A stretch of DNA of 64,000 nucleotides, taken from NCBI GenBank assembly GCA_005116745.1, contig SWDS01000006.1, positions 330,935 through 394,934 on the forward strand, written 5' to 3'. Shown here piece by piece: positions 1 to 64,000 of this stretch. Position 1 is the first letter of the stretch. Each line of letters starts with the position of its first letter. The notes below the pieces were generated by a model. It worked only from the letters and a program-made list of their open reading frames with translations. It ran no database searches and was not told the DNA's origin. This stretch comes from Nitrospira sp. (GTDB taxonomy: Bacteria; Nitrospirota; Nitrospiria; Nitrospirales; Nitrospiraceae). Made by a program: the position numbers and the translations under genes.

Positions 1-5
1 ATATT

Positions 6-11
6 AGGAGG
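6..11 (+). promoter_or_regulatory. Strong ribosome binding site of the FKBP gene
   Basis: An AGGAGG core lies about ten bases before the ATG at 22. It supports that start even though the upstream sequence is outside the window. Confidence 0.6.
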
Positions 12-21
12 AGAACGCATT

Positions 22-393
22 ATGGCAGCGAGCGAAAAGGGGTCAAACGCGCAGGACATTACGACATCGTCCGGGCTCAACTACGTGGATCAGGTGGTCG
101 GATCCGGAGACGTGGCCGTGTCTGGCAAGACGGTGAGCGTCCACTATACGGGGTGGCTGGAAAACGGTAAGAAGTTCGATAGCTCCGTCGATCGTGGACA
201 GCCATTTTCATTTCCTCTCGGCGCTGGGCGTGTCATTAAGGGCTGGGACGAAGGGGTGCAGGGGATGAAGGTGGGAGGCAAGCGCAAACTTACCATCCCA
301 TCCAATTTAGGCTATGGACCACAAGGTGCCGGTGGTGTCATCCCACCGAATGCCACGCTGATTTTCGACGTCGAATTGCTCGGGGTGCGATAG
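22..393 (+). CDS. FKBP-type peptidyl-prolyl cis-trans isomerase
   Basis: The 123-residue product is a single FKBP domain that interconverts cis and trans X-Pro bonds and helps proteins fold. Visible FKBP signatures are [16 protein letters not shown] (about residues 40-55), the [18 protein letters not shown] block (about 71-88) and the C-terminal [18 protein letters not shown] strand. Length and order fit the minimal FKBP12-like class. No signal peptide is seen, so it is probably cytosolic. It lies eight bases upstream of gcvT, so the two may be co-transcribed. The family call is secure; the client proteins are unknown. Confidence 0.93.
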
Positions 394-400
394 CCCGATC

Positions 401-1513
401 ATGCAGCAGACACCGCTCATCGCACAACATCGCGCCGCCGGGGCCAAGCTGGTCGACTTTGCCGGCTGGGAAATGCCCATCCAGTACAGTGGCGTGTTGG
501 ATGAGTATCACACGGTTCGGAGCAAGGCCGGCCTCTTCGATGTCAGCCACATGGGACGCATTGTCGTCACCGGCTCCGGCGCGGAGTCGTTCATCCAGCG
601 CATGACGACCAATGATCTCGCAGCGTTGCGGCCTATGCAGGCGCAGTACTCGATGGTCTGTAACGAGCAGGGCGGCATCAAGGACGATATCTTCGTCTAT
701 CGGTTAGCGAGGGCCGGGGAATTTCTGTTGTGTGTGAATGCGTCCAATCGAGAGAAGATTGTCTCGTGGCTGACGGAGCACAGCCGGGAGGATTCTGACT
801 GTCAGGTCTCCGACCGTTCAGCGGAGATCGCGCAAATCGCCCTGCAGGGACAAGCGGCGCGAGCGATCGTCGCAGCGGTTGGATTGCCACAGTTGGAGCA
901 GCTCAAGCTTAGAGAATCCATAATGGCGCGAGTCGCGGATGTGGAGTGCCTGATTGCACGAACGGGCTATACCGGAGAATTCGGCTACGAGTTCTATGTC
1001 TACGGACCAGCCGGCCCCGTCTGGGACAAGCTGTTGGACACGGGCCAGTCGTTCGGGTTGAAACCGGCGGGACTCGGGGCACGGGATCTCCTGCGTCTGG
1101 AGATGGGCTATCTGCTCTACGGCAACGATATCGATGAACGCACGACACCGATCGAGGCCAGCGCGGAATGGGCTGTGCGCTTCGAGAAGGGAGACTTTAT
1201 CGGCAAGCCTGTGTTGCTGACACAGAAGCAAGCGGGTGTGTCTCGCCGATTCGTGCGCTTTGAGTTACTCGAAAAAGCTGTTCCGCGCCATGGGTTCACC
1301 ATCCTCTCGTCTTCGTCGCCGCAGTCGCCCATTGGAGAAGTGACCAGCGGCAATCTTTCTCCCCTTCTTCAGAAAGGGATCGGTTTGGGTTATGTGTCCA
1401 CGAAGTATAGTGACGTTGGAACGGACCTCTGTATCGACATTCGAGGAAAAGCGGTTCCAGCCAAGGTGGTGAAGGCGGCATTCTATAAAAAATCGGTGAG
1501 GCGTGAAGGGTAA
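401..1513 (+). CDS. gcvT: Aminomethyltransferase, glycine cleavage system T protein
   Basis: The 370-residue protein transfers the aminomethyl carbon from lipoylated H protein to tetrahydrofolate, releasing ammonia. Family marks include the N-terminal DFAGWEMPIQY block, FDVSHMGR, the TGYTGEFGYEFY folate-site region and GLGARDLLRLEMGYLLYGND. The length is normal for GcvT. No other gcv gene is in the window, so the system is not encoded as one operon here. It starts eight bases after the FKBP stop and ends three bases before the Nudix gene, which suggests one transcript. The start has no strong Shine-Dalgarno. Confidence 0.93.
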   Translation: MQQTPLIAQHRAAGAKLVDFAGWEMPIQYSGVLDEYHTVRSKAGLFDVSHMGRIVVTGSGAESFIQRMTTNDLAALRPMQAQYSMVCNEQGGIKDDIFVYRLARAGEFLLCVNASNREKIVSWLTEHSREDSDCQVSDRSAEIAQIALQGQAARAIVAAVGLPQLEQLKLRESIMARVADVECLIARTGYTGEFGYEFYVYGPAGPVWDKLLDTGQSFGLKPAGLGARDLLRLEMGYLLYGNDIDERTTPIEASAEWAVRFEKGDFIGKPVLLTQKQAGVSRRFVRFELLEKAVPRHGFTILSSSSPQSPIGEVTSGNLSPLLQKGIGLGYVSTKYSDVGTDLCIDIRGKAVPAKVVKAAFYKKSVRREG

Positions 1514-1516
1514 GGG

Positions 1517-2062
1517 GTGAGAAGCGAAGGAGAGTGGTCTTCTGTGACGAGAAACATCTATACCGGCAAAGTTGTGACGCTGAATGTCGACACCGTGAAA
1601 TTACCGAATGGCGTGACGATTGATCTCGAGACCATCCGCCATCCAGGGGCCGCTGCAGTTGTGCCCATGAAAGACGATGGCACGGTGGTGTTGGTTCGGC
1701 AGTTCCGTCATGCGGCCGGGGGATTCATTTATGAAATTCCAGCGGGAAAACTTTCTCCTGGTGAAGACCCATTGCATTGTGCGGCACGCGAGCTGGAAGA
1801 AGAAGTCGGCTATCGCGCGTCTTCGTTTGAACTGCTCTCCAGCATCTTTACCGCACCGGGATTCGCGGATGAAGTGATCCACGTCTACAAGGCGACCGGA
1901 TTGATACAAGGCAGGCAGCAACTGGATCACGACGAAGTCTTGGAGATTGTCGAGATGCCGCTGACCGCTGCGATGGAAAGAATCGTAGATGGGACGATTC
2001 GAGATAGCAAAACGATTGTTGGATTACAGGCGGTGTATATCAGAGGGCTAAAAGCAACCTGA
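1517..2062 (+). CDS. Nudix hydrolase, ADP-ribose pyrophosphatase-like
   Basis: The protein has up to 181 residues and a complete Nudix box (G-x5-E-x7-REL-x-EE-x-G), with the REL-x-EE core at about residues 92-98. The surrounding layout (TRNIYTGKVVTLNVDTV at the N-terminus, then VVLVRQFRHAAG) resembles ADP-ribose and nucleoside-diphosphate-sugar pyrophosphatases, which clear reactive nucleotide metabolites. The substrate is inferred from similarity to that subgroup. Two GTG starts are possible: 1517, and 1544, which follows an AAGGAG at a longer spacing. The stop codon overlaps a strong hairpin, the end of the transcript. Confidence 0.88.
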   Translation: MRSEGEWSSVTRNIYTGKVVTLNVDTVKLPNGVTIDLETIRHPGAAAVVPMKDDGTVVLVRQFRHAAGGFIYEIPAGKLSPGEDPLHCAARELEEEVGYRASSFELLSSIFTAPGFADEVIHVYKATGLIQGRQQLDHDEVLEIVEMPLTAAMERIVDGTIRDSKTIVGLQAVYIRGLKAT

Positions 2063-2095
2063 GGGCACTCCACAAAAAGAAGTGGAAATGCCCTC
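2061..2095. terminator. Hairpin between convergent genes, probable bidirectional terminator
   Basis: GAGGGCA and CTCCAC pair with GTGG and TGCCCTC around an A-rich loop, giving a long stem with a small internal bulge. It lies between the Nudix gene (plus) and the small secreted gene (minus). There is no long T tract, so a terminator role is inferred from stem strength and position. Confidence 0.55.
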
Positions 2096-2120
2096 AAGCC
2101 AAACCTCACTAGACGGAGTC

Positions 2121-2357
2121 TTACTTTCCGCCCTTATCTTTCTTCTCTTCGCCGAAGGTGTCGGCATGGCCGCCCTTCTTCTCTTCCTTCTTGTCGCCGA
2201 AGGTGTCCTCAGCTTTGCCGGCATCCTTCTTCTTTTCCTCAGCAGACACCACGACGTGGCCGCCCTTTTTCTCTTCTTTCTTCTCACCGGCGAAAGAAGG
2301 AGCGCTGAAGGTCACTGCCACTGCGACTGCCATGATTGCCATCAATAAACGCTTCAT
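2121..2357 (-). CDS. Small secreted Lys/Glu-rich repeat protein
   Basis: A 78-residue protein of unknown function. Residues 1-24 form a clear signal peptide ending SFA/GEKK. The mature part is almost entirely charged and low-complexity: KKEEKKGGH occurs twice and DTFG followed by D/E and KK occurs twice. A perfect AAGGAGG ribosome binding site sits just upstream, which suggests high expression. The composition predicts an intrinsically disordered periplasmic protein; metal or polyanion binding through the His/Lys/Glu repeats is only a guess. I recognise no family. Confidence 0.75.
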   Translation of the reverse strand: MKRLLMAIMAVAVAVTFSAPSFAGEKKEEKKGGHVVVSAEEKKKDAGKAEDTFGDKKEEKKGGHADTFGEEKKDKGGK

Positions 2358-2387
2358 AACTTGTTACCTCCTTGAAGTTGAAAAAGT

Positions 2388-2408
2388 GTGTGCCGACCAT
2401 TGGCACAC
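2388..2408. promoter_or_regulatory. Perfect 7-bp inverted repeat upstream of the small secreted gene
   Basis: GTGTGCC and GGCACAC face each other across seven bases, about 30 bases before the start of the minus-strand gene ending at 2121. This may be an operator or an mRNA leader hairpin. The regulator is unknown. Confidence 0.35.
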
Positions 2409-2765
2409 TCACGAGATGTACTGAGCAAACTTGGTGCCGGACTCTCTTGTTTGCGTCGGTTCAACTTTGTATCAACTAATCAGCATCTTATGCGCGGTAA
2501 GGACAATGCTGGACGAGAGCGCTCCGTATTCTTCTTGTGGCGGAATAGTGTGACTTTCTACTAAACTGCCTCAGAAAAGACGCTGAGGCATTCACAACGC
2601 AATCTCGTCAATTCACAGTGACATTAAATCATGCTATCTTCCGTGCCCACTGGCAGTACGGCTCTCCTCGCTTGTGTAGCCTTTCTCGAAGCCATGGGAG
2701 TTGTCGGTGCTTCGATGAATATAAGCGAAAAGTCAGGCCTTGTACTGCTCATGAATACCCTCTAA
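2409..2765. other. Intergenic region with no recognised gene
   Basis: About 360 bases separate the divergent small secreted gene and fabI. Short open frames here have no recognisable protein features. Promoters for both genes should lie here, but I cannot place convincing -35/-10 pairs. Confidence 0.5.
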
Positions 2766-2783
2766 ACAAGGAGATCAGGGCCG

Positions 2784-3575
2784 ATGTTACTCACTGGTAA
2801 AAAAGGACTCATCATCGGTGTCGCCAACAAACACAGCATCGCCTGGGCCATTGCCCAATCGGTCGCTGGCCAGGGAGCTCAGCTCCTTTTCAACTATCAA
2901 AACGAACGGCTGAAGCAAAACGTAGAGGAGCTGGCTGCCACCTTACCCGGCGCGAAAGCATTTCCATGCGATGTGAGCCACGACGGAGAGATTACGTCGC
3001 TCATGCAGCAGGTTCAGAAGGAAGTCGGCCAGATCGATTTCCTTGTCCACTCCTTGGCATTCGCTCCGCGCGAAGAACTCGCGGGTCAATTTGTGAATAC
3101 GAGTCGACAGGGGTTTGCAATGGCGCTCGACATCAGCGCCTATTCGCTTGTGGCCGTCACCAGAGCCGCTATGCCGTTGATGACCGCCGGGGGCTCGATT
3201 GTCACGCTTACCTATCTGGGGAGCGAGCGCGTCGTGCCTCACTATAACGTCATGGGTGTTGCCAAAGCCGCGCTTGAAGCTACGGTCCGCTACTTGGCGT
3301 ATGACCTCGGTCCACAGAATATCCGGGTGAATGCCATCTCCGCAGGGCCCATTAAGACCCTTGCCGCACGCGGGGTCTCGGGCATTTCTAAAATGGTCGA
3401 TCTGCATAGGGAATTTGCGCCGCTCCGTCGTCCAACCGAACAGGGTGAGGTCGGCGACACGGCCTTGTTCCTCGTTAGCTCGTTGGGACGGGGCATTACC
3501 GGTGAGGTGATCTACGTGGATGGCGGATTCAATATTCTGGGCATGATGGCTCCCGGTGAACAGGCGAGCGCTTGA
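2784..3575 (+). CDS. fabI: Enoyl-[acyl-carrier-protein] reductase (NADH)
   Basis: The 263-residue protein catalyses the last reduction in each fatty-acid elongation cycle, turning trans-2-enoyl-ACP into acyl-ACP. It has the FabI form of the short-chain dehydrogenase fold: the GKKGLIIGVANKHSIAWAIA cofactor loop at the N-terminus, VHSLAFAPREEL, and the active-site Y-x6-K in HYNVMGVAKAALE, preceded by the second FabI tyrosine in TLTYLG. The C-terminal GEVIYVDGGFNI is typical. An AAGGAG ribosome binding site precedes the ATG. It stands apart from other fatty-acid genes. Confidence 0.95.
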   Translation: MLLTGKKGLIIGVANKHSIAWAIAQSVAGQGAQLLFNYQNERLKQNVEELAATLPGAKAFPCDVSHDGEITSLMQQVQKEVGQIDFLVHSLAFAPREELAGQFVNTSRQGFAMALDISAYSLVAVTRAAMPLMTAGGSIVTLTYLGSERVVPHYNVMGVAKAALEATVRYLAYDLGPQNIRVNAISAGPIKTLAARGVSGISKMVDLHREFAPLRRPTEQGEVGDTALFLVSSLGRGITGEVIYVDGGFNILGMMAPGEQASA

Positions 3576-3597
3576 CCTTCTCCAGTTGAATGGTTGA

Positions 3598-4263
3598 ATG
3601 ATGCGGATGAAAACTCTCGCACTGGCAGGTACCCTTACAAGCGGCCTGTTCTTTCTGCCGATGCCATCTTCAGCGCAAGGGTCGGGCGAGCATCTTACGG
3701 AACAAGCTCTTGAAGCATGTCATCGCGGGAGACTGGCCGTGGATCGTGCGACGCGCCTAGCCCATTTTCAACAGGGGCAGATCATGGGGGAGCGCGCGGT
3801 AGCCGTAGCTGAGGGAAGCGCCGATGCCCACTTTGCGCTATTCTGCAATCTCGGAGAATTGCTCCGTGTCGACGGAGAATCCCTCACCTCGCTCTTTGGG
3901 CTCCGCCGCATGATGAATGAGCTCAACCGAGTTCTTGAACTCGATCCAGCTCACATCGATGCGCTTTCGGCCAAAGGAACATTACTGGTGAAACTGCCGA
4001 GCCTATTGGGGGGCGATGCTGAAAAAGGAGAGGCGCTTTTGGAGCAGGTTGTGAGCCGAGCGCCGAAAGCCGTCAATGCTCGCTTATCTCTTGCCAAGGT
4101 GCGATGCGAGCATGGCCGACATCAGGAAGCCGTGACATTGGCGACTGATGCCTTAGCCCTCGCCCAACAACACAACCGACCCGACTTTATCCCTGAGGCG
4201 CGAGCAGTGCTTGAGCAGCTCCAGGCCAACGCCACCAAAGCGACCGACAAAACTCAATTCTAA
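3598..4263 (+). CDS. Exported TPR-like protein
   Basis: The product has about 221 residues, with a signal peptide (hydrophobic stretch about 5-22, cleavage likely after SSAQ). The mature part is helical with degenerate tetratricopeptide repeats: the segments LNRVLELDPAHIDALSAKGTL and LLEQVVSRAPKAVNARLSLAKV show the spacing of small and Pro residues typical of TPR. It probably works in the periplasm as a protein-interaction scaffold. Two adjacent ATG codons (3598, 3601) are possible starts. It follows fabI by only 22 bases, so co-transcription is possible, though I see no functional link. Confidence 0.7.
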   Translation: MMRMKTLALAGTLTSGLFFLPMPSSAQGSGEHLTEQALEACHRGRLAVDRATRLAHFQQGQIMGERAVAVAEGSADAHFALFCNLGELLRVDGESLTSLFGLRRMMNELNRVLELDPAHIDALSAKGTLLVKLPSLLGGDAEKGEALLEQVVSRAPKAVNARLSLAKVRCEHGRHQEAVTLATDALALAQQHNRPDFIPEARAVLEQLQANATKATDKTQF

Positions 4264-4292
4264 AATCCTGCTGCCACTTGATCGGATCGTCA

Positions 4293-4709
4293 TCAAGACT
4301 CATCGAGTGATTTCCGTAACGTCTTCAAGCGCCCCTGCCGTTTCTTTCCCTCAATCCGCCGATTCTGTGACCCCTTCGTTGGCTTTGTGGCTCGTCGCTT
4401 CTTGCGCGGGATGGCAACGCTCTGAATCAAAAGGCGGAGCCGCTCCAGCGCGTCCTCACGATTTCGCTCCTGTGTCCGATGTTGCTGCGCCTTGATCGTG
4501 ATGACGCCGTCGGCTGATATGCGGTGATCTCGCAACTTCAACAATTCTTCTTTGTAGAACGGCGGCAGGGAAGAGGCGCGAATATCGAATTGTAAATGTA
4601 TGGCCGTCGAGACTTTGTTGACATTTTGCCCACCAGCGCCTTGCGAGCGGATAGCATGAATCTCGATGTCCTGATCGGGAATAGAAACGGATGCAGAAAT
4701 GGGCAGCAT
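4293..4709 (-). CDS. arfB: Peptidyl-tRNA hydrolase ArfB-type ribosome rescue factor
   Basis: The 138-residue protein has the RF-1 catalytic GGQ motif (SQGAGGQNVNK, GGQ at about residues 26-28). It also has the long basic C-terminal tail, KKRRATKPTKGSQNRR onward, that ArfB/YaeJ inserts into the empty mRNA channel of a stalled ribosome. It releases nascent chains without a stop codon. It lacks the codon-recognition domain of true release factors, as expected. It is convergent with the TPR gene, 29 bases apart. Confidence 0.9.
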   Translation of the reverse strand: MLPISASVSIPDQDIEIHAIRSQGAGGQNVNKVSTAIHLQFDIRASSLPPFYKEELLKLRDHRISADGVITIKAQQHRTQERNREDALERLRLLIQSVAIPRKKRRATKPTKGSQNRRIEGKKRQGRLKTLRKSLDES

Positions 4710-4962
4710 GAGGAGTAGCTAGCACAAACGCGCTACGGGCGCAATCCATGGCGCCAGAGGCCTCGCACTAATCACATTTTTGACTAGCGTTTCTCCGTCT
4801 AGAAAAGGTACAAGGTCTGCCGAAAGCGACGTACAGACTTGTCTGCCTTGACCAAGGGTTGTGATGAGGTGAGAAAAGCAGAAATGGAGATCGTGTTCCT
4901 TGAGAATAGGATGTGGGGTGTTCTCGAGAATATCGAACCTATGCCAGCTTGGAGGGGGAATC

Positions 4963-5724
4963 ATGCAGTGTCCAGCAGCCAATCAACAAGCACGTCAGTG
5001 GGGGCAAGGGATTGCAATCGTGGCCTTTGCGTGGAGTCTGCTGGTGGGGGCAGAAACCTTCGCCCAGTCTACCTCGACATTCAGCCAGGACTTCCGCCTA
5101 TGGTCACCCGTATTTATGACGGTGAAGCTGCCGTCATCCTTTCTTGCCTATATGGAAGTCAACCCACGCTTCGCCGATCTGGATGAGGCCGGCCATATCG
5201 ATCAGCTGATCCTTCGCCCCGCGCTCGGCTATCAACTGACGGAGAATCTCTCGATCTGGCAGGGCTATGCCTGGGTCGGCAACTTTAATCAGAGGCATAC
5301 GCCTCCACAGTCGCCGTTCTTCGATGAAAGTCGCATCTATCAGCAAGTGCTCTATAAACGAAAGTTCGACTCCTTCACGATCACCAGTCGTACGCGCCTT
5401 GAGGAACGTTGGATTGAGCACGTGGACGGCACTGCCGTCCGGTTCCGCACGATGTTGCGGGGGCAGTATCCACTACCCATGGCCCCAGAATGGGCTCTTG
5501 TCGGATATGAGGAAATCTTTGTCAACCTGAACACAGTCGGCGCGCGAGGACCCCAGGCCGGCTTCGACCAAAACCGGGTCTTTGTCGGGATCAACCGGAC
5601 GTTTTCGAAGTATGTCAATCTGGACGTGGGCTACCAAAATCAGCTCCTCAACAGCCGGTCGATTCCCGACCTGGCCAACCAGATGAACCATATGGTTCTG
5701 CTGCAGTTGTTTATCAATCTGTAA
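4963..5724 (+). CDS. DUF2490-family outer-membrane beta-barrel protein
   Basis: A protein of about 253 residues. The chosen ATG follows GGAGGGGG; an in-frame start 63 bases upstream lacks such a site. A signal peptide ends near ETFAQ. The mature chain alternates hydrophobic and polar residues, with the patterns LRPALGYQLTENLSIWQGYAW, DESRIYQQVLYK and TRLEERW that mark DUF2490 proteins, and it ends in an aromatic-rich strand. These are predicted outer-membrane barrels of unknown substrate. The gene is isolated. Confidence 0.72.
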   Translation: MQCPAANQQARQWGQGIAIVAFAWSLLVGAETFAQSTSTFSQDFRLWSPVFMTVKLPSSFLAYMEVNPRFADLDEAGHIDQLILRPALGYQLTENLSIWQGYAWVGNFNQRHTPPQSPFFDESRIYQQVLYKRKFDSFTITSRTRLEERWIEHVDGTAVRFRTMLRGQYPLPMAPEWALVGYEEIFVNLNTVGARGPQAGFDQNRVFVGINRTFSKYVNLDVGYQNQLLNSRSIPDLANQMNHMVLLQLFINL

Positions 5725-5840
5725 GAGAGCACGGCACAGATCGCTCTGGCTATGACTTTCAACACAATGGGGATGGGTGGGGGAGTGAGAGAACCAGGAT
5801 GCTGGCTTTCGTGGCTCTCTACCCTCGACGAGTAGGCCGC

Positions 5841-6065
5841 TTACTGGAGCTCCGGCAGGCGGTCGATGATGCGAAGTCGCAAGTCGTTCCCGAGTCGGAT
5901 CTGCACCATCTTGCTGGCGAGCTTCTCTCGGATCTGTCGCATATCCTCCGGAGTGAATTGCAATTCCCCTCCACATCGATCAACGAGATAATAGACAAGC
6001 AGGGACGTCAGGTAGTGAACTTCCTCATCGCTGGCATGCTGGCTCAAATTTAAGAATTGCGACAT
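5841..6065 (-). CDS. Small hypothetical protein
   Basis: This 74-residue frame begins MSQFLNLSQHASDEEVHYL and contains an amphipathic, charged C-terminal half (TPEDMRQIREKLASKM). The composition looks like a real soluble helical protein, but I recognise no family. A longer in-frame start at 6134 exists but its extra residues look non-coding. A plus-strand frame overlaps it and looks like a shadow. Confidence 0.45.
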   Translation of the reverse strand: MSQFLNLSQHASDEEVHYLTSLLVYYLVDRCGGELQFTPEDMRQIREKLASKMVQIRLGNDLRLRIIDRLPELQ

Positions 6066-6134
6066 AGTAGAGGCTGGTCGTGACCAATGCCTGTCACTTA
6101 TCGCTGAGACGACCGGGCTTCCACAATGCCTCAA

Positions 6135-6446
6135 ATGTAGGGGTGTGGCCTCATTCTCATGACCTCAGAGCCTCCTTCTCAATTTATTGTAGGGCCAGGC
6201 CATCGTGTGATGGTGCAGTGGGTGTACGCTGAAGCACGATCACATGAGTAGCTGTGGGGGAAACTGTTCTAATGGTATCTACACCGCCGTCACCGGCTTC
6301 AAGTGGTAGGTCCACCTGACGCCAGTGATGCGGCACTGGGATAGAGGGCTAGCAGAGGGTCAGAAGGTTAGGAAGAATCACCCATCAATAGATCGGTCAT
6401 TTCCGTCCTCGCGTTTCTTTCCGTAAAAACCCCTGGCCTATTCAGG
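6135..6446. other. Intergenic region, nothing recognised
   Basis: About 310 bases without a convincing frame, hairpin or promoter. Confidence 0.5.
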
Positions 6447-7388
6447 CTACTCCTTCGGTGGAACCGCCGATGAATGATGGCTGGTGATCAACCATTGTTT
6501 ACCGTCCCACTTGTACGTAAAGGTGTAGCGGGCTCTCACCGCCGCACCGGTTTTCTGAAACCTGAAGGTGTAGAGTCCCGTGTCGATCGCCGTGTTGCAA
6601 TCGATCTCGATGTCACGCGAGTCAATGCTCCCCACTGGGCGGTTCTCGAGAAAATGGTGGAAGTAGTCCTCTTTGTCGACGGCCGTGAATCGCGGTCGGC
6701 TCGAGACGGTCGGCAACAAGAGGGACGTTGGGGCATAATTAGATGCGACCTTGTGAACATTCCCGGTTTGGAGTGCGCCATTCCAGCGGTCGAATAAGGC
6801 GGCGATCTGTTCCTCGCTCGCTTCCACACACTCCTCCGCGTGTTGCGCAACAACCTGATGGATGTGAGTCGGAGGCGCGTCCACCGTGGGCAGCGCAGAC
6901 GAATGGTGGCTGGTGATTAGCCACTGCTTGCCATCCCACTTGTAGGTGAACGTGTACCGGGCCTTCACAGCGGCGCCTGTTTTCTGAAAGGTGAAGGTGT
7001 AGAGCCCTGTGTCAATGGCTGAATTATAATCGATCTCGATCTCGCGCGAGTCCTGAGAGTCGATGTGTCCTACTGGTTGGTTCTCCAGAAAATGATGAAA
7101 ATAGTCCTCTTTGTCGTAGGCCGTGAGTCGAGGGCGGCTCGACACCGTCGGCAGCAAGACGGACTTTGGCGCGTAGTTGGCAGAAACCTTGTGAGCTTCG
7201 CCGGTCTGGAGGGATGCATTCCAGCGATGAAACAAGGCCGCAATATCTTCTTCAGTGGCCGCCACACATACTTCGGAGTGCTTTGGAACCGCGTGGTTAA
7301 ATTTATGAAGCGTGTCGACTTTGGGTTTCTCCGCGCAGCTCATTATGGAGACAGCGAGAAAAGCAACAAGCAATGAGAATGCCTTCAT
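6447..7388 (-). CDS. Lipoprotein with two near-identical SnoaL/DUF4440-like domains
   Basis: A 313-residue protein with a lipoprotein signal (lipobox SIMSC, Cys18). Residues 38-166 and 184-310 are two copies of one domain. Each has a helix with ALF-x-RWN, then YAP, LLPTVSSRPR, DKEDYFHHFLEN, DTGLYTF and a C-terminal KWDGKQWLITSHHSS. This is the cone-shaped NTF2/SnoaL-like fold used by DUF4440 and CaMKII-association-type proteins. By eye the copies are about 80% identical, so the duplication is recent. The fold commonly dimerises, so the fused pair may form an internal dimer. The ligand is unknown. Confidence 0.78.
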   Translation of the reverse strand: MKAFSLLVAFLAVSIMSCAEKPKVDTLHKFNHAVPKHSEVCVAATEEDIAALFHRWNASLQTGEAHKVSANYAPKSVLLPTVSSRPRLTAYDKEDYFHHFLENQPVGHIDSQDSREIEIDYNSAIDTGLYTFTFQKTGAAVKARYTFTYKWDGKQWLITSHHSSALPTVDAPPTHIHQVVAQHAEECVEASEEQIAALFDRWNGALQTGNVHKVASNYAPTSLLLPTVSSRPRFTAVDKEDYFHHFLENRPVGSIDSRDIEIDCNTAIDTGLYTFRFQKTGAAVRARYTFTYKWDGKQWLITSHHSSAVPPKE

Positions 7389-7690
7389 GAACGATTCCCC
7401 CTTATGTTAGGACTGATCACCCACACACAATATGGAGACACCTGAAGCGAAAGATATGGGAAACGGGTCGGTTGGAAATGAAGCAAGAAATGCGAGCGGG
7501 ACTATAGTCTCCCGTGAGCAGCGCTCGCAATAAACCCAAATGGCCCTAGTAATAGGTCAGATCTATTCGATGAAGACGAAGCACCGACTAGTCGCACGGT
7601 TTCACTAGGGGAGACGAGAAAAATAGAGGCAGTTCTTTACCTGGCTGATGTGGTGAATGATGGGATGGGATCGGTGGGGTCTGTAGAAGC
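7389..7690. other. Intergenic region, nothing recognised
   Basis: About 300 bases. No frame with protein-like features is seen. It should carry the promoter of the duplicated-domain lipoprotein gene. Confidence 0.4.
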
Positions 7691-8215
7691 TTACGGAGCC
7701 CATTCCTTCTTACCATCAGCAAGCATGGCGTCTTGAAGTAACTTGTCGACCGTTTGCTGGGCGACACGACTTGTCACGGTTTGGTGCAGCTTGAAGAAAC
7801 CTTTTTCATACTCGTGTGTCCAGATAGGCTGCTTCGTCTTTGACTCAAGCAATTGAAAATGTCCGACTCCTAAGTAATGTGTATCCAGGTCACCCTCCAA
7901 CCCGTAGAATCCCTCCATGCCATGGTACCATTTCTCGAACCCAGCTAATCCTGTCAGGACAGCATCGGCCTGTTGTGGAGAGTCGACGACGGAAAAACGG
8001 CCTGATTTAGCCAATCCTGCACTAATCTCGTCACTGACAATGTCGGAGCCCTCGATAAGATCAGCGTCCTTTTCCTTCCCAAGGTCCTCGATGTAGATAG
8101 ATTTGACGGAAGCCAAGCGGGTAAGGTCATGTACGACCGGAGGAGGTACGCCAGGGGTACTCTGGCAAGCGGCGAGAAGACCGCACAAAATCAAGATAGG
8201 AACTATTCTGATCAT
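7691..8215 (-). CDS. Putative lipoprotein, unknown function
   Basis: The 174-residue protein has a clear lipobox (LLAAC, Cys17) after a short hydrophobic signal. The stretch VKSIYIEDLGKEKDAD, then DEISAGLAKSGRFSVVDSPQQADAVLTG, looks like the alpha/beta N-terminal module of CsgG/TolB-like lipoproteins that sit on the inner face of the outer membrane; this comparison is by pattern only. I cannot name a family. It is followed on the same strand by no close gene, and a separate barrel gene lies just upstream. Confidence 0.65.
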   Translation of the reverse strand: MIRIVPILILCGLLAACQSTPGVPPPVVHDLTRLASVKSIYIEDLGKEKDADLIEGSDIVSDEISAGLAKSGRFSVVDSPQQADAVLTGLAGFEKWYHGMEGFYGLEGDLDTHYLGVGHFQLLESKTKQPIWTHEYEKGFFKLHQTVTSRVAQQTVDKLLQDAMLADGKKEWAP

Positions 8216-8300
8216 GGGTTGTCCCCTGGATGAACTATTTTCCTAGACTTTACACCCAATCGCCAGATTAAGGCCACCACCGATCAAGCCTGGGCAGGAC

Positions 8301-9350
8301 TCAGAACCGGTAGAGAACGCCAAGACCCACGTTCGTATTGTGGTGCTGCGCACGCTCATGATCGGTGTGCAGGTTGCGGTTCGCCCGCTGGACCGTGAGC
8401 GTCAGAGCCGTATTGTCCGTGAGTTGATACAAAAGACGCCCGCTTCCCAGGAAGATGTTCTCGCCTCCCAGAAAATGATGATGGTCCTCGGGTATCCCGC
8501 TGGTAAAGTTGTTGCGTTCATAATGAAAGTCCAACTCCAATTCCAGATGCTCCGTCAAATCAGCTTCGAGGGCGACCGACGCGAAATGTTGGACGTAGGA
8601 ACCATCGTCATGAAGCTCTGGATTATGTCGACCCTCCGCCAACCCCCGCTCGTACTGATAGCCGACCACCACTCGCGCATGGTGCGTCATATGCCAAACC
8701 AAGCGTGGTCCGATCGCCCACAAGAACGTGTCTCGTTCAGCAAAAGGCTCGTTGAAACGCCGAATTCCGGCGCGTCCATATAATTGGACTTCAAAATGTT
8801 CGGAAAGACGTTTGTCAAATCTGACCGCTCCGATATGCGAGGTGACCCGCGCATCTTGTAACCCAGTAAGACCCTCACGCTCCACCTCGGTCTGTCCCAG
8901 CAACTGATCGGGGGCCGTAAAAAACCGCAACCGGATGGCGGTGCCGGGGTTGAAGGCATGAGCCCCTTCTAAATAAATACCGGTCTGACTGAATTCAGGA
9001 TTGACGGCGTAGACAAATCCTCTGGCTTTGATAGTGAACGCCGTCTGGCCCCAGGAATTGGGGATAAACTTCATCACGCGGAGGTTGGGTTCGAACACCA
9101 TGTCTTTGCCATGTCCGAAGGCCGAAGTATCCAAAACCGGTTGCGATGGATCGCCATCGAGGCTTGATCGGCGTGTGGCTGAAAAGAGAGTGGCATTGTC
9201 GGTGTAGAACAACGACCCGCCTCCGGTCGCGGACCATTCGGCCAAGACGAGGGATGGCGCGCTCAGCAGCAAAAGGCCCGCTACCATTAGCTTTACGAAA
9301 AATAAGCGATTTCGGAACCCGGAAAAAATGGGCGATAAGAAATGTGACAT
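8301..9350 (-). CDS. Outer-membrane beta-barrel protein
   Basis: A 349-residue protein with a signal peptide (hydrophobic core VKLMVAGLLLLSAP, cleavage near VLAEW). The rest consists of alternating amphipathic strands separated by polar loops, for example RVVVGYQYERG and LELELDFHYERN. It ends in a terminal strand closing on Phe (GVLYRF), the usual BAM recognition signal. A His/Asp-rich loop (PEDHHHF, DHERAQHHN) lies near the C-terminus. The family resembles capsule/exopolysaccharide or DUF481-like barrels, but I cannot decide. The substrate is unknown. Confidence 0.72.
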   Translation of the reverse strand: MSHFLSPIFSGFRNRLFFVKLMVAGLLLLSAPSLVLAEWSATGGGSLFYTDNATLFSATRRSSLDGDPSQPVLDTSAFGHGKDMVFEPNLRVMKFIPNSWGQTAFTIKARGFVYAVNPEFSQTGIYLEGAHAFNPGTAIRLRFFTAPDQLLGQTEVEREGLTGLQDARVTSHIGAVRFDKRLSEHFEVQLYGRAGIRRFNEPFAERDTFLWAIGPRLVWHMTHHARVVVGYQYERGLAEGRHNPELHDDGSYVQHFASVALEADLTEHLELELDFHYERNNFTSGIPEDHHHFLGGENIFLGSGRLLYQLTDNTALTLTVQRANRNLHTDHERAQHHNTNVGLGVLYRF

Positions 9351-9619
9351 TGTTAAATAAAGTTCGAGCTAAATCAGCTTACTGGTGAGGACCTGGCAGG
9401 GCTACCTAAATTACCTTGAACGCCCACCTACCGTTGTACCCCAAACAGTATCGCCTGATCGCGAATCAGCCGTCTTCTCCCTGACGAGTCCACCTCAGGC
9501 GCTAAAATTTCGGCAACTGTACAGTTAGCCTTATTCAATTTGCAAGGGATATTTATGGCTCATGTACAAAACGAACCGACGGGTCAATGATGCCCTCACG
9601 GCTGATAGAGAGCCAGGAG

Positions 9620-9961
9620 TCAGGGTTTCGCGCCCTTCTTTCCGAAGTATTCCTGTCGGCCGACGGCGACATCGGCGACATACATGAAACCGGAATGCCG
9701 TTCGAAGAGGGGGCGAAGGCCGGCAAGAATCGGCTCGACCTTTTCTTCCGGAACGACCGTGAGGATCATCTCGAGGCTTTCTTGCTCGCTGAACATGAAA
9801 TGCGCCTCCCGCACACCATGATGTCCCTTTCCAGAAATATTGCCGATGATCGTGTATCCGGAGGCCTGGACTCGGTCCAACAGCTCGGTCACGAATGCAC
9901 GATGCTCACCCGCGAGGATCACACGAACTTCTTTCATTGGATGCAAACTTGCCCTGCCCAT
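9620..9961 (-). CDS. PII-like signalling protein of the inorganic-carbon operon
   Basis: A protein of about 113 residues with a PII-like ferredoxin fold: KEVRVILAGEHRAFVTELLDRVQASGY, the T-loop region GKGHHGVREAHFMFSEQES, then MILTVVPEEKVEPILAGLRPLF. Such proteins are encoded beside DabAB and SulP bicarbonate transporters in other autotrophs and are thought to gate transport in response to adenylate nucleotides or bicarbonate. AAGGAG seven bases before the ATG at 9961 fixes the start. It lies 34 bases after dabA on the same strand, last gene of the operon. Confidence 0.78.
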   Translation of the reverse strand: MGRASLHPMKEVRVILAGEHRAFVTELLDRVQASGYTIIGNISGKGHHGVREAHFMFSEQESLEMILTVVPEEKVEPILAGLRPLFERHSGFMYVADVAVGRQEYFGKKGAKP

Positions 9962-9995
9962 CAAGACTCTCCTTTCCGGTGCCCGGTTCTTCCGG

Positions 9996-12900
9996 TCACG
10001 AAATCAGTGATGCCACGTTTGATGCGTCTTGTAAGATGCGAGTCCATTCTCCACTGGGTCGATATCGATACCAGGTCCTGTCCTCTGGATCGAGCACGAT
10101 GAGATGGACCCACTCGTTGTGATAATAGTGCTGAAGCACTTCGTGTCGGGCAATCAATTTCTCAATTCCCTTCCGTGGGGCTTCAACCATCGTCAATAAA
10201 CGCATCGGCTCGTGGTACGGCATCTCGCCGTTCATGACCGTCTGTCTGGCCAATCCAAGCCGGAGATCGCCCCAAGGGCCGGACATAATGCCGAACCGGC
10301 CCACCACGTTATGGTAGATCTTGCTGCTACTGCCATACACCTCGTTATCGACGGTGGAGAAATAATGTTCCATGTTGATCCATTGCGCCACAACCTGGGG
10401 CGCGGTAAGCAGCACCTCGAGGAAGCGATGGCTGGGATCTTCTTGATAGTCATACGAATGCATGAACACACGTCCCTTGAGATCTAGGCCTTTTGTCAAC
10501 CCACGGCGAGCCACCAAGAAGGTGGTGTTGCTTGAGAGCCCCCACTCTGGACGGACCTGACTCCAGTCGACACTTCGCTGGCATACATGGGCTGAAGCTT
10601 GCGAGTCAGTGAGGGCCGGTAGGAGTTCAGGGAATCGGCCGCACCGCTCTCGGCTGGCTAGCTGCGCGGCTTCTTTCAAATCTTCCTGCAGTCTCGCTAA
10701 GTCGGCGCGATGGGTGGGGGGCACATCTTCGAGGTCAAAAAGTTGTACGGCGTCGGTCGTCGTATCCATCTGTCCCGCAAGGAAATGCGTGTCGGATGGA
10801 ATGTCAACGCCGGTCTTCCTCAGCCGATCTCGGACAAGATGATTGTTGGCCATCATGGCCAGCACACGCGCATTGGGTTTGCCTTCATTGCCTCCACAGG
10901 CTCCGCAATCGAGGGCCGACTCATAGGGATTATTCTCCGACGTGCTGCCGTGGGCGCAGAACAGGACCAGGCGGGCAAAGTTCTTGGTCAGCCCCATCAT
11001 CCGCAGCGCAGTGTCGACAGTCAGCGTCTGTTCCTCCAGCGTAAACCCGGTTCTCGTTAGGCGTTCCTTGTATCGCGACGAAGCCCGTGGATTCAGGTCG
11101 TACTCTCGCTGCAAGGCCATGACGAAGGCGTCGAGTGCCTCTGTCTTCACGCCCACGCTCTCGGCTTCTGCGAGGAACAACGCGTCCTGTGGATGGGTCT
11201 CTTGAAGGGCCCGCTGTCGGAGTCCTTCAATGAGCGACGGCGTCATCCTGGCACTGCGCAATCCGAGGCGTTCCTGAAGCGCCCTCCGAATTAGTTCCTG
11301 TTGTTCGACCTTGAGCATCTCTCCAGTCTCGCTGGGTGACAGCTTGTCGACGGTGAGCGTCGTCGGGAGTAAGGGCACGAACTGTTGCCGAAACCAATTC
11401 GCAATCTGCCGGTAGAGAGATGGAAGGAGCGTCTTCCCGAAGATCGGAAGGCTGTAAAACCAACCAACCGATTCGACCATCACGTACGGTGTGATGACGT
11501 TTTCTTTCAGGTCATGCAGCAGTGTGTGCCCGGCATGGACCCACTTGGCCCAGGCCTGGTGCTTTGACACCTGGTGATCGAGGTAGCTGCGAGGTATTTC
11601 ACGAACTTCATTTTTTGCGCGCATGATGACCGGGAACTGTTCGGTGTCATGTTCCGTTCCCCACGCTCGGTAGCGGATGAAGGCGGCGAAGAAACCGGCA
11701 AAGCCGAAGGTCTCATGTGGCCCGACTGTTTCGAGGTAGCGACGAAACGGTTCCGACCGCACATCGATGCAGTAGACCGATTGAGAGTAGGGGCGAATAG
11801 GAGCGGCTGTATCCATCCTTCCTGCCCGAAGTCGGGAGGCGTCGATGAGTTGTCCGATCAGAGGGTCATGATAGCCAGCCTCAAAGGCCTTCAGCCAGAT
11901 TGGTCCATGGTCAGACTCCGGAAAGGCGTCGATCCATTCCATGGCTTGTTTGAGTTCATAAGCCGGGCTCTCCGCCAGCTGCTCACCTTCAATGCCCAGT
12001 GATCGGCCCAGCGTGAGGAGCCGACGTGCGGCACCACGCCGACTCGCAGCCTGCTGTCGGGGAACAACGTCGGTGCGGTAGCGGGCAAGCACCGTGCTCC
12101 AGCTTTGCCCCTTCCGATGAGCCAACCGATCAACTTCTTCGGCGTACAGGGCAGGCAAGTGGCCGGCGATCCGCTGTCGCCGCAGATAGTATTCTTCCGA
12201 ATAGTCGCGCATGTACGCGGTGATGTCTTCGAATCGTCCCTGAATGTCCAGATAGTCTCGACAGGCCGCCTGCACGAGCTCTCGCGCATACCACAAGCGG
12301 ATGGCCAGGAATTTCACCAGACCCACGGGGTGGGCTTGCTGCCACGGATAGTCTCGTTCCTCACCGCGCCATTTAATAAAGCCAGCCCAGCCAGGCAGGG
12401 CGGTCAATTGCAGCGACAAATAATCTTGCCGCAGTTCAACCGGAATGCCCAACATCTCTAAGCTCTCCAGCAGCACGTCTTCTGGATAATCGGGCAGCGC
12501 GGCGATCTTGCGCCGACTGTCGGCAATACCGAGCAGCGACCATTCTTGACTCGCCAGGCGCTTCCAGGCCTGGTAGAGACCTCCCTCACGATCGGGCATG
12601 GCCCAGGCGGCATGTCCCTCGTCGAGAAAGGCTGAGCACCACTTGATCATTTGGTCATTGATGCTCTGCACGATCGTGGTGCCGAGGGTGTCGTCACACC
12701 AGTGAGACAATGTCAGCCACCGACAAAGCGAGGACTGATTGTCAGTCACGACTTTTCGGATTCGCTCGTCCAGAGAAGAAGTCTCAAGGACGCGTTCCAA
12801 TTGGCGCGCAATGCGCTCAATTACATCCCTGTCGGGATCTTCCAGCTGATCATCGAGCGGCTCGCGTGCCGGCGAACAGAGTCCTTCTGTCAGACAGGCT

Positions 12901-13241
12901 CGCAACACGTCACCATGCGTGACCGTTCGCAAGCCGAGAGCGATCTGCTGATCCCCCGTTAGCGGCTGCAGGGCGGCATCCATATGCTCGGGGCGGACTC
13001 GACCGGAGGTCACGTAGGCTCGATACAGGTCGCTCGGGAGATAGCCGTCGCCGTTCAGAAACTGCTTGCCGCGTCGGACGGTCTCCTCAAAGGGAAGGTA
13101 TTCCAGGCTGTGGAGTGGATTGTGGTGAACGAAGGTCCGCATCGGCCAGTACTGCGCGATGACTTCGCCGGCGAGTCGAACCACGCCGCGCAATTCCATT
13201 CGTCTCGATTCAAGGTCCATCACATCGTTCACCGTTGCCAT
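9996..13241 (-). CDS. dabA: DabA/MpsB (DUF2309) inorganic-carbon transporter subunit
   Basis: About 1081 residues. DabA couples to a membrane cation-channel subunit and is thought to hydrate CO2 vectorially at a beta-carbonic-anhydrase-like zinc site. All four zinc-ligand positions known from Halothiobacillus DabA are seen: Cys491 and Asp493 in VYCIDVRSE, His764 in CAHGS and Cys779 in DCGAC, with the exact 15-residue His-to-Cys spacing. It is longer than the roughly 800-residue Halothiobacillus protein. The ATG at 13241 (MATVNDVMDL) overlaps the end of the preceding membrane gene by 13 bases and has a GAGG upstream; the longer frame to 13358 lies inside that gene. Soluble, membrane-associated. 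Confidence 0.93.
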   Translation of the reverse strand: MATVNDVMDLESRRMELRGVVRLAGEVIAQYWPMRTFVHHNPLHSLEYLPFEETVRRGKQFLNGDGYLPSDLYRAYVTSGRVRPEHMDAALQPLTGDQQIALGLRTVTHGDVLRACLTEGLCSPAREPLDDQLEDPDRDVIERIARQLERVLETSSLDERIRKVVTDNQSSLCRWLTLSHWCDDTLGTTIVQSINDQMIKWCSAFLDEGHAAWAMPDREGGLYQAWKRLASQEWSLLGIADSRRKIAALPDYPEDVLLESLEMLGIPVELRQDYLSLQLTALPGWAGFIKWRGEERDYPWQQAHPVGLVKFLAIRLWYARELVQAACRDYLDIQGRFEDITAYMRDYSEEYYLRRQRIAGHLPALYAEEVDRLAHRKGQSWSTVLARYRTDVVPRQQAASRRGAARRLLTLGRSLGIEGEQLAESPAYELKQAMEWIDAFPESDHGPIWLKAFEAGYHDPLIGQLIDASRLRAGRMDTAAPIRPYSQSVYCIDVRSEPFRRYLETVGPHETFGFAGFFAAFIRYRAWGTEHDTEQFPVIMRAKNEVREIPRSYLDHQVSKHQAWAKWVHAGHTLLHDLKENVITPYVMVESVGWFYSLPIFGKTLLPSLYRQIANWFRQQFVPLLPTTLTVDKLSPSETGEMLKVEQQELIRRALQERLGLRSARMTPSLIEGLRQRALQETHPQDALFLAEAESVGVKTEALDAFVMALQREYDLNPRASSRYKERLTRTGFTLEEQTLTVDTALRMMGLTKNFARLVLFCAHGSTSENNPYESALDCGACGGNEGKPNARVLAMMANNHLVRDRLRKTGVDIPSDTHFLAGQMDTTTDAVQLFDLEDVPPTHRADLARLQEDLKEAAQLASRERCGRFPELLPALTDSQASAHVCQRSVDWSQVRPEWGLSSNTTFLVARRGLTKGLDLKGRVFMHSYDYQEDPSHRFLEVLLTAPQVVAQWINMEHYFSTVDNEVYGSSSKIYHNVVGRFGIMSGPWGDLRLGLARQTVMNGEMPYHEPMRLLTMVEAPRKGIEKLIARHEVLQHYYHNEWVHLIVLDPEDRTWYRYRPSGEWTRILQDASNVASLIS

Positions 13242-14530
13242 ATGATGCCTCGAGAGAACGAGTCGGTCGGTTGTGTTGCCATGGTGGATGCAAACCAGTC
13301 GTTCGGGGCCAGTCCGAGCAGCGCCAATACCAAAATCGTGGCGACGAGTGCTCCCCATTCGCCCGGGACGACGTCGTGATGCCGTATGTCACTCCGTCTC
13401 ACGCCGAATAACAGCCGTTGGACGGCGCTCATGATGTACCAGGAGGCGGCCAGCCAGGCCGAAAGAATGATGAGGAGACCGAGCAGTGAAGGGATCGGTG
13501 AATGGAGCAGCAACCCCATCAAGCCTGCGAACACCCCGAAGGGTGGAAGGCCCATGGCCGCCAGCGCGAGCAGCGACAGCAGGACGCCATAGCTCGGCAT
13601 GGACGAAGCCAACCCGCTGATTGAGAGTGGATCCACATCATCCCCGTATCGTGTCCGGATGATTTGCCAGGCGATGAGCAATCCGCACGTGGCGAGACTG
13701 ATTGCTGCAACGAGTACGGCTGCGCGTGAGGTCGCCATGTGCGACATAGCGGCAAACCACCAGAGCACCGAGAAGAAGGAGAGACTGCCGTAGGATAACA
13801 TCAGTCGAACGCGTGTTTGTGCCAGCGCCTTAACTGCCCCATAGAGGGCGCCGGCCAAGGCAAAGAGGCTGACGAGACCGGTGATGGTGATAGGTATGGT
13901 CGGAAGTATCGCGACCATGAAGTGCAGGCCCACGGAAGGGAGAAGAACCGCAGCAAAAGACGGGAGGTTGCCCGGCAGGCGCGTGAGCGCCGTCAGATAC
14001 CCGGTATGGAACGGCAGGAGTGGGATGAGGACCACACAGGTCAGGAAGGCGGCTGAGGATGCTATCGGGGGATCGGTGAACGCGGTCATGATCACGCCCA
14101 AGCTGGCGAGGCCGAAGAGGCCAATGCCCCACCAGGAAATCGGCCACAGCGTCGTGTGATGGCGGACGAGCAAGCTGATCGTGGTCGCCAATAGGGCCAA
14201 CAAGAAGAAATGAGCGACCACACCGTGATGGACGATGACACCGATTCCAAGTCCTAGGCAAACCAAAGTCATCAGCCAGGACAGACGGTGGTCCCGATGA
14301 ACTGGTTGTCCTAGTAGTGAGATGGCGGCAGCTATCGGGAGGAGATACAGCAGCAAGGGACCTTCCGGCACGGCCACACCCGACGCCGCAATCGGGGCTA
14401 AGCTGAGGACGGACCAGAGCAGGCAGGATGTCTTGAGTTGGTGTGGGTCTCGACAGAATATTCGACCGGCCAGTGCGCCCATCAGTGGCACAGCAGTCGA
14501 GAGCCAGGGGAAAAGGTCGTGGCCCGTCAT
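13229..14530 (-). CDS. Second DabB-like proton/cation-translocating membrane subunit
   Basis: About 433 residues and very hydrophobic, with some 12-14 predicted membrane helices. It belongs to the NuoL/M/N antiporter superfamily by the pattern PFHTGYLTALTRLP, RVRLMLSYGSLSFFSVLWW and MGLPPFGVFAGLMGLL. Key charged positions appear weakened relative to complex I subunits. The ATG at 14530 shares ATGA with the stop of the larger NuoL-like gene upstream, so the two are translationally coupled. The C-terminus overlaps dabA. Most described DAB systems have one membrane subunit; here two precede DabA. It could instead be an accessory assembly or gating subunit. Confidence 0.8.
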   Translation of the reverse strand: MTGHDLFPWLSTAVPLMGALAGRIFCRDPHQLKTSCLLWSVLSLAPIAASGVAVPEGPLLLYLLPIAAAISLLGQPVHRDHRLSWLMTLVCLGLGIGVIVHHGVVAHFFLLALLATTISLLVRHHTTLWPISWWGIGLFGLASLGVIMTAFTDPPIASSAAFLTCVVLIPLLPFHTGYLTALTRLPGNLPSFAAVLLPSVGLHFMVAILPTIPITITGLVSLFALAGALYGAVKALAQTRVRLMLSYGSLSFFSVLWWFAAMSHMATSRAAVLVAAISLATCGLLIAWQIIRTRYGDDVDPLSISGLASSMPSYGVLLSLLALAAMGLPPFGVFAGLMGLLLHSPIPSLLGLLIILSAWLAASWYIMSAVQRLLFGVRRSDIRHHDVVPGEWGALVATILVLALLGLAPNDWFASTMATQPTDSFSRGIIWQR

Positions 14531-16242
14531 CGCGACCACCCCTGTTCCTGCTTATCGATCCAATGGACCACTCGCATAATGGCGCGTCCGGCGCGAGCGT
14601 ACAATTCGTCTACATAGAGTCGGTTCATGAGAGCCACGTAGAGTCGATTGCGAATACGATCGATCCAGGTCGGCATCCACACACGTCGCCCATGGGCTTT
14701 CATATAGAGGTAACACCAGCCGAGCATCGTCAGCCCGGTGGAACCGACGAGGATGAGGTCGAACAACCAGTCGGGAAGGTCCGCCGCTTTAAAATAAGAC
14801 GCCACTTCCGCGGGGTTCGGATAGAGGAAGGCCGTGAACGACTCGACGGCAAACAGATAGATGAAGATGACGAACAGCAAAGTCACCAACATGGTCGACG
14901 AGACTTTCCAGGATGCGACCGCCCGCAGTCGTGTGAGCGTCAAAATCGCTTGCGACGACGTGATCCAGATGAAGAAGAGGATGATGACAGTCCCCTGTGA
15001 TTCCAAGAGCGGAATATGCAGGACGCCATGTGTCACCAGCAGAATGAGCAGCGGGATGACCAGCGTCGTCGCGAACCCGGTTGACCAGGTGAGTCTGGAA
15101 AGTTGTCCCTCCTCATGATGCACCTGGTCGTGTTTCGTGTGGGGAAAGTGCGGCTCCAAACGGGCTTTCTGAATGACGTTTCCACAATTCAAGAACACCG
15201 TGGCCTTGAAGAGACCGTGAGCGATCAGATGGAACACAGCCAGTGAGAAGGCGCCCAATCCGCACTCCATGATCATGTAGCCCATTTGGCCGATCGTCGA
15301 AAGCCCGAGCGTCTTTTTGATGTCATTCTGCACCAGCATCATGGAGGCGCCGATGACCGCCGTCGCGGTACCGATCACAAAGGCCACATGCAGGGTGGTG
15401 GAACTCATGCCGAAGAGCGGCGCCAACCGATTAATCAAGAACCCGCCCGCATTGATGATGCCGGCATGCAGGAGGCCATGTACGGGGGTCGGGGCAAATA
15501 GCGAACTTGGTAACCACAAGTGGAGCGGGAACTGGACGGACTTGCCCATGGCCCCCACGAACATCAGTAACGTAATGGCCGTGGCGGCATCGATGTCCAT
15601 GCCGGGCCAGAGCGCAACCGTCGTGCGCGAGGCGGTCGCGCGTGCAAACAAGTCCGGCAGCTCGAGTGTACCGTACACTTGGTAGGCGAGGATGATTCCC
15701 ATCAGCAAGGCCATGTCGGCAAGGCGCAGGACAGTAAACGTCTTATACGCGCCCTCAAGGGTCGGGGTGTGGCTATGATTATGGGCCAGGAGGTAAAGCA
15801 GATAGCTCAGTAACTGCCAAAATAAAAACAGCATCATGAGATTCGAGCTCGACACCATGCAGATCAGCACAAAGTCCGTGAAACAGATCAACGCCAGATA
15901 TCGGCGGTAGTGGGGGTCCTGATACATGTAGTTCGTGGAATAGGAATAGATGATCAGGCTCACGGCTGAAATCAGCGTCATCATGACCCCGCTCAGCCGG
16001 TCGATATAGAAGCCAACGGGAATGGTCAATGAAGCGGCCGTAGCCGGGTTATAGAACCGGATGGATATCGGGCCGGAGGTTGTGACGAAGTAAAGCGTGG
16101 TAGCTGACCCGATACAGGCTATCCCTATCAGCCAAGCGGCAATCTTCGCGTGAGCATAACGAGTCGCGTCCTCGGCACAGAGCACGACCAGTGCGGCTAC
16201 AAGCGGGAGAAAGGGGACAAGCAGGAACACCCAGGTCAACAC
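14527..16242 (-). CDS. dabB: DabB/MpsA-type NuoL-like membrane subunit
   Basis: The product has about 571 residues from the GTG at 16242, which follows AGAGG; a longer frame to 16290 runs into a hairpin and is unlikely. It has the NuoL core: VGFYIDRLSGVMMTLISAVS, the YLLYLLAHNH region, MGKSVQFPLHLWLPSSLFAPTPVHGLLHAGIINAGGFL with the conserved Lys and His residues of the proton path, and VQNDIKKTLGLSTIGQMGYM. In DAB/Mps systems this subunit conducts H+ or Na+ to drive CO2/bicarbonate accumulation through DabA. It is the first gene of the operon. Confidence 0.88.
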   Translation of the reverse strand: MLTWVFLLVPFLPLVAALVVLCAEDATRYAHAKIAAWLIGIACIGSATTLYFVTTSGPISIRFYNPATAASLTIPVGFYIDRLSGVMMTLISAVSLIIYSYSTNYMYQDPHYRRYLALICFTDFVLICMVSSSNLMMLFLFWQLLSYLLYLLAHNHSHTPTLEGAYKTFTVLRLADMALLMGIILAYQVYGTLELPDLFARATASRTTVALWPGMDIDAATAITLLMFVGAMGKSVQFPLHLWLPSSLFAPTPVHGLLHAGIINAGGFLINRLAPLFGMSSTTLHVAFVIGTATAVIGASMMLVQNDIKKTLGLSTIGQMGYMIMECGLGAFSLAVFHLIAHGLFKATVFLNCGNVIQKARLEPHFPHTKHDQVHHEEGQLSRLTWSTGFATTLVIPLLILLVTHGVLHIPLLESQGTVIILFFIWITSSQAILTLTRLRAVASWKVSSTMLVTLLFVIFIYLFAVESFTAFLYPNPAEVASYFKAADLPDWLFDLILVGSTGLTMLGWCYLYMKAHGRRVWMPTWIDRIRNRLYVALMNRLYVDELYARAGRAIMRVVHWIDKQEQGWSR

Positions 16243-16260
16243 ACGATCGCCTCTTAGAAT

Positions 16261-16312
16261 AAAAAAGCCAACCGCAGTAGGACGATGCAAAATCGTCCCA
16301 GACGGTTGGCTT
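16261..16312 (-). terminator. Terminator-like hairpin in the dab operon leader (attenuator candidate)
   Basis: Read on the minus strand, AAGCCAACCG pairs with CGGTTGGCTT, an inner GACGAT pairs with ATCGTC, and the 3' arm runs straight into a T tract (six A on the plus strand, 16261-16266). This is a textbook intrinsic terminator. It lies only about 20 bases before the dabB start, with no minus-strand gene upstream, so a leader attenuator is the simplest reading. Confidence 0.65.
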
Positions 16313-16418
16313 GTACTGCGACCGGCCTCTCATGCGAACTGCCTGTCGCCCTACGGCCCAATGAGGGAAGAACCAGGCGTTCTGCCTATCCACAAGAAAT
16401 TGTGAGGATGGACAGCAT

Positions 16419-16440
16419 TGCCGTATTAGTAAATGCGGCA
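16419..16440. promoter_or_regulatory. Imperfect palindrome between divergent dab operon and mpsC
   Basis: TGCCG and CGGCA flank an AT-rich core (TATT...AAT). The size and T-N11-A-like core would fit a LysR-type (CbbR/CmpR) site, but no such regulator gene is nearby. Assigned by position only. Confidence 0.3.
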
Positions 16441-16571
16441 CCATGAATAATACGGTTCGGAGGACAACGTCAAGGTTCATCTCAAGCATTGGGTCTCTCA
16501 ACCATCAGAAGCCTGGGTCCTCAAAACCCAACTATCAGCCGGCGATGAAGAAGAAAGTGCCAAGACAACCC

Positions 16572-16600
16572 TTGTTCGGCTCATTATGCGACACTATAAT
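16572..16600 (+). promoter_or_regulatory. Sigma-70-type promoter of mpsC
   Basis: A perfect TATAAT (16595-16600) lies 17 bases after TTGTTC (16572-16577). It is about 16 bases before the ATG at 16617, which supports that start over an upstream in-frame ATG. Confidence 0.5.
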
Positions 16601-16616
16601 CGACCGGGAAGAACGT

Positions 16617-16958
16617 ATGGAAAACGCGATACGCAACGCGATTATCAAGTTTGAGCAGGAGTTTCTTGGGCGAGGGCCCGATGAGGTCCGAGCCTTTGTC
16701 GTGCGGGATTTGGTTGTGGCTCGGCTCAAGGGTGTGTTGACCCCAGCCGAACGGCAGCTGGCGAAAACCACAGAAGGCGTCGAGATGGTGAAGCGACTTC
16801 GGCAGAATTTGATCGCACAAGGTCGTGACAAGCTCTGTGAGCAAGTCAGCGAGATCACGGGAGCCAAAATTCTGGGGCTCTTCACGGATATCGATGTGCA
16901 ACTCGGAGAGCGGGTCTTCGTCTTTACGATGGATCGAGAGCTTCAGCATGGGAGATAA
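16617..16958 (+). CDS. mpsC: MpsC-like protein (DUF2294), copy 1
   Basis: This 113-residue protein is a full DUF2294/PF10057 domain: IIKFEQEFLGRGPDEVRAFVV, LKGVLTPAERQLAKTTEG, a helix around RQNLIAQGRDKL and the C-terminal GAKILGLFTDIDVQLGERVFVF. In Staphylococcus aureus the third gene of mpsABC encodes this domain next to the NuoL-like MpsA and DUF2309 MpsB. Its role is unclear; it is dispensable for CO2 uptake in some reports. Here it is divergent from the dab operon. The start is chosen from the promoter just upstream. Confidence 0.8.
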   Translation: MENAIRNAIIKFEQEFLGRGPDEVRAFVVRDLVVARLKGVLTPAERQLAKTTEGVEMVKRLRQNLIAQGRDKLCEQVSEITGAKILGLFTDIDVQLGERVFVFTMDRELQHGR

Positions 16959-17002
16959 CGAGTGCGCCGCTGACTCTTGTGAAAACCGGCGGCAAAGACG
17001 AT

Positions 17003-17200
17003 TCAGAAATCATGCCCGGCGTAGTTCGCATGGGTTCCAAGCCAACGCCCTTTCATAAGTTCTGACAAAGAGGCTTCTCTCTTCATCTCTTTCGCCGCTT
17101 TCTCGGCATCGTCGACGCCGTAGCCAACCTGTCGGACAGAAGGCAGCCGCTCGATCTGCTGAAAAAAGTAAGCCGGACCGGTTCGTGGCCGCACGAGCAT
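17003..17200 (-). CDS. Possible small hypothetical protein
   Basis: A 65-residue frame beginning MLVRPRTGPAYFFQQIERL with a charged helical C-terminal half (DDAEKAAKEMKREASLSELMKG). Two other minus-strand frames cover the same DNA, and no ribosome binding site stands out. It may be a real small protein or a decayed gene. The flanking DNA up to 17432 holds nothing else I recognise. Confidence 0.25.
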   Translation of the reverse strand: MLVRPRTGPAYFFQQIERLPSVRQVGYGVDDAEKAAKEMKREASLSELMKGRWLGTHANYAGHDF

Positions 17201-17432
17201 GCCACGGATTGGATTGGGTCTCCGCTGATACGCCGGAGCCACGAACGATCAGGGTGCAGCCGAATACCATTGCATGGGCAAGCGGGCATCAGATTCTTCG
17301 TGCGGCCGAAGTGGGCCGCGCATGAACGTCGAAACTGTCACCCGAATCGACATTCATCAGGTTCAGGCTGGCAAGTACTCAATCGTCCATGACGATGCCG
17401 TACCCACCGCATCGGCTTCCATGGCGCACGAG

Positions 17433-18071
17433 TTACATGAACTTCTTTGGAAACTGTTTCACCAAGGCGGCCGTGAGGGCATCGGCAATAACATAGACAT
17501 GATGTTCCATGACCGGCCAGGTTTCTTCCTCGCCGGCGTAATCTTTGTCTTGGAACTTGTTGATTTGAGCCACATGATGGTCAACATTCGTGGCAAATAG
17601 ATTTCGGACCGTCTCTTTGGAAAGGTGAGGATTGATCCCACTAAAAAAGGTGGCCATTTCGTCGGTGATCGAGGAAAATTCGACCATGGCTGCATCCTGG
17701 CGGCGCTTATTCCCGGCCCCAGTGGCCTCGGAGTAGGCTTTAATCACGCCATAGTGCTTCGTCAGCAAATTGCGGAACCGTTCAGCGACCGCATCCCCGT
17801 AGAACGGAGCAAATGTTTTCGCCATATCTCTTGTGTTGGTCGCCACGGCCTTCTCCGCAAAGTCTCGCGACCTCAGATCACTTTTCGCGTTGTCCAAGAC
17901 AACGTTGCGAATCCAGAAGAGGTGTCGAGACCATTCATCACGCAAGACGGCTTGCATATCCGCCGCAGTGACGGGATGTGGCTCTGACATCGAGGACCAC
18001 TCGTGCGCGCAACCCCCAATGCCGACCATGATGAAGACCAATAGTGCCATGGACCGACGTATGTAGTTCAT
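17433..18071 (-). CDS. Putative lipoprotein of unknown function
   Basis: The 212-residue protein has a lipoprotein signal (lipobox GIGGC, Cys21). The mature part is alpha-helical, with an N-terminal pattern VTAADMQAVLRDEWSRHLFWIRNVVLD and a His-containing pair THVDHHVAQINKF-like stretch near residue 160 and VMEHHVYVIADAL near 195. The two helical pairs bearing HH could form a four-helix bundle that binds metal or heme, but this is a guess. It is preceded by an unusual repeat-rich promoter region. Confidence 0.65.
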   Translation of the reverse strand: MNYIRRSMALLVFIMVGIGGCAHEWSSMSEPHPVTAADMQAVLRDEWSRHLFWIRNVVLDNAKSDLRSRDFAEKAVATNTRDMAKTFAPFYGDAVAERFRNLLTKHYGVIKAYSEATGAGNKRRQDAAMVEFSSITDEMATFFSGINPHLSKETVRNLFATNVDHHVAQINKFQDKDYAGEEETWPVMEHHVYVIADALTAALVKQFPKKFM

Positions 18072-18144
18072 GCCAACCCCTTTCCTATGATTGAAGTGGA
18101 CTCAGCTCTCTCCCTGCAGGCAGACGATGGCGTTGACCTTCAGG

Positions 18145-18158
18145 CGCATACGTATGCG
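18145..18158. repeat. 14-bp perfect palindrome upstream of the lipoprotein gene
   Basis: CGCATACGTATGCG is self-complementary over all 14 bases. It lies about 75 bases before the minus-strand lipoprotein start and next to a cluster of ATGTAA repeats. Likely a dimeric regulator site. Confidence 0.4.
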
Positions 18159-18173
18159 ACAAATCTGAACCTG

Positions 18174-18229
18174 TTATGTAACGCATTCTCATATCCATTA
18201 TGTAACCAGCATGTAAACAACAAGTAAAC
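18174..18229. repeat. Cluster of iteron-like ATGTAAC/AGTAAAC repeats
   Basis: TTATGTAAC occurs at 18174-18182 and 18198-18206, ATGTAAAC at 18211-18218 and AGTAAAC at 18223-18229. Spacing is 24, 11 and about 11 bases, close to helical phasing. The block is AT-rich compared with its surroundings. Confidence 0.4.
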
Positions 18230-18601
18230 AATCACTCGGTTCATGGATACATAGATACGTGGGCAAGGACCCATCTCGAAATAGATGCTGGGATGCGCAA
18301 GGGCGGCTTTGGACCTCATGATGGATGGTTTCGGCCTCACGTTTGGCTCGTATCTACCCGAGAACGGGCAAAAATGACGGTGACGGTCCGAGATTCTCTC
18401 ATTCAGGAGGTCGGCAATTGCGGGATACGCGCCAGGTGTTCTGAAAAGCCCACTGGTCAGAACGACGAACTCAGAAGAACGTGATCTAGTGCTCGTTCGG
18501 TGTGACTTGCATCGGCGTGGTCACAATGACAGCGTTCTCTCGTTGCAAGGTTCAAGGGATGAAAACCACAACGATCCGAATTTGAGGGATAGCCAATTCG
18601 T
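18230..18601. other. Intergenic region, nothing recognised
   Basis: About 370 bases with no supported frame between the repeat cluster and the second mpsC-like gene. Confidence 0.4.
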
Positions 18602-18994
18602 CTAACCGTTCGATCGACATGCAGTGGAAGTGGTAAGAGATTCTTGCAGCCGGATGATGAGCGTGGTTCTTCCGGCTGACGGATCGACATCTGCGATGAG
18701 GCGCTGCACCTTCGCCCCGATCGCGTCCTCAATTCGCGTACACAAAAGGCTCTGACACGAGTCGAACATGGCTCGGTGAAACTGGCGAAGAAGCGCACGC
18801 CCTTCAGTCGACCTTGCCAGCTGGTTTTCGGCTGGAACAGAGGTGGTTCTCGCCAACGCCACTTCGATGAGTTCATCACACACATGCACGTGGACGCTGG
18901 AATAACGGGCCTTCATGAACTCCGTGTGAAAGTCCAGTACGGCCAACGTGATCGCATACTCTATTTCAGCCTTATTGGTCAACGCACTCGCCAT
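18602..18994 (-). CDS. MpsC-like protein (DUF2294), copy 2
   Basis: A 130-residue, diverged paralogue of the protein at 16617. It keeps the domain order: EYAITLAVLDFHTEFMKARY, LARTTSVPAENQLARSTEGRALLRQFHRAMFDS, a Cys-containing helix (SLLCTRIEDAIGAKVQRLIADVD), then TTLIIRLQ. It adds extra residues at both ends. Copy 1 is adjacent to the dab operon, while this copy lies between it and the SulP transporter gene, all but copy 1 on the minus strand. It starts three bases after a small upstream gene, so the two form an operon. Confidence 0.68.
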   Translation of the reverse strand: MASALTNKAEIEYAITLAVLDFHTEFMKARYSSVHVHVCDELIEVALARTTSVPAENQLARSTEGRALLRQFHRAMFDSCQSLLCTRIEDAIGAKVQRLIADVDPSAGRTTLIIRLQESLTTSTACRSNG

Positions 18995-18997
18995 GGT

Positions 18998-19210
18998 CTA
19001 CCCCTCCGTGCGCCACGAGCGAATCCAACGTCCGGTTCGTGGATCTTCGAGTTTTGTGCTGTAGTGCTCGCGAAGAAACGCTTCATGTTCAGACGAAAGA
19101 CAGGGTGTGCCAGCACCCAAGTCTCTGGACGAGCAGATCCTATCCATGTCGTGGGGTGAGGTCATGTCCTCTGACGTGATAGCCATTTCTGCTGTCGTTA
19201 AGGACTTCAT
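18998..19210 (-). CDS. Small hypothetical protein upstream of mpsC copy 2
   Basis: A 70-residue frame starting MKSLTTAEMAITSEDM and ending RTGRWIRSWRTEG. The last 30 residues (SSEHEAFLREHYSTKLEDPRTG pattern) look like a conserved charged helix-turn segment. No family is recognised. The three-base gap to the DUF2294 gene suggests translational coupling. A longer frame to 19327 exists but its N-terminal part has non-coding composition. Confidence 0.45.
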   Translation of the reverse strand: MKSLTTAEMAITSEDMTSPHDMDRICSSRDLGAGTPCLSSEHEAFLREHYSTKLEDPRTGRWIRSWRTEG

Positions 19211-19628
19211 CGTGCGTCTCTTAGGGGTGGGACTGCACGCGTCACTCGGTGGGCGCCTTCGCGCCCACCGGACTGTCCCGTCTATCAATAGGCTTTGTTG
19301 AATCCGGGCTCTCCGGCATAGGCTCACAACCTCTGAAAGGGCTATCGGACCATCCGCTCAGGCAATTGATGGTAAATGCAAATCAGAGTCCAGACCGTTT
19401 GAAGTCTGCACGGCTCGTATGCAACAAAACGATTCACACAAATGCCTCAAAAATAGCGGCTCACGAATTTCACCGAAGTAGTGGGCCTCTCAGCGTGGGA
19501 AATTGCCCGTGCATCAGCGCACGAGCCGCACGAGACCTGTGCATCGATGCTCGGCTACAATGTTGACGACTATTGGGGTTGCAGGGAGTGCGGCACAGAA
19601 GGTTGGCTTATCCAGGCCGATTCTTGCT
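19211..19628. other. Intergenic region, nothing recognised
   Basis: About 420 bases. Several short overlapping frames exist on the plus strand, but none has a recognisable domain or ribosome binding site. Confidence 0.4.
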
Positions 19629-20030
19629 TTAATGCGAACGAACCAAGAGAACCGAGGCATCAATCTTGTCGATCAACTGTTCAGCGACTGAACCGATGAC
19701 CCACCGTTCCAGCGCTCCGCGATATGAACTTCCCACCACCACAAGATCAGCGCCCCATTCTCGTGCACCGTTGGCGAGGGAGTCGACGATTCCAGTCACG
19801 CCGTACATGGCCTCAGTGTGTAGGACACGGGTGTCTACGGTCACTCCGTCGCCAACGGCGGATTTGGCCTGCGCCAACAGCCTGAGACTGGCTTTTGGGT
19901 CGGTATCCTCGGTGGCAACATAGACAATGCGGAGCGTTCCATGGTTGGAGACAGCCATGCGCTTCGCTTCCATCAATGCTTTGATGGAACTGTCTTTCCC
20001 GTCGATCGCTGCCAGAATTTTGATGAACAT
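19629..20030 (-). CDS. Universal stress protein (UspA family)
   Basis: The product has about 133 residues starting MFIKILAAIDG. It has the UspA Rossmann-like fold: IKILAAIDGKDSSIKAL at the N-terminus and the ATP-binding G-x2-x-G-x9-G(S) pattern in VVGSSYRGALERWVIGSVAEQL, ending in VLLVRS. ATP-binding Usp proteins act as stress or energy regulators. The longer frame to 20108 adds low-complexity residues and is unlikely. It follows the SulP gene on the same strand, so it may modulate the transporter, an association seen elsewhere. Confidence 0.85.
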   Translation of the reverse strand: MFIKILAAIDGKDSSIKALMEAKRMAVSNHGTLRIVYVATEDTDPKASLRLLAQAKSAVGDGVTVDTRVLHTEAMYGVTGIVDSLANGAREWGADLVVVGSSYRGALERWVIGSVAEQLIDKIDASVLLVRSH

Positions 20031-20134
20031 GGAGCGGCGTCCTAATTGGTCGTTGATAGGTGAGTGAAGGAGGCTACTAGTCGTCTCCCCATCCTCGTGG
20101 CTCTTCACCCTGTGATCAATGTGGAGTAGATTTT

Positions 20135-21505
20135 CTAGCTGACGTCACCACCATTCTTCTTAAGATCATCAATGTATCGTTTGATAATCACACTTCCTGG
20201 CATTTTTTCAATATTGACATACACCATATAGTGTACGATCCCGTGCACGGCCATCGCAATCAACAATCCTTCAAAAATACCCACCTTAAAGACCAGGACG
20301 CCGCATAAAATGGCAAGGATCATGGCATAGGGACCATGGTGGGTCACATGCACAAGTCCCTCGATCATCTTCCAGCCAGAGAAGATCATGATGATCGCCA
20401 GCGCAAACTTTGGGAGATAGGCCAGGGCGTAGGTGTTGAAGGTAAAAAAGGTCACGACACAGCCAATGATGAGGACGGAGAATTTCGTATAGGCGCCAGC
20501 CAAGCGATTAGTCGTGCTCTTGGCTAACCCGTCCAGATTGGTCATGCCGCCGAAAAAGCTCGATCCCATATTTGCAATCCAGATGGCCAGCAAGCTGTTG
20601 TTGCTGTTGCATTTCCTCTTAAGGGGGTCAATTTTTTCAATGGCGGCGTTGCTCATGACCTGTTCGATGACGTCAATCATGGCGAGCATCACTGCAAACC
20701 CTACCATGGCGAGAACTGTGAGGGGACGCTCAAAGTGCGGAATCGGCAGCGCGAGCGTGAGCTCCGTGTCATCCATGGACAGCATAGGCACCGAGATGAA
20801 CTGGGCGAGAATGGTCCCCGCGGCGATGATGACAAAGTAGGGAATTGCCGGTTGCGTACTCTTGAACTTCAAAAAGAGCGCGACAAAGACGCCATAACCA
20901 ACCATGGAGATCAGGATCATCTGGATACGCGCGCCGTTCAAGAACGAATCAGCAGCTTCCATGTCTGGGGGGAGCTCATAGGTGAAGGTAAGAAACTTGA
21001 GCGCGATCTTCAGACCGACGCCTGCCAACAGCCCTTCGACGAGGTAGACCGGCACCGCCACCAAAATATAGCGCTGCCAGTTGAATCTCCATATGAGGCC
21101 TTGGATGGTCGCCGTCAGGAAAATCGCGAAGGCCATATTCTCCATGCCAAAGGTGGCCACGCCGACCGCCAGGACTGGCGCCAGACCTGCTGCGATTCCT
21201 GGGCAGCCGATGTAGTTGCCTGGCTTGAACCAGGCATTGACCCAGCCGATCAAGCAGGCAAACGCCACGGTTGCCAGCCCCACCTTAATAGGATACTCGG
21301 ACATCATGGCGATGCCGACCGTCAATGGGATGGCCATCGATCCCGCGATCAGTCCTGCGGCCATATCACGCCCTGCGTATTGTGCTTGGAAAGCGGCTGA
21401 TCCAGGTATGGCAACCGGTTCTGTCAGGACAGGTTGATCACTCCCGGTATCATGAAGTTCATCTTCGGCTGACTCTACATTTCTTTCTGCTTCATACGTT
21501 GTCAT
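20135..21505 (-). CDS. SulP/SLC26-family anion transporter without STAS domain
   Basis: A 456-residue inner-membrane protein with 11-12 hydrophobic segments. The N-terminal core AGRDMAAGLIAGSMAIPLTVGIAMM is the SulP signature, and GMTNLDGLAKSTTNRLAGA corresponds to the conserved second half-motif. The chain stops soon after the last helix (RYIDDLKKNGG), so the cytosolic STAS domain usual in this family is missing. Substrates of the family include sulfate and bicarbonate. The position between the DAB/MpsC genes and sodium pump genes suggests bicarbonate, but sulfate or molybdate cannot be excluded. Confidence 0.82.
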   Translation of the reverse strand: MTTYEAERNVESAEDELHDTGSDQPVLTEPVAIPGSAAFQAQYAGRDMAAGLIAGSMAIPLTVGIAMMSEYPIKVGLATVAFACLIGWVNAWFKPGNYIGCPGIAAGLAPVLAVGVATFGMENMAFAIFLTATIQGLIWRFNWQRYILVAVPVYLVEGLLAGVGLKIALKFLTFTYELPPDMEAADSFLNGARIQMILISMVGYGVFVALFLKFKSTQPAIPYFVIIAAGTILAQFISVPMLSMDDTELTLALPIPHFERPLTVLAMVGFAVMLAMIDVIEQVMSNAAIEKIDPLKRKCNSNNSLLAIWIANMGSSFFGGMTNLDGLAKSTTNRLAGAYTKFSVLIIGCVVTFFTFNTYALAYLPKFALAIIMIFSGWKMIEGLVHVTHHGPYAMILAILCGVLVFKVGIFEGLLIAMAVHGIVHYMVYVNIEKMPGSVIIKRYIDDLKKNGGDVS

Positions 21506-21816
21506 AGGCGGTGTCTCAATATTGTTGGGGCCGATTCAATTGGACTTGCTGGCACTCGGTCGCGCTCAACACATTCATCTGGTTACTACATAGAGACAGC
21601 AAGAAGGGGGCCGTACATCCTGGCTGTGGCCCTGTGACTCAAGTCGGCATAGTTAAAGGAAAAATGATGAGAGGCTCAGGCTAGACTCAGATCACGACGA
21701 CCAGAACTCCAAGAGACTGAGTGCAGGTGCACATGCCCGTGCGTCTATGCACGGATCGGGAAAGCTATAACGTAGGATAGAAGTTCCAGTAGAGCAGACG
21801 GCTACCCCAAACCATC
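21506..21816. other. Intergenic region upstream of the SulP gene
   Basis: About 310 bases between the SulP gene and the response regulator gene, both on the minus strand. I looked for a sigma-54 -24/-12 element facing SulP and did not find a good one. No other feature is recognised. Confidence 0.4.
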
Positions 21817-23220
21817 TTAGGAATCGGGCTTTCGACGGCGATCGAGCATCCAACGGGTAATGCCGAGATGTTTGGCGGCAAGGGATTTATTTCCGTTGGA
21901 ACGGCTCAAGACTTCGGTGATGATACGGTCCTCGAGATCAGACAGGGACTCACCGAGGCGGAAGGTCACGTGGACCTGATCGGGATCCGCCGTGTCAGAA
22001 AAAGTGGATGTAGGCTGAGCCATATCCATCGCTGGCTGTGTGGGATATCCTTCCATGTCGGATGGAAAATGAACTGATTCGAGCGTATCCGTCGGACAGA
22101 AAAGCACCGCACGTTCGATGAGATTGCTCAACTCGCGCACATTGCCGGGGAAATAGTATTGCAACAGAATGGCTTGTGCGCTGTCTCCGAAATGACGAAC
22201 CGGTTTTCTCAGAGAAAGAGCCGATCGGGTCAAGAATTGCTCGGCTAATGGCATGATGTCATCCTGCCGCTCCCGCAGGGGGGGGATCATAAGAGTCACG
22301 ACATTCAGTCTGAAGTAGAGGTCTTCACGAAACTCACCTTTGGTGACCGCCTCTTTCAAATTCCGATTCGTTGCGGCCATGAAGCGAACATCCACGGGGA
22401 TGTTGGCTGACCCGCCCACGCGCCGGAACGTACGTTCCTCGATCACGCGTAACAACTTCGCTTGCAAGGGGAGGGGGAGGTCCCCGATCTCATCAAAAAG
22501 GACCGTCCCTCCCTCTGCCAATTCGATCAATCCGGTTTTGCGGCCAGTCGCGCCAGTGAACGAGCCTTTTTCGTGCCCGAACAGTTCGCTTTCAAAGAGT
22601 TCCCGTGGAATCGATGGACAGTCCACCTCGATACAGGGCTTCTGGGCCCTGGCGCCGTTCGAGTGGATCACGCGGCTGATGTATTGCTTCCCGGTGCCGG
22701 TTTCTCCTTGGAGCAATACGGTCACACGGTCGTTCTTGGCGAGTTCACGGACCTGGCTCATGAAGGACTGCGTTGCCGGGCTCTTAGCAATAACGCGGCT
22801 GAGCGCATAGCGCTCTACATCTTGCCCACTCTGCAAATGAACCTGGCGCTGCAGCGTGAGCAGTTGAGTCGCCCTGGCCAAGGCGTGCTGCAGGTCTTCC
22901 ATATCGATGGACTTGGCGACAAAGTCGAACGCGCCGCGCCTCGTCGCTTCAACCGCATCCTTCACCGTACCCCTGGCGGTTAGCAGAATGACGAGCAAGT
23001 TGGGGGAGGTCTGCTTGACACGCTCGAGTACGTCCAAGCCGGATAGATTCGGCATCACAAGGTCTAGCACCAGAATATCCGGCTCAAAGGTCTTCAGCAG
23101 GGTCAAACATTCTTCTCCAGATCCTGCCGTCTGCACGGCGTAGCCTTGATCGGCAAGGCGCAGGGCGAACGCTTCGCGGACCGAGGCTTCGTCTTCCACC
23201 AATAGGAGTTGCCAGGTCAT
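21817..23220 (-). CDS. Sigma-54-dependent response regulator, NtrC family
   Basis: The 467-residue protein has a receiver domain with phospho-acceptor Asp53 (VLDLVMP), a linker, and an AAA+ sigma-54 activator domain with Walker A GETGTGKQ (172-179), Walker B VLFDEIGDL and the sigma-54 contact loop GSFTGA (219-224), a Ser variant of GAFTGA. A Fis-type helix-turn-helix follows (NGNKSLAAKHLGITRWMLDRRRK). It activates transcription from sigma-54 promoters when phosphorylated. It starts just before the stop of its partner kinase gene, two bases apart. Confidence 0.92.
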   Translation of the reverse strand: MTWQLLLVEDEASVREAFALRLADQGYAVQTAGSGEECLTLLKTFEPDILVLDLVMPNLSGLDVLERVKQTSPNLLVILLTARGTVKDAVEATRRGAFDFVAKSIDMEDLQHALARATQLLTLQRQVHLQSGQDVERYALSRVIAKSPATQSFMSQVRELAKNDRVTVLLQGETGTGKQYISRVIHSNGARAQKPCIEVDCPSIPRELFESELFGHEKGSFTGATGRKTGLIELAEGGTVLFDEIGDLPLPLQAKLLRVIEERTFRRVGGSANIPVDVRFMAATNRNLKEAVTKGEFREDLYFRLNVVTLMIPPLRERQDDIMPLAEQFLTRSALSLRKPVRHFGDSAQAILLQYYFPGNVRELSNLIERAVLFCPTDTLESVHFPSDMEGYPTQPAMDMAQPTSTFSDTADPDQVHVTFRLGESLSDLEDRIITEVLSRSNGNKSLAAKHLGITRWMLDRRRKPDS

Positions 23221-23221
23221 A

Positions 23222-25207
23222 TTAGGTCTCTCGCTTCAGGGGCAGCCACACCTCGACGATTGCTCCACTTCCGGGAGGGCTGCTAATCGCCAATTGCCCG
23301 CCGTGTCGCTCGACGATGTCGTGGGTGATCGTCAAGCCCAGGCCGACCCCTTTCGCTTTCCCATTCGTAAAGAACGGTTCGAAGATTCGCTGTAGATCCT
23401 CGGGCTCGATGCCTTTCCCCGTATCGGAGAACGTCACCGAAATCCCCGGACCTTGTTTTGCGTTCAAGGCGATTCGGATCGTCAATTCTCCTCCGTTCGC
23501 CATGGCGTCAATCGCATTCATTGAGATATTCAGAAAGGCTTGTTGCAGGTGGGCACGGGAGGCATCCACCACAGGACCCTCCGGGATGATTTTTTTTACA
23601 CGGATCCGCTGCTTGCTGAGATTGGGCTGCAGCAGTGTCAGCATGTCGTCGATCAGGGATGGGAGATCGCAGGGCTGGAGATCAAACGGGCGTGGCCGCA
23701 ATTGGCCTAGATGGGATTCCAGTAGCTCGTCGATACGAGCTGCTTCGCGCGCGATGAGCGCGCAGCGGTCTCTCGCGGCCCGCGGCAATTGGTCCTGTTC
23801 TGCGAGATGCGTCGCCAGACTTCCGAGCCCGATTAGCGGATTGCGGACTTCATGCAAGATGCCGCCGGCCAGCTGTCCGATCAATTTCACCTGTTCAGCG
23901 TGGCGCAGGGCTTCCAGCATCTGTTCCCGCTCGCTGAGATCCGTTAAAATCGCCAAATAGAATTGCGTAGTCCCGTCACGATCTTTGACGGGGCTCACGC
24001 TTTCCCAGACCAGGAACTCCGATCCGTCCTTCCGGCGATTGACGAAACGATCCACGAACGCCAGTCCAGAGTGGATCGCTTGCCAGAGTCGTTCATAGAA
24101 CTCCGGTGGATGCTTGCCTGACTTCAAAAGTGATGGCCGCTGGCCGAGTGCCTCGCCACGTGTCCAACCCGTCATACGCTCGATGGCCGGGTTCCACTCC
24201 AGAATGTACCCTTTGGTGTCGGTCAGCATGATCCCATCCTGCGCCGACATGAACAATCGATGATAGAGATCTCGCTGTGTATCGGCACGGCGACGTCGTT
24301 CCAGGACCGTTGCCACGGTATTCGCAACCGTACAGAGAAACTCGAGTTCCTTGACGGTGAAGTCACGAACCATCTTGGAATGGGCCGTCATGGCTCCGTA
24401 CACCCGGTCCTCAACCAGCATCGGCACACACATGCCCGCGATGCCGCCATGCTCGGTCAGAAGCTTTGAGGGCGTGAACCGCGTTTCCTTTCGCAAATCC
24501 CGCATGACAACCGGCAGCCGTTCCCGGATGGCGTATCCGGCCTGGGAATGTGTCCCTCCTTCGATCGTCAGCTTGCCGATCAATTCCGGTTCAAGACCGA
24601 TTCCTGCCACCACAGCCAAGTGATCGTCTGATTCTCGCGGAACAAGAATCTTGCACATCTCGAGTTCGAGGGCCTCAGCGGTATGCTTCACGGCTTCGCT
24701 CATCAGTTCCTGCGCCGGGGCATCACTGACGGCCAAGGTGCCGATCCGGGCCAGCACCGATTGAAATCGAGCGATTTGTGATGCTTCCTGTACCAGCTCC
24801 GTATGTTCTGTCACGTTTCGGAGAACCAAGAGGACTCCGGTCTCCCCATGGTACGGGACGACGCTGTAGCGGCACTCATAAATAAGCGTTTGGCCTTCGC
24901 GGTCAGCGAGCCGATAGGTTTGACTGCCCCTAGATCCCAAGGTTTCCTTATTCCAGACCATCGAATCGGCAAACAGGTGCGCACGTATACTCGTCTCATT
25001 CCGTGTGGGTCGGTCACGCGGCACGGCAGTCGCTTCGACCAGTTCGCCGAACTGCGCGTTCTCAAAAATCAGGAGTCCTTTGGCGGTGAGACAGAGTCCG
25101 CCTTCCAGACAATCGCTCACCCAGGCCAACACTTCGGCAGCGGCGACTTCGGGTTTGGATTGAACCGGATTTTTAGCAGGAGAAGAATGCGTTGTGCGGT
25201 TCTTCAC
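23222..25207 (-). CDS. Soluble PAS-GAF-PAS sensor histidine kinase, NtrB-like
   Basis: A 661-residue kinase with no predicted membrane helix, so it senses cytosolic signals. Domain order: a PAS-like domain (about 27-135), GAF (about 150-303), a second PAS with PAC (about 315-428), HisKA with phospho-acceptor His452 in GGILHEVRNPL, then HATPase_c with the N, G1 (DTGKGIEPED) and G2 (GVGLGLT) boxes. It passes phosphate to the adjacent response regulator. GAF domains often bind small molecules or nucleotides; the ligand here is unknown. It lies downstream of the antiporter gene on the same strand. Confidence 0.9.
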   Translation of the reverse strand: MKNRTTHSSPAKNPVQSKPEVAAAEVLAWVSDCLEGGLCLTAKGLLIFENAQFGELVEATAVPRDRPTRNETSIRAHLFADSMVWNKETLGSRGSQTYRLADREGQTLIYECRYSVVPYHGETGVLLVLRNVTEHTELVQEASQIARFQSVLARIGTLAVSDAPAQELMSEAVKHTAEALELEMCKILVPRESDDHLAVVAGIGLEPELIGKLTIEGGTHSQAGYAIRERLPVVMRDLRKETRFTPSKLLTEHGGIAGMCVPMLVEDRVYGAMTAHSKMVRDFTVKELEFLCTVANTVATVLERRRRADTQRDLYHRLFMSAQDGIMLTDTKGYILEWNPAIERMTGWTRGEALGQRPSLLKSGKHPPEFYERLWQAIHSGLAFVDRFVNRRKDGSEFLVWESVSPVKDRDGTTQFYLAILTDLSEREQMLEALRHAEQVKLIGQLAGGILHEVRNPLIGLGSLATHLAEQDQLPRAARDRCALIAREAARIDELLESHLGQLRPRPFDLQPCDLPSLIDDMLTLLQPNLSKQRIRVKKIIPEGPVVDASRAHLQQAFLNISMNAIDAMANGGELTIRIALNAKQGPGISVTFSDTGKGIEPEDLQRIFEPFFTNGKAKGVGLGLTITHDIVERHGGQLAISSPPGSGAIVEVWLPLKRET

Positions 25208-25294
25208 GCGCGGCCTCTGTCTGGGAAAGGGGTCCTATCGAGACAACGTAGTATACCGAGCCGACAGCGACATCGTCGAGAAGGATGAGAAGTT

Positions 25295-26683
25295 CTAGTG
25301 CACCGGCGCCTCGGCCGGTTGGGCAACAGAAGAGGTTGTGACTGGCGGATCGCCGCGTTTGGGAGTGGGGTGCCAGCCCATGACCGCGAGCAGCACACAG
25401 AAGCTGATGACATACGCGACCACGACATGCCAGCCGTGATACACCCATCGACCGACGTTTTTCGCATCCGGATACATGTTGGACAAGGCCACGCCGGCCG
25501 ACGAGCCGAACCAGATCATCGAGCCGCCGAACCCCACCGTGTAGGCGAGCATGCCCCAGTCATAGCCGCCTTGTTTCAGCGCGAGCGCGGTGAGTGGGAT
25601 GTTGTCGAACACCGCGGAGACGAACCCGAGCCCCATGGCCGATGGCCAGGAGGCGACCGGCAATTTTTCCACCGGCATCATGGAGGCGCAGGTGACCAGT
25701 GACAGTAGAAAAATCGTCCCTTTGGTCGCACCGGGTAACAGACTCCAATCCGGCTTGCGTACTGGCGCCGAGACTAGGATCGCCAGGGCCACGGCTACGC
25801 CGATGAAGGGGAAATGATCAGCAATCTCGGGGTGTACTAGGTTGATGTACACGTTGGTGGAAATCGCCGCCACCAAAATGAAGCCCACAATACCGACGCG
25901 ACCCCAGTCCACATGTGTGCCACCGGGCTCATAGGCCATCAACGGCGAATGTTTGTTTTGCTGTAGCGCGGCCGGGATGCCAAACAGGACTAGTGCGACC
26001 ACCGCGGCGACATACGCGTGGAATACGTCAATCGGGCTCACCCCGTCGATCCACATCATCGTGGTCGTGGTGTCGCCCACCACGCTGCCCGAACCGCCCG
26101 CATTGGAGGCGGCGACAATCGCGGCGAGGTATCCAATGTGAACCTTGCCGCGAAAGACGGTCTGTGCCATGGCGCCCCCAATCATCGCTGCAGCGATGTT
26201 GTCGAGAAACGAGGACAGCACGAACACCATCGCGAGCAGCGCGAACGCACCCTTCGCTTGTCCCGGCAGGTACTTTGGGAGCACTGCGGGAACATGGCTT
26301 TCCTCGAAGTGCTTGGACAGCAATGCAAAGCCCAGCAACAGGCACAGCAGATTGGAAAGAATGACCCACTCATGGGCCAGGTGGCCGACCAAGCCTGGCA
26401 GGCCATCGCCGGTCTTGAACCCGGTGAACGCCAATTTGTACAACGCGATCGTTCCGAGTCCAGTGAGCGCCACCTGCAGCGTATGGTGGTGGAACAGCGC
26501 CACGCCGAGCAGTGTGAGGGCGAACAAGATGAAATCGAACGGGATGCCAAAAGCGGTGGGTGGGTCAGTCGCCGCGATAGCAAGCGAGGGGGCGAGCCAT
26601 AATGCGAACGCGGCTCCGGCGATGACCAGCCGCGGACCGATGCCCGCCTGCGACGATGGAATCTTCTGCTCTTCAAGACGCAT
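25295..26683 (-). CDS. NhaD/ArsB-superfamily Na+/H+ antiporter
   Basis: A 462-residue inner-membrane protein with some 12 membrane segments. The family signature is the pair of discontinuous-helix motifs SSFLDNIAAAMIGG and FVSAVFDNIPLTALA, together with AASNAGGSGSVVGDTTTTMMW and GFGGSMIWFGSSAGVALSN, all typical of NhaD-type sodium/proton antiporters. It would exchange Na+ for H+ at alkaline pH or under salt stress. The neighbouring NQR operon makes a role in the sodium cycle plausible. A citrate-like carrier is the main alternative in this superfamily. Confidence 0.8.
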   Translation of the reverse strand: MRLEEQKIPSSQAGIGPRLVIAGAAFALWLAPSLAIAATDPPTAFGIPFDFILFALTLLGVALFHHHTLQVALTGLGTIALYKLAFTGFKTGDGLPGLVGHLAHEWVILSNLLCLLLGFALLSKHFEESHVPAVLPKYLPGQAKGAFALLAMVFVLSSFLDNIAAAMIGGAMAQTVFRGKVHIGYLAAIVAASNAGGSGSVVGDTTTTMMWIDGVSPIDVFHAYVAAVVALVLFGIPAALQQNKHSPLMAYEPGGTHVDWGRVGIVGFILVAAISTNVYINLVHPEIADHFPFIGVAVALAILVSAPVRKPDWSLLPGATKGTIFLLSLVTCASMMPVEKLPVASWPSAMGLGFVSAVFDNIPLTALALKQGGYDWGMLAYTVGFGGSMIWFGSSAGVALSNMYPDAKNVGRWVYHGWHVVVAYVISFCVLLAVMGWHPTPKRGDPPVTTSSVAQPAEAPVH

Positions 26684-27045
26684 GACGCTCCCCTGCTTCT
26701 CGTTGTTCCTCGCAATACGAGCAGCGAGTCCGCCACTATCGCAAAGCGGTCTTCGTACAAGCGCCCGATCAGGCGACTGTCGATCTGAAGTTTGTTGAAT
26801 TTCCTGAGGTCGTGGTTCGAAGTGACGACCGGACGATCCAGATACACCGGAAATTCAAAGGAAACCAGAAGCTACACAGGCAGATGAGTATAAATCAAGG
26901 CAAACTTTCCACGGAGCATGAATCGAAGACAACTCGGTGAGATTTCCGGCCTGCGTTTCACCGGTGAGGCAAGGGGGACATCACCAACACCCGGCTTTCC
27001 GTTCAATGAGCGCGAGTGGTTTGAAATGTTGCGTCGAAACCCGAG
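26684..27045. other. Intergenic region, nothing recognised
   Basis: About 360 bases upstream of the antiporter gene. It should contain its promoter; no clear element is seen. Confidence 0.35.
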
Positions 27046-27477
27046 TCATTTGACCAGCGTGACGGGGATCTGGGTCAGATGGACGACCTTGGTGGTGACC
27101 GAGCCCATCACGAGCCCAGCAATACGCCCGAGTCCACGCGATCCCATAACAATTTCGCCGGCCTCAACTGCTTTGGCGCACTCCACAATCTTTTCGGCGG
27201 CATCGCCTTCCTCTGTACTGCTCGCGAACGCCACGCCCGACGCGCGCAGCACGTGCTCCGCCGGTTCGAGAAGCTCACGATTATACTGTGCTGCCATTTC
27301 CGCTGCTTTCTTGTCGCCCACGTAGACCTGAATTTCGCCGTACACGCGTAGCGGGGGGTGCACAGTCACGAGATGCACGCGACCTTGTGGCTTCTCACGT
27401 GCTCGCTCAATGGCAAGGTGTAGTGCGCGCATTGCGCTCTCCGAGCCATCGAACGGAACCAAGATGGTGTTAGGCAT
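27046..27477 (-). CDS. Universal stress protein (UspA family)
   Basis: The product has about 143 residues starting MPNTILVPFDGSESAMRAL. It has the nucleotide-binding features ILVPFDGSE at the N-terminus and the C-terminal G-x2-G-x9-G(S/T) motif in MGSRGLGRIAGLVMGSVTTKVV. It is a second UspA in the sodium region, not closely similar to the one at 19629. The longer frame to 27507 adds only ten poorly supported residues. It is separated from nqrM by 115 bases, so it may be its own transcript. Confidence 0.87.
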   Translation of the reverse strand: MPNTILVPFDGSESAMRALHLAIERAREKPQGRVHLVTVHPPLRVYGEIQVYVGDKKAAEMAAQYNRELLEPAEHVLRASGVAFASSTEEGDAAEKIVECAKAVEAGEIVMGSRGLGRIAGLVMGSVTTKVVHLTQIPVTLVK

Positions 27478-27592
27478 AACGGCCTCTTTCAAGCCAGTGG
27501 CGACCAATTAAAGAAAATCAATACACCCTATATCTCGCGGATTCAAGTAGCCAGTGCATACATTCACCGGGGGGGTGGTTGTCTCGGCCCTC

Positions 27593-27793
27593 TTACAGCA
27601 GTTCTTTCCTCGGAGATTGCAGACGGGCCAGACGTTCTGGGCAGGGCTTGTCGCAGCCGGCATCGCACTCCAGCCCGATACGCTCAAGACCGCCACAACT
27701 GCCGCCGATCGGACGGCGACCGAGCAGGACACCCACCGCCATCGCCAGGATTGCTATTACCATGACAAGAAAGGTCACCAGGAAAATAGTCAT
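27593..27793 (-). CDS. nqrM: NqrM, Na+-NQR maturation protein (DUF539)
   Basis: A 66-residue protein with one membrane helix (TFLVMVIAILAMAVGVLLG) followed by the Cys cluster GGSCGGL...CDAGCDKPC. NqrM is needed to place the unusual iron centre coordinated between NqrD and NqrE. An AGGAGG site precedes the ATG, which overlaps the apbE stop as ATGA. The presence and order match complete NQR operons in other bacteria. The function is by family knowledge. Confidence 0.9.
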   Translation of the reverse strand: MTIFLVTFLVMVIAILAMAVGVLLGRRPIGGSCGGLERIGLECDAGCDKPCPERLARLQSPRKELL

Positions 27794-28848
27794 GACAACT
27801 CCTCCTGTTTGCGGTACCGCTGGAAGGCGCAACAGACGCGTTCCTCAAACCGGCCATCCCGCTCGATGACAAAGAGGACGGGAAGATTGAGTCGTTCGGC
27901 GATGGCCATGCCACGCTCAGGTCCCAACACCTGGAACGCGGTGGCCCAGGCGTCGGCTCGCATGCTGGTCTCCGCCAGCACCGTCACCGACACCAGATGA
28001 TTATCGATCGGCCAGCCGGTGGTCGGATCGATGGTATGGGAATAGCGTCGCCCGGCGATTTCAAAAAAGTTTCGATAATTGCCTGAGGTGGCGAGCGCGA
28101 TGTCGCTGAGGGCCAGCATCGTCTGCACCGAACGTTCGCCTGACAACGGTTTCTCGATCGCAATCCGCCAAGGTGTATCCTGATTCTTGAGCCCGCGTAC
28201 CCGTATCTCGCCCCCGATCTCCACCATATAATGTTCAATGCCGTGCGCGGTCATGAGTTCAGCCACTCGGTCCACCCCGTAGCCCTTGGCGATTCCGGAA
28301 AGATCCAGAAAGACATCAGGGCGGTGCTTGCGCACCGCCTGCTGAGCCTCACTGAGTGTGACTTTGTCGAGACCGCTGCGCTTGCGCGCGGCGGCAATGT
28401 CGGTTTCAAGCGGGATGCGGTCCGGATGAAACTCGGGGCCGAAGCCCCAGAGATTGACCAGGGGACCAACTGTGATGTCAAACGCCCCTTCGCTCTGGGC
28501 TCCGATCTCGAGCGCGGCTTTGAGCACGGTACGTAGCGAATCGGATGCGGGCACCCAGTCGGTCGTGCGCAGACGGTTCAAGCGCGACAGCTCCGATTCC
28601 GGGTCATAGGTAGACATGGTGTGATTGATCTCGGCCAGCAAGGCATCCACTTCTGTTTGCATCACTTTCAGTGTCGGAGCATTCTGGGTGGGGCGGTATT
28701 TCACGTTATAGGTGGTTCCCATGGTGGGACCACTCATGTGCAGCTCTGCGATAGGCGGCTCAGGACGCAGCAGGCTGAAGCCGGCACCGGCAGCGAGCAG
28801 AGCGATCAACGCAATCAGCGTACGCAGGCGCGGGATGGAGAGATGCAT
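27790..28848 (-). CDS. apbE: FAD:protein FMN transferase ApbE
   Basis: The 352-residue protein has an N-terminal signal anchor (LIALIALLAAGAGFSLL) and the ApbE fold: MSGPTMGTTYNVKY, DLSGIAKGYGVDRVAELM, MVEIGGEIRVRG and YSHTIDPTTGWP with the metal-site Asp. It attaches FMN covalently to Thr residues of NqrB and NqrC in the periplasm. The targets are encoded in the same operon: SGAT in NqrB and AGAT in NqrC. It starts six bases after the nqrF stop. Confidence 0.93.
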   Translation of the reverse strand: MHLSIPRLRTLIALIALLAAGAGFSLLRPEPPIAELHMSGPTMGTTYNVKYRPTQNAPTLKVMQTEVDALLAEINHTMSTYDPESELSRLNRLRTTDWVPASDSLRTVLKAALEIGAQSEGAFDITVGPLVNLWGFGPEFHPDRIPLETDIAAARKRSGLDKVTLSEAQQAVRKHRPDVFLDLSGIAKGYGVDRVAELMTAHGIEHYMVEIGGEIRVRGLKNQDTPWRIAIEKPLSGERSVQTMLALSDIALATSGNYRNFFEIAGRRYSHTIDPTTGWPIDNHLVSVTVLAETSMRADAWATAFQVLGPERGMAIAERLNLPVLFVIERDGRFEERVCCAFQRYRKQEELS

Positions 28849-28854
28849 GGACGG

Positions 28855-30075
28855 TCATCCTCCGAAGTCATCGAGCATGATGTTTTCCCGCTCGACTCCC
28901 AGATCCAACAGCATCTTGATCACAGCGGCATTCATCATCGGCGGTCCGCAGAGATAGTACTCACAATCTTCTGGCGCCGGATGGGTCTTCAGATACTCAT
29001 TATACAGCACGTTATGGATGAAGCCGGTATAGCCGCCCCAGTTGTCCTCAGGGAGAGCGTCGGACAAGGCAACATGCCACTTGAAGTTGTCATGCGCGGC
29101 GTCCAGCTTATCGAAATCGTCGACATAGAACATCTCACGCTTCGATCGAGCTCCGTACCAGAAGGACATCTTGCGTGTGGTCTTGAGGCGGCCCAGCTGA
29201 TCGAAAATATGCGAACGCATGGGCGCCATCCCTGCGCCACCGCCGATGAATACCATCTCGTTGTTGGTGTCACGCGCAAAGAACTCGCCGAACGGTCCAG
29301 AGATGGTGACCTTGTCGCCCGGTTTCAGTCCAAACAGGTAGGAGGACATTTTACCCGGAGGTAGATCTTGCGTGCGCGGCGGGGGCGTGGCAATGCGAAT
29401 ATTGAGCATAATGATGCCACGCTCCTCTGGGTAGTTGGCCATGGAGTAGGCGCGCTCGATGGGCTCGTTGACCTTGGACACAAGCTCCCAAAGTTTCAGC
29501 CGGTCCCAGTCGCTGCGAAACCGTTCTTCGATATCAAAGTCCTTAAACGTGTGCTCATACGGAGGACAGAAAATCTGGATATACCCTCCGGCACGGAAAT
29601 CGACATATTCATCCTGAGGAAGCTCCAGGACCAGTTCCTTGATGAAGGTGGCTACATTGTGGTTGGAGCGGACGGTACATTCCCATTTCTTGACCCCAAA
29701 CACTTCATCTGGAACCTCGATCTTCAGGTTCTGCTTGACTGCCACCTGGCAAGAGAGACGGTAGCCCTCGCGCGCTTCACGCTTGTTGATATGCGAGGTT
29801 TCGGTCGGCAGAATGACTCCACCCCCTTCGAAGACTTTGACCCGGCACACTCCACACGTACCACCGCCGCCGCAGGCGGAACTGACAAAAATCTTGGCGT
29901 CGCCAAGCGCATTGAGCAACTTGCCTCCGATCGGGGTCTCGATCGATTTCTTGTCGTTGATGGTGATCGTGATATTGCCGCTGGCCACCAGTTTGGAGCG
30001 CGCACTCAGAATGAAGACGACGAGAATGAGGACGAACCCGGTGAATACACCGACTCCCAGGAGGATCTCGATCAT
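28855..30075 (-). CDS. nqrF: Na+-translocating NADH:quinone reductase subunit F
   Basis: The 406-residue protein is the electron input module of NQR. It has one N-terminal membrane helix, a plant-type [2Fe-2S] domain with ligands in [12 protein letters not shown] and a fourth Cys in LSCQVAV, then an FAD domain (RAYSMANYP) and an NADH-binding domain ([11 protein letters not shown]). It takes hydride from NADH and passes electrons to the other subunits. Length matches the family (about 407). It is the sixth gene of the operon. Confidence 0.97.
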
Positions 30076-30094
30076 ACGCGGTCTCTCATCAGAC

Positions 30095-30703
30095 TCAGAG
30101 TTGAATTCCAGAAAAGGCCATGAACCCGAGTGCCATTAACCCAGCGGTGATGAAGGTGACACCCAGTCCCTGTAAGCCTTCTGGTATGTCGGAATACTTG
30201 AGCTTCTCACGTACCCCTGCCATCGCCACGATCGCGAGCGCCCATCCGACACCGGAGCCCACGCCATAGGTGACGCTCTCACTAAAGTTATAGTCGCGTT
30301 CGACCATAAACAGACAGCCTCCGAGGATGGCGCAGTTGACCGTAATCAGCGGCAAAAAGATCCCCAGCGAGTTGTAGAGTGAGGGGACGTATCGATCAAG
30401 AAACATTTCCAGGACCTGGACGACCGCCGCAATGACGCTGATGTAGGTGATGAGCCCCAAGAAATCCAGACTGATCTCAGGGAGCCCTGCCCAGGCCAGC
30501 GCGCGATCACGGATCAGAAACTGGTAGATCAGATTATTAATCGGGATGGTCAGACTTTGAACGACGACCACCGCGATGCCAAGTCCGAGCGCCGTACCGA
30601 TTTTTTTCGAGACAGCCAGAAATGTGCACATGCCGAGAAAAAACGTCAGTGCAAGATTCTCGACGAAGACCGCTTTGATAAATAAATTCACCAGGTCAAT
30701 CAT
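30095..30703 (-). CDS. nqrE: Na+-NQR subunit E
   Basis: The 202-residue, six-helix membrane subunit starts [19 protein letters not shown], overlapping the nqrD stop by four bases; the longer frame reads back into nqrD. Conserved Cys residues that share an iron centre with NqrD are seen in FLGMCTF and [11 protein letters not shown]. It forms part of the sodium-translocating membrane core. Length matches the family (about 198). Confidence 0.96.
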
Positions 30704-31365
30704 GAGGCCACCTCCGGACGAGGCGCGTGATAGATCTGGTAGTCTGGTTGTTCGACTTGTGCCGGCTTCCAGGAACGCACCACCCAAATGATCATGCCGA
30801 TCAGGAAAAACGCACTCGGGGGCAGGAGCAGCAGGCCGTTCGGCACATACCATCCACCATCCCGATCAAGAGGAAGGATCGGATACCCAAACAGGGAACC
30901 GGACCCCAACAATTCGCGTATGACCCCGACGACCATGAGGAGCGCGCTATAGCCGAGACCGTTGCCAAGTCCATCAAGGAAGCTGGGGAGTGGGGGATGT
31001 TTCATCGCGTAGGCTTCCGCGCGTCCCATGACGATACAATTGGTGATGATCAACCCGACGAAGACCGACAGGTCTTTGCTGATGGTGAATGCATAGGCTT
31101 TGATGAACTGATCGGTGACGATGACCAGCGACGAAATAATCGTCATCTGCACAATGATGCGGATGCTGCTCGGGGTATGATTGCGGACCAGACTAATGGC
31201 GGCATTGGAGCAGGCGGTCACGATGGTTAGCGCGAGGCACATGGTGATCGTGGTGGAGAGCTTCGATGTCACGGCCAATGCCGAGCAAATTCCGAGAACC
31301 TGGAGGATGACCGGGTTATTATCGACGATCGGTTCGAAGATTATTTTGTTGTGTTGGTATGACAT
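30700..31365 (-). CDS. nqrD: Na+-NQR subunit D
   Basis: A 221-residue membrane subunit homologous to NqrE by internal pseudo-symmetry, with Cys residues in LGICSALAV and [15 protein letters not shown] that help bind the iron centre. The [24 protein letters not shown] motif is typical. The cytosolic C-terminal tail ([17 protein letters not shown]) is longer than usual. The gene starts five bases after nqrC ends. Confidence 0.96.
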
Positions 31366-31370
31366 GAGCG

Positions 31371-32180
31371 TTAGCTCCTTTCCTGTCGCAAACGGGATAG
31401 ATACGGCCCGTACCCCTTGTCGCTCAGCCAGAACTTCAGCAAATTCTCAACACCTCGCGAGGTGATGGTGGCCCCGGCGAGTGCGTCGACCTGATGTTGA
31501 GCCTCGGGGGTGGAACTGTCAATTGCGACCTTCGTCACTTCAACCTGAACCTTCCAGTTCTCGTCGAAGAGGACTTTGCCTGTCCATTGTGCTCGCCACT
31601 TGGGATTGTCGATCTCTCCACCGAGTCCCGGAGTCTCGGCATGCTGATAGAAGCGGAGGCCCTGAACCGTTCGCAGATCCTCCTCCAGCGCGAGAAACCC
31701 GTACATCGTGGACCACAGTCCATAGCCATACACCGGTAGGATCAGTTTCTTGAACTCGCCGTTGGCGCTGACAATCCGATAGATCGGCAAATAGCGTGGT
31801 TCGCGCCTGATCCCCGCCACATCCTCTCGGCGAGTGAGCTCGGTAGAGATCGCAGGATCCTTTCCGGCCTTGACGATATTAAAGGTGTCAGGATCGATCC
31901 CCTTCACCTCGTCACCGGTCGCCAGTTCGACCATGCGGGCGTCGATTCGTTTGAGCGCTTGTTCTTCCGTCAGTCCTTCCTTGAGCAGGCCGGAGACCGC
32001 AAGCACATTCCGTATGAGGTCGGCCTTCTGATTCGATTCCTGAATGGGGCGAAGGAGCACCGCCGCACCAGCGACTACCACCGAGCAGGCCAGACAGAGG
32101 ACAAGCGTCACCAACAGTGTCCTGCTCGCACTTTCGACTGGCGCAGTGGAGACGGCGGAATCGGATTCAGGCGCGGACAT
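31371..32180 (-). CDS. nqrC: Na+-NQR subunit C
   Basis: The 269-residue subunit has an N-terminal membrane helix ([22 protein letters not shown]) and a periplasmic FMN-binding domain. The covalent FMN site is Thr238 in [12 protein letters not shown], an ApbE target. The stretch [15 protein letters not shown] is also characteristic. It overlaps nqrB by 14 bases. Confidence 0.95.
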
Positions 32181-33381
32181 GGCGGCGTAGCCTCCGTCGG
32201 ATATTTAGCTGAATGACCGTATAATCAATCAGGGGTGCGAATACATTAGCAAACAAAATCGTGAGCATCACGCCTTCAGGAAACGCGGGATTCGCCACGC
32301 GGATCAGCACGGTCATCGCCCCGATCAGAATACCGAAGGCCCAGCGCCCGGCACTCGTCATGGCGGCCGACACGGGGTCAGTGGCCATGAAGACCGCGCC
32401 GAAGGCAAACCCGCCCAGCACCAGGTGCCAGTACCAGGGCATCGCCACCATAGGATTGGTCTCGCTGCCGATCATATTGAACAGGAGCGAAGCTCCGACC
32501 ATTCCTACAAAGCACCCGACGATAATGCGCCAGGAAGCGACCCCTGTATAGATCAGGAATGCTGCGCCGAGCAGACAGGCCAGAGTGGAGGTTTCCCCCA
32601 TAGAGCCGGGCATCAGGCCGAGAAAGGCATCCCACCAGGTCGTGCCCCCGCGGATGATCTCCTCGACGCCGCCCACTTTCCCCAGGCTGAGCGCGGTCGC
32701 ACCGGAATAGCCATCCACCGCCACCCACACCCGATCACCGGAGATTTCGGCGGGATAGGCGAAAAACAGAAACGCCCGCGCGGTTAGGGCGGGATTGAGA
32801 AAATTCTTGCCGGTCCCGCCGAAGATTTCTTTGCCGAGGACCACGCCGAAGCTGATCCCGATGGCGACCATCCAGAGAGGCATATTGGGTGGCAGTGTCA
32901 GCGTGAAGAGCATCGAGGTGACCAGGAAACCTTCATTGATTTCTTTCTGGCGCACCGTGGAGAAGACCGTTTCCCAGATACCGCCGACGATCAAGGTCAC
33001 CAGATAGATCGGCAAAAAGTACAAGAAGCCATGGACCGTATTGGCCAGAATACTGCCGGCATCAAACCCGATATGGAGCGTTGCCAGCAGGTCGTACCGC
33101 CAGCCTGTCTTGGCCATCCCTATTTTGGCGAGGGCCAGATTCGCCTGATAGCCTGTGTTGAACCAGCTCCACAGGATGCAGGGAATCAGCGCCACCACCA
33201 CATACACCATCAATCGTTTCAGATCGATGCCATCTCGCACATGCGGCGCGTGGTGCGTGGTTTCGGGAGAGGAATAGAAGAACCCATCGACCATCTCGAA
33301 CACGGGATAGTACTTTTCATACTGGCCTCCCTTGGCAAACAGGGGCCGGAGACGATCGAGATAGCGTTTCATACCTGCCAT
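32167..33381 (-). CDS. nqrB: Na+-NQR subunit B
   Basis: The 404-residue, roughly ten-helix subunit holds the covalent FMN at Thr229 in GYSGATALS and a riboflavin site. It is the main sodium-channel subunit. Typical motifs are [28 protein letters not shown] and [16 protein letters not shown]. It starts on the last base of the nqrA stop codon. Confidence 0.96.
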
Positions 33382-34739
33382 CAGCCTTCTTTCTCAATCT
33401 GGCTCAACACGTTCCGCAGCACCGGGCCGTAGTCGTTTTTGCCGACACACACAAAGGAGCATAATGCGAGGTCTTCCTCATCCAGTTCCATGCAGCCCAA
33501 CTGTTGCGCCATGTCAGTGTCGCCCACCATGAGGTAGCGCAGCAACTGCGTCGGGAGGATGTCCAGCGGCATGATATCTTCGAAGTTGCCGAAGGGCACC
33601 ATGGCGCGTAGACCTCCGTTGAGCCCGGTGGTCAACCCAAACTCTTCCCGTCGGTAACGGAAGAGACTCGATAGCATGACGTTACTCTGGGAGAATGTGT
33701 TCCGCCCAGGTGTGAACCAGCCCATGAACGTTCGTTCGACCCCTTCCGGAATCACGGATATCTGAAGGTGATGGCGCCCCAGATAGGACGACCAGCTCGC
33801 TGCGTGACGCCCCGACAAGATCGAGCCGGAGATGACGCGGCTCTCACCGTCTTGAACCTCACCCTCGATCAACTCCTCGATACAGGCGCCGAGCCTGGTC
33901 TGCAACAGGCGCGGCTGTTTCACGTGAGGTCCGCCTAGCGCGACGATGCGCGTGGTCGATAAGCGGCCGCTGGTAAACAGCTTGCCGATCGCGATCACCT
34001 CTTGGTAGTTGAGGTGCCAGACCACCTTGCTGACGTCGACCGGTTCGAGAAAGTGAATATGCGTCCCCGGCAGACCGGCCGGGTGAGGGCCTTCAAAACT
34101 GGCCTGGCGTATGTGGCCTATCCCCTGTGGTAACGGCAGTTCAGCTGCCGGCGACGTGCACACCCACAGCGGCATGGTGCCCAGGCGCGACATCACTGTC
34201 AGGCCATGGCCGAAGGACTCGGCCTCCGCTGTAATAAGTGGAACAGGATTGGCGGCCAGCGGGTTGCTATCCATCGCCGTCACGAAGATGGCCGCCGGAC
34301 GTGTGGTCGGGTCGGCGATCTTGCTATAAGGACGCGCACGTAAGGCCACCCACAGACCTGATGCCAAGAGATTGTCCACCACCTGCGTGTCGGTCAGGCT
34401 GGCCAGTTGGTCGACAGGGTAGGATGCAAAGGTCTCCTCGTCTTCGGTGTCGTCGAGCCGGATGACGACCGACTGGAGCAGGCGTTGCGCTCCACGGTGG
34501 ATCGCACGCACTGTGCCGGCACCCGGGGCCGTGATGCGCACGCCGGGTAACTTCTTGTGCTCGAACAATGCTTGGCCGAGCTTCACCTTGTCCCCTTCGG
34601 CGACGAGCATGGCGGGCTTAAGATCAACATGATCCACGCCGAGCACGCCAACGTGGCGGACAGGTTTGGCGACATGGACCAGCTGCTCAGGCTTCCCACT
34701 GATCGGCACATCCAGTCCCTTTTTAATTCTGATCATCAT
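33381..34739 (-). CDS. nqrA: Na+-NQR subunit A
   Basis: The product is about 452 residues from the ATG at 34739; a TTG at 34778 gives 465 but neither has a strong ribosome binding site. NqrA is the soluble, quinone-associated subunit on the cytosolic side. Family stretches are [15 protein letters not shown], the biotinyl-lipoyl-like [21 protein letters not shown], and [30 protein letters not shown]. It is the first gene of nqrABCDEF-apbE-nqrM, so the promoter should be between 34740 and 35000. Confidence 0.95.
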
Positions 34740-35035
34740 GGCAGTTGCAAAGACAGTCACGCTGTCGAGTTGGGTCAACGAGCGATAGTTAAAGGGTGAT
34801 GTATTGTTTACACCACCGGATGAGCGTTTCCTTTTTATCCATCATGAGCGCCGCCATATAGGGCGGCAGTAATTTATAGGATCAAACTGCCGCAGTACAA
34901 CTGTTTGGACACCTTGCTGTCAACCCTCATTCTTGTGATAGGAATGTCAGATGGCTTGCCTAGGGTATGCCTTTTAATCAGAACGGACCTCCTGTCATCG
35001 ACGAACGTGAGTAAGTGGCGAAATCCGAGGGCGTC

Positions 35036-36526
35036 ATGGTACACAGAACCATGACGCAGCGCACCGTGGAAACCCTCTCCTTCGACAATACCTATGCTCG
35101 GATGCCACAAGCCTTTTACTCGCGAGTGAACCCCACTCCCTTTCATGCTCCACCGTATCTCATTCACACCAATTCAGCCGCCGCCGAGCTGATCGATCTC
35201 GACCCAGAACAATGTACGAGGCCAGAATTCTCAGCGCTCTTTGGTGGGAGTTCATTGGCGCCTGGCATGGAGCCGTTGGCCATGCTGTATTCCGGCCATC
35301 AGTTCGGTGTCTATGTTCCGCAACTTGGTGACGGACGTGCGATCCTGCTTGGGGAGGCAACGAACGAACGAGGAGAACGGTGGGATCTGCACCTGAAAGG
35401 GGCGGGGATGACACCGTTCTCACGCGATGGAGACGGCCGGGCGGTGCTGCGCTCGACGATCCGTGAGTATCTCTGCTGCGCGGCCATGCAGGGGCTCGGC
35501 ATCCCGACGACGCAGGCACTCTGTCTCGTCGGCAGTGACGACAAGGTCTATCGCGAACAGATCGAGACTGGCGCGATGGTGGTCCGCATGGCGCCGTCAC
35601 ATGTCCGCTTCGGTACATTCGAGGTCTTCTACTACCGAAAGCAACATGAGCATCTGAAAACGCTGGCCGACTATGTGATCGAGCACCACTTTCCACATCT
35701 TCGTGATGATGGCGACAAGTACGCCTGGTTCTTTACCGATGTTGTTGAGCGCACTGCACGGTTGATCGCTCAATGGCAGGCCGTTGGTTGGGCACATGGG
35801 GTCATGAATACCGACAATATGTCGATCCTCGGCCTGACGCTGGACTATGGGCCGTACGGCTTCATGGATGAGTACGACGCCGGCTTCATCTGTAATCACT
35901 CAGACCACAACGGCCGCTATGCCTTCAATCAGCAGCCCTACATCGGGCTCTGGAATCTGAGCTGCTTGGCACAAGCCTTGGTGCCATTGGTGGAAAAAGC
36001 TGTGTTGAAAGCAGGCCTGGAGACCTATCAGCCCCTCTTTGATCAGGAATATCAGAGGCAGATGCGGGCGAAACTCGGATTGGTCGACGCGCAGCCGGAA
36101 GACGACGAACTCATTCGCAACTTCATGGGCTTGCTCCAGGGCAGCCATGCGGATTACACAATCGTATTCAGGGAATTGAGCGCGTTTTCCACTGCGGAAG
36201 ACGCAACGAACGACAGACTGCGAGAACACTTCCTCAGCCGTGATCGGTTTCACGAGTGGGCCGCGCGCTATCGAGATCGCCTGCGGAGTGAACGCAGCCA
36301 TGACGACGACCGGCGTGAGAGGATGAATCGTGTGAATCCCATGTATGTGCTGCGCAACTATCTTGCTCAGACCGCGATTGAGAACGCACAACACAAGGAC
36401 TTCTCCGAGATCGCCCGCCTCTTCACGCTGCTGCAAGAGCCCTTCAAGGACCAGCCTGGCATGGACGCCTACGCCCTTCCGCCACCCAACTGGGGGAAAC
36501 ATCTCTCTGTGAGTTGCTCGTCCTAG
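35036..36526 (+). CDS. selO: SelO (YdiU) pseudokinase-fold AMPylase
   Basis: About 496 residues. SelO transfers AMP from ATP to protein Ser/Thr/Tyr residues and affects redox stress responses. Signs are LDPEQ, MLYSGHQFGVYVPQLGDGRAILLGE, LHLKGAGMTPFSRDGDGRAVLRSTIREYL and the active-site GWAHGVMNTDNMSILGLTLDYGPYGFMD. It ends in SCSS, the C-terminal Cys position that is selenocysteine in some eukaryotic SelO. GAGG precedes the chosen ATG; upstream GTG (35015) and downstream ATG (35051) are alternatives. Monocistronic, divergent from nqrA. Confidence 0.93.
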   Translation: MVHRTMTQRTVETLSFDNTYARMPQAFYSRVNPTPFHAPPYLIHTNSAAAELIDLDPEQCTRPEFSALFGGSSLAPGMEPLAMLYSGHQFGVYVPQLGDGRAILLGEATNERGERWDLHLKGAGMTPFSRDGDGRAVLRSTIREYLCCAAMQGLGIPTTQALCLVGSDDKVYREQIETGAMVVRMAPSHVRFGTFEVFYYRKQHEHLKTLADYVIEHHFPHLRDDGDKYAWFFTDVVERTARLIAQWQAVGWAHGVMNTDNMSILGLTLDYGPYGFMDEYDAGFICNHSDHNGRYAFNQQPYIGLWNLSCLAQALVPLVEKAVLKAGLETYQPLFDQEYQRQMRAKLGLVDAQPEDDELIRNFMGLLQGSHADYTIVFRELSAFSTAEDATNDRLREHFLSRDRFHEWAARYRDRLRSERSHDDDRRERMNRVNPMYVLRNYLAQTAIENAQHKDFSEIARLFTLLQEPFKDQPGMDAYALPPPNWGKHLSVSCSS

Positions 36527-36654
36527 TCGGCTGTGACTGTTGCAATTGCGTTGTAAGGGCCCTCGGCTTCACTCTCAGGACGGTCTGTTGTAGAGTGTCG
36601 CGCGTGGCATCTGCACGAAGGTCTCTCTGACGCACCACATCTCCGAGAAGCCAG

Positions 36655-39600
36655 ATGGCAAAAAAACAAAGCGATTCCAAGATAGCGGTGGCAGGCGCCC
36701 TTACGCTCGTGCTGGCGCTGGCCGGCGTCATGCTGGTGAAAGAACCGCTGCGCAGCTCCCGACCAGTCGGGACGGGATTGGATATGAGAGCGACCGTCGA
36801 GGAGCAAACAGTGCGTGCCCGTTTGTGGGAAGATCCCGTCGCGGCAGTTCAGCGGGGCCTACGGGAAGTCAAGACGAGCCGGCCCTCCACCACCCCTGTT
36901 CCGCCGCTCACACAGCGGCTCCGATCACTCCGACAAGCGATCGCAGATCGGGTCAAGGATGGCCATCACGTCACGGTCCTTCTCGTGACGACCAGCGGAG
37001 GACCCTATGTCGAAAGTACCGAGTCGCGGGTTCGTGATCGCTATGCGGTAGGTACTGCACTGGGGGTGGCCTGTTACGTGCCGGAACAAGAAGGCCAGCT
37101 GTCTTTTGTTGAGTGGGATCCGCAGAGTCCCATTCCGGCGCTGCCATACGAATGGTATCGACTCAGAAAGACCAGAGTCTGTGACGAGGACGCAACGCGC
37201 TCTCAGCGCGTGCTGGTCGTGTGGTTTCCGGACGAGGCACTGAGCCGGGGATTTCTCGCGAGTCTGACATCGTTCTCTCAAGCGCTTGTCTGCCGAGAAG
37301 CTGAGAAGAAAAGCGAGTGCCTCCTCACGGACGATAGGCGCAGGCTCGTTCGATTGAATCCGAATCTGCAACAGGCTATCACCTTCAAGATCCTGGGACC
37401 TCGTACGTCCTCGGCATTTCGGGCACTCCTGGTCGAGGCGAGTGAATCGTATGCCGAGCCCCACGAAAGGGTCGGGGTCTGGCCGAATGCCGATGGCTGG
37501 ATCGAGCTGTACTCCCCATGGAGCAGCGCGATGAAAGGGCTCCTGGCCTACGGACTCACAACGGGTGGCGGGAAAAGTGCGGTCTGTGCCACGTATGCCT
37601 CCTGCGAGGAGGAATTCGCTCGCCGGTTGTCGGACGCGAATATCCGGTTGGCCTATGATATCGGGTCCGACGATCAGTTGTTCGACTCGTTAGTCGAGGA
37701 GCTGGAGCGCCGGCAGGTGCGACTCGGCTGGGATGCCGTCATCCTGATTGGGGAATGGGATTCGTTCTATGGGCGGGCCCTTCCTATTGAATTTCGGGCC
37801 GCTGCCTGCAAGAAAATCGGGAGCTTTTCCGAGCGGGATCTGGAAATGATCGACGTACCGGTGACGATCAAACAGTGGTGTTTCGATATTCCCAAGGCCA
37901 TCGATCTGCAGATTCGGCGGCAAGCTGATTATGAATCACTACGTCTCAACGTCCATCGGTATAGCTACCTGAGCGGCCTTGATGGGGAAGTTCCGGGGGA
38001 GGACAAAGGGAAAATCGCTCGCGCCGACAATGCCAAGGATGGCCAGCGGGATCGTCCGGAAGGGACGAGCCAGGTCGATTATGTACGGGCCTTGGTGGAT
38101 CGAATCCATGACGAGGGGGAGGGGGCTCGAGCCATCGGCATTTTTGGAACGGATCCTTATGATTCGCTCTTGATCATCAAAGCCCTCCGTCCTGCATTCC
38201 CGCACGCCATTTTCTTTACGGTTGGCCTTGATGGCCGGCATCTGCACCCGAGCGAGTATAAATGGACACGCAACATGGTCATCGCCTCTCCCTTTGGGTT
38301 GCAGTTGGATGGTGGTCTGCAGCGAGATGTCCCGCCCTTCCGTAGCAGCTATCAGACCTCCACCTATTTCGCCGCGTTACAGGCGGTCGGCCATGTCCTG
38401 TGCCGCCGTGATGAGCAGGTTGGAACTCCGAGCGGTCCCTGTACGACCACCTACCATGCGGCATTGACACCCGACGACCGTCTCTACGATGCGGGATCTC
38501 ATGTCAGATTATTCGAGGTGGGTCGGAACGGGGCGGTAGATGTGAGCATCGTGAAGAAAGAAGCGGTGCGCACCATTCACCCTTTGCGCCCCGATCTGGC
38601 CTATACGGATGGATATGGCCAGCTGGGACAAGGCGTCGGATTTGACAATGCCGCCGTGGCCGCAGCGACAGCGGTGGGATTTGTCCTCGTGGTGGCGGTG
38701 GCCTGGAGCAACCAGCGCCTCTGGTCGGGCATCGTACGATCTCCGCGTGCGCTGAGCACCGCGGCAGTGGTTCTCGTGGCGCTGTTTGCGGTGTTTGTCT
38801 TAGCCGGAGGGGCCGAGGCCTTGCTGGCCGGGCATGACAAAGGGGAGCCGTTCTCATGGACGGCCGGTGTCAGTATCTGGCCGAGCGAGCTGTTGCGGTT
38901 CTTCGTGGTGGTTCTGACCGTCCTCTTGTTCGTGAAGGGTGCCCGCGATCTTCGGAAAAACGGTGATCAGATCAGCGAGAAGTTTCAGTTCGAAGCGCCA
39001 TCGGGACGGTACCGCCTCTCTCTTCAGACCTTCTGGACGAATCTCCAGCGGGTCTACCATCCCCTCGCCACCATCGCCCCGATGAAGCTGGACCAGGCCT
39101 GGGTCCGGTATCGGGAAGCCAGTCGGCTGAGCCAGGGGATTGTTCGCACACTTCTGTTGTTCATCATCTATGCAGGAGCGATGTGGGCCATCGGCTATTT
39201 TGTGTTGGACGAGGAATATATCCATCCCTGCCGTGGGGCCCTGAGTTGCAACGTGGACTCGGTCATGACGCTCGCCAGCGTCGGCATTGTGGTGCTGCTG
39301 AATCTGGCGGTATTCGATGCGGTGATGCTCTGCCGCCGGTGGATCGGATGGGTTATCAACTCGACGGGAGGGTGGTCCGACCACATCCGGAACGAGTATC
39401 TGCGGAACTACGGGTTGGGTGAAGCGCAGAAATCAGAGTTCGAGAAATTACAGTGTCTCGCTGTGGTAGACCTGATCGCGCAGCGGACGGAGGTGGTCAA
39501 TCGACTGATCCGGTACCCCTTCATCGCGCTTTTGATCATGATCGCGGCGCGCAACGAGTATTTCGACATCTGGAATTACCCGCTGCTGCTCTTGCTCTCC

Positions 39601-39879
39601 TGGTCGGTGAATGTGCTGGTGGCGCTCCTCGGCGCGTTTCTCCTCTATCAATCGGCAAGCCGGGCGAAAGCGGCGATGCTCGCCGGGCTCAACCGGCAAA
39701 TCGTCCAGACCTTGGGAATCGGGAAGGATCACGACGTCCGAGTGAAACAGATTGAGCATGTCATCAGCGAGGTAGAAGACAACGAACAGGGTGCCTTTGT
39801 GCCGCTCTATCAGCAGCCGGTGGTCGAATCGTCACTATACGGTTTGGTGGCGCTGCTTCAATATCTGTATCTCCGTTAG
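36655..39879 (+). CDS. Large multi-domain membrane protein of unknown function
   Basis: A 1074-residue protein I cannot assign. An N-terminal membrane helix (about 10-27) is followed by a soluble region of some 630 residues, probably periplasmic. About 6-7 hydrophobic segments follow from residue 663 (VAAATAVGFVLVVAVAW, ALSTAAVVLVALFAVFVLAGG, LLRFFVVVLTVLLFVKG, TLLLFIIYAGAMWAIGYFVL, SVGIVVLLNLAVFDAVML, PFIALLIMIAA, LLLLLSWSVNVLVALLGAFLLY). The stretch around residues 490-550 (AIGIFGTDPYDSLLIIKALRPAFPH...ASPFGLQLD) resembles a type-I periplasmic-binding-protein fold. It starts 127 bases after selO and ends eight bases before a hydrolase gene. Confidence 0.8.
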   Translation: MAKKQSDSKIAVAGALTLVLALAGVMLVKEPLRSSRPVGTGLDMRATVEEQTVRARLWEDPVAAVQRGLREVKTSRPSTTPVPPLTQRLRSLRQAIADRVKDGHHVTVLLVTTSGGPYVESTESRVRDRYAVGTALGVACYVPEQEGQLSFVEWDPQSPIPALPYEWYRLRKTRVCDEDATRSQRVLVVWFPDEALSRGFLASLTSFSQALVCREAEKKSECLLTDDRRRLVRLNPNLQQAITFKILGPRTSSAFRALLVEASESYAEPHERVGVWPNADGWIELYSPWSSAMKGLLAYGLTTGGGKSAVCATYASCEEEFARRLSDANIRLAYDIGSDDQLFDSLVEELERRQVRLGWDAVILIGEWDSFYGRALPIEFRAAACKKIGSFSERDLEMIDVPVTIKQWCFDIPKAIDLQIRRQADYESLRLNVHRYSYLSGLDGEVPGEDKGKIARADNAKDGQRDRPEGTSQVDYVRALVDRIHDEGEGARAIGIFGTDPYDSLLIIKALRPAFPHAIFFTVGLDGRHLHPSEYKWTRNMVIASPFGLQLDGGLQRDVPPFRSSYQTSTYFAALQAVGHVLCRRDEQVGTPSGPCTTTYHAALTPDDRLYDAGSHVRLFEVGRNGAVDVSIVKKEAVRTIHPLRPDLAYTDGYGQLGQGVGFDNAAVAAATAVGFVLVVAVAWSNQRLWSGIVRSPRALSTAAVVLVALFAVFVLAGGAEALLAGHDKGEPFSWTAGVSIWPSELLRFFVVVLTVLLFVKGARDLRKNGDQISEKFQFEAPSGRYRLSLQTFWTNLQRVYHPLATIAPMKLDQAWVRYREASRLSQGIVRTLLLFIIYAGAMWAIGYFVLDEEYIHPCRGALSCNVDSVMTLASVGIVVLLNLAVFDAVMLCRRWIGWVINSTGGWSDHIRNEYLRNYGLGEAQKSEFEKLQCLAVVDLIAQRTEVVNRLIRYPFIALLIMIAARNEYFDIWNYPLLLLLSWSVNVLVALLGAFLLYQSASRAKAAMLAGLNRQIVQTLGIGKDHDVRVKQIEHVISEVEDNEQGAFVPLYQQPVVESSLYGLVALLQYLYLR

Positions 39880-39887
39880 GGGGCTGA

Positions 39888-40604
39888 ATGCGTCACGTGT
39901 TAGTAGGTGGATTAAAGGTCCGGCTCACCGGCGGAGTAGATGGGCAGGGAGGTGGTGGTGGTCCTCTCGTCATGCTCCTCCACGGGTTTGGCGCACCGGG
40001 GGACGATTTGGTACCGCTGGCGGAGGTGATCGATGTTCCTGCCAAGACCCGCTGGCTCTTCCCAGAAGCACCGCTCTCGCTCAACATGGGATTCGGCGAT
40101 TCGCGCGCCTGGTGGATCATCGACTTTGCACGCATCCAGGCCGATCGCGAAGTTGGTCGCATTCGTGATTTATCCATTGAAGTTCCCCAAGGCCTGGCTC
40201 TGGCACGTGAACGGTTTCTCGCCTTTCTCGAAGAACTCCCAAAACAGCTCCCGATCGATTACAAGAAAACCGTGATCGGCGGTTTTTCACAGGGAGCGAT
40301 GCTCACCTGTGATGCCGTCTTGCAGACCGACTATCCATTCGCTGGGCTGGTGCAGCTATCCGGGAACTTGCTGGCTCAGGCGGTCTGGGGTCCGTTGATG
40401 CGGAAGCGCAAGGGTCTGCCGGTCTTTCAAAGCCACGGCACGCAAGACGACGTTCTTCCGAACATCGGAGCCGAGCGTCTTCGTGATGTGCTGACGCAAG
40501 CGGGCCTCGCCGTGGAGTGGCACAGCTTCCGAGGTGGGCATGCGATTCCAGAGATGGTGTTGCGGCGACTGGGGCCGTTCATCACAAAGAGATTCGGAGG
40601 ATGA
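39888..40604 (+). CDS. Alpha/beta hydrolase, carboxylesterase/YpfH-like
   Basis: The 238-residue protein has an alpha/beta-hydrolase fold of the phospholipase/carboxylesterase type. The oxyanion/HG region is LLHGFGAPGDDLVPL, the nucleophile is in GGFSQGAML, the acid Asp in HGTQDDVLP and the His in GGHAIPEM, so the catalytic triad is complete. The substrate is unknown. It lies eight bases after the large membrane protein gene and shares ATGA with the next hydrolase. Confidence 0.85.
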   Translation: MRHVLVGGLKVRLTGGVDGQGGGGGPLVMLLHGFGAPGDDLVPLAEVIDVPAKTRWLFPEAPLSLNMGFGDSRAWWIIDFARIQADREVGRIRDLSIEVPQGLALARERFLAFLEELPKQLPIDYKKTVIGGFSQGAMLTCDAVLQTDYPFAGLVQLSGNLLAQAVWGPLMRKRKGLPVFQSHGTQDDVLPNIGAERLRDVLTQAGLAVEWHSFRGGHAIPEMVLRRLGPFITKRFGG

Positions 40605-40606
40605 AC

Positions 40607-41353
40607 ATGCAGCCTTTCGAGCTGATCGGTGCAGACGGGAAACGGATCAAAGGTGATCGTGCTGATGGGGCAACCCGGCAGATTCTCTTCATCACGGGGT
40701 TTCTGTCCAAGCGCTGGGGCAATAAGAGTAAGGCGCTGGCGCAATGGTGTCAGGAGAAGGGGTGGGGGTTTTGTTGTTACGATGTGCGAGGGTTTGGCGA
40801 TTCCGAAGGCCAGTTCACGGACTACACCCTTTCGGATTGGATTGCCGATGCACGGACAGTGGTGAAGTCGATCGAGGCTGGGCCACCCGTTACCATCGTA
40901 GGCAATTCACTTGGCAGTTGGATTGCCTGGCTGGTCGCAAAGGAGTTTCCCAGCGTGGAAGAACTCATCTTGATCGCGCCGGCATTTAACATGATGGGTG
41001 AGCGAGCCAAGACCATCCCCCAGGAACGGCTCCACGACTGGCATACTGCCGGATGGATGCCGTGGGACGATGATCCTATACATCGGGATTGGCCCTTGTC
41101 CTGGACGTGGGTGGAGCAAAGCGAACAGTACTGGGCCAAGACATGTGATATCACCCGTCACGTCAAGACGACTATTCTTCACGGAGAGCAGGATATTGTC
41201 ATTTCCCCGGATGGAAGCCGGCGGTTTGCCGATGAACTGCGTCGTCGCGATCCCAGTTTTCCACTTGATCTCAGACTGATTCCAGGCGACCATCGGTTGA
41301 GTAGTCCTGAACATCTGGAGCTCTTTCGCCGATTGGTCATGAGGGAGACATAA
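40607..41353 (+). CDS. Alpha/beta hydrolase
   Basis: About 248 residues starting MQPFELIGADGKRIKGDR. It has a full triad: nucleophile Ser in VGNSLGSW, Asp in HGEQDIV and His in PGDHRLSS, with FCCYDVRGFGDSEG before the nucleophile. GGAGG is well spaced from the ATG at 40607; the ATG at 40601 overlaps the previous stop. Probably a lysophospholipase-like or peptidase-like enzyme; the substrate is unknown. Its last 55 bases are copied further downstream as part of a repeat. Confidence 0.83.
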   Translation: MQPFELIGADGKRIKGDRADGATRQILFITGFLSKRWGNKSKALAQWCQEKGWGFCCYDVRGFGDSEGQFTDYTLSDWIADARTVVKSIEAGPPVTIVGNSLGSWIAWLVAKEFPSVEELILIAPAFNMMGERAKTIPQERLHDWHTAGWMPWDDDPIHRDWPLSWTWVEQSEQYWAKTCDITRHVKTTILHGEQDIVISPDGSRRFADELRRRDPSFPLDLRLIPGDHRLSSPEHLELFRRLVMRET

Positions 41354-41520
41354 TGCTTGTTCTCATTCACAAGGAATGTGGTAGTCCCGCCTTAGACGAA
41401 TCGCCGGTGGGTGAAGTCTGCGCCATCCCTATCGACCGGTTTCCCTTCTCCTGTTTTACCTGCCTGGAAGAGATCGTCGATGAATCCGAAGTGCGGTTGT
41501 CGGAAGAGCTTGGAATCTAG
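41299..41520 (+). repeat. Repeat copy 1, containing the end of the hydrolase gene and the tiny Cys gene
   Basis: This 222-base unit recurs at 43267-43488 with about 90% identity by eye and, decayed, near 44313-44441. Copy 1 is the parent because it lies in the coding context of the hydrolase gene. Confidence 0.85.
41353..41520 (+). CDS. Tiny four-cysteine protein
   Basis: A 55-residue protein starting MLVLIHKECGSPALDESPV, with Cys at 9, 23, 34 and 37 (the last two as CFTC). The Cys pattern suggests a rubredoxin-like knuckle or a small zinc site. The ATG overlaps the hydrolase stop (TAATG), so it is translated by coupling. It ends in an acidic tail. Two further copies lie downstream; both have lost their start or reading frame. 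I know no family. Confidence 0.6.
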   Translation: MLVLIHKECGSPALDESPVGEVCAIPIDRFPFSCFTCLEEIVDESEVRLSEELGI

Positions 41521-41613
41521 ATCGAATCCCCAAGCCCCATAGCCGCCTCCCCCTCAGGCTTCCTGCATCATCATGCGAAAGGATTGCACCTATTGCCTTT
41601 AGCGCATAAGTCA

Positions 41614-41666
41614 GAAATATGTGCTAATCACGATATTGCCATGTTATCGTGAATAACGCATAATGC
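41614..41666 (+). repeat. 53-bp promoter/operator segment shared with 44248-44300
   Basis: Aligned without gaps to 44248-44300, 36 of 53 bases match, including the CGATATT and GAATAAC-CATAA cores. Here it lies directly before hipB and includes the operator palindrome at 41629-41651. Confidence 0.55.
41629..41651. promoter_or_regulatory. hipB operator candidate
   Basis: CACGATA faces TATCGTG across nine bases, about 40 bases before the hipB ATG. HipB-type antitoxins repress their own operon by binding such palindromes. Assigned by position and symmetry. Confidence 0.5.
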
Positions 41667-41688
41667 GAGCATCAGGGAGGAACTCGTT

Positions 41689-41940
41689 ATGGGCGATTTT
41701 GCACGAGATCCAAGACAGATCGGAAACCTGATCAGGCGGATCAGGAAGAAGCAGGGACTCAGTCAAACGCAATTGGGAGAAAAGGCTGGTCTTCGACAAG
41801 AGACGATCTCCCTGATCGAGACGGGGAATCCGTCGACAACGGTGGAAACTATCCTGAGTGTTCTCGCTGCGCTCGATCTGGAATTTCGAATGGTCTCGCG
41901 CTCCAAAGGCCGGGCGGCTGATATTGAGGAGATCTTCTGA
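41689..41940 (+). CDS. hipB: HipB-like XRE antitoxin
   Basis: An 83-residue protein with an XRE helix-turn-helix at about residues 11-65 (IGNLIRRIRKKQGLSQTQLGEKAGL...TISLIETG). It binds DNA and neutralises HipA. AGGGAGG precedes the start. The stop overlaps the hipA start by one base, as usual in such pairs. Confidence 0.87.
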   Translation: MGDFARDPRQIGNLIRRIRKKQGLSQTQLGEKAGLRQETISLIETGNPSTTVETILSVLAALDLEFRMVSRSKGRAADIEEIF

Positions 41941-43268
41941 TGGCACGCCGTCGTACCCATGCGCCGTTGCGCGTGCTCCTGAACAACCGGCTAGTCGGCC
42001 AACTCAGCAAAGCATCCACCGGCGCGATCGAGTTTCAGTATGACCCACAGTGGTTGGAGTGGGAGCACGCGCTGCCAGTCTCGTTGTCACTTCCATTGCG
42101 GGAGGATGCGTATAGAGGAGAGGTGGTTGCGGCGGTGTTCGAGAATCTCTTGCCGGACTCCGACGTGCTGAAGCGGCGTGTCGCCGAAAGAGTGGGGGCA
42201 GCGGGAACAGATGCCTATAGTCTGCTCGCCGCCATTGGCCGGGATTGCATCGGGGCGATGCAATTCATGGCGGTCGATATTGCCGATGAAGAGGATACCA
42301 CCACGATCAAGGGAGACCCTATCACCGGAGCAGCGATCGAAATACTGCTCCGTGGCCTTTCGCAATTCCCGTTGGGGTTAAGCCGTGACGAGACATTCCG
42401 GATTTCTGTAGCTGGGGCGCAGGAAAAAACTGCATTACTGCGACACAAAGGTCGGTGGTGGAAACCAACGGGTACGACGCCCACGACACATATCTTCAAA
42501 AAACAGATCGGACAGCTGCCCAATGGCCTCGACCTCTCGGACAGTGTCGAGAATGAGTTCTACTGCCTCAGACTGGCGGAAGCGTTCGGCTTGCCGGTCG
42601 CCAAGGCAGAGATGCACACATTCGGCGACACCAAGGCACTGGTTATCGAGCGGTTTGACCGGCGGTGGACGAAGGACAAGCGCCTTCTGCGCCTACCCCA
42701 GGAGGATTGTTGCCAGGCGTTGTCCGTTCCGCCGACAAGGAAATATCAGAGTGAGGGAGGGCCGGGAGTCGTCCAGATTCTGAACCTGCTGAAAGGGAGC
42801 GATCAGCCGACGGCCGATCGGATCACCGTGCTGAAAGCACAAATGTTCTTCTGGCTCATCGGCGCAACGGATGGCCATGCGAAGAATTTCAGCATCTTTC
42901 TTGGGCCTGGCGGCAGCGTTCATCTCACACCGCTCTACGATGTGTTGACCGCTCAACCGAGCTTTGAGAAGAAGCAGATCGACCGCAGGCAGATGAGGCT
43001 CGCCATGTCGGTCGGTACCAACCGCCACTACCGGATCGGTGAGATCCAGGGACGACATTTCGTCCAGACGGGAAAGGCGGCGAGCCTGGCGGAATCGGTG
43101 GTTCTGGCCACAATCCAAGAAATGGCGGAGACGGCGAAACGTGCGCTTCAGAAAGTCGAGAACACATTGCCGACGGATTTCCCGCCGGCGCTGCATGAGT
43201 CGGTCAGCAAGGGCATGATGGATCGCTTAGACTTTCTAGTAATCGGAACTGGGGGTAAGGGCGGCTGA
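41940..43268 (+). CDS. hipA: HipA serine/threonine kinase toxin
   Basis: The 442-residue protein is a full-length HipA. An N-terminal HipA_N couplet (RVLLNNRLVGQL, FENLLPDSDVLKRRVAER) is followed by the phosphorylation/ejection loop with Ser156 in RISVAGAQEKTAL, catalytic Asp311 in GATDGHAKNFS and metal-binding Asp334 in PLYDVL. Family members phosphorylate glutamyl-tRNA synthetase and induce dormancy. All key residues are present, so it is probably active. The stop lies at the boundary of repeat copy 2. Confidence 0.9.
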   Translation: MARRRTHAPLRVLLNNRLVGQLSKASTGAIEFQYDPQWLEWEHALPVSLSLPLREDAYRGEVVAAVFENLLPDSDVLKRRVAERVGAAGTDAYSLLAAIGRDCIGAMQFMAVDIADEEDTTTIKGDPITGAAIEILLRGLSQFPLGLSRDETFRISVAGAQEKTALLRHKGRWWKPTGTTPTTHIFKKQIGQLPNGLDLSDSVENEFYCLRLAEAFGLPVAKAEMHTFGDTKALVIERFDRRWTKDKRLLRLPQEDCCQALSVPPTRKYQSEGGPGVVQILNLLKGSDQPTADRITVLKAQMFFWLIGATDGHAKNFSIFLGPGGSVHLTPLYDVLTAQPSFEKKQIDRRQMRLAMSVGTNRHYRIGEIQGRHFVQTGKAASLAESVVLATIQEMAETAKRALQKVENTLPTDFPPALHESVSKGMMDRLDFLVIGTGGKGG

Positions 43269-43488
43269 GCAGCCCTGCGAATCTGGAGTTTTTTCGCCGA
43301 TCGGTCATGAGGGAGACATAATACTTGTTCTTATCCACAAAGAATGTGGTAGTCCCGCTTTGGACGAATCGCCGGTAGGTGAAGTCTGCGCCATCCCTAT
43401 CGACCGGTTTCCCTTCTCCTGTTTTACCTGCCTGGAAGAGATCCTCGACGAATCCGAAGTGCGGTTATCAGAAGAGCTGGGGATCTAG
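43267..43488 (+). repeat. Repeat copy 2, tiny Cys gene with lost start codon
   Basis: The unit at 41299-41520 reappears after hipA with about 21 changes in 222 bases. The tiny gene's ATG is ATA (43321-43323) here; the rest of the 55-codon frame stays open to the TAG at 43486-43488 and keeps all four Cys codons. The gene is therefore probably silent. Confidence 0.8.
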
Positions 43489-43512
43489 ACCGCGGCCAAT
43501 TCGAATTTGTCG

Positions 43513-43860
43513 TCATGCAGCCTGGAGCACAAACTCGACCTTGACGGCCTCATAGGGAAACTCCACGCCACCACCTTGTGCGCGGATCAGCAGTCCGGCC
43601 GAGAGGAGGGCCGTGATATCACCATGGACGGCTTTCACATCTCGGTGCACTCGACGGGCAGCCTCGCGAATAGAGATTGGCCCGACTCCGCATAGTGCTT
43701 TGAGTAATTCCCAGCGCTTGGCCGTGAGCACTTGCCACAGCAACTCGGGAGTGGCAAAGCTAATACGCGCGGAGCGTTGCGCTTTTCGGGACTTCCACGC
43801 GTGTGAAAAGTCGGCGATTGCATCGGAGGGAGAGCGAACATCAAGGATGACGGTTTTCAT
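43513..43860 (-). CDS. tumA: TumA-type HTH antitoxin
   Basis: About 115 residues starting MKTVILDVRSPSDA, after GAGGTGG. It has a winged helix-turn-helix (LLWQVLTAKRWELLKALCGVGPISIREAARRVHRDVKAVHGDITALLSAGLL). Such HTH proteins are the antitoxin of the TumE family. It overlaps the upstream toxin gene by about 20 bases, toxin first. Confidence 0.75.
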   Translation of the reverse strand: MKTVILDVRSPSDAIADFSHAWKSRKAQRSARISFATPELLWQVLTAKRWELLKALCGVGPISIREAARRVHRDVKAVHGDITALLSAGLLIRAQGGGVEFPYEAVKVEFVLQAA

Positions 43861-44137
43861 GGTTCCACCTCGCAATATCAGCTTGAAAGTCAGCGATCAA
43901 TTTATCCGGGTCTGAGAACCCATAGGCGCGTTCCTTCCCGGCATAGTGGCGATGGTCACCCTTGCCGGCCTCGTTGTCGTACCGAAGCACGCATGTACCG
44001 TCGACCACGTAGGCAAGCCGGTATTTGAATCGATGCGTGCATCCCACCACCGGTTTGGGCACCTGCCAGAGCACCAACTCAGCAAACGCCGTTGCAGCGT
44101 AGACGATTCTCGTACGGACCAGCACGACGGCCTTCAC
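43841..44137 (-). CDS. tumE: TumE-type toxin (DUF6516)
   Basis: The 98-residue protein fits the TumE/DUF6516 family: YRLAYVVDGTCVLRYDNEAGKGDHRHYAGKERAYGFSDPDKLIADFQADIARW. The KGDHRHY stretch is the conserved core. The toxic activity of the family is not well defined. Paired with the HTH antitoxin at 43513. Its orientation is opposite to hipBA. Confidence 0.8.
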   Translation of the reverse strand: MKAVVLVRTRIVYAATAFAELVLWQVPKPVVGCTHRFKYRLAYVVDGTCVLRYDNEAGKGDHRHYAGKERAYGFSDPDKLIADFQADIARWNHENRHP

Positions 44138-44247
44138 GTTGGAGACAATACCAACGACTCAGTTGTGTTGTCAATAACTCCAACGCTTCGAAAGCGGGAC
44201 CAGAGCCAGGAACCAAAGGCGACTGATGATGATCTGATCTTGGAATA

Positions 44248-44300
44248 GAAGTTTGTGCCGATGACGATATTTCTGATTAATGGCGAATAACACATAACCT
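44248..44300 (+). repeat. 53-bp segment matching the hipB promoter, orphan copy
   Basis: Homologous to 41614-41666 (36/53 identical, ungapped) but followed by repeat copy 3 rather than a hipB gene. Probably the remnant of another hipBA-like module lost between it and the repeat. Confidence 0.5.
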
Positions 44301-44312
44301 AATCGGTTTCCA

Positions 44313-44441
44313 TGCTCCTGCCCTGGATGAATCGCCGGTGGGCGAAGTCTGAGCCATGCCAATCGATTACTTTCCCTTCCCTTACTTTTCCTGCCTGGAA
44401 GAAATCCTCGACGAATCCGAGGTGCGGTTGTCGGAAGAGCT
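44313..44441 (+). pseudogene. Repeat copy 3, decayed tiny Cys gene
   Basis: The frame matches copies 1 and 2 from LDESPVGEV to RLSEEL, but has a TGA in place of the Cys23 codon, has lost the Cys34 equivalent and lacks the start. It ends where unrelated sequence leading to the lipoprotein gene begins. Confidence 0.7.
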
Positions 44442-44535
44442 ACTTGTCTTACAATATTACGTAAATGTACAATTGCCGCCGATACGTACACCAGTACTGT
44501 CACTGGTCTTGATAGGCAAACGATCAGGAGGGCGA

Positions 44536-45654
44536 ATGAGGTTCAATCTATTCGTGTCAGCTATGGTCATTTCGACCTGTCTATTGTCAGGATGCGCAAA
44601 CTGGAACTCTATTTTTCATACGTTCAGCATAGCCGACAAGAAGAGCGTCTCCATTGACGCGAAACAAAGGGTCATCATAACTGATGGGGAACGGGGTATT
44701 GTTTGTGCTGAACCTAGCCCAGATGCGCTGTCTGCACTGAGTGCTTCACTAAACGCGTCGGTCATCACACCAGAGCGACTTACCGCGCAACTTGCTGCAT
44801 CGAGCGCTGAATCTGCCACATCGATAGGTCTGCGCACGCAAACCATTCAGTTGCTTCGCGATGCCATGTACCGTGTTTGCGAAGGATATATGAGTCGTGC
44901 ACTATCAGGTCCGGACTTCTTGAAGATTCATCGACGGTATCAGAATCTGATGCTTGGCTTATTGGCGGTTGAGCAGCTTACTGGAACTGTTACGCCGCAT
45001 CCCGTTGTGCTGAACGGTACTTCCAATGGAGGCGGAGCGAGAGACCTCTTGCAGGCGCAGGAAGCTGTCAATGTAGGCTCGGCGGAATGGGAATCAAGTA
45101 AAAGTGACCTTGCAGTCAGTAAGAAGACCGCCGAAAACGAAACCAACTCTCTTTCGACTATTGCGAAGGAAGTCGCAGCTCTGGAGGCTCAAGTCAAAAC
45201 GGATCCTTCAAAACAGCCTGAGCTTGATAAGGCGAAGGCGAGCTTAACTTCTCAACAAGAAAAAGTGCGGCAAGTTGATGCGGACACGCAGAAGCTTGAA
45301 AAGAGAGAGAAGGATTTGAAGGACAATTTGAAGCACCTTGAGGGGCTGAGAGATGCGGCAAGATCTGTGAGCACGCACGCCTCCGCTGGAGGCACTGTGC
45401 AGGTGGTTAACAACTCGGCTCATCCAATGAACAAGGAGACAGCACAAATTGTTGCCGATGCAGTCACGAAGATAATTGATACCGTCATAAAGTCAGATTT
45501 TTCTCGTGAGACATGTCTGGATTATCTTGTCAGCGCTAAAGCCAGCACAGAGAATACAGCGGCGAAGTTTCAGGAAGAATCTGATGCCACTTCTTTTTGC
45601 AAGTCGTTCTTGAAAAACCAGGAGAAGAACCTGGAAAAGGGATCTGCTTTTTAG
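44536..45654 (+). CDS. Coiled-coil lipoprotein, unknown function
   Basis: About 372 residues. The ATG at 44536 follows AGGAGGGCGA; an open frame continues upstream into repeat copy 3 and is ignored. The lipobox is LLSGC (Cys19). After a globular N-terminal part comes a long coiled coil (about residues 175-280: SSKSDLAVSKKTAENETNSL...EKREKDLKDNLKHLEGL) and a Cys-containing C-terminal helix region. The base composition is lower in GC than the surrounding genes, consistent with transfer. No family recognised. Confidence 0.7.
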   Translation: MRFNLFVSAMVISTCLLSGCANWNSIFHTFSIADKKSVSIDAKQRVIITDGERGIVCAEPSPDALSALSASLNASVITPERLTAQLAASSAESATSIGLRTQTIQLLRDAMYRVCEGYMSRALSGPDFLKIHRRYQNLMLGLLAVEQLTGTVTPHPVVLNGTSNGGGARDLLQAQEAVNVGSAEWESSKSDLAVSKKTAENETNSLSTIAKEVAALEAQVKTDPSKQPELDKAKASLTSQQEKVRQVDADTQKLEKREKDLKDNLKHLEGLRDAARSVSTHASAGGTVQVVNNSAHPMNKETAQIVADAVTKIIDTVIKSDFSRETCLDYLVSAKASTENTAAKFQEESDATSFCKSFLKNQEKNLEKGSAF

Positions 45655-45863
45655 CGAAAGTCGATCTTGGGTGAACTTGCGAAGCAATCTCGGCACGAGA
45701 GCATGGGGTGCATTCGTTCCTGCCAAAAGGGTAGGTCTGAATCTTACGGCGGCGCGCGCTGCGTCATGCGGCGCGTATCATTGCTCGTGCGGGCATAGAA
45801 TAAGGACCGAACAAAGTATTGTAATTTTCGGAAAGCCTCCCCGTAGTATTTCCCTAGCACGTC

Positions 45864-46037
45864 TTAATCCGCAATGGCTTCGCCCAGCACCTTCGGCCAC
45901 TTCTGCTCGCCGTAAATCTTCTCTTGGTCGCGCCAGATGGCAATCTCAGAATGTGACTTGAGCTGTGCCTCCAGCTGCTCGATGAGCGGCAGATCCGTGC
46001 GGGAATAGCTCAGGAAGACAGTCGGCATCTGCGGCAT
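45864..46037 (-). pseudogene. TIR-domain remnant
   Basis: A 57-residue frame starting MPQMPTVFLSYSRTDLPLIEQLEAQ is the beginning of a TIR domain (beta-A strand VFLSYS, then a helix, then IAIWRDQEKIYGEQKWPKVLGEAIAD). It stops just before the parts that hold the NADase active site, so it cannot be a complete enzyme. Probably a leftover of a defence gene. The downstream DNA has no matching continuation. Confidence 0.6.
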
Positions 46038-46181
46038 CCTACGTAGGAAACTGAGGCTGCCATACCGCAAAGTAGACGACCGCTCACGGCAGCGGGTTGC
46101 GGTGGATAGCCTCTTGTTGGATGGGTTGGGGTTTTCCTGCGCACTCCCTCTCACTCTAATAGTTGTCATTGTCCTCTCAGC

Positions 46182-46210
46182 TTGACACTCTTTAGGTGAA
46201 GCTCTACGCT
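46182..46210 (+). promoter_or_regulatory. Candidate promoter of the MNT-HEPN operon
   Basis: TTGACA (46182-46187) is followed after 17 bases by TACGCT. The ribosome site GGAGGAG and the GTG start of the MNT gene follow at the expected distance. Confidence 0.4.
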
Positions 46211-46230
46211 CAACGTCGGAGGAGACCGCT

Positions 46231-46557
46231 GTGGAGCCTATCGCTGAACAACCAATCATCAAAGAATTCAAGCGACGAGTTGAAGCGCGGTTCCCTGGGG
46301 AACTGGTCCGTTTGGTTCTCTTTGGATCAAAAGCCAGGGGTGAGGCGACACCTGAATCGGACGTGGATCTTCTCGCGGTGATTCAGTCGGATAACTGGCG
46401 GCTCGGCGACGAAATTCGCAGCGTGGGCTATGCACTCGAATTGGAACATGGAGTCGTCTTGTCGATTCAAGTGATCAGCCGGAACCATTATGAACGGCTT
46501 CGCACCAGCGGGACACAGTTTTTCCATGTTTTGGAGCAAGAGGGCGTCGTGGTATGA
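46231..46557 (+). CDS. mntA: MNT-type minimal nucleotidyltransferase antitoxin
   Basis: The 108-residue protein has the minimal nucleotidyltransferase motif: VLFGSKARGEATPESDVDLLAV, with GS and two acidic metal ligands (D-x-D). Related MntA proteins modify and silence their HEPN partner. The GTG start follows GGAGGAG. It overlaps the HEPN gene by four bases. Confidence 0.85.
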   Translation: MEPIAEQPIIKEFKRRVEARFPGELVRLVLFGSKARGEATPESDVDLLAVIQSDNWRLGDEIRSVGYALELEHGVVLSIQVISRNHYERLRTSGTQFFHVLEQEGVVV

Positions 46558-46961
46558 CGGCGTCGCCTCCGCGCGAAGAAATCCAGAAAGAATTTCTACG
46601 GGGAGAACAGGCGCTTCGGGCTGCTCAACTGCTTCTCCAGCAACTCCTGCTTCAAGATGCTCTTTCCCGATCCTACTACGCCATTCTCCACGCTGCTCGT
46701 GCCGCATTGCTGGCTGAGGGCGTCACGGTGACCTCCCATCGTGGTGTCCGCCGGTTGTTTGGCCAACATTTGATCAAAGCAGGCAAGTTGCCGGCATCTC
46801 TGGCTGAAGTTTTGGCCGATGAACAAGACGACCGAATCCTCGCCGATTATGATGTGCTCTTCGAGCCCGAGCTCGATCGGGTCCAGAAACGCGTCGCTGA
46901 CGCGGAAGAGTTTCTCGCCGCTGTCAAAACATTTCTGGCACAAGCGAACATGTTGCGTTGA
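46554..46961 (+). CDS. hepT: HEPN-domain toxin (HepT-like)
   Basis: The 135-residue all-helical protein has a HEPN domain: LLLQDALSRSYYAILHAARAALL, containing the R-x6-H variant of the RNase motif (Arg to His in RSYYAILH). HEPN toxins are RNases controlled by the nucleotidyltransferase encoded upstream. The pairing with MNT is the typical layout, though the order of motifs differs from the R-x4-H-x-Y HepT subfamily, so the exact subclass is open. Confidence 0.82.
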   Translation: MTASPPREEIQKEFLRGEQALRAAQLLLQQLLLQDALSRSYYAILHAARAALLAEGVTVTSHRGVRRLFGQHLIKAGKLPASLAEVLADEQDDRILADYDVLFEPELDRVQKRVADAEEFLAAVKTFLAQANMLR

Positions 46962-47151
46962 GTCACCCCCAGACTGCAGAGACTGACGACGAAGCGGGCT
47001 TACCGCCCCGGCATCCTTCCTTCTTGTTCAGCAGTGGCTTGTCTCGCCCAGAATTCTCCGCGCTGACCGATCTCTCAGTGGAAATGTCCGGCAGATCCGA
47101 GGTAATGTGTCACCCTATTTATTTCATTGAGTGTCAGCACACAATCAGCCT

Positions 47152-47958
47152 ATGTCCTCATCACGACAACATAACAGCGGGCCGGATTCAGAGGGTCCTG
47201 ATGTTCCTGAACCCTCCCATGCTGAGCGGGCGAGGACGCTGGTGTATTTACAACACACAGGCAGTCTTTCGACACTCTCGCGCAAGCAGCCGGGTTGGCC
47301 CTTCGGGTCGGTGATGCCTTACGGATTGGATGCTCAGGGGCAACCGGTCTTTCTGATCAGCACGATGGCGATGCATACGCAGAACCTCCTGGGCGATCCA
47401 CGCGCCAGCTTATTGGTGACTTCGCCGGAAAGTAGGACGGATCCCCTTGGGGCGGCCAGGGTCACGTTGATGGGCTCTGTGACCAAGGTGCCGAAGGAGG
47501 AGAACGCCGAGGTTCGCGCCTGCTATCTGGACCGCCATGCCAACGCCTCCTACTGGGTGGACTACCAAGATTTTGGTTTCTTCCGCATGGCCCTCGCGGA
47601 GATCTACTTTGTCGGAGGGTTTGGATCGATGGGCTGGGTGATGCCGGCTGATTATATCGCGGCAGCCGTAGACCCGCTTGCTGATGCATCCTCGAATCTG
47701 ATCCGCGAGCTCAATACCGAGCAAGCGGAGACGTTGTTGGCGCTGGCCCGTGCATTAGGCGATGTGGAGGCGCAGCAGGCGACGGTGACCGCATTGGATC
47801 GGCTCGGGTTTCATCTTCGGTTGACCACTCCTGGCCGGATGCAGGGCGGGCGTGTGGCATTTGCCCGTCCAGTGCGCACCGAAGCAGAAGTCAGAGCCAG
47901 CTTGGCCGGCCTGGCCGCTCAGGTGAACGCCGGACTCCCAGTCCTGCATTCGCTCTAG
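47152..47958 (+). CDS. FMN-binding PPOX-fold protein with DUF2470 domain (HugZ-like)
   Basis: About 268 residues. The PPOX split-barrel spans roughly residues 25-150 (ARTLVYLQHTGSLSTLS, FGSVMPYGLDAQGQPVFLIS, HTQNLLGDPRASLLV) and a DUF2470-like C-terminal domain follows. Members bind FMN or heme and may reduce or degrade tetrapyrrole substrates. A GTG at 47131 is an alternative start; neither has a good ribosome site. The TAG stop is within the left arm of the 205-bp inverted repeat. Confidence 0.8.
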   Translation: MSSSRQHNSGPDSEGPDVPEPSHAERARTLVYLQHTGSLSTLSRKQPGWPFGSVMPYGLDAQGQPVFLISTMAMHTQNLLGDPRASLLVTSPESRTDPLGAARVTLMGSVTKVPKEENAEVRACYLDRHANASYWVDYQDFGFFRMALAEIYFVGGFGSMGWVMPADYIAAAVDPLADASSNLIRELNTEQAETLLALARALGDVEAQQATVTALDRLGFHLRLTTPGRMQGGRVAFARPVRTEAEVRASLAGLAAQVNAGLPVLHSL

Positions 47959-48159
47959 CAGGATGCTGAAAAAGTCCCCCAGCGGCGTCTCGCATCGCTC
48001 AGAGGCTCAACGTATCGAAGCGTACGCCTCGCCTCTTCGCTCGCTGTGGCCTTGCTGGATGGCCTTTTTGAGCATCCTGTGATTATTATGCATCCGTGCC
48101 ATTATGTAAGACTTCACCGGCATGTTATGTATACACCGACTTTTTCCGCAGCCTGCTAG
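47955..48159. repeat. 205-bp element bounded by 22-bp imperfect inverted repeats
   Basis: The left end CTAGCAGGATGCTGAAAAAG (47955 on) is matched, with three changes, by the reverse complement of 48138-48159. An inner pair, AGGATGCTGAAAAAG and CTTTTTGAGCATCCT (48063-48077), forms a second inverted repeat. I recall similar dispersed elements in Nitrospira genomes, but this is from memory. It looks like a MITE- or REP-type element and may also act as a terminator. Confidence 0.6.
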
Positions 48160-48234
48160 TCGGCGCGTGCACTCATTGCTGGAGCAGCGTGCAATTCAGT
48201 TCAGTCGTAGATCACTAGCTAGATAGGGGAACGA

Positions 48235-49914
48235 ATGGCAACGAACGATAAGCAGGTTATTTTTTCACTCGTCAATGTCGGGAAGGTCTATCCGCCGAAG
48301 CGGCAGGTGCTGCGGGAGATCTACCTTGGCTTCTACTACGGCGCGAAGATCGGGGTTCTGGGTCTGAATGGTTCAGGCAAGAGCTCGCTGCTCAAGATCA
48401 TCGCAGGGGCCGATCCGAACTATACCGGTGAAATTACGCGGTCGAAAGGCTACAGCGTCGGCCTGCTGGAGCAGGAACCCCAGCTGGACCCGAACAAGAC
48501 GGTCAAGGAAGTGGTCGAAGAGGGCAAAGCCGAACTGGTCGCCCTGATGCACGAATATGAGGCCGTCAGCAATAAGATCGGTGAAGTTGGCCCCGATGAG
48601 ATGGAAAAGCTGATCGACAAGCAAGCCCAGTTGCAAGAGAAAATTGAAGCGGCGAATGGCTGGGAATTGGAAAATCAACTCGACCTTGCCATGGATGCGT
48701 TGCGTTGCCCGCCTGCCGATCAGAAGGTGGGGCTCCTGTCCGGTGGTGAAAAACGTCGGGTGGCACTCTGTCGTCTGATGATCCAAGAGCCGGATATTCT
48801 GTTGCTTGATGAGCCGACGAACCACCTCGATGCCGAATCGGTGCAGTGGCTTGAGCTACATCTGCAACAGTACAAGGGGACGGTCATCGCCGTGACGCAC
48901 GACCGGTACTTTTTGGACAATGTGGCTGGATGGATTTTAGAGTTAGACAGAGGCCATGGGATTCCGTTCCAAGGCAATTACAGCTCGTGGTTGGAACAGA
49001 AGAAGGATCGACTAGAAAAAGAGGAAAAGGCGGAGTCGAAGCGGAAGAAGACGCTCGAACACGAGTTGGAATGGATCCGGATGTCGCCGAAGGCGCGGCA
49101 ATCGAAGGGTAAGGCACGGTTGAACCGCTATGAGGAGCTGGTGAATCAGAGGCAGGACCAGGTGGCCGCTGATCTGGAAATCTATATTCCACCAGGACCT
49201 CGGCTCGGCGATGTCGTCATTGAAGCTAGCGAGATCAGCAAAGCCTTCGGCGACAACGTGCTCTATGAAAACGTGAATTTCAACCTGCCGAAAGGTGGTA
49301 TCGTCGGCGTGGTCGGGCCGAACGGCGCGGGTAAGACGACGATGTTCAAGATGATCATCGGCAAGGAAAAGCCGGATGCCGGATCGATCAAGATCGGCGA
49401 GACGGTCAAGCTCGGCTATGTGGATCAAGATCGGAGCTTGGACGGCAACAAGACCGTGTACGAGATTATTTCGGATGGTCAGGACACGATCAAGCTCGGG
49501 AAGGCGGAGGTCAATGCCCGCGGCTACTGCGCCCGCTTCAACTTCGCCGGGACGGATCAGCAGAAAAAAGTGAAGGAGCTCTCAGGCGGCGAACGTAATC
49601 GGGTGCATCTTGCGCGCATGCTGAAAGAGGGCGCGAACCTCATCATCCTCGACGAACCGACGAACGATCTCGACGTGAATACCTTGCGGGCGCTGGAAGA
49701 AGGCTTGGAAAATTTCGCCGGCTGCGCGGTGATCAGTAGCCACGACCGCTGGTTCCTTGACCGCCTCGCCACCCACATCCTGGCGTTTGAAGGCGACAGT
49801 AAGGTGGTCTGGTTCGAAGGCAATTACAGCGATTACGAAGCGGATCGGAAGAGGCGCTTGGGCAAAGATGCCGATCAACCGCATCGGATTCGATACCGTA
49901 AACTGACCCGCTAG
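48235..49914 (+). CDS. ettA: ABC-F protein EttA, energy-dependent translational throttle
   Basis: The 559-residue protein has two ABC domains and no membrane segment. Walker A sites are GLNGSGKSS and GPNGAGKTT, the signatures LSGGEKRR and LSGGERNR, and Walker [12 protein letters not shown] and [11 protein letters not shown]. Between them lies the arm and basic linker ([36 protein letters not shown]), typical of EttA, which contacts the ribosomal E site and L1. Length is near the E. coli protein. Isolated gene. Confidence 0.95.
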
Positions 49915-50325
49915 GAAGTCCTACCTGATATACGACCGATCGCTCGTGTGAGCGAAGGTGACCATATGGCATGGAGGCGTTGGCCAAGACTGCTGCACGG
50001 TGGGTGTTTTGTGGGAGGGCTGCTGAACTCTCCGCGCTACATTTCCTCAAGATCTGTCGGTAGCCTACCGATATAACGACGGAGCAGAGAAGAGCACCAT
50101 CGAGTCTGAAAGACAGGCGATGGTAGGTTTGGCCGATTCTGTGCCGCTCAGGTCTCTGCCGGTCGGTGTGAGCCACAAGGGTTCAGCATCGCCAGGCAGA
50201 GGATCCAGGGAGCGGCGCATGAACCCAGACTCATTCCGGAATCGACACGGCTCCTGCCTGTTTCAACACTCCTCGGAAGACCGCCAACAATATCGTGAGC
50301 GTTTCCTACCACCTCCGGTGTCCTC
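49915..50325. other. Intergenic region, nothing recognised
   Basis: About 410 bases between ettA and the hybrid kinase gene. Short open frames lack protein features. No terminator is clear after ettA. Confidence 0.35.
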
Positions 50326-53300
50326 ATGACCCACTGGGACTCAGGAAACGCGACTGCACGGACGGTCCATCTCAACAACCAGTACTGGACGGTCGCGCTC
50401 GAAGGCAGTGGTATTGGTGTGTGGGAATGGGATGTCACCGCGAACAGTGTGGTGCGTTCAAGCGAGTGGAATGCTCTGTTCGGCTACGCAGAGGGTGCCG
50501 TCGGAAACAGCTTCGACGAATGGTGCGCACTTATCCATCCGGATGATCGGTTGGAGGCTCGGGCTGCTCTTCAGCAATTGGTCCAGGGGGGGAATCCCCG
50601 GTGTGCTGCTGATTATCGGATGCGGTGCAAGGATGGGTCCTACAAATGGATTGATGCACGAGGAAAGATTGTTCCACGAACTCAGGATGGTGTACCCCTC
50701 CGTGTCTTTGGCACCCATAGGGATATTACAAAGCAGAAGCAACTTGAGCAGAGGCTGACTCTCCAGCACGAGGTCGCCAACGTGTTGGCGTGCGCTTCCG
50801 GACTGGACAATACGATGGCGGCGATTCTGCAACCGGTGTGTGAAGCCTTGGGGTGGAATGAAGGGTTACTGTGGGTGGTGGATGAGTCGGCCCAGAGACT
50901 TCGATGCCGCTCCATGTGGACTGTATCGGGCACCGCATCGGAACGCTACGGCACGGCGAGCCGAGAGCTGACCTTTCTGTGTGGTGTTGGGCTACCCGGT
51001 CGGGTGTGGGCGAGTACCAAACCGGAATGGATTGCAGATGTGACTCAGGATCAAAATTTCCCTCGAGCGGCGTTGGCTGAGCAGGCAGGTTTCCATGCGG
51101 CGGCAGCCTTTCCCGTCAGACTGGCTGATCGTGTCTATGCGGTGCTGGAATTTTTCCATCACGAGATCCTGCCCGAAGATCGCTCGCTCCTGACGACATT
51201 CCAGGCTGTCGCCGACCAGCTGAGCCAGTTCTGCGCTCGTGAGCACGCACAGGCCGAAATTGCCGCGACTACGGCGGAGCTGAGAAGCGTCTCCCTTGCC
51301 ATCGACGCAGTACAGGGGATCGCCGAGTTCGCGCACGACGGAACGCTCCTGATGGCCAACGACAACTTCTTACACGTGATGGGTTATGGGCTTGATGAAG
51401 TCTTGTGGCAGCATCACCGGATGTTCTGTGACTCAGTCTATGCGAGTAGCCAGGCATATAGCGCTTTCTGGCAGAAGTTGAACCGGGGAGAGTTTGATGC
51501 TGGGGTGTATCGGCGCATCGGCAAGGGGGGAAGAGAAGTCTGGATCCAGGCCTCTTACAGCCCGATCGTTGATACAAGCGGCAAGGTCTCGAAGGTCATG
51601 AAGTTTGCGATCGATATCACCGCCCAGAAGTTGGCAGAGGTCAAGCTGACACAGGCTGCCCAGGATTTGGAACAAAAGAACAAGGATCTCGAAGAGGCCA
51701 GAGATCAAGCGTTGGAGGCTGTGAAGACCAAGGCAGAGTTTCTCGCAACGATGAGCCATGAGATTCGAACCCCGATGAACGGGGTCATCGGCATGACAGG
51801 GCTTCTGCTCGACACGACGTTAACCCCGGAGCAGCGCGAATATGCGGAGACTGTTCGGCTCTCCGGCGAACACCTGTTGGATATCATTAACGAAATCCTT
51901 GATTTCTCGAAAATCGAAGCTGGGAAGCTGGACCTGGAGCACGTCAACTTCGACCTTCACACGACGGTGGAGGAGACCCTTGGTCTCCTTGGCGAGCAGG
52001 CCAATGCCAAGAGTCTGGAACTCACTTCTCTTGTGCAAGCCGGTCTGCCCACACTGTTGCGAGGTGACCCTGGTCGTCTGCGCCAAATTCTGGTGAATGT
52101 GGTCGGCAATGCCATTAAATTTACTGAACGGGGCGAAATCATTGTGACGATCAGTACTTCGGGAGAGCAAGAGCGCCCTACATCGACAATCGTGACTCCA
52201 CCGCGTCAGTGGTTCCGAATTGAAGTGTCAGACACCGGAATCGGTATCGCGCCAGACCAACAGGCCAAACTCTTTCAATCCTTCATGCAAGCAGACGGGT
52301 CCACCACAAGGAAATACGGCGGCACCGGCCTCGGACTGGCCATCTGCAAAAAGCTGGTGGAATTGCTTGGCGGGCGAATCGGTGTAGACAGCACGGTTGG
52401 TGTCGGCAGTGTTTTTTGGATGACTGCGCCTTTCCAGCTTCAACCAGAAGGTGCCCAGCAGATTCCTCCGCCTCAAGTGGCGCTTAAAGGCCGGAACATT
52501 CTGATCGTGGACGATCATGCCACGAATCGGAGGGTTCTTGAGCGCTATCTCACCGGAGCAGAGGTCACGTGCCAAAGTGTCGAGAATGGGGCGCTGGCCT
52601 TGCACTGTCTGCGTCAGGCGGTTGCTCGTCGTACGCCGTTTGATTTAGCCATTGTGGATTTGCACATGCCTGGCATGAATGGGCTGGAATTAGCCCGGCA
52701 GATCAAGTCAGATCAGGCGATCAGGGCCACGCGGCTGGTGCTTCTGACATCGGGTGGTCAACGTGGAGATGCCCAAGCAGCGCAGGAGGCTGGTCTCGAC
52801 GCGTACCTGACGAGACCGATTCGCCGGTCGCTGCTGTTCGAGTGTCTCGGCACCGCCCTGGGACACATGCCTCGTATTGGGAGGTCAGCCGATTGCGCAG
52901 CGGCTTCGATTATTACGCAGCACACGGTATTGGAATCCATGATGAAGGCTCGTCCGCTTATTTTGGTGGTAGAGGACAACCCGGTCAATCAAAAGGTCGC
53001 AGTCAAGATGATTGAAAAACTTGGCTATCGGGTCAATGTTGCCGCCAACGGGAGAGAAGCCGTCGAGTCGCTCGCACGGATTTCGTACGACTTGGTGTTT
53101 ATGGACTGCCAGATGCCTGAAATGGATGGGTTTGAAGCGACACGAGTGATCAGAAACCAGGAGGCGAGCATCCAGCAGACCGGTGGTAAGCTGACACACC
53201 TGCCGATCATTGCGATGACCGCCAATGCCATGAAGGAGGATCGCGATCGATGTCTGGCCGTCGGGATGGATGACTTTCTCAGCAAGCCGGTGGCGAGCAA

Positions 53301-53376
53301 ATCCCTCGCCGCGATCCTGAGTCACTGGTTGCCCCTCGAACAAGTTCCGGCCAAGGCAGACGCAAAAGCTGCGTAA
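50326..53376 (+). CDS. Hybrid sensor histidine kinase with two receivers
   Basis: A 1016-residue soluble kinase. Domain order: PAS-PAC (about 15-135), GAF (about 150-305), PAS-PAC (about 320-430), a coiled linker, HisKA with phospho-acceptor His478 in FLATMSHEIRTPMNG, HATPase_c (DTGIGIAPDQ, GGTGLGLAI), then two receiver domains with phospho-acceptor Asp778 (AIVDLHMP) and Asp927 (VFMDCQMP). The first receiver keeps its conserved acid pair (VDDH), the second has VVEDN. No Hpt domain is present, so a separate phosphotransfer partner is expected elsewhere. No DNA-binding output. Confidence 0.92.
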   Translation: MTHWDSGNATARTVHLNNQYWTVALEGSGIGVWEWDVTANSVVRSSEWNALFGYAEGAVGNSFDEWCALIHPDDRLEARAALQQLVQGGNPRCAADYRMRCKDGSYKWIDARGKIVPRTQDGVPLRVFGTHRDITKQKQLEQRLTLQHEVANVLACASGLDNTMAAILQPVCEALGWNEGLLWVVDESAQRLRCRSMWTVSGTASERYGTASRELTFLCGVGLPGRVWASTKPEWIADVTQDQNFPRAALAEQAGFHAAAAFPVRLADRVYAVLEFFHHEILPEDRSLLTTFQAVADQLSQFCAREHAQAEIAATTAELRSVSLAIDAVQGIAEFAHDGTLLMANDNFLHVMGYGLDEVLWQHHRMFCDSVYASSQAYSAFWQKLNRGEFDAGVYRRIGKGGREVWIQASYSPIVDTSGKVSKVMKFAIDITAQKLAEVKLTQAAQDLEQKNKDLEEARDQALEAVKTKAEFLATMSHEIRTPMNGVIGMTGLLLDTTLTPEQREYAETVRLSGEHLLDIINEILDFSKIEAGKLDLEHVNFDLHTTVEETLGLLGEQANAKSLELTSLVQAGLPTLLRGDPGRLRQILVNVVGNAIKFTERGEIIVTISTSGEQERPTSTIVTPPRQWFRIEVSDTGIGIAPDQQAKLFQSFMQADGSTTRKYGGTGLGLAICKKLVELLGGRIGVDSTVGVGSVFWMTAPFQLQPEGAQQIPPPQVALKGRNILIVDDHATNRRVLERYLTGAEVTCQSVENGALALHCLRQAVARRTPFDLAIVDLHMPGMNGLELARQIKSDQAIRATRLVLLTSGGQRGDAQAAQEAGLDAYLTRPIRRSLLFECLGTALGHMPRIGRSADCAAASIITQHTVLESMMKARPLILVVEDNPVNQKVAVKMIEKLGYRVNVAANGREAVESLARISYDLVFMDCQMPEMDGFEATRVIRNQEASIQQTGGKLTHLPIIAMTANAMKEDRDRCLAVGMDDFLSKPVASKSLAAILSHWLPLEQVPAKADAKAA

Positions 53377-53647
53377 CCAGCTGTGTCTCTTCTTCCCTTC
53401 TCGACCGATATACCGCTCTCCATATGAATCGACGACAGTTGGGAGGGGATGGCTCCTCGACAGAGGCGAGCCCTCGTGTATCGCATCTTCCAAACTAACA
53501 ACCTGAAGTCGTACAATCTGCGGTCTCGCATTTAGAGCGATGTGCATCGATGGTGCATCGTTATAGATGGGCACCATACACAGCGGGCAGCGCTCTGGAT
53601 GGCTTGTCGGATGTGTTTATTACGCGCGCTTTCCCCATTGACGCACT

Positions 53648-54529
53648 ATGAAGCCACGTGTCATCGTCACCGGAACGGCAGGATTGATAGGACAGTACTT
53701 CGTGAAGTCCGCTACTCGATGGGCGCCTGGGTGGGAGGTCTGTGGCCTCAGCCGCGCCGACCTTGACCTCACGGATCACGCCGCTACCGAACAGGTGTGG
53801 CAGCGTCTCAAGCCCAACGCAGTCATCCACTGCGCGGCTGTAAGTCGAACGACAGAGTGCGAGCGAAATCCTCATGTAGCCCGTCGTATGAATGTAGACA
53901 CCACGGCGTATCTGGCTCGACTCTCTCGGGACATTCCCTTTATCTTCTTGTCGAGCGGCGAAGTATTCGACGGGAAGGCGGGTTGGTACCAAGAGACCGA
54001 TGAGCCCCATCCGATCAATATCTACGGCAAGACCAAGCTTGAAGCGGAACAGCGCGTGTTGGAGAATCCCCGACACACGGCGGTTCGGATTGTCCTCACG
54101 GCGGGTGCCTCACAGTATGGCGATCGAAGTTTCGTGGAAGATATGTGTCGGTCTGTGAAGAATGGCAAGCAGGTGACGCTCTATGGCGATGAATTCCGCT
54201 GCCCGTTGCCGGCTGGGGTGATTACCCGCTCGGTATGGGAGTTACTCGATCAAGACGCTCTCGGTCTCTACCACCTGGGTGGGCGAGAACGGCTGTCACG
54301 CTGGGGGATCGGAGAGGCGCTGCTACCGTTGTATCCAGAGCTGCAAGGCCATTTGGGTGAAGGATCCGCTGGGGATCATGCTGGTGCCCCCAGGCCTGCA
54401 GATCTTTCATTGAACTGTGAGAAAATCCAGGCGCTCTTGTCGTTTCCTATCCCAGGGTTTTGCCGTTGGTTGAAGGATCGGAAGCGCCAAGGTATCGACG
54501 TATGGGACTATGAACCGAGTGTGTTGTAA
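53648..54529 (+). CDS. RmlD-like NAD(P)-dependent sugar-nucleotide reductase/epimerase
   Basis: The 293-residue extended SDR protein has the N-terminal GTAGLIG nucleotide-binding loop, the VIHCAAVSRTTECE segment, the catalytic Ser region FLSSGEVFDG and Y-x3-K in YGKTKLEAE. The overall pattern resembles dTDP-4-dehydrorhamnose reductase and its relatives. No other rml gene is nearby, so the sugar substrate is uncertain. The gene precedes the DUF1295 gene by nine bases. Confidence 0.78.
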   Translation: MKPRVIVTGTAGLIGQYFVKSATRWAPGWEVCGLSRADLDLTDHAATEQVWQRLKPNAVIHCAAVSRTTECERNPHVARRMNVDTTAYLARLSRDIPFIFLSSGEVFDGKAGWYQETDEPHPINIYGKTKLEAEQRVLENPRHTAVRIVLTAGASQYGDRSFVEDMCRSVKNGKQVTLYGDEFRCPLPAGVITRSVWELLDQDALGLYHLGGRERLSRWGIGEALLPLYPELQGHLGEGSAGDHAGAPRPADLSLNCEKIQALLSFPIPGFCRWLKDRKRQGIDVWDYEPSVL

Positions 54530-54538
54530 AGGGAAGGG

Positions 54539-55375
54539 ATGATGGGACCAGAAGAAGGAATAGACGTATCGGATCCGTTGCAGCTTGTTGTGATCACCTA
54601 TGTCGTCATGGCGGTCGTCATGGGTTTCCTGTGGGCTGTGCAGAAGAAGACAAAAAATGCTTCGATCGTCGACGTCGCGTGGTGTGCGGGGCTAATCGCC
54701 GCGGTGTTGTCGTACATGACTCAGGCTCCCGCCGGAGTCGAGCGCATCCTGCTCACAGCGATGCTGGTCCTGCTCTATGCCGGCCGTCTAGGACTCCATA
54801 TCTATTTCCAACGGGTGGACGGGCAATCAGAGGATGCTCGCTACCGCCGTCTGCGACAAAAATGGGGCGATGCAGAGTCGGTGAATATGTTTGTGTATTT
54901 TCAATGGAAGGCGCTGTCCGTGGCGGTGTTTTCCCTTCCGTTTCTGGTGGTGCTCTGGAATACCCGTATTCCATCTTCAGTGGTCGAGATGGTCGGATTG
55001 CTGATCTGGAGCGTGGCCGTCGCTGGTGAAGCGAAGGCAGACCGGCAGCTGGCTCATTTCCGCGCCGATCCGAAGAATGAGGGCCGCGTCTGCAGAGAGG
55101 GGCTGTGGCACTACTCCCGCCACCCGAATTACTTTTTCGACTGGCTGCACTGGTGCTCGTATGTCGTCATGACGATGGGGGCACCCGGCTGGTTATTCAC
55201 CTGGATTGGTCCGATCGGGATGGGCTTGTTACTGTACAAGGTGACTGGTATTCCACGGGCGGAAGAGCAAGCCCTTATAAGCCGTGGGGAAGCGTATAAA
55301 GCCTATCAGGCGACGACCAACGCATTTTTTCCATGGCACCCGAGACAAGGGCCGGAGACGTCCGTTCATTCATGA
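54539..55375 (+). CDS. DUF1295 membrane protein, steroid 5-alpha-reductase-like
   Basis: A 278-residue inner-membrane protein with about six helices. The C-terminal pattern REGLWHYSRHPNYFFDWLHWCSYVV and the final PRAEEQALISRGEAYKAYQATTNAFFPWHP match DUF1295 and the related isoprenylcysteine/steroid reductase group, which use NADPH or SAM on lipid substrates. The true substrate is unknown. Two adjacent ATGs (54539, 54542) could start it. Probably in an operon with the SDR gene. Confidence 0.82.
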   Translation: MMGPEEGIDVSDPLQLVVITYVVMAVVMGFLWAVQKKTKNASIVDVAWCAGLIAAVLSYMTQAPAGVERILLTAMLVLLYAGRLGLHIYFQRVDGQSEDARYRRLRQKWGDAESVNMFVYFQWKALSVAVFSLPFLVVLWNTRIPSSVVEMVGLLIWSVAVAGEAKADRQLAHFRADPKNEGRVCREGLWHYSRHPNYFFDWLHWCSYVVMTMGAPGWLFTWIGPIGMGLLLYKVTGIPRAEEQALISRGEAYKAYQATTNAFFPWHPRQGPETSVHS

Positions 55376-55649
55376 CGTCGTCAGGCTGACCGTTGCCGAG
55401 TAGGCTGCGAAACAACCATACTGCTCCTGTAGCGATTACGAGCACCGAGGGTTGAGACGACGCTGGACAGCCATGCAGGATATGCACAAAGTCCGCTGTT
55501 CTCATCCGCCCGACCCAGGCGCGCCCGCTTCGCCAAACTCAGCGAGGCGAGCCAAGACGCGCCTCTCCACAGGCAAGGCCGCTGACCCTAAGGTATCGAA
55601 AGAGCCTTTCTCAGGTGTCACCACCGACTTGCTGGCAACGCAACAGCGT

Positions 55650-55877
55650 CTATTTCTTGCTGTCGAGATCGGCAAGCCGCGCCCGAGCGATTTCAGCCAT
55701 TTTAGTCGATGGGTAGAGCTTCACCAGTTCCTGGTAGAGCTCCTTGGCATGGGGGACATTCCCTTGGTTTTCTTCGAAGGCAGCCGTTTCAAACATCTCG
55801 CTCGCCTTCTGTTCAGAACAGCCGAGCAACAGGAAGCAGAGAGCACAGAGTACCAGTCGTGCGGTTATCATCGTCAT
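55650..55877 (-). CDS. Small TPR-like lipoprotein
   Basis: About 75 residues starting MTMITARLVLCALCFLLLGC, with the lipobox ending at Cys20. The short mature part (ASEMFETAAFEENQGNVPHAKELYQELVKLYP...) is a single TPR-like helical hairpin. The start shares ATGA with the stop of the upstream regulator gene, which supports this start over longer ones. Confidence 0.7.
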   Translation of the reverse strand: MTMITARLVLCALCFLLLGCSEQKASEMFETAAFEENQGNVPHAKELYQELVKLYPSTKMAEIARARLADLDSKK

Positions 55878-56236
55878 CCTTTCCAGGCGTCTCTCCGCTG
55901 TGACACCTTCGTGTTCGCGTGAGTCAATCCTGATCCGAGAGAGTCGATTCCGTAGCGTGGAGCGGAGATCCCTTCGCTTCGGCATTGTGGACAGCGGCTT
56001 GGTCGCGTCAATCTGGTGCGATCACGGAACATAAATTTACAATCCAAACAGATGGACGGCTCGAGGACAAACCGTCGTGAACGGTCCCGAGACACCGTTT
56101 TTACCACATGAGCCAAGTGCTCCTCCACCTGGCGTTCCGGAATCCCGAGCATGCGAGCCAATTGATCGGTGGCCATCCGAGTATCCGTTAGGAGATCAAT
56201 GATGTGCTGACGCAGGGTCCGCTCGAGCGGCAACAT
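55874..56236 (-). CDS. HTH and zinc-ribbon transcriptional regulator-like protein
   Basis: The 120-residue protein has an N-terminal helix-turn-helix (LLTDTRMATDQLARMLGIPERQVEEHLAHV) and then a C-terminal zinc ribbon with two Cys pairs, CLDCKF and CPQCRS. This layout is known in a family of predicted regulators (COG3357-like). The target is unknown; the overlapping lipoprotein gene downstream is translated by coupling. Confidence 0.72.
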   Translation of the reverse strand: MLPLERTLRQHIIDLLTDTRMATDQLARMLGIPERQVEEHLAHVVKTVSRDRSRRFVLEPSICLDCKFMFRDRTRLTRPSRCPQCRSEGISAPRYGIDSLGSGLTHANTKVSQRRDAWKG

Positions 56237-56465
56237 GTCCGTATGGTACGGACTGGGGCACGGAAAATCCAGATGGTCGGGGAGGGTCTTCCATGAATCG
56301 TCTTAAGTCTTGCGCACTTAAAGGTTGCACCAACGCCTCCATTCTGGCACAATCCATTCCCGCATCAGTTACCACATCATGATCAATTCACTGGCCGGGC
56401 CTTTCGTTTGTCTTCGGAATAATTGGCATCTGGCCAGCGTGTTATAGACCAGGAGGTTTGGAGCC

Positions 56466-58010
56466 ATGAAGTTCCTCGCAGTCCATCCAGGTCCGCTCAT
56501 GTACACCAAGATCTATCTACGTCTGGAGCCGCTCGGGCTAGAGATGGTGGCCCAGGCAGTCCGTCAAGCTGGGCATGAGGTTCGTCTCATCGACCTCCAG
56601 GCTGACACCTGGAAGGATTACCTCGCGCTCATCACCACCTGGAAACCAGACGTGGTGGCATTCGGCTGCAATTATTTGGCGAACGTGCCAGAGATCGTGG
56701 ACTTGGCCAAACTTACGAAGAAAGAGTTGCCCAACTGTTTCGTCTTCGTCGGAGGCCACAGCGCTTCCTTTGTGGCTCAGGACTTTTTGAAGCACGGCGA
56801 CGGCGCTATTGATTGTGTGTTGAGGGGCGAAGGTGAAGTCACAGCCCCCAAGCTGTTGGAAGCTGTGGAGCAAGACCGTAAGGCGATTAAGAAGGTTCCT
56901 GGCGTCGTCACGCTCGATGGTGAAGGACCTCCGCCGCAATTCATCGAGAATCTGGACGATGTTCGTCCAGCGCGTGATTTGTTGCGGAACCGGCACAAGT
57001 ATTTCATCGGCGTGCTGGATCCGTGCGCTTCTGTCGAGTTTGCACGAGGCTGTCCGTGGGATTGCTCCTTCTGCAGCGCCTGGACATTCTATGGACGCAG
57101 CTATCGGATGGTCAGCCCGGAGAAAGCCGTTGAAGATTTGGAGCAGGTTCAAGAACCAGGTATTTTCCTGGTCGATGACGTGGCGTTCATCCAGGGTAAG
57201 CAGGGCATGGAGATTGGCGAAGCGGTCGCGCAGCGTGGAATCAAGAAGCAGTACTACATGGAAACGCGCGGCGACGTCCTCTTGCGTAACAAGGAAGTCT
57301 TCCAGTTCTGGAAGACGCTTGGGCTCCAGTACATGTTCCTCGGTGTGGAAGCCATCGATGCCGAAGGTCTCAAGATGCACCGCAAGCGCATCTCGTTGGG
57401 CAAAAACTTCGAGGCGCTGGAATTTGCCAGGTCTCTTGGGATTACCGTGGCCATCAATCTCATCGCCGATCCGGATTGGGATCGTCAACGGTTCGAAGTA
57501 ATCCGGCAGTGGTGCTTGGAAATTCCAGAGATCGTGAATATCAGCGTCAATACGCCGTACCCGGGAACTGAGAGCTGGCTCACGGAATCTCGCAAACTCC
57601 ACACGCGGGATTACCGCCTCTTTGACATTCAGCATGCCGTGATGCCGACCAAGATGCCGCTCCATGAGTTTTACGCGGAACTGGTCAAGACTCAACAAGT
57701 CTTAAACAAGAAGCATCTGGGCTGGGCTGCGCTTAAGGGCACGGCCAAGATTGCGGCGGGGCACTTAATGCGGGGACAAACCAACTTCATCAAGATGTTG
57801 TGGAAGTTCAACAGTGTCTACAATCCCGAGCTGCAAATGGCGGATCACCGTCGCCCAGTGAAGTATGAGATGTCGATGCCGCCGGAGAAGAAAGACACGA
57901 TCGACCCGAAACTACTCTTTATCCTGCCACCCAAAGGCCGCCAAGGCCGGGCGATCGACGATGCCACTGAGATGTTCGTCGATGAGACTCGCATGGGGAC
58001 GGTGGTCTGA
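56466..58010 (+). CDS. hpnR: Hopanoid C-3 methylase (B12-binding radical SAM)
   Basis: The 514-residue protein has an N-terminal cobalamin-binding domain (about residues 1-150), a radical SAM domain with the cluster motif C196-x3-C200-x2-C203 in GCPWDCSFC, and a C-terminal region typical of HpnR. The start MKFLAVHPGPLMYTKIYLRLEPLG matches HpnR as I remember it. HpnR adds a methyl group at C-3 of the hopanoid A ring. HpnJ is the main alternative in this superfamily. GGAGG precedes the ATG. No other hpn gene is in the window. A long antisense frame here is a shadow. Confidence 0.78.
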   Translation: MKFLAVHPGPLMYTKIYLRLEPLGLEMVAQAVRQAGHEVRLIDLQADTWKDYLALITTWKPDVVAFGCNYLANVPEIVDLAKLTKKELPNCFVFVGGHSASFVAQDFLKHGDGAIDCVLRGEGEVTAPKLLEAVEQDRKAIKKVPGVVTLDGEGPPPQFIENLDDVRPARDLLRNRHKYFIGVLDPCASVEFARGCPWDCSFCSAWTFYGRSYRMVSPEKAVEDLEQVQEPGIFLVDDVAFIQGKQGMEIGEAVAQRGIKKQYYMETRGDVLLRNKEVFQFWKTLGLQYMFLGVEAIDAEGLKMHRKRISLGKNFEALEFARSLGITVAINLIADPDWDRQRFEVIRQWCLEIPEIVNISVNTPYPGTESWLTESRKLHTRDYRLFDIQHAVMPTKMPLHEFYAELVKTQQVLNKKHLGWAALKGTAKIAAGHLMRGQTNFIKMLWKFNSVYNPELQMADHRRPVKYEMSMPPEKKDTIDPKLLFILPPKGRQGRAIDDATEMFVDETRMGTVV

Positions 58011-58289
58011 CACCCATCAGCCTAGAAGTGGGAGTGGGATCGTGCGCCGGCTCAGGTTGGATGTCACCATCCGGCTGCCGGATGTGGTAACACATATTCC
58101 CTATTGACTCTCATTTCCTCCAGCAGACCGGGCAACATTCACCGCAACCTTTCCCGACCAGCTTGGTCTTTGCGGCAGTTCCAGGACATCTGTTCGAAAA
58201 TCCAATATTAACTAGGTAGTTCTCATCTGGCGTGTTAATAACCTCTAGTAAGCCAGCGGTAGTGACTCTAACAAATGGAGAGGCGAATC

Positions 58290-59012
58290 ATGAACGCAAT
58301 CCATCCGACGAATACGAAAATAGTGATGGGGATGTTGTCATGCGGTATTCTCGCTGCTGCTTGTTTTGCATCGATCCCCGCACAAGCTGCTTTTGTCAGT
58401 AATGGAAGCTTTGAATTTCCTAACACGAGTCCAGGAACGGTGATGAACATCAACGCTGGCACTGAACCAGCCGGGTTTGCTTGGACAGTGACCACTGGGA
58501 ATGTGGACATCGTTAGGAACGGTTTTGCTGGTAGCACCGCCACGGCATACGATGGAGCCCAGATGCTGGACCTCGTAGGTTCTGGTAGCATCGGAGGAAT
58601 ATCTCTATTACTTCCGACGACGACAGTGGGAACTCAATATACCCTCAGTTTTGCTTATGCAAACAATCCGTTTAATGGCCCTACCACAGCATCCGCCTCT
58701 GTATCTCTGCTCGATGGCGCGAGTCCGCTATTTTCAGAGAGCATCACACATGACGCGTCGTCAACATTTAACTACAACTGGGCTTCCTTTAATAGGGTCT
58801 TCACCGGAACGGGGAATCCCGTGACGTTAGCCTTTGATAATACGATCGCGATAGCCGGTGGCAATGGTGGGATACTACTTGATGCGATATCACTAACACC
58901 TGTTCCCGTTCCCGCTGCTATTTGGCACTGGTTTGGCTGCTCTCTCTGTTCGCTCTCTCAGATTATGGCATCGCCGAATCCAGGAGGAGGAGTAACGGTA
59001 ACAAACCAATGA
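58290..59012 (+). pseudogene. Secreted PEP-CTERM-type protein with frameshifted sorting signal
   Basis: About 240 residues. The ATG at 58290 follows GGAGAGG. A signal peptide ends near AQAAFVSNGSFE. The mature part is Ser/Thr/Gly-rich beta-sandwich sequence of the choice-of-anchor type. The end reads TPVPVPAAIW and then changes frame; in the alternative frame the codons after 58920 read FGTGLAALSVRSLRLWHRR and stop at 58993. Together they make a perfect PEP-CTERM tail. The gene looks interrupted by loss of one copy of an 8-base repeat. Confidence 0.7.
58918..58925 (+). repeat. Slippage site in the PEP-CTERM tail
   Basis: CTATTTGG is present once. Two tandem copies would restore PVPAAIWLFGTG and the correct reading frame exactly. 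Confidence 0.5.
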
Positions 59013-59434
59013 TTCCTGATCGGTGCACTGTCCGGTAACACTACCCACTAACTGGCCCATAACGTTTTTAAGTCTTCCAGCTATTTCGCCGTTTACAGTT
59101 CTCTATCTAGCCATCGTACGTGTGATGCCCAACCTGTTACCCAATTGAAAACCAGCGTAAGCTGTAGGAACTTATTGGGTTGAGGGGGAAATGTAGTGGT
59201 GTGCACGAGAACATCATTCCTGGTCTGACAACCTGGGTTGACCGTCGTAGGTGATCAATGGGCAGTGGAATATAAGGACGTGACTGCCTCGATACCACTT
59301 CGTGGCATCGAGGCCAGCCCAACCTCCGCCTTCTGGCAACTCTGGATGTGACCTAACTATCTAGGCGGAGATGCTGTGGCGCCCGGCTCATCCGCCAATC
59401 TATGCGGTTCACCATGTTGCGGCGATTGAATCGC
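59013..59434. other. Intergenic region with one strong hairpin
   Basis: About 420 bases without a gene. GCCTCGAT and ATCGAGGC (59286-59314) flank a CCAC-TTC-GTGG inner stem, giving about 12 pairs with one mismatch. There is no T tract. Its role is unknown. The rest holds nothing I recognise. Confidence 0.4.
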
Positions 59435-60013
59435 TCATGGGTCCTTATCCAATGACGGTGCTCGCTTTATGGTCAACTCTGTGACTTCCCGGCAGGTCTG
59501 TAGCCCCAGGCTGCAATTGACCCTGATCGTCTTCTTCGCGATGACGTCGGAATCTTGCCCCGGCGTCCAGCCGCCGATCTCGTAGCCACCCTTCGCCCGG
59601 TTGAATCTGGTGAAGCGCGTCACATTGAAGGCCCCGCTCCATCCACCACCTTTTGAAACGACACGTGCCTCATTAGCAAGTGGAACACCCGGGTTCGCTT
59701 TCGCCATCAATTCCTTTAATTTTTGATCATTAGAACCAACACAATGGGTCTCTGCCACTTCCCCTGATTGTCCTGGCAGAATAATCAAGTTCACGGCAAA
59801 TGGCTCAGGGTCGCTGCTGATCGAGCCTCCGTTCACATGGAAGGTGGTTGTGCCGGTGCCCTGAATGCGGATTTCGCACGAGGCCGGCTGTGTCAATGTG
59901 CGAGTTGCGTACTGCAGTGCGCCTTCCCCAACCCATTGGCCATCGTCCTCCCTGAGTCGGAGCGGGACTGTGGCCTCGACATGGGCATCGAACCCATTCG
60001 AACTCATAAACAT
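59435..60013 (-). CDS. C-terminal part of the split cytochrome gene
   Basis: As a stand-alone frame it begins MFMSSNGFDAHVEATVPLRL and has 192 residues, with no ribosome binding site. The same frame is open upstream without a stop to the poly-G tract at 60121 (EFHDPPDCGC...LNLPNPPFG). It therefore looks like the downstream half of the diheme cytochrome gene. It contains Cys residues in ASCEIRIQG, THCVGSN and NCSLGLQTC. No family recognised. Confidence 0.6.
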   Translation of the reverse strand: MFMSSNGFDAHVEATVPLRLREDDGQWVGEGALQYATRTLTQPASCEIRIQGTGTTTFHVNGGSISSDPEPFAVNLIILPGQSGEVAETHCVGSNDQKLKELMAKANPGVPLANEARVVSKGGGWSGAFNVTRFTRFNRAKGGYEIGGWTPGQDSDVIAKKTIRVNCSLGLQTCREVTELTIKRAPSLDKDP

Positions 60014-60036
60014 ACCGAATGGCGGATTCGGAAGAT

Positions 60037-60849
60037 TTAATGGTTCCTGAACGATGTGCGATTTGAATTCCAGAACGATCCCCTCGGCCGTACATCCGCA
60101 GTCCGGAGGATCATGGAATTCCCCCCCCCCCCCATGGCGTCAATCCAGTCGTTGGCATATTTCGTCAAGGTCGCAAGGGACATCCGCGGAGGTTCCGCGC
60201 CTCCGGCTTCCAGCAGCCCCTTGCGCCCCTTGAAGCCTTCCAGCACCAACTCGTCGTCCTGCATGTGGCGGAGGAAGAGGTCAGGCCGATTGGTGAGCGA
60301 CGATGTCTTCATGTGCACGCACATCTGCTTTGCGCTCCTGCCGACGAAATGGTTGTTCCGTATGGGAATGACCCAGGAGAAGATGTGACATTCCTTGCAG
60401 ACCTTCCGCATGGGATCGAAGGCTTTCAGCCTGATCAGATCGTTGTCGCTGATCTCGGTTGGGCTCTCGGCTATCTCCTTCAAGCCGGCGATCGTCTTTG
60501 CGGTGATGGAACCAGTAGGATCACTGCCGGTGGTCAACGCGCTCTGGAAGTCCGGCAGTTGCAGAAACTTCTTTGTTTCTTCTTGAATATCGATGTACCC
60601 GCCCCCGTGTCCGCCGTTTCTGGAAAAGGGATTGACGGCTCCATGGCAGTTGAGACAGCGCGGTTCCTGAAAGATCGGGGCGAGTCCTTTGAAGGCCTTC
60701 ACCGCGCGAATTTTTTGCGTGGCGCTCAGGGGGCACGAATCCCTTGCGCCATGGGCCATTTGTGGCCGCACGGTGAAAAAGACGACGCTGATAACCGTCA
60801 ACAGGAAGATGGAGACGATGATGCAAGACATCTTTGTGAGCCGTACCAT
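60037..60849 (-). CDS. Diheme cytochrome c-like protein, N-terminal part
   Basis: About 270 residues as encoded here. GAGGTGAC precedes the ATG at 60849. A signal or anchor (MSCIIVSIFLLTVISVVFF) is followed by a periplasmic domain with two heme motifs, CLNCH and CKECH. The frame runs through 13 G residues (plus strand C, 60121-60133) and then reads a non-coding-like tail of about 30 residues to the stop at 60037. Adding one base, or losing two, joins it to the frame ending at 59435, giving about 470 residues. Confidence 0.7.
   Translation of the reverse strand: MVRLTKMSCIIVSIFLLTVISVVFFTVRPQMAHGARDSCPLSATQKIRAVKAFKGLAPIFQEPRCLNCHGAVNPFSRNGGHGGGYIDIQEETKKFLQLPDFQSALTTGSDPTGSITAKTIAGLKEIAESPTEISDNDLIRLKAFDPMRKVCKECHIFSWVIPIRNNHFVGRSAKQMCVHMKTSSLTNRPDLFLRHMQDDELVLEGFKGRKGLLEAGGAEPPRMSLATLTKYANDWIDAMGGGGNSMILRTADVRPRGSFWNSNRTSFRNH
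60121..60133. repeat. Homopolymer tract of 13 C (G on coding strand)
   Basis: A run of 13 C interrupts the cytochrome gene exactly where the two halves change frame. Such tracts slip during replication and are also error-prone in sequencing. Confidence 0.9.
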
Positions 60850-61008
60850 GTCGTCACCTCTCAGGCAAGGAATGGCCGCCATGCTAGCCCAGGCGTCTGG
60901 GTTCTTCAAGTAAGCCTGAGGGAATACCTTCCATTTACTGACAGCATGGGCGTTGCTATTCAACCGTGCTCTTGCGTACAATCCCGTCGATTTTCTTGTG
61001 AGGTGTCG

Positions 61009-61707
61009 ATGCGATACCTGGCGTTTCCCCTTCTCCTCCTATTGCCGCTTTCCGCTTACGCCGGCAATATCAAAGACACCGATCTCATTAGCAGTAACAA
61101 CTTCTTTCTGCCGCCGAGTACCCAGAAGACCGTCTTTATCCAGGCTCGGAACTCCTCCGATAACCAAGAAGTCTCGCTTCACGATCTGGGCGCTCGGTTG
61201 AGCGCCAAAGGTTACCAGATTGTGAATGATCCGGACGGCGCACATTACGTCCTGCTGGCCAACATCGTTTACTGCAATATCACGAAGCCCGACATGCCGG
61301 TCGAAGCGATGGTGTCGAGCGGCTATGGATCCGCATTCAACTCAACGTTGGGCGCCATGCAAGGCCTCACCAGCATGGCCAGCATGGCGGGGCCGTACGG
61401 CGCAATAGGCGGTGCGGCGGCCTCAATGGGGTTGAGCGCGATTCAAGGCATCGGTGATCTCTTCAGCTCTTCATCATCTGCTCCTAAGATGCCGGACGAC
61501 GTGAACTATGCCTGTGTCGCGGACGTCCAGATTACGGAACAAAAGACCGTCCAGCTTCCCAGCGGGATGAAAACCGGAACAGGGCAGGAGCCCGGCGTCT
61601 ACCAGACAAGACTGGCCGCCGATGTCCACCAAAAGAAACTGAAAGAGGCCGAGGCGACACCGCTGTTGCAACAAAAACTGAGCGCCGCCGTCGCAGGAAA
61701 TTTCTGA
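61009..61707 (+). CDS. TraT-family outer-membrane protein, copy 1
   Basis: A 232-residue protein with a signal peptide (FPLLLLLPLSAYAG). It fits the TraT family: NNFFLPPSTQKTVFIQARNSSDN, LSAKGYQIVNDPDGAHYVLLANI, a Gly/Ala-rich central segment, MPDDVNYACVADVQITEQ and a C-terminal ATPLLQQKLSAAVAG. Plasmid TraT blocks mating-pair formation and complement attack; chromosomal relatives have unknown roles. No lipobox Cys is seen. GTGAGGTG precedes the start; a long upstream extension of the frame is antisense to the cytochrome gene and ignored. Confidence 0.8.
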   Translation: MRYLAFPLLLLLPLSAYAGNIKDTDLISSNNFFLPPSTQKTVFIQARNSSDNQEVSLHDLGARLSAKGYQIVNDPDGAHYVLLANIVYCNITKPDMPVEAMVSSGYGSAFNSTLGAMQGLTSMASMAGPYGAIGGAAASMGLSAIQGIGDLFSSSSSAPKMPDDVNYACVADVQITEQKTVQLPSGMKTGTGQEPGVYQTRLAADVHQKKLKEAEATPLLQQKLSAAVAGNF

Positions 61708-62459
61708 TGCCGTCTTCTTTCAGACGCCTCACGTCTCACCCCTTACCCTTTACACTCCTGTTGGTTCTCCTCGTATTGGCCACAGGCTGTTCCAACGTCA
61801 TCCGTTCCGGCCTCATGAACAGTAACACCATCTTCCTGGATCCCAGTACGAACAGAGCTGTCTACACCCAGCTCAGAAACGCGTCTGAAAACCAACAAGT
61901 AATGCTGACTGACGTGAATACGAAACTTGCGGGAAAAGGGTACCAACTGGTTCAAGACCCAGTACAAGCGAACTACTGGATACAGGCCAAGATGATCTAC
62001 TGCCACCAGGCGGCGGATGGGGTGACTCCGGAACAGGTGGCCAAAGCCGGGCCCGGCGCCGGTATCAGCAGTGGAGGTACCGTGATGACTTCGGCTGGTT
62101 CCATGGGTGACGAGTCTGGCATGGGCATGGCCGGTATGCCGGACATGAGCGCCATGATGAGGCAGGCCATGGGCATGAGCGGTGGGGGAGGAGGATTCAG
62201 TGGCATGTCCGGGTTCTCTGGCATGCAGCCACCGCCCAAGGAAGATGGCGTGACGTACCTATGCGTGGCCGATGTTCAAATTACTGACCGCAAGATCGGC
62301 AAATCGATCGGTCGACCGACCAGCGGTCAGTCATCGGCCGGTGAAAAGGTGCAACTGATGAGAATGGTCGGCCACGTGCGGCAAAAAAGTTTGGATATTC
62401 CAGAAGCCACGCCGATTGTACAAGAGAAGATCGCTACCGGCATCGCCGGACTGTTCTAG
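61707..62459 (+). CDS. TraT-family lipoprotein, copy 2
   Basis: A 250-residue protein with a lipobox (LATGC, Cys28). It shares TIFLDPSTNRAVYTQLRNASEN, LAGKGYQLVQDPVQANYWIQAK, DGVTYLCVADVQITD and a C-terminal EATPIVQEKIATGIAG with copy 1. The central segment is an unusual Met/Gly/Ser stretch (MGMAGMPDMSAMMRQAMGMSGGGGGFSGMSGFSGMQ). The start ATG overlaps the stop of copy 1 by one base, so the pair is translated together. Confidence 0.8.
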   Translation: MPSSFRRLTSHPLPFTLLLVLLVLATGCSNVIRSGLMNSNTIFLDPSTNRAVYTQLRNASENQQVMLTDVNTKLAGKGYQLVQDPVQANYWIQAKMIYCHQAADGVTPEQVAKAGPGAGISSGGTVMTSAGSMGDESGMGMAGMPDMSAMMRQAMGMSGGGGGFSGMSGFSGMQPPPKEDGVTYLCVADVQITDRKIGKSIGRPTSGQSSAGEKVQLMRMVGHVRQKSLDIPEATPIVQEKIATGIAGLF

Positions 62460-62510
62460 CCCCATCCCATCGAGTTCAACTGGCGGCAGTGTGTTATCCT
62501 GCGTCAAATT

Positions 62511-62539
62511 GGCTGATCTGGCTCTTGTCTGGATCAGCC
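62511..62539 (+). terminator. Candidate hairpin after the TraT pair
   Basis: GGCTGATC pairs perfectly with GATCAGCC across a 13-base loop, 50 bases after the second TraT stop. There is no long T tract. Confidence 0.35.
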
Positions 62540-62558
62540 TAAACATTGTTAGACATCT

Positions 62559-63551
62559 ATGTTCGTCCTCGATACCGCTAGCCTACTTCCTGGCGACATT
62601 GTGCTCACTGCGCAAGAGGCGAAGGTTAGTCAAAAGATTCGAGCGTATACAAGGTCAGACTACTCCCATGCTCTGCTTTACGTTGCGCATTGCAGCTATA
62701 TACACTCGGATCGCAATGGAGTACATGCCGGGAACACGCAACGGTTGCTCCTTGATAACGATAACCAGACCCATGTTCTTGTTCTTCGTGTATCAAACCC
62801 AGACTACCGTGCCCGGCTTCCATATGTATGCGATTTCGCCCGTACTCAAGTAGGCAAGCAGTACTCAGTTGTGGAGGCGGCGCAATCGCTTGCCAAACGG
62901 CAGTCCGTGAAGAAAGCCACAGCGAATCGACAGTTCTGCTCGCGGCTGGTAGCACAAAGCTACGCATACGCCGGAATTCCGCTGGTGCCAAATCCGGACT
63001 ATTGCTATCCGGGTGATCTTCACAATGCCCACTATGTGGCCCCAGTCGAAAACTATCTGCGGATTGCGACAGCCGCTGAGATTAAATTTGCACAGTCACC
63101 CAGTCCCATTGATCTCCAGCAGAAGATCACAAACGACATTACCACCATGACGCGACGGCTATCTGGCGAAGATATCCAAACCGAAGAGCAAATCGTTGAC
63201 GTGATTCTTCGACGCCCCGAAATCGACCAACCACTTACGGAATACATAGCGAGCACCGGGTACTTTGATCTGTGGAAGATCGACATGCAGAAGAATCCAT
63301 GGCGATACAATGAAATCGATTTCCGTGCTTTGACAATTTCCAGTAACGAAAAGCGTGCAGCAGCGCATCAAGAAGTAGTCGACGCGGAAGCGGCACTTGA
63401 TCGCTTCCGACGCATGTTCGATATCTACTCACATCTTCAGAAGATACATTCACGGCGCTATCTCGAAGCATATGCTCAACTCTATGCGGAGCTACTTCGA
63501 GTACATTCAAATCGTTTAACCGTTGCACGAGCGGTGTTGGCTGATGCCTAA
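62559..63551 (+). CDS. YiiX-like permuted papain-fold protein (NlpC/P60 superfamily)
   Basis: The 330-residue protein has a permuted NlpC/P60 fold: LLPGDIVLT at the start, the catalytic His in SDYSHALLYV and the catalytic Cys in NRQFCSRLVAQSYAYAG. The rest (about residues 190-330) is helical and charged. Such enzymes act as amidases or acyltransferases on lipids or cell-wall peptides. No signal peptide is seen. The substrate is unknown. Confidence 0.72.
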   Translation: MFVLDTASLLPGDIVLTAQEAKVSQKIRAYTRSDYSHALLYVAHCSYIHSDRNGVHAGNTQRLLLDNDNQTHVLVLRVSNPDYRARLPYVCDFARTQVGKQYSVVEAAQSLAKRQSVKKATANRQFCSRLVAQSYAYAGIPLVPNPDYCYPGDLHNAHYVAPVENYLRIATAAEIKFAQSPSPIDLQQKITNDITTMTRRLSGEDIQTEEQIVDVILRRPEIDQPLTEYIASTGYFDLWKIDMQKNPWRYNEIDFRALTISSNEKRAAAHQEVVDAEAALDRFRRMFDIYSHLQKIHSRRYLEAYAQLYAELLRVHSNRLTVARAVLADA

Positions 63552-63682
63552 CCTCTTGGTCAACTGGATCGCCCACAGCTTCGCTTACGGCTTCCCTCCG
63601 CCCTTTGGGCTTCAGCGGCGGTTGCCTCAAAGGTTAGCCAGCAGGGCCCACAATCTCCATCTTTGTAGTAGGCAGTGACATC

Positions 63683-63853
63683 ATGAGCGTTCAACCCTTT
63701 GTCTTGGGGCAGGATCAGCATGAGGCCGCATTGAATGTCGTCAGAACGCAGGTGACGGTGTTGGTATCCAACGAGGCGACGTACAGCTACGGGATCACCT
63801 TGCAGTAGGGCGAAGAAAGAACAGGCCCTCCGCTGCATCGCCAGGATTGGAAC
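63683..63853 (+). pseudogene. Cupin-domain fragment with an internal stop
   Basis: The frame MSVQPFVLGQDQHEAALNVV...YSYGITLQ is followed in frame by TAG and then GEERTGPPLHRQDWNH and a second stop. The GPPLHxxDW motif is the metal-binding end of a cupin. Loss of the CAG codon to TAG and the early end make this a decayed gene. Confidence 0.6.
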
Positions 63854-63862
63854 CATTAGGCC

Positions 63863-63891
63863 TTGTTGCGTACTGCGCAACATGCTATATC
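63863..63891 (+). promoter_or_regulatory. Promoter with internal palindrome upstream of the HigB gene
   Basis: TTGTTG and TATATC are 17 bases apart. Between them GTTGCG faces CGCAAC across five bases (63865-63881), a likely autoregulation site. The GTG start is about seven bases after the -10, so the mRNA may be nearly leaderless. Confidence 0.5.
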
Positions 63892-63897
63892 TGGCTT

Positions 63898-64000
63898 GTG
63901 ATCCAATCATTCCGACACAAAGGGCTGAGGAGGTTCTTTGAGTCGGGGAGCGCGGCGGGTATCCAACCGCACCACTCCAAACGCCTGCGCATGCTGTTAG
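63898..64000 (+). CDS. higB: HigB-like toxin, 5' end only
   Basis: The last 34 codons of the window read VIQSFRHKGLRRFFESG and on to HSKRLRMLL, the typical start of HigB-family RNase toxins. The gene runs off the right edge, so the rest and a HigA antitoxin are not visible. The start may be GTG at 63898. It follows the cupin fragment. Confidence 0.7.
   Translation, partial: MIQSFRHKGLRRFFESGSAAGIQPHHSKRLRMLL

Follow-up and report, generated by a model that had tools for sequence, protein, structure and literature searches.

Does a run of 13 G that breaks the reading frame of a diheme cytochrome c gene in Nitrospira sp. act as a slippage switch, or is it a fixed break or an error of the assembly? 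The run lies in a 64,000-nucleotide stretch of contig SWDS01000006.1, here called the window, whose positions are used throughout. On the plus strand, 13 C occupy positions 60121 to 60133, so that the coding (minus) strand carries 13 G, and the first of these is the G of an ATG codon. The original prediction had put the run exactly where the open frame changes, and this is where it was found, in the linker between the heme domain and the C-terminal domain.

Reading frames on the two sides of the tract

As assembled, the minus-strand frame at 60037 to 60849 starts with an ATG at 60849 and encodes 270 amino acids (aa). It has a signal peptide-like N terminus, the heme motifs CLNCH and CKECH, and, past the glycines, a tail of 27 nonsense residues without homology. 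By frame arithmetic, a tract of 12 G ends the product after 245 aa, and tracts of 11, 14, and 17 G give one protein running to 59435, of 470, 471, and 472 aa, respectively. The downstream frame has no stop in the 227 codons that lead up to the tract. In a first-order Markov model built on this DNA, open frames of at least 225 codons arose in 0.4% of trials. The truncation with a short nonsense tail at 13 G, the openness of the downstream frame through to the tract, and its fusion (59435 to 60013) with the N-terminal part at 14 or 11 G into a protein of about 470 residues all held as predicted. This arrangement, a homopolymer in a coding region with alternative C termini depending on the register, is that of a C-terminal phase-variable gene.

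Both heme motifs lie behind a hydrophobic N terminus, the combination of CXXCH and a predicted export signal that characterizes c-type cytochromes, and both are conserved in relatives, in agreement with the diheme assignment. No Pfam cytochrome family scored above the cutoff (PF11845 and PF13442 were sub-threshold at 13.7 and 13.1 bits, respectively), and an Rfam search returned nothing. The motifs and the export signal are all encoded upstream of the tract. Because the heme sites are upstream, slippage would add or remove the C-terminal domain and would not switch the cytochrome off. The tract and the frame arithmetic of the original prediction stood, but what a switch would toggle is a C-terminal beta-rich domain. 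An AlphaFold model of the related gene B described below (pLDDT 37, usable for rough secondary structure only) suggests that the N-terminal part is helical up to a point shortly ahead of the tract and that the part beyond it is beta rich. The C-terminal domain of gene A, also described below, gave a beta-rich model of medium confidence when modeled alone (pLDDT 62.5), and this model had no match in the PDB below an E value of 0.001.

Relationship to two neighboring genes

The N-terminal diheme part (60134 to 60849) is 68 to 75% identical to a gene, B, that is unbroken (450 to 473 aa) in three Nitrospira MAGs, ACE_NIT12, CG24B, and RSF1. Gene B shares its N-terminal 240 aa and the linker residues with the window gene, but it has no G run and carries its own beta-rich C-terminal domain, which is only about 27% identical to that of the window gene. 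The linker of the unbroken relatives reads WIDAMG(E/G)KFHRPPDCGC, and the window linker in the 14-G register reads WIDAMGGGGEFHDPPDCGC. Right after the tract, at 60077 to 60120, the joined register gives EFHDPPDCGC, compared to KFHRPPDCGC in the unbroken genes. The match of the post-tract residues to those of the relatives marks the joined register as ancestral, and the earlier assumption that it is the real one was confirmed by the conserved residues that it restores. At the DNA level, the relatives have ATGGGCGAGAAATTT or ATGGGTGGCAAGTTT at the tract site, with no run, and the window differs from them by a net gain of 5 nt at the linker, which is why its gene is out of frame.

A G run at the orthologous site was absent from gene B in G206, CG24B, and RSF1 and from a remnant of B, lacking the heme motifs, in G167. 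The repeat is thus not kept at the orthologous site in the way that marks a conserved contingency locus. A stable split gene in relatives, which the original prediction had named as an observation that would speak against a switch, was not found either: gene B was unbroken in three genomes and a remnant in the fourth. Gene B is also rare, being present in 5 of 79 genomes of the genus.

Farther downstream, the C-terminal domain (59468 to 60076) is up to 79% identical, in more than 10 genomes, to the final third of another gene, A, of about 720 aa. Judged from these matches, the window gene is a chimera of B and A, its two parts having different closest relatives and occurring as separate genes elsewhere. 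The claim that the tract splits a cytochrome gene was therefore correct as to the diheme N terminus and the joinable frame, but the gene is not simply a cut one. Alignment places the likely recombination junction at 60051 to 60076, where the DNA matches to B and A overlap. This overlap sits in the motif (V/I)LEFxSxIV, which is common to A and B and is a plausible crossover point. Upstream of the B-derived N terminus, 152 bp (60869 to 61020) next to a divergent gene pair belong to the upstream region of gene A (94.7% identical to G036). The order in the window is, accordingly, the divergent pair, A upstream DNA, the start and N terminus of B, the tract, about 45 bp of B, the A C-terminal domain, and the A 3′ end. 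The chimera occupies the position of A, and A and B are neighbors in relatives. For instance, G206 has a divergent TraT-like pair, A, B, and a radical-SAM gene in this order, G149 has A, another gene, B, and the radical-SAM gene, and G036 has the same order without B. Neither the N terminus of A nor the C terminus of B was found elsewhere in the host genome.

A misassembly that joined two distant pieces through the poly-G, hinted at by a contig (C10) that starts with a C run, was considered and rejected. This was because the change from B to A occurs 45 to 70 bp past the tract, inside the shared motif, and because synteny with relatives is maintained in the flanks and C10 begins with unrelated sequence.

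Compared to its A orthologs, the chimera has a 66-bp insertion at 59402 to 59467 that holds the present stop codon (59435 to 59437), and a remnant of the ancestral 3′ end of A (59360 to 59401) now lies past the stop. The insertion had no second copy in the genome, and its identity as a repeat element was rejected on this ground. The neighboring plus-strand DUF642 gene (58275 to 59012) has a frame-broken PEP-CTERM sorting signal, with VPVPAAIW in its own frame and FGTGLAALSVRSLRLWHRRIQEEE following in another. Loss of 8 bp between direct repeats of CTATTTGG could account for the break.

Rarity of the tract and constraint on the two halves

Another G or C run longer than 8 was not present in 164 kb of the same genome, and the 3.86-Mb assembly holds only one second run of at least 10, at a contig end. 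Extrapolation of the run-length decay predicts about 0.002 runs of at least 13 per genome, so the 13-G tract is not a product of chance. Across the genus, a G run of at least 10 was present in 64 of the 77 genomes searched. Among 69 sampled G/C tracts of at least 10, most were 10 to 12 long, and 45 were not well inside an open reading frame (ORF) of at least 150 aa. Only the tract at 60121 to 60133 was flanked on both sides by at least 150 open codons, with the register differing between the two sides. For the genus, the tract is exceptional, and this is compatible with an unusual switch as well as with a recent accident. Two other tracts in this survey were distinctive. A 53-C run within a contig (L057; G273 C1, position 1458) was far longer than any other and is probably an assembly artifact. 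In CG24B, a run of ten G (L054; G300 C15, 136070) lies in frame inside a long open frame (343 plus 283 codons) and is possibly another slippage site.

For the N-terminal part, pairwise pN/pS against B genes was 0.20 to 0.22; the C-terminal part, set against the nearest A genes, gave 0.26 to 0.28, compared to 0.17 to 0.30 for A-A pairs among five genomes. The values for the chimera (0.20 to 0.28) are slightly above those of close ortholog pairs, and being low in both halves, they give no sign of long neutral decay. The C-terminal half, moreover, has no stop before the 66-bp insertion, an outcome seen in about 4% of simulations of neutral drift at 0.2 substitutions per site. Together, the ratios and the stop-free C-terminal half suggest that both halves were constrained for most of their history; the chimera could still have passed through a short, recent neutral period.

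A possible slippage switch and its alternatives

We tentatively favor, at somewhat less than an even chance, a tract that is prone to slip, is probably of mixed length, and acts in the manner of C-terminal phase variation. The 5′ part of diheme gene B would have taken the place of the initial two thirds of the neighboring gene A, with the right-hand crossover falling within the motif common to both, and a linker site that has few G in relatives would have grown into the 13-G tract. A homopolymer of this length is expected to slip during replication. Lengths of 8, 11, 14, or 17 G would give an exported diheme protein with the C-terminal domain, other lengths would give a product that ends in a short tail after the diheme part, and the assembly, with 13 G, would have captured one of the registers present in a probably mixed population. 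Slippage in vivo would be reversible and might bring some benefit.

Several observations argue for such a switch. The tract coincides with the frame break, conserved residues are restored directly past it, its length is far beyond chance, and it is the sole one of the 69 that separates long frames. The low pN/pS and the stop-free downstream half point the same way, as do the frame accuracy of the assembly elsewhere and the published cases of C-terminal phase variation and of fusion to a downstream frame. On the other side, the tract was found in one species only, with no run in the B relatives, and it is the only intragenic tract of its kind in the genome; genomes with established phase variation typically have many. 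The signs of local decay, namely, the 66-bp insertion with its stop, the broken PEP-CTERM neighbor, and the B remnant in G167, also count against a switch. A search for the same species elsewhere gave no match in viral contigs or plasmids.

These signs of decay bear directly on the possibility that the gene is a dispensable leftover chimera in which tract expansion produced a recent, fixed frameshift. Gene B is rare and degraded in G167, the A-derived part ends at a premature stop, the adjoining DUF642/PEP-CTERM gene is also frame-broken, and A and B are both incomplete in the host genome. We nevertheless regard a fixed break as doubtful, since the frames of both halves are otherwise intact, with conserved residues and low pN/pS, and a 13-G run is reversible in principle. 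An error in the length of the homopolymer, with a true tract of 14 or 11 G (or a mixed one) and an intact gene, is unlikely in our estimate. In its favor, the ancestral register is one base away, and homopolymers longer than about 8 bases are where long-read and consensus assemblies most commonly err in length. The assembly was otherwise frame accurate, with 37 genes giving full-length matches to G036, but the tract is the sole run longer than 8 in the 164 kb, and the rest of the window has no run long enough to calibrate accuracy at 13 bases. A wrong count of 13 would probably still leave a long tract in place. Finally, transcriptional or ribosomal slippage could let the 13-G gene yield full-length protein, as long homopolymers can support slippage and the joined frame is intact. 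This is very improbable, given that transcriptional slippage is documented mainly at A/T runs (PMC3711429). The tract is also not conserved in relatives, unlike programmed sites.

Most known cases of phase variation at G tracts involve the surface genes of host-associated bacteria. Poly-G tracts cause C-terminal phase variation in Helicobacter canadensis (PMC2823697), and in Neisseria gonorrhoeae one of the registers can join the gene to the coding sequence that follows, as for NGK_1211-NGK_1212 (PMC5320596). The window gene resembles these in having an in-gene poly-G past an intact N-terminal part and three registers with different C termini, one running into a downstream frame. However, for those species, reads or comparisons among strains revealed variation in repeat length, whereas the Nitrospira tract is known from one assembly. 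It also lies mid-gene, where it would control a whole domain of about 220 aa, and it stands alone, in a fresh chimera of a nitrifier. A long G homopolymer at a frame break is likewise typical of slipped-strand mispairing contingency loci, the classic case of on/off translational phase variation, but here the tract is far from the start codon and the out-of-frame product keeps the heme sites and the export signal. The original interpretation is partly supported, in a changed form: a lineage-specific tract in a chimeric gene would toggle the C-terminal domain and not turn the cytochrome on and off. No report of phase variation in Nitrospira, or of a c-type cytochrome with a poly-G tract, was found in the literature searched. 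Neisseria ccoP/fixP, once a candidate through its (AT)5 repeat, was dismissed as showing no variation.

If real, the switch would mean stochastic switching of a periplasmic or secreted redox protein in a chemolithoautotroph, Nitrospira, that has no host immunity to evade. The full picture, a free-living nitrifier toggling, cell by cell, a borrowed C-terminal domain on an exported diheme cytochrome, and so a phase-variable, fusion-born redox protein outside host-associated bacteria, is quite unlikely. If the break is an error or is fixed, the chimera would still be a clear case of domain swapping between neighboring genes. Upstream of the chimera, the divergent pair (61009 to 62459, plus strand) encodes two tandem TraT-like (PF05818) proteins, and its position is kept in the relatives examined. 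A short plus-strand ORF at 63683 to 63853 has a match limited to the N-terminal 57 aa of a 147-aa G036 protein, stops or diverges after that, and is possibly truncated.
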